A stretch of DNA of 37,155 nt, taken from contig NZ_QGKL01000002.1 in assembly GCF_003172895.1 (NCBI RefSeq), positions 1 through 37,155 of the forward strand. The letters are read 5' to 3'. The position numbers and the translations under genes are program-made. The DNA comes from Leucothrix arctica (GTDB lineage: Bacteria > Pseudomonadota > Gammaproteobacteria > Thiotrichales > Thiotrichaceae). The notes below the pieces were generated by a model. The model worked only from the letters and a program-made list of their open reading frames with translations, was not told the DNA's origin and did not search any database. Of the stretch, positions 1-37,155 are shown in pieces. The stretch's first letter is position 1, and the number at the start of each line of letters is the position of its first letter.

Positions 1-107
1 AGATTCCCCTAAAGGGCCGTTGAAGACTACGACGTTGATAGGCACCATGTGGAAGTCCAGTAATGGATGTAGCTAAGGTGTACTAATTGCCCGTGAGGCT
101 TGATTCT
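1..107 (+). rRNA. 23S ribosomal RNA, 3' end (partial)
   Basis: The first ~107 bases match the conserved 3' tail of bacterial 23S rRNA, including the segment ending in CCGTGAGGCTT near 91-101. The 5' part lies outside the window. The 3' end at about 107 was placed by analogy with the E. coli end and may be off by a few bases. No tRNA lies in the spacer to 5S. Confidence 0.95.
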
Positions 108-249
108 ATAACCTTGAATGGTTTGTTGAGAGAAAATGTGACAAACAGACAATAGTGGGTCACTGCTACTAGATTATTACTTATTCGTGAGCCTGTTGTG
201 GGCCGTTGACTGAGGTTAACGTATTGACAACAGGTATCACACACCGGTT

Positions 250-367
250 TTCTTGGTAACCATAGAGACATTGAACCACCTGATCCCATCTCGAACTCAG
301 CAGTGAAAAGTGTCATCGCCGATGATAGTGTGGGGTTTCCCCATGTGAAAGTAGGTCATTGCCAAGA
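250..367 (+). rRNA. rrf: 5S ribosomal RNA
   Basis: About 117 nt with typical 5S features: complementary ends (TCTTGGTAA near 251 with TTGCCAAGA at 359-367), the conserved ACCATAG segment, and the internal segment CCTGATCCCATCTCGAACTCAG. It lies about 140 nt after the 23S end, in the normal 23S-5S order. It is the last gene of the operon, followed at once by a strong terminator. Ends are good to a base or two. Confidence 0.95.
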
Positions 368-377
368 TTTAATAGGA

Positions 378-416
378 AGCCCTGTTTACAGATAATACTG
401 TGACAGGGCTTTTTTT
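378..416 (+). terminator. Rho-independent terminator of the rRNA operon
   Basis: AGCCCTGT at 378-385 pairs perfectly with ACAGGGCT at 403-410, followed by a run of T to 416. It sits 11 bases after the 5S gene, so it ends the rRNA transcript. Confidence 0.9.
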
Positions 417-686
417 ATGCCTGGAAGAAAGTGAAAGTAACGGAATGGGCTAGATTGCTCATTTATATAAAGTGGTAGGAAGTATAAATACAGGAACTAG
501 TACATATATAGAGGTGGGTATTATGGGTCCTTCCATATCTAGTGGTAACACGACTTAAACAAGGTATACACCGATCTTGAGGGCATCAAATATAATGTTT
601 AAAAGCGGTAAAGTTAATATAACCTAGGCCCATCCAAGCATATACTACGGTTCTTTAGGTATATGTGCATAACAGGATAATTACTA
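417..686. other. Spacer between rRNA terminator and DUF952 gene
   Basis: No gene is evident in these 270 bases. The only visible structure is a 7-bp perfect inverted repeat, CATATAC at 639-645 and GTATATG at 659-665, just upstream of the next gene. It could be an operator or chance in AT-rich DNA. Confidence 0.4.
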
Positions 687-1025
687 ATGATTTATCATAT
701 TGCAGAGCGTTCAGTGTGGGCAAGTTGCTCAGATAAAGAAATGTATGAGCCAAAAGAGTTTGAATCTGATGGTTTTATTCATTGTGCAAACCTCACGCAA
801 GTTGAAAATGGTGCCCAAAGTTACTTTGAAGGACAAGGTGATTTAGTTTTGCTTGTTATTGATACTGACTTACTTGAGTCTGAAGTTATTTATGAAAACT
901 TAGCGGATGGAGAAGAACTTTTCCCGCATATCTATGGCGAAATACAAACTGCAGCAGTAATTGATGTCGTAAGTTTAAACTGGGGCCCAGAGGGTGAGTT
1001 GCTTGGTATGTCTCATATTATTTAA
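687..1025 (+). CDS. DUF952 family protein
   Basis: This 112-residue soluble protein matches the DUF952 family in length and layout. It opens with the typical IYHIA strand, has the SDGFIHCA segment near residues 27-34, and has the FPHIYGEI segment near residues 79-86. The family is small and widespread and its biochemical function is not established, so none is assigned. There are no membrane segments or signal peptide. The start has a modest ribosome binding site (AGGATAA) upstream. It stands alone between the rRNA operon and a reverse-strand regulator, so context gives no functional clue. Confidence 0.8.
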   Translation: MIYHIAERSVWASCSDKEMYEPKEFESDGFIHCANLTQVENGAQSYFEGQGDLVLLVIDTDLLESEVIYENLADGEELFPHIYGEIQTAAVIDVVSLNWGPEGELLGMSHII

Positions 1026-1193
1026 GTATTAAAATTAAGTATTATCAGGACTATGGTATTACTTTTAATTCGTGAGACTTAATTGAAAATGATGGAACAC
1101 AACAAGATACTAATGATGCTGGCTGATTGAAATGTTTCCATCCTCTATTGAAAGTGGTTTTTACAGCGCAGCTTTCAGCACTAGATCTCAAGT

Positions 1194-1682
1194 TTAGTTC
1201 AAAACATAGTTAAGCGGCAGGGCGCCATGCTCAATTACCTTTCTTAATATAAAGGAGGAGTGCACACCTGTAACACCTTCAATGCGTGTAATTTTCCCAA
1301 GCAATACTTTGTAGTAATTATCCATATCGGGAACAGCAACTTTAAGTTGGTAGTCCGCACTATTTCCAGTAATCATATAGCATTCAATCACTTCCGGTAT
1401 TTCACTAATCGTTTGTTCAAACGCTTCAAAACGTTCTGGTATGTGTTTATCCATACTTATATATAATAATGCGAACATATTAAGGTTGATCGCTTTTGAG
1501 TTTATTTGAATGCTGTGAGAAGTAATTACACCTGATTCTTCAAGTTGTTTTACACGACGTGAACAAGGTGCAGCAGTAAGGCCAACCTTTTCTGCTAGCT
1601 CTTGGTTAGACTGTGACGAGTCACGTTGAAGCTCGTGCAATATTTGTATATCGAGTCGGTCTAAATGAATGGAACTTTTCAT
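1194..1682 (-). CDS. Lrp/AsnC family transcriptional regulator
   Basis: The 162-residue protein has the Lrp/AsnC layout: an N-terminal winged helix-turn-helix (about residues 5-60, starting LDRLDIQILHELQRDSS) and a C-terminal RAM-type ligand-binding and oligomerisation domain (about 67-150). Proteins of this family bind amino acids and regulate amino-acid metabolism genes. The gene is divergent from leuA across a 164-170 bp intergenic region that contains a 10-bp perfect inverted repeat. That suggests, without proving, that it controls leuA, itself, or both, perhaps in response to a branched-chain amino acid. It is too diverged to be called Lrp itself with confidence. Confidence 0.9.
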   Translation of the reverse strand: MKSSIHLDRLDIQILHELQRDSSQSNQELAEKVGLTAAPCSRRVKQLEESGVITSHSIQINSKAINLNMFALLYISMDKHIPERFEAFEQTISEIPEVIECYMITGNSADYQLKVAVPDMDNYYKVLLGKITRIEGVTGVHSSFILRKVIEHGALPLNYVLN

Positions 1683-1700
1683 TGAAGAGTACTCTTTCGC

Positions 1701-1729
1701 AATAAATAGATGACTCTATTCTATTTATT
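1701..1729. promoter_or_regulatory. Inverted repeat between the Lrp-type regulator and leuA (candidate operator)
   Basis: AATAAATAGA at 1701-1710 is perfectly complementary to TCTATTTATT at 1720-1729, with a 9-base spacer. It lies 19 bases upstream of the regulator's start codon and about 120 bases upstream of leuA. AT-rich dyads of this kind are typical Lrp/AsnC sites, but there is no direct evidence of binding. Confidence 0.4.
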
Positions 1730-1852
1730 AAAATATTATTGTGCAATCAGGTCTAATCGTAAATTATTCGATTACTAATTGCGTGCTAAGTAACTTAAAC
1801 TAAACATATCGTACAAATACGCATTAAGCGTTGACCCAATAGGAACATGACA

Positions 1853-3493
1853 ATGTTTGATCACAAAAAATATATTCCGTTTCAGCCGTTAAAATTAACT
1901 GATCGTACATGGCCGGATAAGCAGATTACCGTTGCCCCTGACTGGTGTAGTGTTGACCTGCGTGATGGTAATCAAGCGCTTATTAACCCGATGGATGTGG
2001 ATAAAAAGACTCGTTTATTTTTACAAATAGTGAAAATGGGTTTTAAAGAAATAGAAGTCGGTTTCCCGTCAGCATCACAGCCAGATTTTGACTTTGTACG
2101 TAAGCTAATCGTTGAAAACTTGATTCCAGAAGATGTCACTATTCAAGTGTTAACTCAGGCTCGTGAGTCTTTGATCAAACGCACTTACGAATCATTAGAG
2201 GGAGCAAAACAGGCGATTGTGCATGTCTATAACTCTACTTCAACTGTACAGCGTGAGCAGGTATTTGGTTTGGACCGTGATGGCATCAAAGCAATGGCGA
2301 TAACTGGCGCTAAACATGTCCGTGATTATGCTGAGAAATATCCTCAGACAGATTGGTCATTCCAGTACTCTCCTGAAAGTTTCACTGGGACAGAGATGGA
2401 CTATGCTGTCGAAGTTTGTGATGCAGTGATCGCAGAGTGGAAGCCTGAAAATGGTCGAGGTGTAATCATTAACTTGCCTGCAACCGTTGAAATGTCTACG
2501 CCAAATATTTTTGCTGACCAAGTTGAATGGTTCTGTCGTAACCTAAAGCAGCGCGATCAGGTACGCATTAGTCTTCATACTCACAATGATCGTGGTTGTG
2601 GTGTAGCCGCTGCTGAGTTAGCTGTTATGGCAGGGGCTGACCGTGTAGAAGGGACATTACTTGGGAATGGCGAGCGTACCGGAAACATGGACCTAGTAAC
2701 CATGGGTATGAATTTATATTCTCAAGGCGTTAACCCTAATATCGACTTCTCAAATATCCAAGAAGTCATTGATGTTGTTGAGTATTGCACTGAATTAATA
2801 GTCCATCCTCGTCATCCTTGGGCAGGTGACCTTGTATATACAGCGTTCTCTGGTAGTCATCAGGATGCAATTCGTAAATCGATCAAGTTTCATAAGGAAA
2901 ACAACCTTGATAAGTGGAATGTTGCTTACTTGCCAATCGACCCAGAAGATATCGGTCGTAACTACGAAGCTGTTGTCCGTATCAATAGCCAAAGTGGTAA
3001 AGGTGGTGTTGCATTGGTACTTGAGCGTGACTATGGTATTGAGTTACCAAAGTGGATGCACGGAGAGTTGAGTCAGGTCGTACAGTCTGCAGTAGAAACT
3101 ACTGGTGAGGAAATTTCCCCGGCTAACATTAAGTCACTTTATGAAAAGCACTTTATTGAGGTAGGTAAAGAGTGGGTTCTAAATCGTTACAACCTTCAGA
3201 CTGAATCTGGTCAAATTACCGCAGAGTTTGCTTTGACTAAGGATGGCCCAACCATGAAAGGTGGCGGTACAGGTGCTGTTGAGGCATTGTGTGATGCGCT
3301 ATCAAAAACGTATAACAAGTCTATTGAAGTGACTCAGTTTGATGAGCGTTCTTTGTCTACTGGGACTACAGCGCAAGCATTAGCGAGTATTTCTGTATTA
3401 GTTGATGATAAACCTTACTCTGCTGTTGCAGTTAATGAAGATATCTCGGCTGCTGCATTACAAGCTGTTTTAACGGCATTTAGTCGCAGTTAA
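1853..3493 (+). CDS. leuA: 2-isopropylmalate synthase, long form
   Basis: Catalyses the first committed step of leucine synthesis, joining acetyl-CoA and 2-oxoisovalerate. The reading frame opens at 1847, but AGGAA at 1841-1845 is too close to that ATG. The next ATG at 1853 is correctly spaced, so I place the start there (546 residues). Counting from 1847, the HMGL-type TIM barrel shows the LRDGNQ motif (38-43), the metal-binding HTH motif (244-246) and GNGERTGN. A C-terminal allosteric LeuA dimerisation domain covers about residues 430-548. This is the long alpha-IPMS type with an N-terminal extension, unlike the shorter E. coli-style enzyme. The Lrp-type regulator is divergent from it. leuB, leuC and leuD are not nearby. 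Confidence 0.96.
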   Translation: MFDHKKYIPFQPLKLTDRTWPDKQITVAPDWCSVDLRDGNQALINPMDVDKKTRLFLQIVKMGFKEIEVGFPSASQPDFDFVRKLIVENLIPEDVTIQVLTQARESLIKRTYESLEGAKQAIVHVYNSTSTVQREQVFGLDRDGIKAMAITGAKHVRDYAEKYPQTDWSFQYSPESFTGTEMDYAVEVCDAVIAEWKPENGRGVIINLPATVEMSTPNIFADQVEWFCRNLKQRDQVRISLHTHNDRGCGVAAAELAVMAGADRVEGTLLGNGERTGNMDLVTMGMNLYSQGVNPNIDFSNIQEVIDVVEYCTELIVHPRHPWAGDLVYTAFSGSHQDAIRKSIKFHKENNLDKWNVAYLPIDPEDIGRNYEAVVRINSQSGKGGVALVLERDYGIELPKWMHGELSQVVQSAVETTGEEISPANIKSLYEKHFIEVGKEWVLNRYNLQTESGQITAEFALTKDGPTMKGGGTGAVEALCDALSKTYNKSIEVTQFDERSLSTGTTAQALASISVLVDDKPYSAVAVNEDISAAALQAVLTAFSRS

Positions 3494-3499
3494 CAGGCA

Positions 3500-4420
3500 T
3501 TAGCTATTTGATGCTGCCATCCAAGCGAGGATTGGCAGCATTGTTATCCCAGATAATACTGTTTCAATGGTAATAATCTTTGCCATTATCGGTTGATCAC
3601 CACCTAACTGCCCTGCCAAGATGTAACTACTAATGGCTGTCGGCATTGCAAAAAGTAATACCAATACTTGATGACTAACTAAGTCTAGTTCAAACCAAAG
3701 TCCTAAATAATAAGCAGCAACAGGTAATACCAAAAGCTTCAACGTTGTTGCAAGTATTGTTGGGTAAGACACCCACCCCTGAAAATTAATAATTAGCCCA
3801 GCTCCTACCGATAAGACACCTAATGTAAGTGATGCTTTACCCAATATATCGGCACTTGAAAGTAACCATACTGGCACGGGAATTGATAACGAGTTTACTA
3901 ATAAACCGAGCACACAGGCGCTAATGAGCGGGTTTTTAAAAATAAGCCCTAACTTCTTTGTCCAACTCTGATGCGGTGCGGTATAGCTTGAAAAAACACT
4001 TACGCAAAGAATATTGAGTAATATTACTTTGATACTGACAACTAACGCTGCAACCTCAAGTGCTAAAGGTGAGACCCAAGCAGTCGAAACCATGCTCAAG
4101 GCAATAAAAGAATTAAATCGAGTGGCACCCTGATAGACAGAAGTAAACGTTGCTGCATTTATTGGCTGTATACGTTGTAACACCAATAGGATGAAACTGG
4201 CTCCAAATAACAGTATGAGTATGATAGCCAAGAGTTTTGCTAGCGATACTTTGGCCAAGCTCATGCTTGATATATTGCTAAACAGTAGTGCAGGCAAGAA
4301 AATATAATAAACTGCTCGATCAGCATCTTTCCAAAAAGCATCACTTACAATTTTTTTGTGCTTGAGTATAAAACCCAACAAAATCATTACAATGACTGGT
4401 ATTAGAGTACTGCTAAACAT
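3500..4420 (-). CDS. AEC family permease (auxin efflux carrier/malonate permease type)
   Basis: This 306-residue protein is hydrophobic throughout, with about ten predicted membrane segments in two halves, as in the AEC superfamily. Bacterial members export or import small carboxylates and related anions; the substrate cannot be read from sequence. It converges with leuA, ending 6 bases from the leuA stop codon. An AGGAT ribosome binding site precedes the start. A second, clearly diverged AEC gene lies at 6412-7344. They are not recent duplicates. Confidence 0.88.
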   Translation of the reverse strand: MFSSTLIPVIVMILLGFILKHKKIVSDAFWKDADRAVYYIFLPALLFSNISSMSLAKVSLAKLLAIILILLFGASFILLVLQRIQPINAATFTSVYQGATRFNSFIALSMVSTAWVSPLALEVAALVVSIKVILLNILCVSVFSSYTAPHQSWTKKLGLIFKNPLISACVLGLLVNSLSIPVPVWLLSSADILGKASLTLGVLSVGAGLIINFQGWVSYPTILATTLKLLVLPVAAYYLGLWFELDLVSHQVLVLLFAMPTAISSYILAGQLGGDQPIMAKIITIETVLSGITMLPILAWMAASNS

Positions 4421-4744
4421 GAAGATTATCCTGCTGAGGGTGAATCATACTTCTAGTTGAAAGCTTAGAATTTAATCAGTCTGAGTTTAGTACTTTTACA
4501 GGCTTTGTCTAAGAAATTAATCAGACTATTTCCCCTTATCAGAAACGTGCCTCTAGTCTTGAGGCATAAGAAATTTAGGCACTAAGCTAAACTAATACTA
4601 GGGTTAAAGAAATTAAGAATTTATCTCCCCTAAACTAGCGCAAGAAATACTGCTATGTTCTTATAAGTGCTCAACACTTTTCATCTAAGCTATTACGAAT
4701 TATGGGTAGTAAATGATGCAATCTATTAATTTAAGGATGTTTCA
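4421..4744. other. Intergenic region between divergent AEC and HAD genes
   Basis: This 324-base AT-rich stretch must carry the promoters of the two divergent genes. I see no open frame of note, tRNA, strong hairpin or convincing sigma-70 promoter in it. AAGGAT just before 4745 serves as ribosome binding site for the HAD gene. Confidence 0.5.
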
Positions 4745-5416
4745 ATGCAGTTTTCAGGTATGTTTTTTGATTTAGACGATACGTTAGTTGATGATGATAT
4801 TTCAACGAAAGCAGCTGTCGATCAGCTTTACTTACACTACACAAAAGCGTTGCCAGAAGACCGTCATAGCAAGTGGGATGAAGCCCTTAATCTATACTAC
4901 CCTGCTTTTTTACGCACAGAAATTACCGCTCCAGCATTACAAATACTACGCATTCGTTACGTGCTTGATAAGCCAGAGTTACCTGCGGCAGAAGCATTGG
5001 AAGCTTTTGAATACTTCATGCAGCATTACGTAGAATGCACCGCGTTGTTTCCTGAAACACTGGCTGTATTAAAAGCCTTGAAGGCATCAGGTGCACGTTT
5101 AGGTGTTATCAGTAATGGCCCAGATGACATGCAGCAGAGAAAAATTAAAGCGATTGGCCTAAGTGACTTATTTGATGTGGTAGTCACTGCTGAGCGAGCA
5201 GGGGTAGGAAAACCTAACCGTGAAATATTTGAATTAGCACTCAGTGAAATGGGCCTTCCAGCCAATGAATGTTGTTGTGTTGGTGATAACTTAAATAATG
5301 ATGCCATCGGCGCTCAAGCAGCGGGCTTAACAGGTATTTTCTTGGACCGTTCTAGTACCTTAACTGACCACTACGATGGTTTAACTATTCATACGCTTAA
5401 AGCACTGCTTGATTAG
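4745..5416 (+). CDS. HAD family hydrolase, subfamily IA
   Basis: A 223-residue phosphatase-like hydrolase with all four HAD motifs. Motif I is FFDLDDTLVDD (catalytic Asp 9 and Asp 11), motif II is ISNG (Ser 123), motif III Lys 156 is in GVGKP, and motif IV is GDNLNND (Asp 181 and Asp 186, for magnesium). Between motifs I and II is an alpha-helical C1 cap, typical of subfamily IA. Members dephosphorylate small metabolites such as nucleotides or sugar phosphates; the substrate is unknown. It resembles the YjjG group in size and layout but cannot be equated with it. The AAGGAT site supports the start. It converges with the pseudouridine synthase gene. Confidence 0.9.
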   Translation: MQFSGMFFDLDDTLVDDDISTKAAVDQLYLHYTKALPEDRHSKWDEALNLYYPAFLRTEITAPALQILRIRYVLDKPELPAAEALEAFEYFMQHYVECTALFPETLAVLKALKASGARLGVISNGPDDMQQRKIKAIGLSDLFDVVVTAERAGVGKPNREIFELALSEMGLPANECCCVGDNLNNDAIGAQAAGLTGIFLDRSSTLTDHYDGLTIHTLKALLD

Positions 5417-5428
5417 GCGCTGACCAGC

Positions 5429-6391
5429 TTAAAGTATTAACTGCTTGCGTGATTCAAAGTGCTGCTCTTTTCCGGTAATCGGGTCAGTAAATGAAATCGT
5501 TTTAGCGAGTAGTTGCAGAGGACTTGAGTAGTCCTCTCCCTTGCTAGGCTCTAGCACAGGGTAAAATGGGTCGTTCAATATAGGCGAACCAATTGAAGCC
5601 ATGTGCACGCGTAGTTGATGCTGCTTACCGCTCACCGGCTTCAATAAGTAGCGTGAGAGTCCATCCTTTGTTTCAATCATATCCATGACAGTTTTGGAGT
5701 TTGCTTCACCATCCACTTCCTGCATAAGGAAAAATGGATCACCTTTAGTCATCCTACTACTGTGCGTCAAAGGAAAGGCCAATGATGACGTTGGTGCTAT
5801 CGCCTCGTAACTTTTTTCGACTTCGCGATTTTGAAAGAGGTTTTGATAGGCACCGCGGTTCTTTTCGTTACAGCTAAACAAAATTACCCCAGCAGTTTCA
5901 CGGTCGAGTCGGTGAATTGGGCTAATTTCTTCTAATTGAAACTGATGCTTTAAGCGACTTAATAAGCTTTCTTTAACATAGCGTCCAGTGGGTGTAACTG
6001 GAATAAAGTGGGGCTTATCAACAACGATAATATTTTTATCGTGAAACAAAATATCTTCTTTAAATGGAATGGCTGGCTCGTCAGGAATTTCACGATAATA
6101 AAATAAGAACGTCTCAGCACGATAAAGACTATCAGCATGATATGGCTGACCATCTTGATCAACAATATCACCACGCAACATGCGCTCACGAAAAATCGCT
6201 TCAGAGATAAACGGAAAGCGGTCTATTAAAAAATCTAGAATAGTATGCCATTCACCGTAGACCTCAGTGATGCTTTTATCGCTACCAGGCTTCGGCAGCC
6301 AAGTACGGCTTGCAGACACCCCGTCACGCATAGGCAATGGGGAAACAAGTTTTTGCTTTTGAGTGCGTGAATTATTATTGTGATCTTTCAT
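5429..6391 (-). CDS. RluA family pseudouridine synthase
   Basis: The 320-residue protein isomerises uridine to pseudouridine in rRNA or tRNA. The catalytic motif HRLDRETAG has the nucleophile Asp 163. A later KPVSGKQHQLRVH segment is also typical of the RluA class. The N-terminal ~100 residues contain a degenerate S4-like stretch (about 50-80) after a basic, probably disordered tail. Which RNA position it modifies cannot be told. It begins 20 bases downstream of the AEC gene stop on the same strand, so the two may be co-transcribed, although the functions look unrelated. Confidence 0.92.
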   Translation of the reverse strand: MKDHNNNSRTQKQKLVSPLPMRDGVSASRTWLPKPGSDKSITEVYGEWHTILDFLIDRFPFISEAIFRERMLRGDIVDQDGQPYHADSLYRAETFLFYYREIPDEPAIPFKEDILFHDKNIIVVDKPHFIPVTPTGRYVKESLLSRLKHQFQLEEISPIHRLDRETAGVILFSCNEKNRGAYQNLFQNREVEKSYEAIAPTSSLAFPLTHSSRMTKGDPFFLMQEVDGEANSKTVMDMIETKDGLSRYLLKPVSGKQHQLRVHMASIGSPILNDPFYPVLEPSKGEDYSSPLQLLAKTISFTDPITGKEQHFESRKQLIL

Positions 6392-6411
6392 TAAGGGTTA
6401 CTAAGTTGGGC

Positions 6412-7344
6412 TTAGATTAGCTCAAAGCCACGTAAAATAAACAAGCCAAGCGTAATCGGAATGATGGCTGCTATTGCGGTCGTCGCGATAATAGCTGCCC
6501 CTAAGTGATAGTTTCCACCTGCGGCACGTAACATCGGATAACCCGCGGATGCAGCAGGTGCTGCGGACATCAAAAACAACACGCCCAATGGTTCACCACG
6601 CAAGCCGATTAAAACCCCACCCGCCGTAATTACAGCAGGAATGATGATCAGCTTCGCGATACTCGCCCAGTAAAGGTTAGTGGATGTTTGAAAATCTCTC
6701 CAACGAATTGAGGCGCCCGTACATATCAGCGCAAGAGGCATACTCATACCACCGACATAGCCTAAAGTACTAATGAGATAATGCGGTGGCTCAAGCTTTA
6801 ACTGAGAGAGAATAATCGCAAATACAATACTGATAATGATAGGGTTTTTGATGATACTCAGTATCGTCTTCGAAGGACTTGCCGCAACCCCTTGGTGTCT
6901 TGCGAGTGTGGTCAGTGAAAGAATATTATAAAGAATGGTCACAAAGGCTAGATAAACAGAGGCAATTTTCAGTATGTCATGACCAAAGGCATTCAAACAA
7001 AACGCTAGCCCAACGATACCCATGTTACTACGAAATGAGCCTTGTACAAAGGCACTGCGGTCATGCTTTACCAATAGAGGAGCAATCAACAAGTCTAATA
7101 TGAGGTAAACAAAAAAGGTTGCAACGAGGGCATAGACGATAAGAGTGACAGGCAATACATTGAAATTTGCTTGTACTAAGTTCACAAATAACAAGCAGGG
7201 TAAGGTGACCTGAAAAACTAGTTTTGCGCCGACATCTGCAAATTCATTGGTAATAAGACCAGCACGCTTGAGATAGATGCCTAGGCAAATAACTAAAAAA
7301 GTAGGTGCGGTGACTTCAAATGAGAAGAATAAATTTTCTAGCAT
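6412..7344 (-). CDS. AEC family permease, second copy
   Basis: This 310-residue integral membrane protein has about ten hydrophobic segments and the glycine- and proline-rich segments of AEC transporters, for example GLAFCLNAFGHDILKIA near the middle. Substrate is unknown; bacterial relatives move malonate, malate or similar anions. It is diverged from the AEC protein encoded at 3500-4420. It is the first gene of a likely two-gene unit with the pseudouridine synthase downstream. Confidence 0.88.
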   Translation of the reverse strand: MLENLFFSFEVTAPTFLVICLGIYLKRAGLITNEFADVGAKLVFQVTLPCLLFVNLVQANFNVLPVTLIVYALVATFFVYLILDLLIAPLLVKHDRSAFVQGSFRSNMGIVGLAFCLNAFGHDILKIASVYLAFVTILYNILSLTTLARHQGVAASPSKTILSIIKNPIIISIVFAIILSQLKLEPPHYLISTLGYVGGMSMPLALICTGASIRWRDFQTSTNLYWASIAKLIIIPAVITAGGVLIGLRGEPLGVLFLMSAAPAASAGYPMLRAAGGNYHLGAAIIATTAIAAIIPITLGLFILRGFELI

Positions 7345-7610
7345 TAGCGGGTCTCAGAAAAACCTGAAGTGATGTCTTCGGGCAAGATTTGGATAAGTTC
7401 GCAATCAACTTAATGTATGACTCTGATTTTAGCACCTCTTAATTTTTCTATGTTGGCAAATAGCAGATAATTCATCATGACTATGAGGTAATAGGAGGGT
7501 TTACGAATAACGAAAGGTGCAGATATAGACAAGCTGTAGAAAAGACTAGCAAGGTGAGTGTTAATAAAGAAGCGATTAAATATATTTCACTCATGGTTGA
7601 TTTTAATCAA

Positions 7611-7635
7611 TTGAATTACACAAACTTTCCCATAT
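7611..7635 (+). promoter_or_regulatory. Candidate heat-shock (sigma-32) promoter of clpB
   Basis: TTGAAT at 7611-7616 resembles the sigma-32 -35 element and TCCCATAT at 7628-7635 resembles its CCCCAT -10 element, with a spacer close to 12 bases. It lies 38 bases upstream of the clpB start. Heat-shock control is the rule for clpB, but each element has mismatches. Confidence 0.45.
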
Positions 7636-7672
7636 CTTAATAGCATATTAGAAATTTATTAAGGTACTCGCA

Positions 7673-10255
7673 ATGAGAATGGATAAATTAACCAGCAAGT
7701 TCCAGCTGGCAATACAAGATGCACAATCGCTTGCATTAGGCCGTGATCATCAGCACATGGAGCCAGTACATCTTATGTCAGCTCTATTAGAGCAAGAAGG
7801 TGGTTCTGCGCGTGGTTTGTTAGGTAAGGCAGGCGTCAATATTAATGCACTCAGCTCACAGATGAATGAGCAAATCGATAAACTACCTGTTGTAACGGGT
7901 GGCGATGCGGGTGATGTGCACGTTTCTTCTGATCTGAATAGATTATTAAACGTGACGGACAAGCTATCCCAGCAGCGCGGTGATCAGTATATTTCGACAG
8001 AAATGTTTATCTTGGCTGCGACACAAGAGAAAGGAAAGTTAGGCGAAATATTAAAAGACAATGGCGCAACCAAAGCCATTATTGAAAAAGCGATCGATGA
8101 TATTCGTGGTGGCCAAAATGTTGATGATCCTAATGCAGAAGATCAACGAGAAGCGTTAGACAAGTATACGGTTGATCTCACTGAGCGTGCGGCTCAGGGT
8201 AAAATTGACCCAATCATTGGTCGTGATGCAGAGATTCGTCGTGCGGTACAAATATTGCAACGTCGTACTAAAAATAACCCTGTGATTATCGGTGAGCCGG
8301 GTGTGGGTAAAACTGCGATTGCCGAAGGTTTAGCGCAGCGAATCGTTAACGGTGAAGTACCTGAAGGCGTTAAAGGTAAACGACTATTATCGTTAGACCT
8401 TGCGTCGCTATTAGCCGGTGCTAAGTTTCGTGGTGACTTCGAAGAGCGTTTAAAAGCCGTTTTAAACGACATTTCTAAAACCAACGGTAATGTGATTCTA
8501 TTTATCGATGAGTTGCATACCTTAGTGGGTGCAGGTGCTGCCGAAGGTGCAATGGACGCGGGTAATATGCTCAAGCCAGCCCTTGCGCGTGGTGAGCTAC
8601 ATTGTATCGGTGCAACAACGCTAGATGAGTATCGCAAGTACATTGAAAAGGATGCTGCACTAGAGCGTCGTTTCCAAAAAATTCAAGTCAATGAGCCTAC
8701 GGTTGAAGACACTATTGCGATTTTGCGGGGTTTAAAAGAACGTTACGAAGTGCATCATGGTGTCGACATTACTGATCCTGCAATCATTGCGGCAGCGACG
8801 TTATCTCATCGTTATATTACTGACCGCCAGCTACCGGATAAGGCCATTGACTTAATCGATGAGGCTGCATCACGTATTCGTTTGGAAATTGACTCGAAAC
8901 CTGAGTCGATGGATAAGCTTGATCGTCGCTTGATTAAGTTGAAAATTGAACGTGAGTCACTAAAAAATGAAGATGATGATGCATCGAAAAAGCGCCTAAC
9001 AGATTTAGAAACGCAGATTGCAGAGCTAGAGCGTGAGTATGCTGATCTTGATGAAATTTGGAATGCTGAAAAAGCAGCTGTTCAAGGCTCACAGCACATC
9101 AAAGAAGAGCTTGAAAAACTTCGTATAGAAATGGAATCAGCACGTCGTGAAGGTGACTTACAGCGTATGTCTGAGCTTCAGTATGGACGTATACCTGAGC
9201 TTGAGAAGCAGCTAGAAGATGCGGCGCAAGCTGAAGAATCCAGCATGCCAAATCAGTTGCTACGTAACAAAGTTACTGAAAATGAAATTGCCGATGTAGT
9301 GTCTGCTTGGACAGGTATTCCCGTCTCCAAAATGATGGAAGGCGAGCGCGACAAGTTGATGCAAATGGAAGAGCTATTGCGAAAGCGGGTCATTGGCCAG
9401 CAAGAAGCGATAACATCGGTATCTAATGCGATTCGCCGTTCACGTGCAGGGATTTCTGACCCTAATCGTCCGATGGGGTCGTTTATGTTCTTAGGCCCAA
9501 CCGGTGTGGGTAAAACTGAGTTAACTAAAGCGTTAGCGGGTTTCTTGTTTGACTCTGACGATGCGATGGTTCGTATCGATATGTCAGAGTTTATGGAGAA
9601 GCATTCGGTGTCACGCTTAGTCGGTGCGCCTCCGGGCTATGTGGGTTATGAGGAGGGCGGTTACCTAACGGAAGCGGTTCGCCGTAAGCCTTACTCGGTC
9701 GTCTTATTAGATGAGATTGAAAAAGCACATCCCGATGTATTCAATATTCTATTGCAGGTATTGGATGACGGACGTTTGACAGACGGGCAAGGGCGCACGG
9801 TTGATTTTACCAACACTGTGATCATCATGACTTCTAACCTCGGCTCGCAAGTGATCCAGCAGCTAACAGGCGAAGAAAACTACGATGCAATGAAGGAAGC
9901 GGTAATGGAGATTGTTGGCCAGCACTTCCGTCCTGAATTCATTAACCGTGTTGACGATGCCGTGGTATTCCATCCGTTAAATAAAGCTGAGATTCGTCAG
10001 ATTGCGGGTATACAACTAGGTACGTTGGTTAAACGACTTGCTGATCGTGAGATGAAGATTAGCTTCGCTGATGATGCAATGGACTTTATTGCGGAGAGTG
10101 GATTTGATGCTGTTTACGGTGCAAGACCGTTGAAGCGCGCGATTCAACAGTATGTTGAGAACCCATTGGCAAATAAGATCTTGTCAGGTGTGTTTGCTAG
10201 TGGTGACGAGATTAAAGTGCATCTTGCCGGCGAGCAGCTAGTATTTGATAAGTAA
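7673..10255 (+). CDS. clpB: ATP-dependent disaggregase ClpB
   Basis: Full-length Hsp100 chaperone (860 residues) that pulls polypeptides out of aggregates together with DnaK. In order: N-terminal Clp repeat domain (about 1-145), first AAA+ domain with Walker A GEPGVGKT (207-214), the M-domain coiled coil (about 410-525, rich in E, K, R and L), and second AAA+ domain with Walker A GPTGVGKT (about 608-615) and the TSNLGS segment. The M-domain separates it from ClpA and ClpC. The N-terminus [10 protein letters not shown] matches other gammaproteobacterial ClpB proteins and supports the start. A strong terminator follows, so it is monocistronic. The upstream region has a sigma-32-like promoter. 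Confidence 0.98.
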
Positions 10256-10275
10256 GAAGCGTGATAGATAGTGAA

Positions 10276-10303
10276 AAAGGGTGGCTTTGGCCGCCCTTTT
10301 TTT
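10276..10303 (+). terminator. Rho-independent terminator of clpB
   Basis: AAGGGTGG pairs with CCGCCCTT (one G-T pair) around a short loop, followed by a run of seven T. It lies just after the clpB stop. Confidence 0.85.
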
Positions 10304-10330
10304 GCCTACATCTTTTGAATAAATGAAGTA

Positions 10331-11092
10331 TTACAACGAACAAATCTTTAATGAAAACTCAACGTCTTCAACAATCTGCTTGCTACGCTCTTCCAATAAA
10401 TCTGCATTAACAAATCTCACCGAAAAACGCTGCTTACCCGCACTCACTTCTGGGAAGTAAAGCGCATCATCAGGCAGTTCAATACGTAACATTTGGAACT
10501 CTCGATCACCATTCAACGTTGACTGGTAAAAACCGTCGCGAGCGACTTGGTTAACACTAGCACCACTTTGGCGTACAAGTTCTAAGACGATATCAATCGC
10601 ATCATGCGCTATCTTAAATGGCTCAACCCAACCTTCAAGATCAGCAATACGTTCTTCGACAGGACGTGTATACCAAAAGTTAAAAATAGGGAGGTCAAAG
10701 CCATTAACACCACCCGCAATCATGGCACGCTGCTTTAGCATATTTAAAAAGCTGTGACTTTTAAGGTGTTGACCCAGTTGCCCACGGAACTCATGTAGTT
10801 TCTTAGCACGGTTGTCTAACTTGTCCAGAACCTCTTTCAGCTTTTCTTGGTCCGATCCTTCCAGTTCAGCCATGCGCTGAAGGGCTTGGTTTTGCCAATC
10901 CAAGACATTAAGCGTCGCGCTTTTCACATCTAACCGAGAAGAGAGATTGTATAGCTCTAACAATACGATCAACGCTGAGTGACAGTTCTCTGGCTCAGGA
11001 TGCTTCATATAGAAGTTAAAACGATGGATTAAAAATTCCAATCGTGAAAATAAGCGAATTTTTTCGTTTAGTGGATGTTCGTAAACAGCCAT
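10331..11092 (-). CDS. zapD: Cell division protein ZapD
   Basis: ZapD binds and bundles FtsZ filaments and stabilises the division ring. The reading frame extends further upstream, but conserved sequence begins at the ATG at 11090-11092 with VYEHPLNEK, as in other ZapD proteins. AAGAG lies seven bases upstream, so I start there (253 residues). The protein is soluble and mostly helical at the N-terminus with a C-terminal beta-rich part. It follows coaE with a 34-base gap, the usual gammaproteobacterial order. pilD and yacG, often found in this cluster, are absent here. Confidence 0.94.
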   Translation of the reverse strand: MAVYEHPLNEKIRLFSRLEFLIHRFNFYMKHPEPENCHSALIVLLELYNLSSRLDVKSATLNVLDWQNQALQRMAELEGSDQEKLKEVLDKLDNRAKKLHEFRGQLGQHLKSHSFLNMLKQRAMIAGGVNGFDLPIFNFWYTRPVEERIADLEGWVEPFKIAHDAIDIVLELVRQSGASVNQVARDGFYQSTLNGDREFQMLRIELPDDALYFPEVSAGKQRFSVRFVNADLLEERSKQIVEDVEFSLKICSL

Positions 11093-11126
11093 AGGAGGAC
11101 TCTTATGTGGGACAAACGTGCGCAGA

Positions 11127-11720
11127 TTATAGCAGAGATAAAAGCGACTCATGCAGTTTCTCAATCTGCATTTTTAATGAGGCTAAGTCACCGCTGTTAT
11201 CAATAATATCGGTGGCCGCAGCATTACGGTCTTTCCGTGTAGCTTGGCTAGCCATAATGTTTAGGATCTGTGCTTTACTCATTTCGTCACGTGCTTGAAC
11301 GCGAGCGATCTGAATTTCTTCAGGACAGTCGACAACGATCACACGGTCGAAGTATTGAGGGTAATTATTTTCAACGAGTAGCGGAATATCAGCGACTACA
11401 TAAGGCGTGTCGGTAGCCTCTTCGACGCGCTCTAAAATACGCTGTCGAATACGCGGATGAAGGATGCTTTCAAGCTGAGTTTTAGCGAGCGGGTCTGAAA
11501 AAATACGTTGTTTAAGCGAAGTCCTGTCAAGGTTACCATCGGCTAAAAGAATATCGCTACCAAAAGCTTCGGCTACCTCTTGTAATGCTAGCTCCCCCGG
11601 TTGGACAACTTCACGAGCGATTTTATCTGCATCCACAAGCGTTATCCCCTTCGCTTGTAGTACTTTTGCGACGGTACTTTTACCGCTACCAATGCCGCCT
11701 GTTAGCCCAACTTTTAACAT
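11127..11720 (-). CDS. coaE: Dephospho-CoA kinase
   Basis: Catalyses the last step of coenzyme A synthesis, phosphorylating the 3'-hydroxyl of dephospho-CoA. The 197-residue protein begins MLKVGLTGGIGSGKST, with the P-loop at 8-16, followed by the VDADKIAREV substrate segment (about 29-38) and a typical C-terminus. Length is normal for the family. It is upstream of zapD on the same strand, a conserved pair. Confidence 0.97.
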   Translation of the reverse strand: MLKVGLTGGIGSGKSTVAKVLQAKGITLVDADKIAREVVQPGELALQEVAEAFGSDILLADGNLDRTSLKQRIFSDPLAKTQLESILHPRIRQRILERVEEATDTPYVVADIPLLVENNYPQYFDRVIVVDCPEEIQIARVQARDEMSKAQILNIMASQATRKDRNAAATDIIDNSGDLASLKMQIEKLHESLLSLL

Positions 11721-11784
11721 CTGTCACTCGCTATAAAATCCGTATTAGCGATTAAATTAGCATAAAAGACAGAGGCTGTATCGC

Positions 11785-12108
11785 TTAAAACTGAGCCTGT
11801 TTTTTATAGTGAATAACAAGAAGATAGTAGAAAGTAACGCGAAGTTTATACTCGGAGTTTGACATTAACTCACAGATATCTGACATTACTTGCTCTATTT
11901 CTTCATCGCTATCTTTGATGCCAAGCTGTCGCTTCAGAAAACCATCACGCACCATTTCTAGTTCATAAGCGTCAGAACACGCGATATAACGTGTATCTTT
12001 GTTATAAACAACAGGGCCTAGGCTTCTAAAAATACTAGTGACAAGTTGCTCATCATATTTCTTGTCATACTTTTGTATATCTTCAATCGCCTCAATAACA
12101 TCAGCCAT
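11785..12108 (-). CDS. DUF2853 family protein
   Basis: A 107-residue soluble acidic protein matching DUF2853, with the segments SLGPVVYNKD, ELEMVRDGFLKRQLG and the C-terminal FYYLLVIHY. The family has no established function. The frame extends four codons further upstream, but GGAGG followed by five bases and then ATG at 12106-12108 fixes the start. It lies between coaE and folE2 on the same strand with gaps of 64 and about 130 bases, so it may have its own promoter. Confidence 0.85.
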   Translation of the reverse strand: MADVIEAIEDIQKYDKKYDEQLVTSIFRSLGPVVYNKDTRYIACSDAYELEMVRDGFLKRQLGIKDSDEEIEQVMSDICELMSNSEYKLRVTFYYLLVIHYKKQAQF

Positions 12109-12237
12109 TGCAACCTCCAATACTCAGCGTGCACTCAATTGGGCACAAAAGAAGCAGTTTAAATTGCTTGGCCTAGTGATTGCTTTCTGTGCAATGACGA
12201 ATGGCATTAGCTATATTACCAAAGGTTTAGAATTGAC

Positions 12238-13185
12238 CTAGTGAGGAAACTCTCTTGGATCATCGCGATAGCCATCCTCTAAGCCTTTAACCACAATCGC
12301 AACAGCATCATGAGGATGTAAGCTCTCTAAGTGGTTCACACGCACCCAGAAGTCTTTCAATGTACTGTCAGTATCGAGAGCTTCGTGTAAACGTCTTGCA
12401 GCATCTTCACAGAACATCAAGTTCTGACCGTTAAGACGTGCGAACTCTTGCTCATCTTCGCGCTTTACTGCGGCTTGAACAGGTGTTTGCAAGGCATCTT
12501 CAATACGGTCAATGAGTGCAGAAATAGGAAGGCTATCAACCGACTCATCTAGTTTCACTCGTACTTGTGCCAGACTTCGCTGGCTATGAGGTGTTGCGCT
12601 AATGCCTTCTTTAGTACCGAGCCAAGCATGAACATCTTCCAACGACACTGAGCCTTCAGTACCAAATGCCTTACTAAAACCTTGCTGGATAAGGTCGCGC
12701 GCTAGCGCAGCAGAACAAGGGCAGGTCGATGAGTACGGTACTTCAACACTCAACTCTGTACTGATCTCACCATCACGATACACACAAATGGTACGTACTT
12801 TGTAGCCTTTCCAACCGGTATTATCACTTACTAACGCTTTACGACGTTCTAAGTACTCAAAGCGACATTCAAGGTAAGCGTTGTTGCTAATCCCATCATG
12901 CGTTTGCACAAACTGCTTCACAATCTTATGAAGTAGTTTTGGGTTCAGCACTTCATTTCCCATCATTTGATCAACTGCCAAGTAGAGACGAGACATATGA
13001 ATGCCTTTGCTCTTAGGGTCAATCAAATTGACATAAGCTTGTATGCGACCAACCGTTTGCATGTTGTCGCCATTACCATTGAGAATACGAATGGGCATTT
13101 CAATTTCGCTCATACCGACCCAGTTGAGTAAACTATTTGGGCCAGTGTGGGGTTCATTGGCGATGTCTGGCATGGTATTGCTCAT
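12238..13185 (-). CDS. folE2: GTP cyclohydrolase I, type IB (FolE2)
   Basis: Converts GTP to dihydroneopterin triphosphate, the first step of folate synthesis. The 315-residue protein belongs to the FolE2/MptA type and is unrelated in sequence to the short classical FolE. Visible motifs are GIHMSRLY (about 61-68) and the cysteine motif CPCSAALARD (155-164), which includes the conserved metal-binding cysteine, then FCEDAAR near the C-terminus. In other bacteria this isozyme can work with metals other than zinc and is sometimes induced under zinc limitation. No recognisable Zur site was found upstream, so regulation is not assigned. Confidence 0.95.
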   Translation of the reverse strand: MSNTMPDIANEPHTGPNSLLNWVGMSEIEMPIRILNGNGDNMQTVGRIQAYVNLIDPKSKGIHMSRLYLAVDQMMGNEVLNPKLLHKIVKQFVQTHDGISNNAYLECRFEYLERRKALVSDNTGWKGYKVRTICVYRDGEISTELSVEVPYSSTCPCSAALARDLIQQGFSKAFGTEGSVSLEDVHAWLGTKEGISATPHSQRSLAQVRVKLDESVDSLPISALIDRIEDALQTPVQAAVKREDEQEFARLNGQNLMFCEDAARRLHEALDTDSTLKDFWVRVNHLESLHPHDAVAIVVKGLEDGYRDDPREFPH

Positions 13186-13345
13186 GGCTTTAGCCTTTAA
13201 AAATATCTGTCGTAAAGGGAGATTATACAGAAAGCATGCGCGAGGGAAATATTTACTGTAATCATAGGTATGAGAAAGGTACTCAAACAGAGGAAACTGA
13301 GAGGGTACCTAACAATTAATGGGTCAATAGACTGTTATCAAACCA

Positions 13346-14974
13346 TTATGACAGTAAGAAAATGTAGTGACGACCTTGTGTATGAGTCAATGTGATCTCT
13401 TGTGACGCAACTTTTCCATTGGCATGTGCTTTTATACGATATGTACCTTCTGGAATTTCAAATAGATGAGTTTTTGTCTGAGCTGCAGTCGCAATCAATT
13501 TTCCAGTCATGTCCTCAACAATGAAGTCAGCATTCATCGGTCGACGTGTGTCCTTCTCCGAAGCAGATAAACGCAAACTACCGATGCGAGCATTTCGACC
13601 CGAAGGAGGAGTCACTGGCGGCGTAACAGGTGGTGTTACGGGCGCAGAGCCTGCCTCTGGTATGAGGAAAACATGGTGAATACCTTGACTGCTGGTGAGG
13701 TTGATATTAGCGGTAACCTTTTGCTCGCCCACTGTTGCCGTCACACGATAATTACTGGCAGGGATTCTGAAGACTTGTGTCTCAACATTGCTCGCAACAC
13801 TAATCTTTTTACCGCTGCTATCTTGAATTAAGAAGTTAGCTTTCACCGGACGTCGCGTTGTTTTATCTGATGCAGACACACGCATCGTACCAATAGCGCC
13901 AGTGTTGTCAGTCACTGGTGGCGTTACTGGAGGAGGTGTTACTGGTACGTCACCAATGGTCTCCGGCATGAGGAAAATGTGGTGTAAGCCTTTAGCTAGC
14001 GTTAACTCAATCGTCTTACTTTGTGTCACCCCTCGTGCATTAGCACTCACGAGGTAACGCCCAACAGGCAGCGAAAATTGTTTACTAGTAATGCCATTGG
14101 CGACATCAACCGTTTCTCCAGTCGACTGTTTAATTTTAAAATCAGTCTTCAGCGGACTACGAGTATCCTTATCCGATGCTGATAAACGCAGACCTTGACG
14201 GCTTGTTGAGGAGGGTGGAGTCAGTGGTGGAGTGACTGGCGTAGTCGGTGTATCGTTTCCACCCGAAGATGAGTCATTAAAGTCATCTTCCATCGCATCA
14301 AAATAAGACACAGGCTGTAAACGTTGTGCCTTTATTTCTGTAATGTATGTATCAAAGATCTCTTTCTTAATAGACGTACTAGAAAGCTCTTGAGTGTGTA
14401 AAAACAGCGTTGCAGACAGCCCAGCACTATTGCGCTCACTAGTGTAAGCAAAAGAACGCGCGACAGTATTTAGCGGCATAACTGGCGTATCGAGTCGCTC
14501 TTGTGTACCTGGACTCCAAGCACTACCAATGCCTCGTGCATACTTAATACCAGGGAAATGGATACCTGACTCTGGCCCCGCAGCGGCACCGTGATAAGAC
14601 ATTATCACAGGGGTCTTGCCTGTCACTGCTTTGATGATCTTACTAATGGTGTTATGAGTTGCAGTTTGCTGCGCTTGAGTCGCTCCCTTTGATAAAGGGT
14701 GTAGGCCTAGAGTAACTAAGTGCGGTGCTAGTCCATAAATTAGCTTTGCATTATTACGGTCTAGCTCATAGTCATAACTAGGGTTAGTTGCTTGTATAAA
14801 TACTGTCACAGGTATTTGCTGGTCGACTAAAAACTTAACGACCTCATAAGTACTCGCGACATGGCTGTTACCGGCGTGAATATGATCCAGAGTAAAGCAG
14901 ATCTTATCCAGCACTGGTGGATTGGCCACTGCTTCATATTTATTACGGACAGTCGAAAGTTGATACGCTGGCAT
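13346..14974 (-). CDS. Deacetylase-like domain fused to three beta-rich repeats
   Basis: A 542-residue protein. The start is the ATG at 14972-14974, because GAGG lies six bases upstream; a TTG four codons earlier has no such site. Residues ~1-230 resemble a divergent polysaccharide deacetylase (NodB-like) barrel: a CFTLDH strand where TFDDG is usual, GLHP, SYHGA and LFLHT segments. The canonical metal-binding set is incomplete, so activity is doubtful. Three repeats follow at about 260-337, 361-439 and 464-542. Each starts with RLSAS/RVSAS, contains TRRP and ends in HHIFLMP-like strands, and they are joined by linkers of repeated TPPV. The repeats look like carboxypeptidase-regulatory or PEGA-type beta sandwiches. 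No signal peptide is visible, which is odd for a presumed cell-surface enzyme. Confidence 0.7.
   Translation of the reverse strand: MPAYQLSTVRNKYEAVANPPVLDKICFTLDHIHAGNSHVASTYEVVKFLVDQQIPVTVFIQATNPSYDYELDRNNAKLIYGLAPHLVTLGLHPLSKGATQAQQTATHNTISKIIKAVTGKTPVIMSYHGAAAGPESGIHFPGIKYARGIGSAWSPGTQERLDTPVMPLNTVARSFAYTSERNSAGLSATLFLHTQELSSTSIKKEIFDTYITEIKAQRLQPVSYFDAMEDDFNDSSSGGNDTPTTPVTPPLTPPSSTSRQGLRLSASDKDTRSPLKTDFKIKQSTGETVDVANGITSKQFSLPVGRYLVSANARGVTQSKTIELTLAKGLHHIFLMPETIGDVPVTPPPVTPPVTDNTGAIGTMRVSASDKTTRRPVKANFLIQDSSGKKISVASNVETQVFRIPASNYRVTATVGEQKVTANINLTSSQGIHHVFLIPEAGSAPVTPPVTPPVTPPSGRNARIGSLRLSASEKDTRRPMNADFIVEDMTGKLIATAAQTKTHLFEIPEGTYRIKAHANGKVASQEITLTHTQGRHYIFLLS
13349..14197 (-). repeat. 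Three protein-level tandem repeats (~79 residues) with TPP-rich linkers
   Basis: Coding repeats at about 13964-14197, 13658-13894 and 13349-13585, separated by linkers of about 23 codons rich in Pro, Thr and Val. The copies are similar in protein sequence but clearly diverged, so this is an old internal duplication, not a recent slippage event. Confidence 0.8.
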
Positions 14975-15436
14975 AACTAACCTCAATACAGTATATGTTT
15001 GATTTGTATAATAAAATAGGCCTGTGTTTTAGAGTTTTAGGCGCTATCGACACGTTGCCTGAGTCATTTAGTTTGGGGGGTGCTAATAATGATCAGACAA
15101 TAAGGTATGGCTTTATTTTAGTATAGTGAGGCTAAAAGTTCTTTTCTATTTGGATTAAGTTTTTGTTAGCCCAAAGGTAGTGTGAGGCCGATTAAAGCTA
15201 TTCATTGGTGCAGGATTTTATCTTTGGCACTTTCATGGTTCTTTGCAGTACGAGTACTCTTATGGATAATCTTAATCTATTGTTTTTATGTAAAACAGCC
15301 TACTGAGTTAAGCACTCTTGTGGGTCATGCGTAACGCGCATAACGCTCTTACCTAATTTCAATTGTACCCGTTGGTCACCAGTTGTTAGGGTAATATTGA
15401 ACCGATACATTAACCCCTCGTAGGAGTGTACCTGAT
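14975..15436. other. Intergenic region upstream of the peptide transporter
   Basis: A 462-base stretch between divergent genes, the largest fully gene-free gap here. No tRNA, riboswitch or long inverted repeat was recognised. It must hold the promoter of the ABC operon; no -35/-10 pair stands out. GTAGGAG at about 15420-15426 is the ribosome binding site of the binding-protein gene. Confidence 0.5.
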
Positions 15437-16990
15437 ATGAAAAAGCTGTCCCTTTTGGCTAGCGCAGTACTTAGCCTTAGTTTGATTGCCCCACTACAAG
15501 CCGCTGACTTAAGAATGGCGTATGACGCTGACCCAGTGTCTCTTGATCCACATGAGCAACTATCAGGTGGCACACTACAACTCGCTCACATGACATTTGA
15601 CCCACTTGTTCGTTGGAACCGTGACTTAAGTTTTGACGGTCGTTTAGCCGAAAAATGGGAACGTATTGACGACAAAACGGTTCGTTTTAACCTGCGTAAA
15701 GGCGTGAAATTCCATTCAGGAAATGACTTCACGGCTAAAGATGTTGTATTCACTTTCAAGCGTTTAAAAGACTCTCCAGATTTTAAAGCGATCTTTAGCA
15801 GCTTCACTGAAGCAAAGATGGTTGATGACTACACGATTGACCTAATTACAGATAAGCCATTCCCATTAGTTTTGCATTCTGCGACTTATATTTTCCCAAT
15901 GGACAGCAAGTTCTACACGGGTAAAACAGAAGACGGTAAAGATAAAGCAGGCTTAGCGAAGCACGGTGATAGTTTTGCATCTCGTAACCTGTCTGGTACA
16001 GGTCCATTCACTGTTACTTCTCGTGAGCAGGGCGTAAAAGTCGAGTTCGCACGTAACAAAATGTACTGGGATACTGAGTCAAAAGGTAACGTTGATAACA
16101 TCATTCTTACTCCGATCAAAGAAGCACCGACACGTGTCGCGGCTTTATTGGCGGGCGATGTTGATTTCATTGCACCTGTTCCACCAACTGATCATAAGCG
16201 CGTAGACGCTAGTGACAAGGTTGACCTGATTACAATGGGTGGCACGCGCATCATCATGTTGCAGCTAAACCAAGACCGTGTTAAAGCGTTTAAAGATAAG
16301 CGTGTTCGTCAGGCGATTGCTTATGCAGTTAACCAAGACGGTATTGCGCAGAAGATCATGAAAGGCTTCGCAACACCTGCATCACAGTTTAGCCCTAAAG
16401 GTTACCTAGGACATAACGAGTCATTGCCATTACGTTTTGATGTAGCAAAAGCAAAGGCGCTGATGAAAGAAGCAGGTTATGAAGACGGCTTCACTATTAC
16501 CATGATGGCGCCTAATAATCGTTATGTGAATGATGCTAAAATTGCTCAAGCAGCAACGTCAATGTTGTCTAAAATCGGCATCAAAGTTGATCTGAAAACA
16601 ATGCCGAAAGCACAGTACTGGCCAAAGTTTGATGAGCGCGCAGCAGACATTATGATGATCGGTTGGCATGCAGATACGGAAGATTCTAATAACTTCTTCG
16701 AGTTCTTATCAGCATGTGTAGATAAAGAGAAAGGTCTAGGTCAGTACAATACGGGTAACTACTGTAACCCAGAAGCTGACAAGCTAATGCAGGCTGCAAA
16801 CGTAGAAACTGACGTGGCTAAGCGTACTGTAATGATGCAAACCATCGAAAAAATGCTTTATGACGATGCTGCATTCGTACCGTTACATTGGCAGAATCTT
16901 GCATGGGCAGCGTCTAAGAAGGTTGATATCGAGCCTATTTTGAACGTGATGGACTTCCCTTACCTAGGTGACTTAGTCATTAAGGAATAA
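15437..16990 (+). CDS. Peptide ABC transporter substrate-binding protein (SBP family 5)
   Basis: A 517-residue periplasmic binding protein of the DppA/OppA family. A classic signal peptide (residues 1-22, KK then a hydrophobic core, cleavage after PLQA) exports it. Family hallmarks are SLDPHEQLSGG near residues 35-45, LAEKWERIDDKTVRFNLRKGVKFHSG (about 69-94) and a GTGPF segment. It captures di- or oligopeptides, or possibly another small organic solute, and hands them to the permeases downstream. It is the first gene of a five-gene importer, separated from the permease genes by a strong hairpin, which may let it be expressed more than the rest. Confidence 0.93.
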   Translation: MKKLSLLASAVLSLSLIAPLQAADLRMAYDADPVSLDPHEQLSGGTLQLAHMTFDPLVRWNRDLSFDGRLAEKWERIDDKTVRFNLRKGVKFHSGNDFTAKDVVFTFKRLKDSPDFKAIFSSFTEAKMVDDYTIDLITDKPFPLVLHSATYIFPMDSKFYTGKTEDGKDKAGLAKHGDSFASRNLSGTGPFTVTSREQGVKVEFARNKMYWDTESKGNVDNIILTPIKEAPTRVAALLAGDVDFIAPVPPTDHKRVDASDKVDLITMGGTRIIMLQLNQDRVKAFKDKRVRQAIAYAVNQDGIAQKIMKGFATPASQFSPKGYLGHNESLPLRFDVAKAKALMKEAGYEDGFTITMMAPNNRYVNDAKIAQAATSMLSKIGIKVDLKTMPKAQYWPKFDERAADIMMIGWHADTEDSNNFFEFLSACVDKEKGLGQYNTGNYCNPEADKLMQAANVETDVAKRTVMMQTIEKMLYDDAAFVPLHWQNLAWAASKKVDIEPILNVMDFPYLGDLVIKE

Positions 16991-17026
16991 GCTGACTCAA
17001 ACAGCTTAGCTTAAACGCTTTGAGAA

Positions 17027-17055
17027 GCCTCCTAGCCATAACAATGGCGGGAGGC
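17027..17055 (+). terminator. Intercistronic hairpin after the binding-protein gene (possible attenuator)
   Basis: GCCTCC at 17027-17032 and GCCAT at 17035-17039 pair with ATGGC at 17044-17048 and GGAGGC at 17050-17055 around a short loop. Only a few T follow. Such hairpins between binding-protein and permease genes often stabilise the first message or reduce read-through. Confidence 0.6.
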
Positions 17056-17114
17056 CTTTCACAAAGCCTATATAATACTTCACACAATACTCACCAACAT
17101 AAAGAACCATAGTT

Positions 17115-18089
17115 ATGTTTGCATTTCTTATACGGCGCTTGTTTCAAGCCCTAGTGGTGATGTTTGTTATCAGCATCATTAGCTTTTCAATCCAAGATAA
17201 TTTAGGCGACCCACTACGGGAAATGTTGGGCCAGTCAGTCTCGGAAGAGCAACGCCAAGCGATGCGTGACGAGATGGGCTTAAATGACCCTTTTCTTACT
17301 CAGTACGGACGTTTTTTAGGTAAAGCCGTTCAAGGCGACCTAGGCACATCCTATTTCTTTAAAGAGCCTGCGTTAGACGTTATTTTAAAGAAACTACCTG
17401 CGACGCTAGAGTTGGTATTTGGTGCGACCCTCATCATTATCGTATTCTCAGTACCGCTTGGGATTTACTCTGCGATCAACCCGCAAAGTATCTTCTCCAA
17501 AATCATTATGGGCGTTAGTACGATTGGTATTTCAGTACCGGTATTTTTAACCGCTATTGGACTGATCTATGTGTTTGCGATTGAGTTAGGTTGGATGCCC
17601 GCCTTCGGCCGTGGTGAGACCTTCCAAATAACCGAAAACCTCGATACAGCCTTATTAACGGCTGACGGATTACATCATCTAATACTGCCATCTTTTACGT
17701 TGGCCTCTATTATGTTGCCGCTGTTTATACGCCTCATTCGCTCAGAAATGATGGAAGTATTACAGTCAGAATACATCAAATTTGCATGGGCAAAAGGGAT
17801 CTCGCCGTGGCGCGTTTACTTCCTCCATGCCTTTAAAAATACCATGCTGCCAGTGATCACAGTCGGCGGTGTGCAAATCGGAACGATGGTGGCTTACACC
17901 ATTTTAACCGAGACAGTTTTTCAGTGGCCCGGTATGGGCTTCTTATTCTTAGAAGCGGTTAACCGCGTAGATACGCCATTGATTGTGGCTTACTTAATTG
18001 TGGTTGGAGCGATCTTTGTCGTGACCAATACACTGGTTGATTTGATCTATGGTTTCGTTAATCCAACTGTAAAACTAACAGGAAAATAA
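17115..18089 (+). CDS. Peptide ABC transporter permease (DppB-like)
   Basis: This 324-residue inner-membrane protein has about six membrane segments and the BPD_transp_1 layout of DppB/OppB. The N-terminus MFAFLIRRLFQALVVMFVIS is typical, and the cytoplasmic loop with YIKFAWAKGISPWRVYFLHAFKN (about 220-242) is the EAA-type motif that contacts the ATPases. It would pair with the next gene product to form the translocation channel. One base separates it from that gene, so the two are surely co-transcribed. Confidence 0.94.
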   Translation: MFAFLIRRLFQALVVMFVISIISFSIQDNLGDPLREMLGQSVSEEQRQAMRDEMGLNDPFLTQYGRFLGKAVQGDLGTSYFFKEPALDVILKKLPATLELVFGATLIIIVFSVPLGIYSAINPQSIFSKIIMGVSTIGISVPVFLTAIGLIYVFAIELGWMPAFGRGETFQITENLDTALLTADGLHHLILPSFTLASIMLPLFIRLIRSEMMEVLQSEYIKFAWAKGISPWRVYFLHAFKNTMLPVITVGGVQIGTMVAYTILTETVFQWPGMGFLFLEAVNRVDTPLIVAYLIVVGAIFVVTNTLVDLIYGFVNPTVKLTGK

Positions 18090-18090
18090 T

Positions 18091-19032
18091 ATGGATGCGC
18101 TACCTCAAATAAAACCATCCATGATGGCTCGTTTTAAAGATTCGCACTTCTGGCACAGCTTCAAACGTGACCGAGTGGCACAGTTTTGCTTTGGTATTTT
18201 CTCTTTAGCGCTGCTGCTAGCGATCTTTGCACCACTGATTGCCCCGTTTGATCCTTATGATTCTGCGCAAATAGACATCATGAACTCGGAGTTACCACCT
18301 AGCTGGGAAGCCGAAGGTGACGCTCAGTTTTGGTTAGGCACTGATGCCCAAGGCCGCGACTTATGGTCGACTATCCTTTATGGCACACGCGTCTCGTTAA
18401 CCATCGGAATTTGTGCTGTGATGCTGCAAGCCTTTCTTGGCATCATCATTGGCCTAGCCGCAGGTTATATCGGTGGACGTGTTGATAGCTTACTCATGCG
18501 CATTGCTGATGTGCAGTTATCGTTTTCAACGATGATGGTTGCGATCATTGTATTGGCCGTATTCCAAGCCGCCTTTGGAACCGAGCTCTACCAGCAACTC
18601 GCCATGGTGATGCTTATTTTGGTCATCGGGATAGCAGAGTGGCCGCAATACGCAAGGACCATTCGCGCCTCAGTACTCGCTGAAAAAGAAAAGGAATATG
18701 TGGATGCAGCACGTGTCATGGGCTTCGGCACCGCACGTATTATGTTCCGCCATATTCTGCCAAATACTTTGTCGCCAATATTGGTTATTTCCACGGTACA
18801 AATTGCTAACGCCATTATTGCGGAAGCGTCTTTATCCTTCCTTGGCTTGGGAATGCCTGTGTCACAACCGTCGCTAGGTTCGCTGATCTCTAGCGGATTT
18901 GAGTACATATTCTCAGGCGCATGGTGGATCACAGTGATTCCAGGATTAGTGTTAGTTGCCTTGGTGTTGGTCATGAACCTATTAGGTGATTGGCTGCGTG
19001 ACGTGTTGAACCCAAAGCTTTATAAAGGATAA
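18091..19032 (+). CDS. Peptide ABC transporter permease (DppC-like)
   Basis: A 313-residue membrane protein of the DppC/OppC type: an N-terminal OppC_N segment with a first membrane helix (about 31-53), the GTDAQGRDLWSTILYGTRVSL segment (about 89-109), and the EAA loop EYVDAARVMGFGTARIMFRHILPN (about 205-228). It forms the second half of the channel. It follows the DppB-like gene by one base and precedes the first ATPase gene by four. Confidence 0.94.
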   Translation: MDALPQIKPSMMARFKDSHFWHSFKRDRVAQFCFGIFSLALLLAIFAPLIAPFDPYDSAQIDIMNSELPPSWEAEGDAQFWLGTDAQGRDLWSTILYGTRVSLTIGICAVMLQAFLGIIIGLAAGYIGGRVDSLLMRIADVQLSFSTMMVAIIVLAVFQAAFGTELYQQLAMVMLILVIGIAEWPQYARTIRASVLAEKEKEYVDAARVMGFGTARIMFRHILPNTLSPILVISTVQIANAIIAEASLSFLGLGMPVSQPSLGSLISSGFEYIFSGAWWITVIPGLVLVALVLVMNLLGDWLRDVLNPKLYKG

Positions 19033-19036
19033 AACG

Positions 19037-20023
19037 ATGCCTCTTTTAGAAGTAAACAACCTCGAAGTCTGCTTTGGGTTACGTCAGGGTTCAGTCACTG
19101 CACTACGCGATATTAGCTTCCAGCTTGAGCGAGGGGAGCGACTCGGTATTGTGGGTGAGTCTGGCGCGGGTAAGTCGGTATTAGGCTTTTCTATTATCAA
19201 TCTGATTTCACGTCCGGGATTTATTAATAAAGGTGAAGTGCTGTTTGAGGGTAAAAACCTCGCAGCCTTAAAGAATAAAGAGATGCGTACTATTCGTGGT
19301 AATCGTATTGCCATGATTTTCCAAGACCCGATGATGACACTCAACCCTGTGTTAACCATTGGTGATCAGATGGTGGAGTGCTTACGAGCGCACCGTAAAA
19401 TCAGTAAGCAAGATGCACGGGTCATCAGCTTGCAGAAGCTGAAGCAGGTCTATATCCCATCGCCTGATACACGTCTTGATCAGTACCCGCATGAGCTATC
19501 CGGTGGTATGCGTCAACGGATCGTCATCGCGATTGGCTTGTTGCTAGACCCTGATTTGATTATTGCCGATGAGCCAACGACGGCTTTGGATGTGACCATT
19601 CAAGCGGAAATCATGGAGTTGATGGTTGAGTTGTGTGAGCGTAATAACGTTGCGCTCATCTTGATTACACATGACTTAGGCGTGGTATCTGAAGTAACTC
19701 AGCGCACCATTGTTATGTATGCCGGTCGAGTGATTGAAGAAGGCCCGACCAAGGAAATTATCAATGATGCACAGCACCCATACACGCAAGGCTTGATTAA
19801 CGCCTTGCCACAAATGGCGTTACCCGGTCAGCGTTTGAATCAAATACGCGGCACCATGCCTGGACTCAATGACTTGCCCTCAGGCTGTGCGTTTAGTCCA
19901 CGTTGTGATTATGTTTTGCCCGCGTGTCATGAGGCTATACCTGCACTGACAAAGTCTGGTGGTTGTAACGTTGCTTGTCATCTAGTCACCGAGCAAAATA
20001 ATTTAAGTGAGGTGAACGAATGA
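19037..20023 (+). CDS. Peptide ABC transporter ATP-binding protein (DppD-like)
   Basis: One of two ATPases that power the importer. The 328-residue protein shows Walker A GESGAGKS (about 39-46), the Q-loop FQDPMMTLNP, signature LSGGMRQR, Walker B LIIADEPTTALD and the switch His in ITHDLG. The C-terminal oligopeptide-transporter extension has several cysteines (from GCAFSPRCDY to CNVACHL), as in DppD and OppD relatives, where this region may hold an iron-sulfur cluster. Its stop overlaps the next start (ATGA at 20020-20023), showing translational coupling. Confidence 0.95.
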   Translation: MPLLEVNNLEVCFGLRQGSVTALRDISFQLERGERLGIVGESGAGKSVLGFSIINLISRPGFINKGEVLFEGKNLAALKNKEMRTIRGNRIAMIFQDPMMTLNPVLTIGDQMVECLRAHRKISKQDARVISLQKLKQVYIPSPDTRLDQYPHELSGGMRQRIVIAIGLLLDPDLIIADEPTTALDVTIQAEIMELMVELCERNNVALILITHDLGVVSEVTQRTIVMYAGRVIEEGPTKEIINDAQHPYTQGLINALPQMALPGQRLNQIRGTMPGLNDLPSGCAFSPRCDYVLPACHEAIPALTKSGGCNVACHLVTEQNNLSEVNE

Positions 20024-21033
20024 GTCAGCCTGCATCGTTATTAAAAATTAACAACCTGCACAAACGATTTTCTATATCAGGTGACTTCCTAGATCAGCTC
20101 AGTTTTAAGGGTGGTAAAATAACCCGTACTCAAGAGCATGTACATGCTATTAACGGCATTAGTTTAGACGTTAAAAAAGGTGAGGCGCTGTGTGTCGTTG
20201 GTGAGTCAGGCTGCGGTAAATCAACCGTCGCTCGTACGGTGATGAATTTGCTAAGACCGAGCGAGGGTGAAATTCATTATGCAGGGAAGCGTATTGATAA
20301 CTTGAGTCATCGAGCGTTATTACCGTACCGCAAGCAGATGCAGATGATTTTTCAAAACCCTTATGCGTCGCTCAACCCACGTATGACGATTAACCAAGCG
20401 CTACATGAGCCAGTGAAGTTTCATAACCCGAAATGGTCGCATGGCCAAGTGCTGGATAAAGTACATGAAGTGATGGAAGCCGTGGGTGTTGACCCTAGCT
20501 GGGGCGTGCGTTTCCCACATGAGTTTTCAGGCGGACAACGGCAGCGAATTAGTATTGCACGCGCACTCGCGGTTGAGCCTGAGTTCATCGTTGCTGATGA
20601 GCCGATCTCGGCGCTTGATGTGTCGATTCAAGCCCAGGTTCTAAATTTGTTAATGGATGCGCAAGCAGAGCGTGACTTGACTTACTTATTCATTACTCAT
20701 GACTTGTCTGTTGTCGAGCACTTCGGTACTCGCGTCGCAGTAATGTACTTAGGTACATTGTGTGAGCTGGCGGATACTAAGGAATTGTTCTCTAATCCAC
20801 GTCATCCTTATACCAAAGCATTATTGTCAGCGATTCCGAAATTATCGGATGATCGTGAGCCACCGATTAAATTAACAGGTGAAGTGCCAACCCCCGTTAA
20901 CTTGCCGTCGGGTTGTGTGTTTCACGGTCGCTGCCCTTATGCCAATGAGCGCTGCACACAAGAAATTCCGCAGCTAAAGCCTGATGGAACAACGATGGTT
21001 GCTTGTCATGGCATTGACGAAGGGAGATTGTAG
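20020..21033 (+). CDS. Peptide ABC transporter ATP-binding protein (DppF-like)
   Basis: Second ATPase of the importer, 337 residues. Motifs: Walker A GESGCGKST (about 64-72), Q-loop IFQNPYASLNPR, signature FSGGQRQR, Walker B IVADEPISALD, and the switch His in FITHDLS. The C-terminal extension GCVFHGRCPYANERCTQ is typical of the DppF/OppF group. The insert near residues 22-40 before Walker A is also normal for this subfamily. It is the last transporter gene; the LysR gene begins 97 bases later on the same strand. Confidence 0.95.
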   Translation: MSQPASLLKINNLHKRFSISGDFLDQLSFKGGKITRTQEHVHAINGISLDVKKGEALCVVGESGCGKSTVARTVMNLLRPSEGEIHYAGKRIDNLSHRALLPYRKQMQMIFQNPYASLNPRMTINQALHEPVKFHNPKWSHGQVLDKVHEVMEAVGVDPSWGVRFPHEFSGGQRQRISIARALAVEPEFIVADEPISALDVSIQAQVLNLLMDAQAERDLTYLFITHDLSVVEHFGTRVAVMYLGTLCELADTKELFSNPRHPYTKALLSAIPKLSDDREPPIKLTGEVPTPVNLPSGCVFHGRCPYANERCTQEIPQLKPDGTTMVACHGIDEGRL

Positions 21034-21130
21034 GAATCAATTAGGCCTGTAATGTTACCCACAACGATATTTTAGGAATACCCATGCTCGTGATTATTCA
21101 CTTTGCCAAACGCTGCTTGCATCATTAACG

Positions 21131-22048
21131 ATGGAATTACGTTGGTTAGAAGACTTTATTGCCTTAGCTGAAGCGCAACATTTTTCGCGTGCGGCTGAAG
21201 AGCGCCATATTACTCAACCCACATTTAGTCGTCGGATTAAGTTGCTGGAAGAGATTATGGAAGTCACGCTGATAGACCGTCAGACGCTACCGTTGTCTTT
21301 AACGCCTGCGGGGGAGCTGTTTTTGCAGAGCGCGAAAGATATTGTGCGCATCATGCAAGACACAAAAAGTCGTTGTCATGACATACGTCTTGAAGAAGCG
21401 CAGCGACTACGTTTCGCGACCACGCAATCTTTATATATAAGCTTCTACAAAACGTGGCTAGAGCCATTTGCGCTTGATAAGTCGATTGATATAGAGCTAA
21501 ACCTGCAATCCACCGCATGGTCTGGTGATGACTTCGTGTCTGCCTTGCAGCAAGGTAAGAGTGACTTGATGCTGTGTTATTGGCACCCTGAGCTAGAGCC
21601 TTTGATTGCACTAGATAGGGAAGGGTTTGACTACCTAAAACTTAATGATGAGTTTTTAGTGCCCGTTAGTGCCACTGACGACAATGGCGAAGCCTATTTT
21701 TGTTTACCCGGTAATAAGCAAGAACCACTGTCATACATTGCTTATCACAAGCAGTCTTACTTCTCGCCATTAATTAATACCGTGTTGCCGCAGTTGTCAG
21801 ACGTTCACCTATTAACCATGAATGAAAATTTCCATGCGGTGAATGTGAAAGCGATGATTCAAGAAGGTTTTGGTCTAGGCTGGGTACCGGAGCGTCTAGT
21901 CCAAAAAGATTTAGCCAATAAGCGCTTAAAAATTGCAGGTGATGCGCATTGGCATATTCCTTTGGAGATACGTTTGTATCGAAATAAGCAGTGTCAGAAT
22001 CCAAACTTGGAAACTTTTTGGCAATTGTTAAAACAACAAACACTGTAG
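21131..22048 (+). CDS. LysR family transcriptional regulator (HypT-like)
   Basis: A 305-residue LysR regulator: a winged helix-turn-helix at residues 1-60 (MELRWLEDFIALAEAQHFSRAAE, then ITQPTFSRRIKLLEE) and a periplasmic-binding-protein-like effector domain (about 90-300). Its overall pattern recalls HypT (YjiE) of E. coli, but that is a family-level resemblance only; it need not respond to hypochlorite. Position between a peptide importer and a dipeptidase, all on the same strand, suggests it controls peptide use. Confidence 0.9.
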   Translation: MELRWLEDFIALAEAQHFSRAAEERHITQPTFSRRIKLLEEIMEVTLIDRQTLPLSLTPAGELFLQSAKDIVRIMQDTKSRCHDIRLEEAQRLRFATTQSLYISFYKTWLEPFALDKSIDIELNLQSTAWSGDDFVSALQQGKSDLMLCYWHPELEPLIALDREGFDYLKLNDEFLVPVSATDDNGEAYFCLPGNKQEPLSYIAYHKQSYFSPLINTVLPQLSDVHLLTMNENFHAVNVKAMIQEGFGLGWVPERLVQKDLANKRLKIAGDAHWHIPLEIRLYRNKQCQNPNLETFWQLLKQQTL

Positions 22049-22106
22049 TTTAACAATACTACTAGAATATCCCCTTATTTCACTGAAAATTACCGTTGGT
22101 AAATTT

Positions 22107-23420
22107 ATGAAATCACTCTATGCACAGCATTTAGAGACACTACAAGCACGAAGCGAACAAGCACTTGAGCATTGCGGTTTTGACTACTTAATTATTGGTA
22201 GTGGTCATAGCGAATTACGTTTTTTAGATGACTACCAAGTGCCATTTAAGTCAAACCCGCACTTTTCACAGTGGGTACCATTGCAAGATAAGCAGCATTG
22301 TTGGTTGTTGATTAGACCTGAGCAACAGCCGGTGCTTTTGTATTATCAACCGTCTGACTTTTGGCACCTCATTGATAAGCTGCCTGATGATGAGTGGGCG
22401 ACACTATTAGACGTTAAAGTCTATGATAAAAAGAATACCCTAGATGTAGGGTTTGGTCGTTTGAGCGGGAAGGGCGCGATTATAAGTCCACCTAGAGAAG
22501 GTGCAAACCTGTGGGGCTGTCAGCAAAACCCTTCCGACCTACTGGATTACATACACTATAAACGTGCGTTTAAAACAGAGTGGGAGCAGCAAAACCTGCG
22601 AAAGGCTAACGATATTGCAGTGTTAGGACATAACGCGGCAGAACGCGGCTTTCTAGCGGGTGACTCAGAATACCAAATACACCAAGCGTACTTATCGGCG
22701 ACGCAACAGTGCGAGAAAAATCTTCCTTACGGCAATATCGTTGCACTGAATACGCATGGCTCTATTTTGCATTATCAGTACCAAAACATTGAACGCCCTA
22801 CGGAATCACATAGTTTGTTGATCGATGCTGGCGCGACTTATCAAGGTTATGCCTCTGATATCACGCGTACCTTTACGCCTACTGGGACTTTATTTGCTGA
22901 CTTAGTCGCAGCGGTCGATCAGGCGCAACAGGAACTTATTAATACTATTTGTGACGGCTATGACTATGTAAAGCTTCATCAAGTGATGCGCGGCAAGTTG
23001 GCGAGTATTCTTAGTCGTTTCAATATTGTGTATCTGGATGTGGAGGGGCAGTTAGAGACCGGTATTATCAATACTTTTTTCCCTCATGGCTTGGGCCACT
23101 TGCTGGGGCTTCAGGTACATGACATCGGTGGCTTTCAGCAAAGTTTGTCAGGCTCGGTTAAAGCAGCACCTGAGCACTCGCCTGCATTGCGTCTAACTCG
23201 CACATTAGCGAGCGATATGGTGATTACGATAGAGCCTGGTTTATACTTTATAGAGTCACTACTGGCCAAACTTGCTAGCGATGAAAACAGTAAATACGTT
23301 AACTGGAGCTTGATTGATGAATTGCGGCCTTATGGCGGTATTCGCATCGAGGATAATATTTTGGTAACTAAAGCAGGTTATGAAAACTTTACGCGAGATG
23401 CTTTTGCTAATGCAGAGTAA
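22107..23420 (+). CDS. pepQ: Xaa-Pro dipeptidase
   Basis: A 437-residue metallopeptidase of family M24 that cleaves dipeptides with C-terminal proline. The N-terminal creatinase-like domain (about 1-160) shows FLDDYQVPFKSNPHFSQWVP, as in PepQ. The catalytic domain carries the two-metal ligands: Asp in LLIDAGATYQGYASDITRTF (two Asp), His in FPHGLGHLLGLQVHD, Glu in ITIEPGLY and Glu in GGIRIEDN. Length is close to E. coli PepQ (443). Lying after the importer and regulator, it would digest imported proline dipeptides in the cytoplasm. Confidence 0.93.
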   Translation: MKSLYAQHLETLQARSEQALEHCGFDYLIIGSGHSELRFLDDYQVPFKSNPHFSQWVPLQDKQHCWLLIRPEQQPVLLYYQPSDFWHLIDKLPDDEWATLLDVKVYDKKNTLDVGFGRLSGKGAIISPPREGANLWGCQQNPSDLLDYIHYKRAFKTEWEQQNLRKANDIAVLGHNAAERGFLAGDSEYQIHQAYLSATQQCEKNLPYGNIVALNTHGSILHYQYQNIERPTESHSLLIDAGATYQGYASDITRTFTPTGTLFADLVAAVDQAQQELINTICDGYDYVKLHQVMRGKLASILSRFNIVYLDVEGQLETGIINTFFPHGLGHLLGLQVHDIGGFQQSLSGSVKAAPEHSPALRLTRTLASDMVITIEPGLYFIESLLAKLASDENSKYVNWSLIDELRPYGGIRIEDNILVTKAGYENFTRDAFANAE

Positions 23421-23464
23421 GTAATGCATTGCGCATCAATTCATAGTTGTTTGACTCAGTTGAG

Positions 23465-23502
23465 TGTTGCTGAGGTATCTATTGAAAGACATCTCAGCAA
23501 CA
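23465..23502. terminator. Strong hairpin between convergent pepQ and ilvE
   Basis: TGTTGCTGAGGTATCT pairs with AGACATCTCAGCAACA (one G-T pair and one mismatch) around a six-base loop. There is no T run on either side, so it may be a bidirectional transcript-end structure working with Rho rather than a classic intrinsic terminator. Confidence 0.55.
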
Positions 23503-23512
23503 AAGCGATTAT

Positions 23513-24511
23513 TTAAACAGTCGTCAACCAATCATGCTTGTCTTCTGCTTGTCCCCACTGAATAGCGTTAAGCTGGCTTCGTAGCTGCTTAGTAACAGGG
23601 CCTAACTGGCCGTTACCCACGCTATACTCTTCATCTTTATAAATGAATGTGCCAACAGGTGCTAATACAGCCGCTGTGCCTGACAGTGCTGCTTCACATC
23701 TTGGATCTTTAATACGCTCAAGAAGCTCAGTCACGGGTAACTCACGCTCACTGATCTTCATACCGTTGTCACGAGCAATAGTCAGTAGTGAGTCTCTCGT
23801 AACACCATGTAAGAACGACTCATCAAGTGCTTTAGTAATGATCTCATTACCATCAATAAGTAGGAAATTAGCCGCACCCGTTTCTTGCACATCACCATTT
23901 GGTGCGAATAAGATCTGGTCTGCTTGATACTTCTCACGAGCCTCTAGAATCGGGTTTAACGCACTTGCGTAGTTACCACCACTCTTGATCATGCCCATGT
24001 GAGGCGCACAACGCATGCCTTCGTCATCGATCAATACACGCAATGCAGAAGCACCACTTGAGAAGTAATCGCCTACAGGTGACAGGAGAATGAACTGGCA
24101 AGAAGTAGACGATGGGCCTGCTGCTTTACCAATACTCTGTTCTGTACCCATGTGAGTTGGGCGAATATACATAGAGCCTGGCGCGTTAGGCACTTGGTCT
24201 TTAAATTTAGCAACCGTGTCTAAAATCATCTGGCGAGTCGTCGTTTCGTTGATGGGTGGCAATGCTAACAGTCGAGAGCTTTGTGCAAAGCGTTTAATAT
24301 TCTGATCCATGCGGAAAATTTTGATAGCGCCATCTTCTTGACGAAATGCCTTCAAGCCTTCAAAACAAGTGCTCGAGTAGTGCAAGACGTGGCTAGCAGG
24401 GTGCATTGGCAAGCTATCACTCGAGACCATTTCTGGTGTATCCCATGAGTCGCCATCAAACCAAGTAATTGCCATTTCAGGCATAAATTCTGTTCCAAAT
24501 GCTTTAGCCAT
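23513..24511 (-). CDS. ilvE: Branched-chain amino acid aminotransferase
   Basis: Transfers the amino group between glutamate and the 2-oxo acids of leucine, isoleucine and valine. The 332-residue fold-type IV PLP enzyme has CFEGLKAFR (49-57), RPTHMGTE near 117-124, the Schiff-base lysine in GMIKSGGNYA (Lys 176) and PNGDVQETGAANF. The KSGGNYA form marks the longer BCAT type also found in eukaryotes, distinct from E. coli IlvE. It acts in the same pathway as leuA at the other end of the window. It stands alone, converging with pepQ. Confidence 0.95.
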   Translation of the reverse strand: MAKAFGTEFMPEMAITWFDGDSWDTPEMVSSDSLPMHPASHVLHYSSTCFEGLKAFRQEDGAIKIFRMDQNIKRFAQSSRLLALPPINETTTRQMILDTVAKFKDQVPNAPGSMYIRPTHMGTEQSIGKAAGPSSTSCQFILLSPVGDYFSSGASALRVLIDDEGMRCAPHMGMIKSGGNYASALNPILEAREKYQADQILFAPNGDVQETGAANFLLIDGNEIITKALDESFLHGVTRDSLLTIARDNGMKISERELPVTELLERIKDPRCEAALSGTAAVLAPVGTFIYKDEEYSVGNGQLGPVTKQLRSQLNAIQWGQAEDKHDWLTTV

Positions 24512-24584
24512 GCTTCTATATCTTCGTTATGTATTTAATGATGCCAAATATGCCACAGGCAAATATCGGTCTCTAGCAAAATGT

Positions 24585-25115
24585 TTAGATTTTTGGGCTT
24601 TTTTCGATATCCAATAAGGTGACTAACTTACTGACAGTGTTTAAGTTTCGTCCTGTTGCAGCAACGTTGAGACACTTTTCTACATTAGTAACCAACTTTG
24701 AGCGACCAATACCTTCAGATGCGTGAAGGTAAAAGACATGCTCTATAATACGGTAATTTTCTGATGTAGCCTTAATGGCATCAATTTTATCAAAGTTTGG
24801 CGAGGGGAGCGCTTTACAGAAATAAAAATGGACTTCTTTACCTGCGTAGGTGGTGAAAGGGTTGTTTGCAACGGCTTGCAAAAAATCATCCTTAGTCAAT
24901 ATCATGACATCGGGCTTAAAGCCAAAGTGAGTTTCAACAAGATTACTTAAGTTATCTGGCGCATTATCGCGCTGGAAAATGACATTACCTGTTTGAATAT
25001 AGGTGATTACATTTTGGCAATCCTGCTGTTCAAGTAAAGGTTTTAAATCTTTCATTGGTAGTTTGTTTCGACCGCCAACATTGATTCCTCTGAATAATGC
25101 GATAAACGTTTTCAT
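24585..25115 (-). CDS. DUF1697 family protein
   Basis: A 176-residue soluble protein with the DUF1697 hallmark N-terminus FIALFRGINVGGRNKLPMKDL, followed by VITYIQTGNVIFQ (about 36-48). The family is widespread with no established activity. It is next to ilvE, with 73 bases between them, and could be in the same transcript. Nothing in the sequence indicates its role. Confidence 0.88.
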   Translation of the reverse strand: MKTFIALFRGINVGGRNKLPMKDLKPLLEQQDCQNVITYIQTGNVIFQRDNAPDNLSNLVETHFGFKPDVMILTKDDFLQAVANNPFTTYAGKEVHFYFCKALPSPNFDKIDAIKATSENYRIIEHVFYLHASEGIGRSKLVTNVEKCLNVAATGRNLNTVSKLVTLLDIEKSPKI

Positions 25116-25266
25116 GTTATTACCTTAGAAATAGCCTTATTTCATTTATTTACGAAACTTGTGATTAATTATCTAGCGCCTTATAAAGTGTAATAAAAAC
25201 AACCATTAACTGATCGAGACAGCGTCCAACCATTGATACAACTAGATTTTTAATAAAAAATAGTCA

Positions 25267-25294
25267 TTGACTCCCAACTTAATAGGTATATAGT
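25267..25294 (+). promoter_or_regulatory. Candidate sigma-70 promoter of the cold-shock gene
   Basis: TTGACT at 25267-25272, a 16-base spacer, then TATAGT at 25289-25294 (each one base from consensus). Transcription from about 25301 would give a leader of roughly 143 bases, a length typical of cspA-type cold-shock mRNAs. Confidence 0.6.
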
Positions 25295-25300
25295 GCCTCG

Positions 25301-25443
25301 TGCTAGTATGTTCGTCTTAAATTTTATGTTCCATTTCGTCACCGTTTGTGTTACGTCCTGTTTTTCATAATAATTAAAATAAGCATCGGCCAACAGTCTG
25401 CTTAAAGCAGACAAATTTATACAATTGAGTTAATAGGATTAAT
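25301..25443 (+). promoter_or_regulatory. Long 5' leader of the cold-shock mRNA
   Basis: A pyrimidine- and AT-rich leader ending in AGGATTAAT before the ATG. It holds a hairpin with GTCTGC at 25396-25401 and GCAGAC at 25407-25412. Long structured leaders in csp mRNAs regulate translation by temperature; here that role is inferred. Confidence 0.45.
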
Positions 25444-25653
25444 ATGTCAAATACAACAACTGGAACCGTTAAGTGGTTCAACGAAGCAAAAGGTTTCGGT
25501 TTCATTCAGCAAGAGTCTGGTCCAGACGTTTTTGCTCACTTCCGTTCTATCGTTGGTGATGGCTTCAAGACTTTGTCTGAAGGCCAAAAGGTTGAGTTCA
25601 CAGTTACAGAAGGCCAGAAAGGTCCTCAAGCTGAAAACATCAAGCCTTTATAA
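25444..25653 (+). CDS. Cold-shock protein of the CspA family
   Basis: A 69-residue single cold-shock domain that binds single-stranded RNA and DNA and melts RNA secondary structure. The RNP1 motif KGFGFI (about 16-21) and RNP2-like VFAHF (about 29-33) are intact. The His-Phe-Arg in FAHFRSI instead of FVHFSAI is a small variant. Codon use is that of a highly expressed gene. It has its own promoter, long leader and a strong terminator, so it is monocistronic. Confidence 0.96.
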
Positions 25654-25668
25654 GCGGACTAATCAGCT

Positions 25669-25684
25669 AATCTGTTAACAGATT
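25669..25684. repeat. 16-bp perfect palindrome after the cold-shock gene
   Basis: AATCTGTTAACAGATT at 25669-25684 is fully self-complementary. It lies between the csp stop codon and its terminator. It could add structure to the 3' end of the transcript or be chance. Confidence 0.5.
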
Positions 25685-25700
25685 AAATGACCGAATATAA

Positions 25701-25735
25701 AAAAAGGGTAGAGCCGAAAGGTTCTACCCTTTTTT
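25701..25735. terminator. Bidirectional terminator between csp and the EF-hand gene
   Basis: AAAGGGTAGAGCC pairs with GGTTCTACCCTTT around a GAAA tetraloop, with T after and A before, so it can end transcripts from both convergent sides. Confidence 0.92.
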
Positions 25736-25780
25736 GTGGGCGTCGTTTAAGTTTTACCAGTGAAAAACACTAGCAATCCC

Positions 25781-26374
25781 TCACTGATTAACGTTTTGAG
25801 CAAACAACTTGTTCTCAAACCGCTCATGCGTTAATTCAAACTTATGTTTCTGAGCCGCTATCTCTTTACTTAACCGTCTCGTTGCTGTGATCTCAAGGGT
25901 CTTTTCTTCGGCACCTTTGCCAAACAAGCCAACATGAAATGTCAGTCCGCTGCTATTAGTTGCAGTATCCTTACTAGCTAATGTAAACCGTCCCATAATG
26001 ACCAACTGCTTACTGCCAGCCTTTGGCACTATATGCGGTACAACAGGCGTTAACAAGAGTCCTTGCAGCGGTCTTGCGCCATCGTTATCAGTTAGCGCCA
26101 CCTTCTCTTTAATCTCCTTAATAATATCCTTGCGATGTTTAGCAAACTCAGTAGGTGATATTTTGCCGTTACCATCATCATCAATATTGTCAAAGGCAGA
26201 CATTGGGACTGACAGCACCATAAAAACACCGCTATCTTTAATGTTAAGTGTACCGTGTTGCGCAACCATCAAATGTGCTGAAGCGTACGGCACGATGGCC
26301 GCACTCAACACTAAGCTGGATAGCAGAGACTTAGCCCAAGAAGAGGGACGTAGGCACTTGCTGTACTTAGTCAT
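25781..26374 (-). CDS. Exported EF-hand protein
   Basis: A 197-residue protein with an N-terminal signal peptide (hydrophobic core about 15-30, cleavage after ASA at residue 33), so it is periplasmic or secreted. Residues 65-76 form a canonical EF-hand loop (DDDGNGKISPTE, with Asp 65, Asp 67, Asn 69, Ile 72 and Glu 76), predicting calcium binding. The rest is beta-rich and not recognised as a named family. It follows the YHYH-domain lipoprotein gene by 27 bases on the same strand, so the two are very likely one operon and act together in the envelope. Confidence 0.8.
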   Translation of the reverse strand: MTKYSKCLRPSSWAKSLLSSLVLSAAIVPYASAHLMVAQHGTLNIKDSGVFMVLSVPMSAFDNIDDDGNGKISPTEFAKHRKDIIKEIKEKVALTDNDGARPLQGLLLTPVVPHIVPKAGSKQLVIMGRFTLASKDTATNSSGLTFHVGLFGKGAEEKTLEITATRRLSKEIAAQKHKFELTHERFENKLFAQNVNQ

Positions 26375-26401
26375 TTTTATTTCCTATTTAGCGAAATAAC
26401 G

Positions 26402-27700
26402 TTACTGAGGAGGTTGGCCGCCCTCTGGAGGACCACCAGCACCTGCGCCTTCTATTTCACCCTTTACGCAACGTTGAAAGTAGGGGTAGCTGTCTGTCGC
26501 AAAGTAATGATAGATACTATTAGGAAATTCAGGTGTCACACCTACGCGACCATTGCATTCATCAAGATCACCCGAGCCTTCCACATATTCCCAGTCTTGT
26601 TGAAATGTTCCCATTTCATAAACATCAAGAGCAGGTCTAGTGTTGCTAACATCAGAGATATGCTGGTAACTACCCGTGATACTTTTAAGCGCTGAGCTTG
26701 AATCAGTCGCATCGGTGTAACCATATCGTGCATAAATAGGGAAACCGTCAGATGCCCAGGCGATCAACGTCATTGTTGAGCTGTTGCCGCCTTGTAAGGT
26801 AATGAAACCTTCTGGCATGCCGTGGTAATGATAAGTGCCGTCTGGTTGAACATGAGCATTATTTTCGTCTGCACCAAAGTCATAACTCGTATGGCCTAGT
26901 GCTTCGATATTCCAGCCACCACTGTTGTCGCCACCGCTACAAGAGTCACCGTAATCTGTGCAAGAGCCGCCAGTACCTGCATCAATCTTCACACCGTTTA
27001 GTACGTAACCTTGAGGACCAGCGCCGCCTCCTAGAGTCGTTGCAACATCTGTCTTATTGGGGGTCAACGTAATGCTAGCAGAGACGGTTTGTTCTGAAAT
27101 CGTATTCGGGTTGGCTGTGTTTGGAAACTCGCCTACTTCATGGTCAGGAATACCATTGGCAACAAGGTCACGCGTCGTGTCTGAACATGTCCAATCTGAC
27201 GTACTCGTTGTATTTACCGAGCTGGACTCATTGAACTCGCTGTAACTGTAGTCGCACTCGATGCCATCCGTTGAGTCTGTGTTAGTAGTACTCGTTGTTG
27301 CAGTTACCGTCACTTGGTCTGTGGTCATATCGATGCCATCACTTACTGCAACTTCAAACGTATAAGTACCTGCTAGATCGGCGGTAAAAGTGGGTGTTGC
27401 TGTCGTCATCGCGTCAAGTACCGCAGTGCTGCTGACGGGCGAGGCGTAAGTTGACCAAGTATAGCTCAGGCTATCACTGTCGGCGTCGTTGCTAGCACTA
27501 GCGTCCAAGTTTACTGTGCTGCCAGTGCTAACGCTTTGATCTACGCCTGCGGATGCCGTGGGTGCTGTATTAGTTGTCGAGTCGTCTGAGGCTGCGTTGT
27601 CATTACTGGTGCTAACACAAGCGCTGATGGCAAAGCTGCTGGCAATCACTAGGCTTAACAGTTTAATTTTATTCGTTGATGGACGCTGAAAGGTATTCAT
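26402..27700 (-). CDS. YHYH-domain lipoprotein with PKD-like domain
   Basis: The start is the ATG at 27698-27700, preceded by AAGGGGAT; a start 11 codons further upstream would place that site inside the gene. The 432-residue product has a lipoprotein signal with lipobox ending ISAC (Cys 28), a Thr/Ser-rich linker, a PKD-like beta sandwich (about 44-135, TASAGVDQSVSTGSTVNLDASAS), then a large YHYH domain with the eponymous motif DGTYHYHG (YHYH at 290-293) and NGVKID. A Gly/Pro-rich tail ends the protein. YHYH proteins are exported and of unknown function, and the His-rich motif suggests metal binding. It is membrane-anchored and paired with the exported EF-hand protein. Confidence 0.85.
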   Translation of the reverse strand: MNTFQRPSTNKIKLLSLVIASSFAISACVSTSNDNAASDDSTTNTAPTASAGVDQSVSTGSTVNLDASASNDADSDSLSYTWSTYASPVSSTAVLDAMTTATPTFTADLAGTYTFEVAVSDGIDMTTDQVTVTATTSTTNTDSTDGIECDYSYSEFNESSSVNTTSTSDWTCSDTTRDLVANGIPDHEVGEFPNTANPNTISEQTVSASITLTPNKTDVATTLGGGAGPQGYVLNGVKIDAGTGGSCTDYGDSCSGGDNSGGWNIEALGHTSYDFGADENNAHVQPDGTYHYHGMPEGFITLQGGNSSTMTLIAWASDGFPIYARYGYTDATDSSSALKSITGSYQHISDVSNTRPALDVYEMGTFQQDWEYVEGSGDLDECNGRVGVTPEFPNSIYHYFATDSYPYFQRCVKGEIEGAGAGGPPEGGQPPQ

Positions 27701-27907
27701 CGTTGTAACTATCCCCTTGTTTATTATATTCATTTTTATAAAGTTGTTACGTTTTCATAATACTAATTAATTTGGATGGAACTAACAAGACTGAAAAAAG
27801 GAGATTGTGTGGATTTTCTGCAGTGGAGGTTATATTTTAGTTGATACGAATAGGGCTTCAGATGGTATTGTTAACCTATACCAAACCATAACTAAAGGAT
27901 TTCTACG

Positions 27908-28834
27908 TTGAATAAACTGAATCAATTAAGAGACATGACAGTCGTTGTTGCAGATACAGGTGATCTAGCGGCGATTGCAGAATACAAACCTCAAGACGCA
28001 ACGACCAACCCATCTCTATTATTGAAAGTTGCTCAAGATTCAAACTACGCAAGCTACTTAAAAGCAGCACATGCTGAGTCGAAAGACGTTGATGATGCGA
28101 TTGATATTTTCGGCGTTAAGATCGGTGTGGAAATATTAAAAATCATTCCGGGTCGCGTATCGACAGAAGTCGATGCACGATTATCATTTGATAAAGAAGC
28201 GACGCTAGTGAAAGCACGACGTTTGATTGAGCTATACGCTGAGTCAGGTATTTCAAAAGATCGCGTACTGATCAAAATCGCATCGACTTGGGAAGGTATT
28301 CAAGCGGCGAAGCAATTACAAACAGAAGGTATCAATTGTAATCTAACGCTACTGTTTGGCTTTGCTCAAGCAGTGGCTTGTGCTGAAGCGAAGGTATTCC
28401 TTATTTCGCCTTTCGTCGGTCGTATTCTAGACTGGTATAAAGCAAATGCTGAACAGCAAGAGTTTGCACCACAGGAAGACCCGGGTGTTGTCTCTGTGAC
28501 TCAGATCTACAACTACTATAAGCAGCACGGCTATGACACGATTGTTATGGGCGCAAGCTTCCGTAATGTGGGCGAAATCGAAGCGCTATCAGGCTGTGAC
28601 TACCTAACTATTGGTCCGAACTACCTTGAAGAGTTACGTCAAGATGACAGCAAGCTAGAGAGGAGCCTAAGCGCTGATAACAGCGGTGAGCCACAGCAGA
28701 AGCTTACTCTGCCAGAAACAGACTTCCGTTGGATGATGAACCAAGATGCAATGGCGACTGAAAAGTTGGCTCAAGGTATCCGTGGTTTTGCGGCTGACCA
28801 AGAGAAGCTAGTGGCTCTCATTAGCGCGCTTTAA
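27908..28834 (+). CDS. tal: Transaldolase
   Basis: Pentose phosphate pathway enzyme that transfers a dihydroxyacetone unit from sedoheptulose 7-phosphate to glyceraldehyde 3-phosphate. The 308-residue protein is of the TalA/TalB class: N-terminal [20 protein letters not shown] aligns with TalB, DATTNPSL follows at 30-37, and the Schiff-base lysine is Lys 123 in [11 protein letters not shown]. The start codon is TTG (27908-27910), with AAGGAT about eight bases upstream; no usable ATG fits the homology. xylB follows, linking both to pentose metabolism. Confidence 0.96.
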
Positions 28835-28882
28835 GTGTCAACAGCAATAGTGTTGCCTGTATTCATTTGACCGATTTTCTTT

Positions 28883-28917
28883 TCTGCTCCTAGGTGCTTT
28901 AGTCTGGGAGCAGATTT
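28883..28917 (+). terminator. Hairpin after tal (weak terminator)
   Basis: TCTGCTCC at 28883-28890 pairs with GGAGCAGA at 28907-28914, followed by only three T. It may reduce read-through into xylB. Confidence 0.5.
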
Positions 28918-28953
28918 AGATATTTGGCGTCATTTCAAATTTCGGATCTAATT

Positions 28954-30408
28954 ATGTTTATAGGAATAGATATTGGCACGTCTGGAGTGAAAACACTTCT
29001 GATGGACGAGCGCCAACATATTATTGCTTCTTCACACGCTTCAATTGATATTTCGCGTCCCCACTCTGGTTGGTCAGAGCAAGACCCAGAAGCGTGGATT
29101 CGTGCAACGAAAGAAACCTTAGACACCCTCAAGCAGTCACACGGTAGTCAACTGTCTGCGGTTACAGCGATGGGGTTGTCGGGACAAATGCACGGCGCAA
29201 CACTGTTGGATAAGCAGGACAAGGTACTTCGCCCCTGTATGCTTTGGAATGATACACGCAGCAGTGTTGAAGCAGCCGCGATGGATGCTAATCCGATATT
29301 CCAAACAATCTCAGGCAATATTGTTTTTCCCGGCTTCACTGCGCCAAAAGTGGCTTGGGTAAAGAACAACGAACCTGAAATATTCTCACAAATTCACAAA
29401 GTGTTATTGCCTAAAGATTATGTTCGTTTATGGCTGACAGGTGAGTATGTCACTGACATGTCTGATGCGTCGGGTACGTCTTGGTTAGACGTTGAAAAAC
29501 GTAAATGGTCACCTGAGTTGTTAGCAGCATGTGACATGAGCGAAGACCAAATGCCCAGCCTTGTTGAAGGCTCAGAAGTGAGCGGCCAACTTAGAGATGA
29601 ATTAGTTCAGCGATGGGCCTTATCAATAGCGCCAGTGGTTGCAGGTGGTGCCGGCGATAACGCAGCCTCGGCTTGTGGTCTCGGTGTGGTTGATGAAGGT
29701 CAGGCATTTATTTCGCTTGGAACATCCGGTGTATTATTTGCTGCTAACTCACGTTACTCACCCAACCCCAAAAGTGCAGTACATGCGTTTTGCCATGCTA
29801 TTCCAAATGCTTGGCATCAAATGGGTGTTATTTTATCTGCCGCAGACTCTTTAAGCTGGTATAGCAAAATAACAGGATTATCGCCCCAAGCCTTAACCGA
29901 AGAGTTAGGCACGGAGTTGCAGTCACCGTCGGGTTTATATTTTTTACCGTACCTTGCAGGAGAGCGCACGCCACATAACGATGCGTCTGTTCGCGGTGCG
30001 TTTATAGGTATGGATCATAGTCATGACCGAAAGGCGTTGACTCAAGCAGTACTTGAAGGTGTTATTTTTGCCATTAGAGATAATATGGAAGCCTTAGCTG
30101 CTTCTGGTACTCAATTTACAGAGCTCGCTGCGGTAGGTGGTGGATCACGTTCTCATTATTGGTTAAAGATTCTGGCGACTGCGCTAAATATGCCCGTCAA
30201 CATTCCAGTGAAAGGTGACTTTGGTGGCGCGTTTGGTGCTGCACGACTCGCGATGATGGCTGCCACAAAGGCGTCGCCTTCAGTGGTGTTATCAAGCCCT
30301 GCCATTGAGTATAGAATCGAGCCGGTCAGTGCGTTGGTTAACCAATACGATGCGTCGTATCAAACGTATAAACAGCTCTATCCCGCGATCAAAAATGTCT
30401 TGAGCTAG
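28954..30408 (+). CDS. xylB: Xylulokinase (FGGY family)
   Basis: Phosphorylates D-xylulose to xylulose 5-phosphate. The first ATG that fits homology is at 28954; a TTG 30 bases earlier only adds an unrelated tail. The 484-residue protein starts FIGIDIGTSGVKT (ATP-binding phosphate 1), has LSGQMHG (75-81), the catalytic Asp 235 in GGAGDNAASACG and the C-terminal VGGGSRS adenosine-binding segment. FGGY members can use related sugars, so xylulose specificity is probable but not certain. It is 119 bases after tal. No xylose isomerase or xylose transporter lies in the window, so the substrate source is unclear. Confidence 0.88.
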   Translation: MFIGIDIGTSGVKTLLMDERQHIIASSHASIDISRPHSGWSEQDPEAWIRATKETLDTLKQSHGSQLSAVTAMGLSGQMHGATLLDKQDKVLRPCMLWNDTRSSVEAAAMDANPIFQTISGNIVFPGFTAPKVAWVKNNEPEIFSQIHKVLLPKDYVRLWLTGEYVTDMSDASGTSWLDVEKRKWSPELLAACDMSEDQMPSLVEGSEVSGQLRDELVQRWALSIAPVVAGGAGDNAASACGLGVVDEGQAFISLGTSGVLFAANSRYSPNPKSAVHAFCHAIPNAWHQMGVILSAADSLSWYSKITGLSPQALTEELGTELQSPSGLYFLPYLAGERTPHNDASVRGAFIGMDHSHDRKALTQAVLEGVIFAIRDNMEALAASGTQFTELAAVGGGSRSHYWLKILATALNMPVNIPVKGDFGGAFGAARLAMMAATKASPSVVLSSPAIEYRIEPVSALVNQYDASYQTYKQLYPAIKNVLS

Positions 30409-30530
30409 CCCCATTTAGCCATAGACCCTTACTATATGCTAGATAAGGTAAATCCACTTGATATCTGCTGTAAAGTTCCCCGTAAAGACTGCCATTACTT
30501 TTTTCATTTTGGAACAGTCATGTTGGAAGT

Positions 30531-30728
30531 TTGGCAACAACGCTTAGAAGCGCTAAAAGCGAATTTGCGATGTTGACGTTGTTCCGAGTCATGACGTTTG
30601 AGGATTGGACAGATGTGATGTATGAAACTATGGAGCACGAAGACGGCTCGCCTTACAGTTGGTTGTTTTATCTCAGTTTTATCTTCTTCACGACCTTTGC
30701 ATTCTTGAATATGAATATGAAAAAGTAA
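30531..30728 (+). pseudogene. Fragment of a voltage-gated cation channel (pore region)
   Basis: A 65-codon frame opening at a TTG encodes LTLFRVMTFEDWTDVMYE followed by a hydrophobic helix SWLFYLSFIFFTTFAFLNM. That is the pore helix, selectivity filter (TFEDW) and start of the last membrane helix of bacterial ion channels of the Ion_trans (NaChBac-like) family. The voltage sensor, the N-terminal pore helix and the end of S6 are missing and the frame stops a few codons later. The segment before LTLF does not look like the family. I read it as a decayed remnant, though a real small protein cannot be excluded. Confidence 0.6.
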
Positions 30729-30751
30729 AACGGCACAGCTGTACAATAAAA

Positions 30752-30802
30752 ACTAAGCGATGACGGTGTCATAGAACCTCAACAAAACCGTCATCGTTTA
30801 GT
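30752..30802. repeat. 16-bp inverted repeat (long hairpin) upstream of btaA
   Basis: ACTAAGCGATGACGGT at 30752-30767 pairs with ACCGTCATCGTTTAGT at 30787-30802 (one G-T pair) with a 19-base loop. It could be a terminator for the upstream remnant, a dyad operator, or a regulatory hairpin. There is no strong T run after it. Confidence 0.75.
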
Positions 30803-30805
30803 CAT
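30788..30805 (+). promoter_or_regulatory. Candidate Pho box upstream of the betaine-lipid operon
   Basis: CCGTCATCGTTTAGTCAT carries two GTCAT repeats exactly 11 bases apart (30790 and 30801), as in the PhoB consensus of two CTGTCAT units split by 4 bases. A further GTCAT starts at 30768, 22 bases (two periods) upstream. The site lies 44 bases upstream of btaA. It overlaps the right arm of the inverted repeat, so the match may partly be a by-product of that repeat. Confidence 0.4.
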
Positions 30806-30849
30806 TATTACGCTCTAGACTTACCGATAATTTATTAATTGGTGGGTCT

Positions 30850-32064
30850 ATGTCTAGCACATCCGAAGCACTTAGAACTGCGGTTCAGCAGCAACCTGTT
30901 TCATCTTTCCAAGGCATACAGCAGCGTATGTTTCGTATTTGGTTTAATAGTTTTATCTATAACCAAATTTGGGAAGATCCAAACTTAGACATGCAAGCGC
31001 TCGACATTCAGCCAGACAGTCAAATACTGACCATCGCATCCGGTGGCTGCAACATTCTGAACTACTTAACCGCATCACCCGCGCGCATTGTTGCTTTAGA
31101 CCTAAACCCTTATCACTTATCGCTGACTCGGCTAAAACTCGCTGCGATGGAGCATTTGCCAAACCACGCTGCGTTTTACGACTTCTTCGGTTATGCAAAC
31201 TTAGATCACAATATCGATCACTTTCAGCGTTACCTAAAGCCGGAGCTGGATGATGAAACGGTGAGCTTCTGGGAAGGGCGTAGCTTAAACGGTAAGAAGC
31301 GCATCAGCATGTTTCGGGATGATTTATACCGTCACACTCGATTTGGTTACTTCATGCGTTTTTTGCACTGGATCGCTCGACACAGCAAGTACCAACCAGA
31401 CTTATTACTCACGGCTAAAAGCTTAGAAGAGCAGCGCGAGATATTTAATATGCACATCAAACCATTCTTTGACAGCAAGATCGTCAAACTCTTGGGCAAG
31501 TTGCCTATCTCTGTGTTTAGCCTTGGCATACCGCCGCAGCAGTATGAGGCGATGAAGCAGCATGGCAATTTGATTCAGCAGTATTGTGACCGTGTGGAGC
31601 GTCTAGCGTGTCAGTTCCCGATTCAAGATAACTACTTTGCGTGGCAGGGTTTCAGTCATAGCTATGATCACGAAAAGCGCAAAGCGATTCCTGACTACCT
31701 TCAAGCGTCCAATTACGAAAAAATTCGTGAGCAGCTCGGTAAGGTTGAAACGCAAGAAGGCTCGATTATTGAATATTTAAAAGAGCAGCCGGCTAACTCA
31801 CTCGACCGATTTGTCTTTTTAGATGCACAAGATTGGATGAGTGATGAGGTGTTGGAGTCGTTGTGGCAAGAAGTGTCGCGTGTAGGTAAAAAGGGCAGTC
31901 GCATTATTTTTCGTACCGCAGCCAGTGAGTCTCCGTTGGAACATGCGCTATCGCCTAAATTGCGAGCTCAGTTTGATTATGACCCTGTGCAGTCTGAAAA
32001 ATGGTTTCAGCAAGATCGCTCAGCGATTTACGGTGGCTTCCATATGTATCATAAGGTTGTTTAG
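30850..32064 (+). CDS. btaA: BtaA: SAM:diacylglycerol 3-amino-3-carboxypropyltransferase
   Basis: A 404-residue DUF3419/BtaA protein. BtaA transfers the aminocarboxypropyl group of SAM to diacylglycerol, the first step of the betaine lipid diacylglyceryl-trimethylhomoserine (DGTS). Evidence: IWEDPNLDMQALD (40-52), close to the family's QVWEDP motif, and a SAM-binding-like segment TIASGGCNILNYL (61-73) then VALDLNPYHL (81-90). Length agrees with bacterial BtaA. GGTGGG precedes the ATG. It is the first gene of a three-gene operon with btaB two bases downstream. A possible Pho box lies upstream, consistent with induction under phosphate shortage. Confidence 0.9.
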   Translation: MSSTSEALRTAVQQQPVSSFQGIQQRMFRIWFNSFIYNQIWEDPNLDMQALDIQPDSQILTIASGGCNILNYLTASPARIVALDLNPYHLSLTRLKLAAMEHLPNHAAFYDFFGYANLDHNIDHFQRYLKPELDDETVSFWEGRSLNGKKRISMFRDDLYRHTRFGYFMRFLHWIARHSKYQPDLLLTAKSLEEQREIFNMHIKPFFDSKIVKLLGKLPISVFSLGIPPQQYEAMKQHGNLIQQYCDRVERLACQFPIQDNYFAWQGFSHSYDHEKRKAIPDYLQASNYEKIREQLGKVETQEGSIIEYLKEQPANSLDRFVFLDAQDWMSDEVLESLWQEVSRVGKKGSRIIFRTAASESPLEHALSPKLRAQFDYDPVQSEKWFQQDRSAIYGGFHMYHKVV

Positions 32065-32066
32065 TC

Positions 32067-32720
32067 ATGGATGCGATGGATGCGGCACAGAAAATGGATC
32101 AGCAGTATCGTTATCAGCGATACGTTTATGACCTGTCACGGAAGTATTACCTGTTAGGTCGAGATACTTTACTTAGTGAAATATCTGTGAAAGCAGGGGA
32201 GCATGTATTAGAGGTCGGCTGTGGCACAGCGCGTAATCTGATTAAACTATCGAGCATGCATCCTGAGGCCAAGTTATACGGATTAGATGCCTCCCAGCTC
32301 ATGCTGGACTCAGCGTATGAAAAAAGACAATTCCAAAAGACGAATAACATCGCTTTAAAACAAGGCTTGGCGCAACAAGTCACACCTGAGCAGTTTGGCG
32401 TGGAGGGCGGCTTTGACCACATTGTTTGTCCTTATGTATTATCGATGATTCCAAACTGGCACGAAGTGATTGAGCAGGCTATAAAAAATCTAAAAGTAGG
32501 CGGCTCGTTACATATCGTTGATTTTTCAGATCAGTCCGCCATGCCGACATGGTTTAGTAAATTGCTATTAACGTGGCTGGACTGGTTCAACGTTCATCCT
32601 GACCCAAAGCTGCCCGCTTACTTAGCAACGCTGTCGGAGCGCTTGGGTGGTGAACTCACGATTAAACAAATCGCAGGGCGTTACGCTCTGATTGTTCATT
32701 ACACCAAACAGGGCGAGTGA
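32067..32720 (+). CDS. btaB: BtaB: DGTS N-methyltransferase
   Basis: A 217-residue class I SAM methyltransferase, in the right size range and position for BtaB, which trimethylates the amino group of diacylglyceryl-homoserine to give DGTS. Motif I is VLEVGCGTARNL (47-58), followed by the acidic residue Asp 74 in YGLDAS. YRYQRYVYDLSRKYYLLGRD (14-33) is typical of BtaB-like proteins. It starts two bases after the btaA stop and its stop is one base before the next start codon, so all three are translationally linked. Alone, the methyltransferase fold would be ambiguous; the pairing with btaA makes the call firm. Confidence 0.88.
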   Translation: MDAMDAAQKMDQQYRYQRYVYDLSRKYYLLGRDTLLSEISVKAGEHVLEVGCGTARNLIKLSSMHPEAKLYGLDASQLMLDSAYEKRQFQKTNNIALKQGLAQQVTPEQFGVEGGFDHIVCPYVLSMIPNWHEVIEQAIKNLKVGGSLHIVDFSDQSAMPTWFSKLLLTWLDWFNVHPDPKLPAYLATLSERLGGELTIKQIAGRYALIVHYTKQGE

Positions 32721-32721
32721 T

Positions 32722-33528
32722 ATGACGGGTAATCCAAAACACCACTATCGCAGTATTTTTATTTCTGACACACACCTAGGGTCACGTGGCTGTAAAAGTG
32801 CATTGCTACTGGATTTTTTAGAACAGCACGACTGCCAAAATCTTTATATGGTGGGTGATATTTTTGATGGTTGGCGTTTGCGCAAACGTTGGTTTTGGCA
32901 GCCTGATTACGATGACATTATCCAAAATGTATTAGCGCGGGCACAGCGCGGTGCAAAAGTGGTTTACCTCAGCGGCAATCATGACGGCTTTACGCGTAAT
33001 TTTACGGGTCACAGCATGAGTAAGATTGAGCTAGCTGATGAGTGCATTCACATTACGGCTGATAATAAAAAAATGTTAGTTCTGCACGGTGATCGTTTTG
33101 ATGGTGTAGTGAAGTTTCCTGCATGGCTCACTAAGTTGGGCGATGCCGTTTATGAAAACTTGGTAATCGTGAATCGTTACTACAATTTACTACGTACACG
33201 GATGGGGTATCCTTACTGGTCACTTTCGGGCTATATAAAAGAAAATACCAAGTCCGCTGTTCAGTATATTGCTGCTTATGAAGAAGCCTGCGCAAAGGAA
33301 GCACGACAACGTAATTTTGATGGCGTGATTTGTGGTCACATTCACCATGCCGCGATACGTGAAATTGACGGCATTATGTATTACAACGATGGTGATTGGG
33401 TGGAAAGTTGTACGGCCTTGGCTGAAGATTATGACGGTCAGTTTCACCTGATTAATTGGGCAGAGCACAAACGCAAATTATCAACAAAGACCAGGCAAGA
33501 TAAACAGAATGATACAGTTACGGCATAA
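32722..33528 (+). CDS. plcP: PlcP-like metallophosphoesterase (phospholipase C)
   Basis: A 268-residue calcineurin-type phosphoesterase of the LpxH-like superfamily. Metal ligands are visible: ISDTHLG (Asp 16, His 18), GDIFDGWRL (Asp 46), GNHD (85-88), LHGD (121-124) and GHIHHA (205-210). Annotation as UDP-2,3-diacylglucosamine diphosphatase is likely by default, but the WRLRKRWFWQ and YNDGDWVESCTA segments match the PlcP group, which hydrolyses phosphatidylglycerol or -ethanolamine to diacylglycerol during phosphate starvation (known in Sinorhizobium and marine bacteria). Being in one operon with btaAB strongly supports that it supplies diacylglycerol for DGTS. The frame extends upstream, but the ATG at 32722, one base after btaB, is the start. 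Confidence 0.82.
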   Translation: MTGNPKHHYRSIFISDTHLGSRGCKSALLLDFLEQHDCQNLYMVGDIFDGWRLRKRWFWQPDYDDIIQNVLARAQRGAKVVYLSGNHDGFTRNFTGHSMSKIELADECIHITADNKKMLVLHGDRFDGVVKFPAWLTKLGDAVYENLVIVNRYYNLLRTRMGYPYWSLSGYIKENTKSAVQYIAAYEEACAKEARQRNFDGVICGHIHHAAIREIDGIMYYNDGDWVESCTALAEDYDGQFHLINWAEHKRKLSTKTRQDKQNDTVTA

Positions 33529-33829
33529 CTTAAAAAAATTTATCTGTCGAAAAAGTGTCAAAATAAATTAACAAGTTATTCCAGTTGAGTAGAAATGATT
33601 TGTAAAATCCGCTGATGAATAAATGAAAACAATAACATCTTCTGAAAAGTATAAAAAAACAAGTCCATAAACCTTATATTCACTATAAAAAACCATAAAA
33701 CACCTAGTAATTTATATATATACTGGTTGGTTAGTTATTTTGTGTTTTTACTTGGGTTGTAACTAGTTCGATTAGTTGAGCTATTTGTACCCCATTTTTT
33801 ATCTAGTCAGGTCTTTATGAGGAAGTATA
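33529..33829. other. AT-rich intergenic region upstream of the symporter gene
   Basis: About 300 very AT-rich bases with no open frame or terminator that I could identify after the phosphoesterase gene. It should contain the promoter of the symporter; no consensus promoter pair is convincing. GAGGAAG precedes the ATG. Confidence 0.5.
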
Positions 33830-35380
33830 ATGAAGTTTAATCCTACTAAAGTTTTCCTAATGATGATGGCGTTTTTCAGTAGCAGCTCACTTTGGGCAGC
33901 GGAAGAAGCATCAGGATTTAGTGAAACGATCACAGCAGTCAGCGTTGGCGTTGATACATTTTTCGGTGATTATTTAGGTTGGTTCGTCAACCTTATCTTT
34001 TACAGTGTGCCATTCGGAGACATCAAGTTTCCACTAATCGTCGGTTGGCTGTTTGTTGCAGCATTTATCTTCACGCTTTACTTCGGATTCATCCAGCTTA
34101 GCAAGTTCAAGCTAGCGATCGACATCGTTCGTGGAAAGTTCACTGATCCAAACTCTAAGCATGAAGGTGAGGTTTCTCACTTCCAAGCACTAACAACTGC
34201 TCTTTCGGGTACTGTTGGTTTGGGTAACATCGCGGGTGTTGGTGTTGCATTAGCTATCGGTGGTCCTGGTGCTACATTCTGGATGATCGTTGTTGGTCTT
34301 CTAGGTATGGCTTCAAAGTTTGTCGAATGTACGCTAGGTGTTAAATATCGTACCGTTTTACCTTCTGGCGTTGTTTCTGGTGGTCCAATGTACTACCTAC
34401 GTGACGCAATGGCAGAACGTGGAATGGGTGGCCTAGGTAAATTTCTAGCGGTTATGTTCGCTTTAATGTGTATTCTAGGTGCACTTGGTGGCGGTAACAT
34501 GTTCCAGGCTAACCAAGCACACGCAATGCTTAATTATGCATTTGGCGTTCCAATGGAGTACGGCATCATCACAGGTGTTGTGATGGCTGCATTAGTATTC
34601 TCTGTAATTGTTGGTGGTATGCCTTCAATCGCTTCTGTAACTGAGAAAGTTGTTCCATGGATGGCTGCGCTTTACCTAGGTATGGCTGTTATTGTTATTG
34701 TATCTAACCTATCTATGGTTGGTCCTGCATTCTCTGCAATCTTTGATGGCGCGTTTACGGGTGCTGGTGTTGCTGGTGGTTTCATCGGTGCATTGATTCA
34801 AGGTCTGAAGCGTGCAACATTCTCTAATGAAGCCGGTGTTGGTTCAGCAGCGATTGCTCACTCAGCAGTAAAGACAAAAGAGCCTATCACGGAAGGTTTA
34901 GTATCTCTTCTTGAGCCTTTCATCGATACGGTTGTAATCTGCACAATGACAGCATTGGTTATCACTATTGCTGGTCTAAACATGGCTCCATTCGATGGTG
35001 CTGGTTTGACAGGTGTGACACTAACTGCTGCTTCGTTTGAAGCAACTGCTGGTATCTTTAAGTACTTCCTAGCAGTAGCTGTTCTGATGTTCGCATTCTC
35101 AACAATGATTTCTTGGTCTTACTACGGTCTTAAAGCTTGGACATTCTTGTTCGGCGAAGGCAACGTAACTGAGATTCTTTTCAAATTGTTATTCTGCGTA
35201 TTCGTTGTAGTTGGCGCGACAATCAAGTTTGGTGCGGTTATCGACTTCTCTGATGCTGCTATCTTCGCGATGTCTATCTTCAACATTATCGGTCTGTACT
35301 TCTTAATGCCGATTGTTAAGACTGAGCTAAAGTCGTTTATGAGTCGTGTTAAATCTGGCGAAATCAAGCGATTCAAGTAA
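33830..35380 (+). CDS. Sodium:alanine/glycine symporter (AGCS family)
   Basis: A 516-residue inner-membrane transporter with about ten or more membrane segments. The conserved AGCS segment ALSGTVGLGNIAGVGVALAIGGPGATFWM (about 123-151) is clear, and GLKRATFSNEAGVGSAAIAHSA (about 327-348) is another. It imports alanine, glycine or similar amino acids with sodium. The N-terminus (1-23, ending SLWAA) looks like a cleavable signal or extra hydrophobic segment. Codons such as GGT, GTT and GCA dominate, as in the csp gene, suggesting strong expression. It is monocistronic, with a strong terminator. Confidence 0.94.
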   Translation: MKFNPTKVFLMMMAFFSSSSLWAAEEASGFSETITAVSVGVDTFFGDYLGWFVNLIFYSVPFGDIKFPLIVGWLFVAAFIFTLYFGFIQLSKFKLAIDIVRGKFTDPNSKHEGEVSHFQALTTALSGTVGLGNIAGVGVALAIGGPGATFWMIVVGLLGMASKFVECTLGVKYRTVLPSGVVSGGPMYYLRDAMAERGMGGLGKFLAVMFALMCILGALGGGNMFQANQAHAMLNYAFGVPMEYGIITGVVMAALVFSVIVGGMPSIASVTEKVVPWMAALYLGMAVIVIVSNLSMVGPAFSAIFDGAFTGAGVAGGFIGALIQGLKRATFSNEAGVGSAAIAHSAVKTKEPITEGLVSLLEPFIDTVVICTMTALVITIAGLNMAPFDGAGLTGVTLTAASFEATAGIFKYFLAVAVLMFAFSTMISWSYYGLKAWTFLFGEGNVTEILFKLLFCVFVVVGATIKFGAVIDFSDAAIFAMSIFNIIGLYFLMPIVKTELKSFMSRVKSGEIKRFK

Positions 35381-35407
35381 GCCTTAATACTTGGGTTTAT
35401 GCTTAAG

Positions 35408-35434
35408 AAAGCCCGCCTTTAGGTGGGCTTTTTT
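35408..35434 (+). terminator. Rho-independent terminator of the symporter gene
   Basis: AAAGCCCGCC pairs with GGTGGGCTTT (one G-T pair) around a short loop, followed by six T. Confidence 0.9.
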
Positions 35435-35466
35435 GCTTTCTATAACAATAAATATTGGAATGTGAT

Positions 35467-36005
35467 ATGTCTGAAATTACTCCAGAACAAGTCGATTTAA
35501 GCCGTCATCTTATTAAAAATGGTCCAAAGTTTAGATCTCATACCATTGTCTTTGAAAAGGACACTGCCCACTTAAAACCCACCTTTTCATCACTGATTTT
35601 TTGCTTGGTTTATGTGGCGGTTGGACTATTTTTATTAGGTCTTGCAGCAGTGGTTTACGTAAAAAGTGGTCAGCTAGATTTGATCTTATTTTTGAGTATA
35701 TTAGGGACTGCGATTGGGACGTTTGGGATTACGCTGTTGCAGCCGTTTGTGAAGTACTCATTCTTTGATAAACAATCGGGCAAGTTTCGTAATCATTCTG
35801 ATCGTTCACTAATGCTTGAAAACATCCTGTCGTTGCAAATCACTAACAAGATGATCACGAGTAAGCATGGTTTAGCTTACCCTTGTTACGAGCTCAATGT
35901 GTTAACTGTTTAGATCCAACTGGTTATGGGCTTTCTAAATTTGATAAACTATACCATGCTCGTCAAGTGATGAAAGATCTTTTAAACTCTGGAAAGCAAA
36001 CATGA
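35467..36005 (+). pseudogene. Small two-helix membrane protein, probably frameshifted near its end
   Basis: The main frame 35467-35913 (148 residues from the ATG at 35467) encodes a charged N-terminus, two membrane helices (LIFCLVYVAVGLFLLGLA and LILFLSILGTAIGTFGITLL) and a cytoplasmic tail ending CYELNVLTV, after which it stops. In the next frame an open segment of about 30 codons continues (NCLDPTGYGLSKFDK to LLNSGKQT) and ends at a TGA at 36003-36005 that overlaps the transposase start as ATGA. I favour a one-base shift near 35905-35915 that split one gene. Alternatives are truncation by the insertion element, or a sequencing error. Function unknown. Confidence 0.55.
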
Positions 36006-36985
36006 ATGTTCATCGTAACGCTCGAACCACTCCTAAGACTCGTGAAGAAATTCATGCCAGTAAAGGCCATATGACCATTGATGTGGCAGCAAAGCACTTT
36101 AATGTAAGTCGTGGCACGATTATAAAGTGGCGTAAGCGTAAGAACTTCAATGATAAATCTCACCGACCTAACCGGTTGAACACCGCTTTGTTACCCGTTC
36201 AAGAAGCGATTATCGTTGAGCTCCGTCGCACATTACTATTAACACTGGATGACCTTTTGGTGGTGTCGCGCGAGTTTGTTGATAAAACACTCTCTCGATC
36301 CTCCTTACTTCGTTTACTCAAACGCCATGGTGCTAACCGTCTATCCCAGCTTTATGCAGAGCAGTCAGAAAGCTCAGGGGCTAAGAAGCCTAAAACCTTC
36401 AAAGATTATGAGCCTGGCTACCTTCATGTAGATATTAAGTACCTTCCCAACATGCCTGATGATACGCAAAAACGTTATTTATTAGTGGGCATTGATCGTG
36501 CGACACGCTGGGTCTATATGGAAGTGATCACCGATAAAACAGCGAAGACAGCCGCCAAATTCATCAAGACACTAGCTAATAAGTGTCCTGTTAAGATTAC
36601 AAAAATACTCACGGATAATGGGAAAGAGTTTACTGACCGCTTCTGTGTCACTGGCGAGCGTGAACCCACAGGCAACCACTTATTTGATAAAATGTGTGAC
36701 TCATTGACAATAGAGCACCGTTTAATTCCAGCAAAACACCCACAAACTAATGGCATGGTGGAACGCTTTAATGGTCGAATATCACAGGTGATTAAGTCCA
36801 CCTACTTTGCTTCTGCCGAAGAAATGGAAACAACGCTAAAACGTTACTTAATCACGTATAATCACCACGTTATTCAAAGAAACCTTGGACATTTGACCCC
36901 TATTCAAAGTATGAAGCAGTGGCAATTAGACAAACCTGATTTATTCAAAAAGAAAGTTTACAACCACGCGGTTCTCGACACGTAA
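36002..36985 (+). CDS. IS481-type DDE transposase
   Basis: A 327-residue integrase-fold transposase. The N-terminal helix-turn-helix (about 22-55, MTIDVAAKHFNVSRGTIIKWRKR) binds the element ends. The rve-type catalytic core has the DDE residues Asp 144 (HVDIK), Asp 205 (LTDNGKEF) and Glu 254 (NGMVERFNGR). The start MNVHRNARTTP and lack of an orfA/orfB frameshift fit IS481 rather than IS3. All catalytic residues and length look intact. I could not find matching terminal inverted repeats on either side; the right end may lie outside the window. Confidence 0.9.
   Translation: MNVHRNARTTPKTREEIHASKGHMTIDVAAKHFNVSRGTIIKWRKRKNFNDKSHRPNRLNTALLPVQEAIIVELRRTLLLTLDDLLVVSREFVDKTLSRSSLLRLLKRHGANRLSQLYAEQSESSGAKKPKTFKDYEPGYLHVDIKYLPNMPDDTQKRYLLVGIDRATRWVYMEVITDKTAKTAAKFIKTLANKCPVKITKILTDNGKEFTDRFCVTGEREPTGNHLFDKMCDSLTIEHRLIPAKHPQTNGMVERFNGRISQVIKSTYFASAEEMETTLKRYLITYNHHVIQRNLGHLTPIQSMKQWQLDKPDLFKKKVYNHAVLDT
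36002..36985 (+). mobile_element. IS481 family insertion element (ends not defined)
   Basis: Only the transposase gene is supported. Flanking sequence shows no clear inverted repeats or target duplication, so the true limits are unknown and extend past this interval. Confidence 0.55.
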
Positions 36986-37155
36986 CTGCTTTTTTGTGTA
37001 GCTTGATTGTTCAGTAGCTAATGACTGCTTACCGTCTGCTATGTCATCAATATATTTAAAAGCAGCGTATTGTTTCTTTGTCATCATTTCTTCTGGAGGA
37101 AGTTCTTTATAGAGCTTTTGTAACCACTTGCTCGACCTGCGGGTACTCTTCCAAA
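36941..37155 (-). CDS. Partial unidentified protein, runs off the window
   Basis: Reverse-strand frame open from the window edge for about 70 codons to a stop at 36941-36943. It overlaps the last 45 bases of the convergent transposase gene. The encoded C-terminus is hydrophilic and lysine-rich, with a protein-like stretch LPPEEMMTKKQYAAFKYIDD. I do not recognise the family. It may be a gene cut by the insertion, a gene that gained its end from element DNA, or a chance open frame. Confidence 0.35.
   Translation of the reverse strand, partial: WKSTRRSSKWLQKLYKELPPEEMMTKKQYAAFKYIDDIADGKQSLATEQSSYTKKQLRVENRVVVNFLFE

Follow-up and report, generated by a model that had tools for sequence, protein, structure and literature searches.

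For Phaeobacter MED193, and for several strains besides, a locus with plcP followed by btaA and btaB has been reported; the same source reports that a plcP mutant of MED193 contained no detectable DGTS until plcP was restored (Sebastian et al., 2015, PMC4796936). A plcP-agt operon with the Pho box CTGTCATNNNNCTGTCAT has been reported in P. aeruginosa (PMC8528852), and in type Ib methanotrophs, type I being Gammaproteobacteria, plcP is described as usually lying just upstream of agt (PMC9239053). In these operons the diacylglycerol from PlcP is turned into a phosphorus-free lipid by the product of the partner gene (PMC8528852, PMC9239053).

The stretch of Leucothrix arctica DNA analysed here (37,155 nucleotides, hereafter the window) carries btaA-btaB-plcP and is a further case of this published arrangement. 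The same three protein families meet at one locus in the 'type 1' context described for MED193, and putative Pho boxes are reported in plcP clusters (PMC4796936). The two loci differ in gene order, with btaA and btaB downstream of plcP in MED193 whereas plcP is last in the window, and in lineage, MED193 being an alphaproteobacterium and the window organism a gammaproteobacterium, an origin that an earlier, sequence-only reading of this DNA had rightly supposed. They differ also in that the role in converting phospholipid to DGTS was demonstrated in MED193 by knockout and complementation (PMC4796936), while the window operon is known by homology. The partner in plcP-agt operons is a glycosyltransferase making glycolipids, unlike BtaA and BtaB, which would make a betaine lipid. 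In Sinorhizobium meliloti a methyltransferase gene directly follows btaA, as in the window, but the only PlcP match in that record is about 390 kb from btaA, whereas the window plcP comes directly after btaB.

The sequence-only reading regarded the degradation and synthesis steps as known separately. Neither this view nor the novelty of the linkage can be kept, because plcP-btaA-btaB is published for MED193 (PMC4796936) and gammaproteobacteria, too, have known plcP-agt operons (PMC8528852, PMC9239053). What is perhaps new is the plcP-last order, which recurs in two deep lineages of BtaA, and perhaps also the absence of plcP from four of the ten btaA-bearing Thiothrix-family genomes. A gammaproteobacterial btaA-btaB-plcP locus may already stand in the strain-by-strain context table of PMC4796936; a search of open papers for betaine lipid and Thiothrix found no paper. 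Among the six listed loci with the plcP-btaA-btaB order five were kept, and L165 was rejected with a phosphoesterase of only 86 bits. Two loci are duplicates of others (L159 of L021 and L160 of L025).

The three genes were re-found as open reading frames on the + strand, with the coordinates given in the sequence-only reading (Table 1). They stand in tandem with gaps of 2 bases (btaA/btaB) and 1 base (btaB/plcP), which bears out the one-unit layout proposed for them. Starting plcP instead at an upstream TTG (32692) would lengthen the protein to 278 aa and make the gene overlap btaB. Another genome of the genus (G004) shares this gene order, as do four genomes from a second genus in the Thiothrix family (G007, G014, G019 and G025).

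Table 1. Features of the btaA-btaB-plcP locus, in window coordinates
Feature	Position	Strand	Description
Inverted repeat CGATGACGGT ... ACCGTCATCG	30758-30796	.	Perfect 10-bp arms, 19-base loop
Pho-box-like direct repeat CCGTCAT-N4-TAGTCAT	30788-30805	+	45-62 bp ahead of the ATG of btaA
btaA	30850-32064	+	404 aa; SAM:diacylglycerol 3-amino-3-carboxypropyltransferase; predicted product diacylglyceryl-homoserine
btaB	32067-32720	+	217 aa; SAM-dependent methyltransferase, predicted to trimethylate diacylglyceryl-homoserine to DGTS
plcP	32722-33528 (ATG to stop)	+	268 aa; PlcP-type phospholipase C, calcineurin-like phosphoesterase superfamily

In the reaction of characterised BtaA enzymes, diacylglycerol receives the 3-amino-3-carboxypropyl group of SAM. 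The window BtaA belongs to this family, with a full-length match to PF11899 (DUF3419) over positions 3-385 of 385 (E 3.5e-104; 349.5 bits, far above the curated cut-off of 28.2). It is 42.8% identical over 96% to the homologue on S. meliloti pSymB, and the residues S64, G66-C67-N68 and D84-L85-N86 are invariant in all 14 aligned rows. A sequence search rendered no solved structure related to BtaA. BtaB matches Pfam models of SAM methyltransferases (best E 3.9e-17). Its name rests on context and orthology because BtaB-type methyltransferases resemble many others; among its 26 NCBIfam matches, the 25 listed are all far under their cut-offs. It is 51-76% identical to btaB of three Thiothrix-family loci (alignment A5), and a homologue follows btaA in most loci examined. 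The 25 btaA-linked methyltransferases chosen as controls from outside that alignment, already BLAST matches of the window BtaB, all score at least 188.9 bits on a model containing it. By these comparisons it is a btaA-adjacent SAM methyltransferase and an ortholog of other methyltransferases linked to btaA.

The Pho box was sought as two CTGTCAT repeats with an 11-bp period, following the consensus printed in PMC8528852. The site upstream of btaA agrees at 11 of 14 consensus positions, a score reached by 0.43% of the 70-bp segments of the window, and sites of 10-12/14 occur at about the same position upstream of btaA in all ten Thiothrix-family loci. A scan of the whole window for the motif, allowing up to 3 mismatches, found no more sites than chance would give (37, with 40.2 expected); the evidence relied on is the position-specific comparison among relatives. 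The motif is modestly enriched in the genome, with 36 sites against 20 for a reversed control, and two of the eight genomic sites inspected are at a recognisable Pho gene. In this genome, which also has one PhoB above the curated cut-off, the motif is found immediately ahead of phoX and of a gene of PstS type. An open reading frame of pstS type faces the operon in all four plcP-bearing loci of Thiothrix type (g2, L018-L021), the Pfam check covering L018. The inverted repeat overlaps the site upstream of btaA in its first half; it could act as a terminator for transcription arriving from upstream, and part of the Pho-box match could be due to it.

Taken on its sequence, btaA-btaB-plcP is very probably a Pho-regulated operon for membrane-lipid remodelling, which would replace phospholipid by phosphorus-free DGTS under low phosphate. 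When phosphate is scarce, phosphorylated PhoB would bind the predicted box ahead of btaA, and transcription and translation of all three genes would proceed together; binding by PhoB, a single transcript and translational coupling are all presumed. PlcP would remove the phosphate-bearing head group of membrane phospholipids (PE, PG or PC) to leave diacylglycerol, and the released phospho-head group could be salvaged for its phosphate. BtaA would add the 3-amino-3-carboxypropyl group of SAM to the diacylglycerol to give diacylglyceryl-homoserine, and BtaB would methylate its amine three times to give DGTS, a betaine lipid that is zwitterionic, contains no phosphorus and stands in for phosphatidylcholine or phosphatidylethanolamine. 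The three reactions and their order are modelled on characterised homologues. The phosphorus-sparing role that was proposed for this locus agrees with the homology and with the Pho-box-like site.

A caution concerns the third protein: annotations commonly give PlcP the name of LpxH, an enzyme of lipid A synthesis. Both belong to the calcineurin-like superfamily, whose models match the window protein (best E 2.5e-10). Homologues are annotated as 'UDP-2,3-diacylglucosamine diphosphatase' in 24 of the 30 records listed, while the other six carry no annotation at that place, and among solved structures the eight best matches are all LpxH, so that the gene might be the organism's lpxH, serving lipid A synthesis and merely adjoining btaAB. 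This is extremely unlikely. On two LpxH equivalog models the window protein scores 48.8 bits (cut-off 134) and 40.5 bits (cut-off 190.35), whereas the genome has a separate lpxH at C41:7931-8656, an intact 242-aa open reading frame with 302.8 bits against the 134-bit cut-off; the two proteins share 23% identity. A tree built from 55 PlcP and 12 LpxH sequences places the window protein in the PlcP clade, and the split from LpxH has an SH-aLRT support of 100. Of the 71 PlcP rows the tree omitted 16, and of the 20 LpxH rows 8, intended as near-duplicates, although the omitted G097 PlcP (L069/L098) is without any other copy in the tree. The window protein has the complete calcineurin-like motifs DxH, GDxxD, GNHD, HGD and GHxH. 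GNHD is present in all 71 PlcP rows, and 19 of the 20 LpxH rows have GNRD instead. GNHD alone is no proof of PlcP, because the remaining LpxH-like row (L041) has it too. The S. meliloti homologue is 45% identical to the window PlcP over 93%. As far as sequence goes the assignment to LpxH is refuted, and the three protein identities of the sequence-only reading stand, on family matches, orthology and the separation of PlcP from LpxH. That reading would have been refuted by clustering with LpxH in a genome lacking any other lpxH, and neither holds here.

It is also conceivable that PlcP serves mainly in phosphate salvage, that the diacylglycerol for BtaA comes mostly from phosphatidate phosphatases of the PAP2 type, and that adjacency is a regulatory convenience. 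G004 and G035 have PAP2-type genes close to the locus, some GADG glycolipid is reported to persist in a plcP mutant of P. aeruginosa (PMC8528852), and the four btaA-bearing Thiothrix-family genomes mentioned above have no PlcP-grade gene. Tight coupling, which in the sequence-only reading might keep diacylglycerol from building up, is therefore not essential for using BtaA and BtaB, and in those four genomes the pathway would have no requirement for PlcP. However, DGTS became undetectable on plcP deletion in MED193 (PMC4796936), and PlcP goes together with phosphorus-free lipid synthesis both by its adjacency to btaAB and by its presence in 19 of the 21 gammaproteobacterial genomes with a strong BtaA, compared with 109 of 370 overall (one-sided Fisher p 3e-9, a value that ignores kinship). 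Strong here means above 320 bits, a threshold chosen in this analysis; 28 of the 370 genomes exceed the curated PF11899 cut-off, and the seven not counted as strong score 49-247 bits. A main role of PlcP in salvage is unlikely. Constitutive expression, or a response to another stress, with DGTS made mainly outside phosphate starvation and PlcP recycling phospholipid during growth, would fit the degenerate window site with its overlapping inverted repeat, the modest genomic enrichment and the chance-level window scan. Against it stand the comparable sites at about equal distance in all ten family loci, the motif beside pstS and phoX, and the putative Pho boxes reported in plcP clusters of other bacteria (PMC4796936, PMC8528852), and it is considered quite unlikely.

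The remodelling operon has a counterpart outside the window that was the most surprising result of the analysis. In the order of Thiomicrorhabdus 34 matches were obtained, spread over 33 of 60 genomes; in each of the 30 loci inspected among them btaA is followed by a GNAT-like gene in the place of btaB. In 18 of the 30, plcP lies in the 1.5-kb flank, on the same strand in 13 and on the opposite strand in 5. No BtaB-grade protein was found in the 60 genomes, where the best score on the BtaB profile was 77.9 bits compared with at least 188.9 for the controls. The GNAT-like protein has about 365 aa, and 11 of 14 members match PF13480 with an E value of 0.01 or lower. Solved structures searched by profile offered no convincing relative (best E 0.27), and an AlphaFold2 model built on four sequences could not be used (mean pLDDT 47.3). 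It is a possibility with somewhat less than an even chance that btaA-X-plcP is a modular phosphate-starvation cassette in which the middle gene sets the lipid, and in which a GNAT-like X leads to a new homoserine lipid. BtaB as X, as in the window, would give DGTS, whereas with the GNAT-like protein the amine of diacylglyceryl-homoserine would gain an acyl or aminoacyl group instead of methyls. If so, the product would be an undescribed phosphorus-free homoserine lipid. Searches of open papers found no paper for betaine lipid and Thiomicrorhabdus and nothing relevant for acylated homoserine lipid. Thiomicrorhabdus type strains are among the records.

The variant in Thiomicrorhabdus predicts a new membrane lipid, a prediction that can be put directly to the test in bacteria amenable to culture. 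The btaA-btaB-plcP operon would extend a phosphorus-saving strategy known from marine and soil bacteria to the Thiothrix family of sulfur bacteria. Since plcP has repeatedly been joined to or lost from bta loci in two deep BtaA lineages, as a comparison of loci shows, the linkage of degradation and synthesis is a recurring solution.

The host of the window, Leucothrix arctica, is a gammaproteobacterium of the Thiothrix family, and its genome, assembled into 44 contigs totalling 4.75 Mb at 99.58% completeness, contains a single BtaA-family match. This BtaA covers positions 3-385 of the 385 in PF11899 (E 3.5e-104) and is encoded in tandem with BtaB and PlcP, with intergenic gaps of 2 and 1 bases. 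BtaB matches SAM-methyltransferase models of a generic kind.

Features of the window and of related loci (window coordinates unless a locus, L, is named)
Feature	Location	Strand	Remark
btaA	30850-32064	+	PF11899 match
btaB	32067-32720	+	SAM-methyltransferase models
plcP, calcineurin-like phosphoesterase	32722-33528	+	Metallophos, Metallophos_2 matches
Pho-box-like repeat CCGTCATCGTTTAGTCAT	30788-30805		11/14 consensus positions
80-residue open frame, apparently ion-channel remnant	30486-30728		just 5' of btaA; PF00520 positions 177-224 of 241 (C-terminal part) only, E 9.6e-12
YHYH/PKD-domain protein gene	25784-27733	-	then gene for a small protein that matches EF-hand models weakly
152-aa ORF	35455-35913		no Pfam match; upstream of rve gene
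Transposase-like gene	36002-36985		integrase core (rve); near contig end
GNAT-like gene	L192 9268-10437		after btaA
GNAT-like gene	L218 9243-10373		after btaA
GNAT-like gene	L234 9311-10426		after btaA
GNAT-like gene	L229 9281-10372		after btaA
GNAT-like gene	L095 7439-8533		after btaA
Lipid-gene neighbours of btaAB	L017 1955-4524; L023 3123-4907 and 6986-7783		OlsB-type acyltransferase, glycosyltransferase, PAP2
Second BtaA lineage members	L086-L094, L096-L099, L104, L133		own BtaB; plcP next in four loci

The third gene might be taken for lpxH, as LpxH models are the best NCBIfam matches of its product, with scores of 48.8 and 40.5 bits where the cut-offs are 134 and 190.35. These low scores, a split in the phylogenetic tree and a separate lpxH elsewhere in the genome (302.8 bits, intact 242-aa ORF) rule this out at the sequence level, and all three gene identities proposed in the sequence-only reading were correct. 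The tree, made by a quick method with no bootstrap from 55 of 71 PlcP and 12 of 20 LpxH rows, places the two families in separate clades (SH-aLRT 100). Residues D16, H18, D46, D49, GNHD 85-88, H122, H206 and H208 are kept in all 14 aligned PlcP rows; in the LpxH of the same genome, position 49 is E and GNRD replaces GNHD. Among all rows collected, GNHD is found in 71 of 71 PlcP and GNRD in 19 of 20 LpxH sequences (L041 is the sole exception). A search of 57 relatives' genomes with the PlcP of the window gave 11 matches with at least 42% identity, the window counted in, and a clean gap below, the remaining matches listed having at most 34% identity (E 9.9e-8 or weaker). PlcP homologues are often labelled LpxH in plasmid records (e.g. 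matches H14-H30 and H32): 24 of the 30 records listed name the homologue UDP-2,3-diacylglucosamine diphosphatase, and the other six have no annotated feature there. The S. meliloti homologue, with 45% identity over 93%, carries the same annotation.

Remodelling under phosphate starvation is the most likely working of btaA-btaB-plcP. PlcP would split phospholipid into diacylglycerol and a head group carrying the phosphate; BtaA and BtaB would convert that diacylglycerol to DGTS. The window provides the genes and their arrangement, and other bacteria are known to carry out the reactions. In Phaeobacter MED193, deletion of plcP leaves no detectable DGTS and complementation brings it back, as reported in PMC4796936. 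It is possible that the coupling of PlcP and BtaA/BtaB keeps diacylglycerol from building up. Degradation and synthesis in one unit had been considered novel, but the idea is already published; the operon is real and adds a case to it, with plcP placed last.

BtaA was found in 10 of 36 family genomes searched, some of them incomplete, and six of the ten have the btaA-btaB-plcP order (G000, which is the window's genome, G004, G007, G014, G019 and G025). No PlcP-grade match was found genome-wide in G011, G028, G030 and G035, all with btaA-btaB. A pstS-type ORF, confirmed by Pfam in one locus (L018), faces the operon in all four plcP-bearing loci of a second, Thiothrix-type genus (L018-L021) and also in G030, which lacks plcP. 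Acetyltransf_5 (OlsB-type), glycosyltransferase and PAP2 genes are located near btaAB in G004 and G035, and this neighbourhood looks like an island for phosphorus-free lipid synthesis. The glycosyltransferase-like ORF of G035 (L023), assigned by eye from its likeness to that of G004, is directly 3' of btaB, at the place that plcP would occupy.

A strong BtaA (above 320 bits) occurs in 21 of 370 gammaproteobacterial genomes, and PlcP (two partial, all at E 1e-20 or better) in 109. PlcP is present in 19 of the 21 (one-sided Fisher p 3e-9, uncorrected for relatedness). In seven of the 21, including G208, where a GNAT-like gene replaces btaB, plcP belongs to the bta locus and shares its strand; in one it is convergent. 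In 133 loci picked for having BtaA, some with short flanks, btaA-btaB-plcP occurs 15 times (14 distinct), plcP-btaA-btaB six times (one doubtful) and btaA-btaB alone 95 times.

The BtaA tree (73 rows) has two deep lineages with support 100. That of the window also holds alphaproteobacteria, Acidobacteria, Planctomycetes, Verrucomicrobia, Desulfovibrionaceae and the Thiomicrorhabdus group; the other (15 rows, 26-30% identity to the window) consists of gammaproteobacteria only in this sample. Because btaA-btaB-plcP is seen in both, with at least six changes on starred branches, plcP joined or left the bta locus several times, gains and losses being indistinguishable in this quick tree.

A direct repeat resembling a Pho box, with 10 to 12 of 14 consensus positions, lies about 60-80 bp 5' of the btaA start in all ten family loci. 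The score of the window site is reached by 0.43% of the window's 70-bp segments; G004 is the best case with four in-phase repeats, and L018 the weakest (10/14, reached by 3.2% of its background segments). A general scan for the motif across the window was at chance level. An inverted repeat with perfect 10-bp arms overlaps the site in the window, which counts against the Pho-box reading. The genome has one PhoB above cut-off, and CTGTCAT-N4-CTGTCAT with at most two mismatches occurs at 36 sites versus 20 for the reversed control. Two of eight inspected sites are just 5' of a PstS-type gene and of phoX, respectively; no evident Pho gene, judged by eye, was found at the other six.

In Thiomicrorhabdus (L192, L218, L229, L234) and G208, the gene after btaA is not btaB but one encoding about 365 amino acids, and plcP comes next (convergent in L229). 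A profile of this gene gave 34 matches in 33 of 60 genomes of the order of G208, which we take to be Thiomicrospirales. It adjoins btaA in all 30 loci returned from these matches, five of which (L270-L273 and L294) repeat loci already seen in Thiomicrorhabdus and G208. The plcP gene is inside the 1.5-kb flank in 18 (13 same strand, five opposite) and could stand beyond it in the remaining 12. A single-protein search for BtaB in five such genomes gave just weak methyltransferase matches, in two. A 16-row BtaB profile found no BtaB-grade protein in the 60 genomes, only generic methyltransferase matches in 30 (top score 77.9 bits). All 25 control btaA-linked methyltransferases, which are outside the profile yet were originally found with the window's BtaB, scored at least 188.9 bits.

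PF13480 (GNAT) is matched by 11 of 14 members of the protein (best E 1.3e-7); the member shown in full is just under the curated cut-off (20.7 versus 22 bits), and the predicted structure is too weak for a fold test. Modification of the diacylglyceryl-homoserine amine by a GNAT enzyme would yield a lipid of which no report was found in the open-access literature searched. What could be new is the replacement of btaB by the GNAT-like gene, and this variant deserves more attention than the operon of the window.
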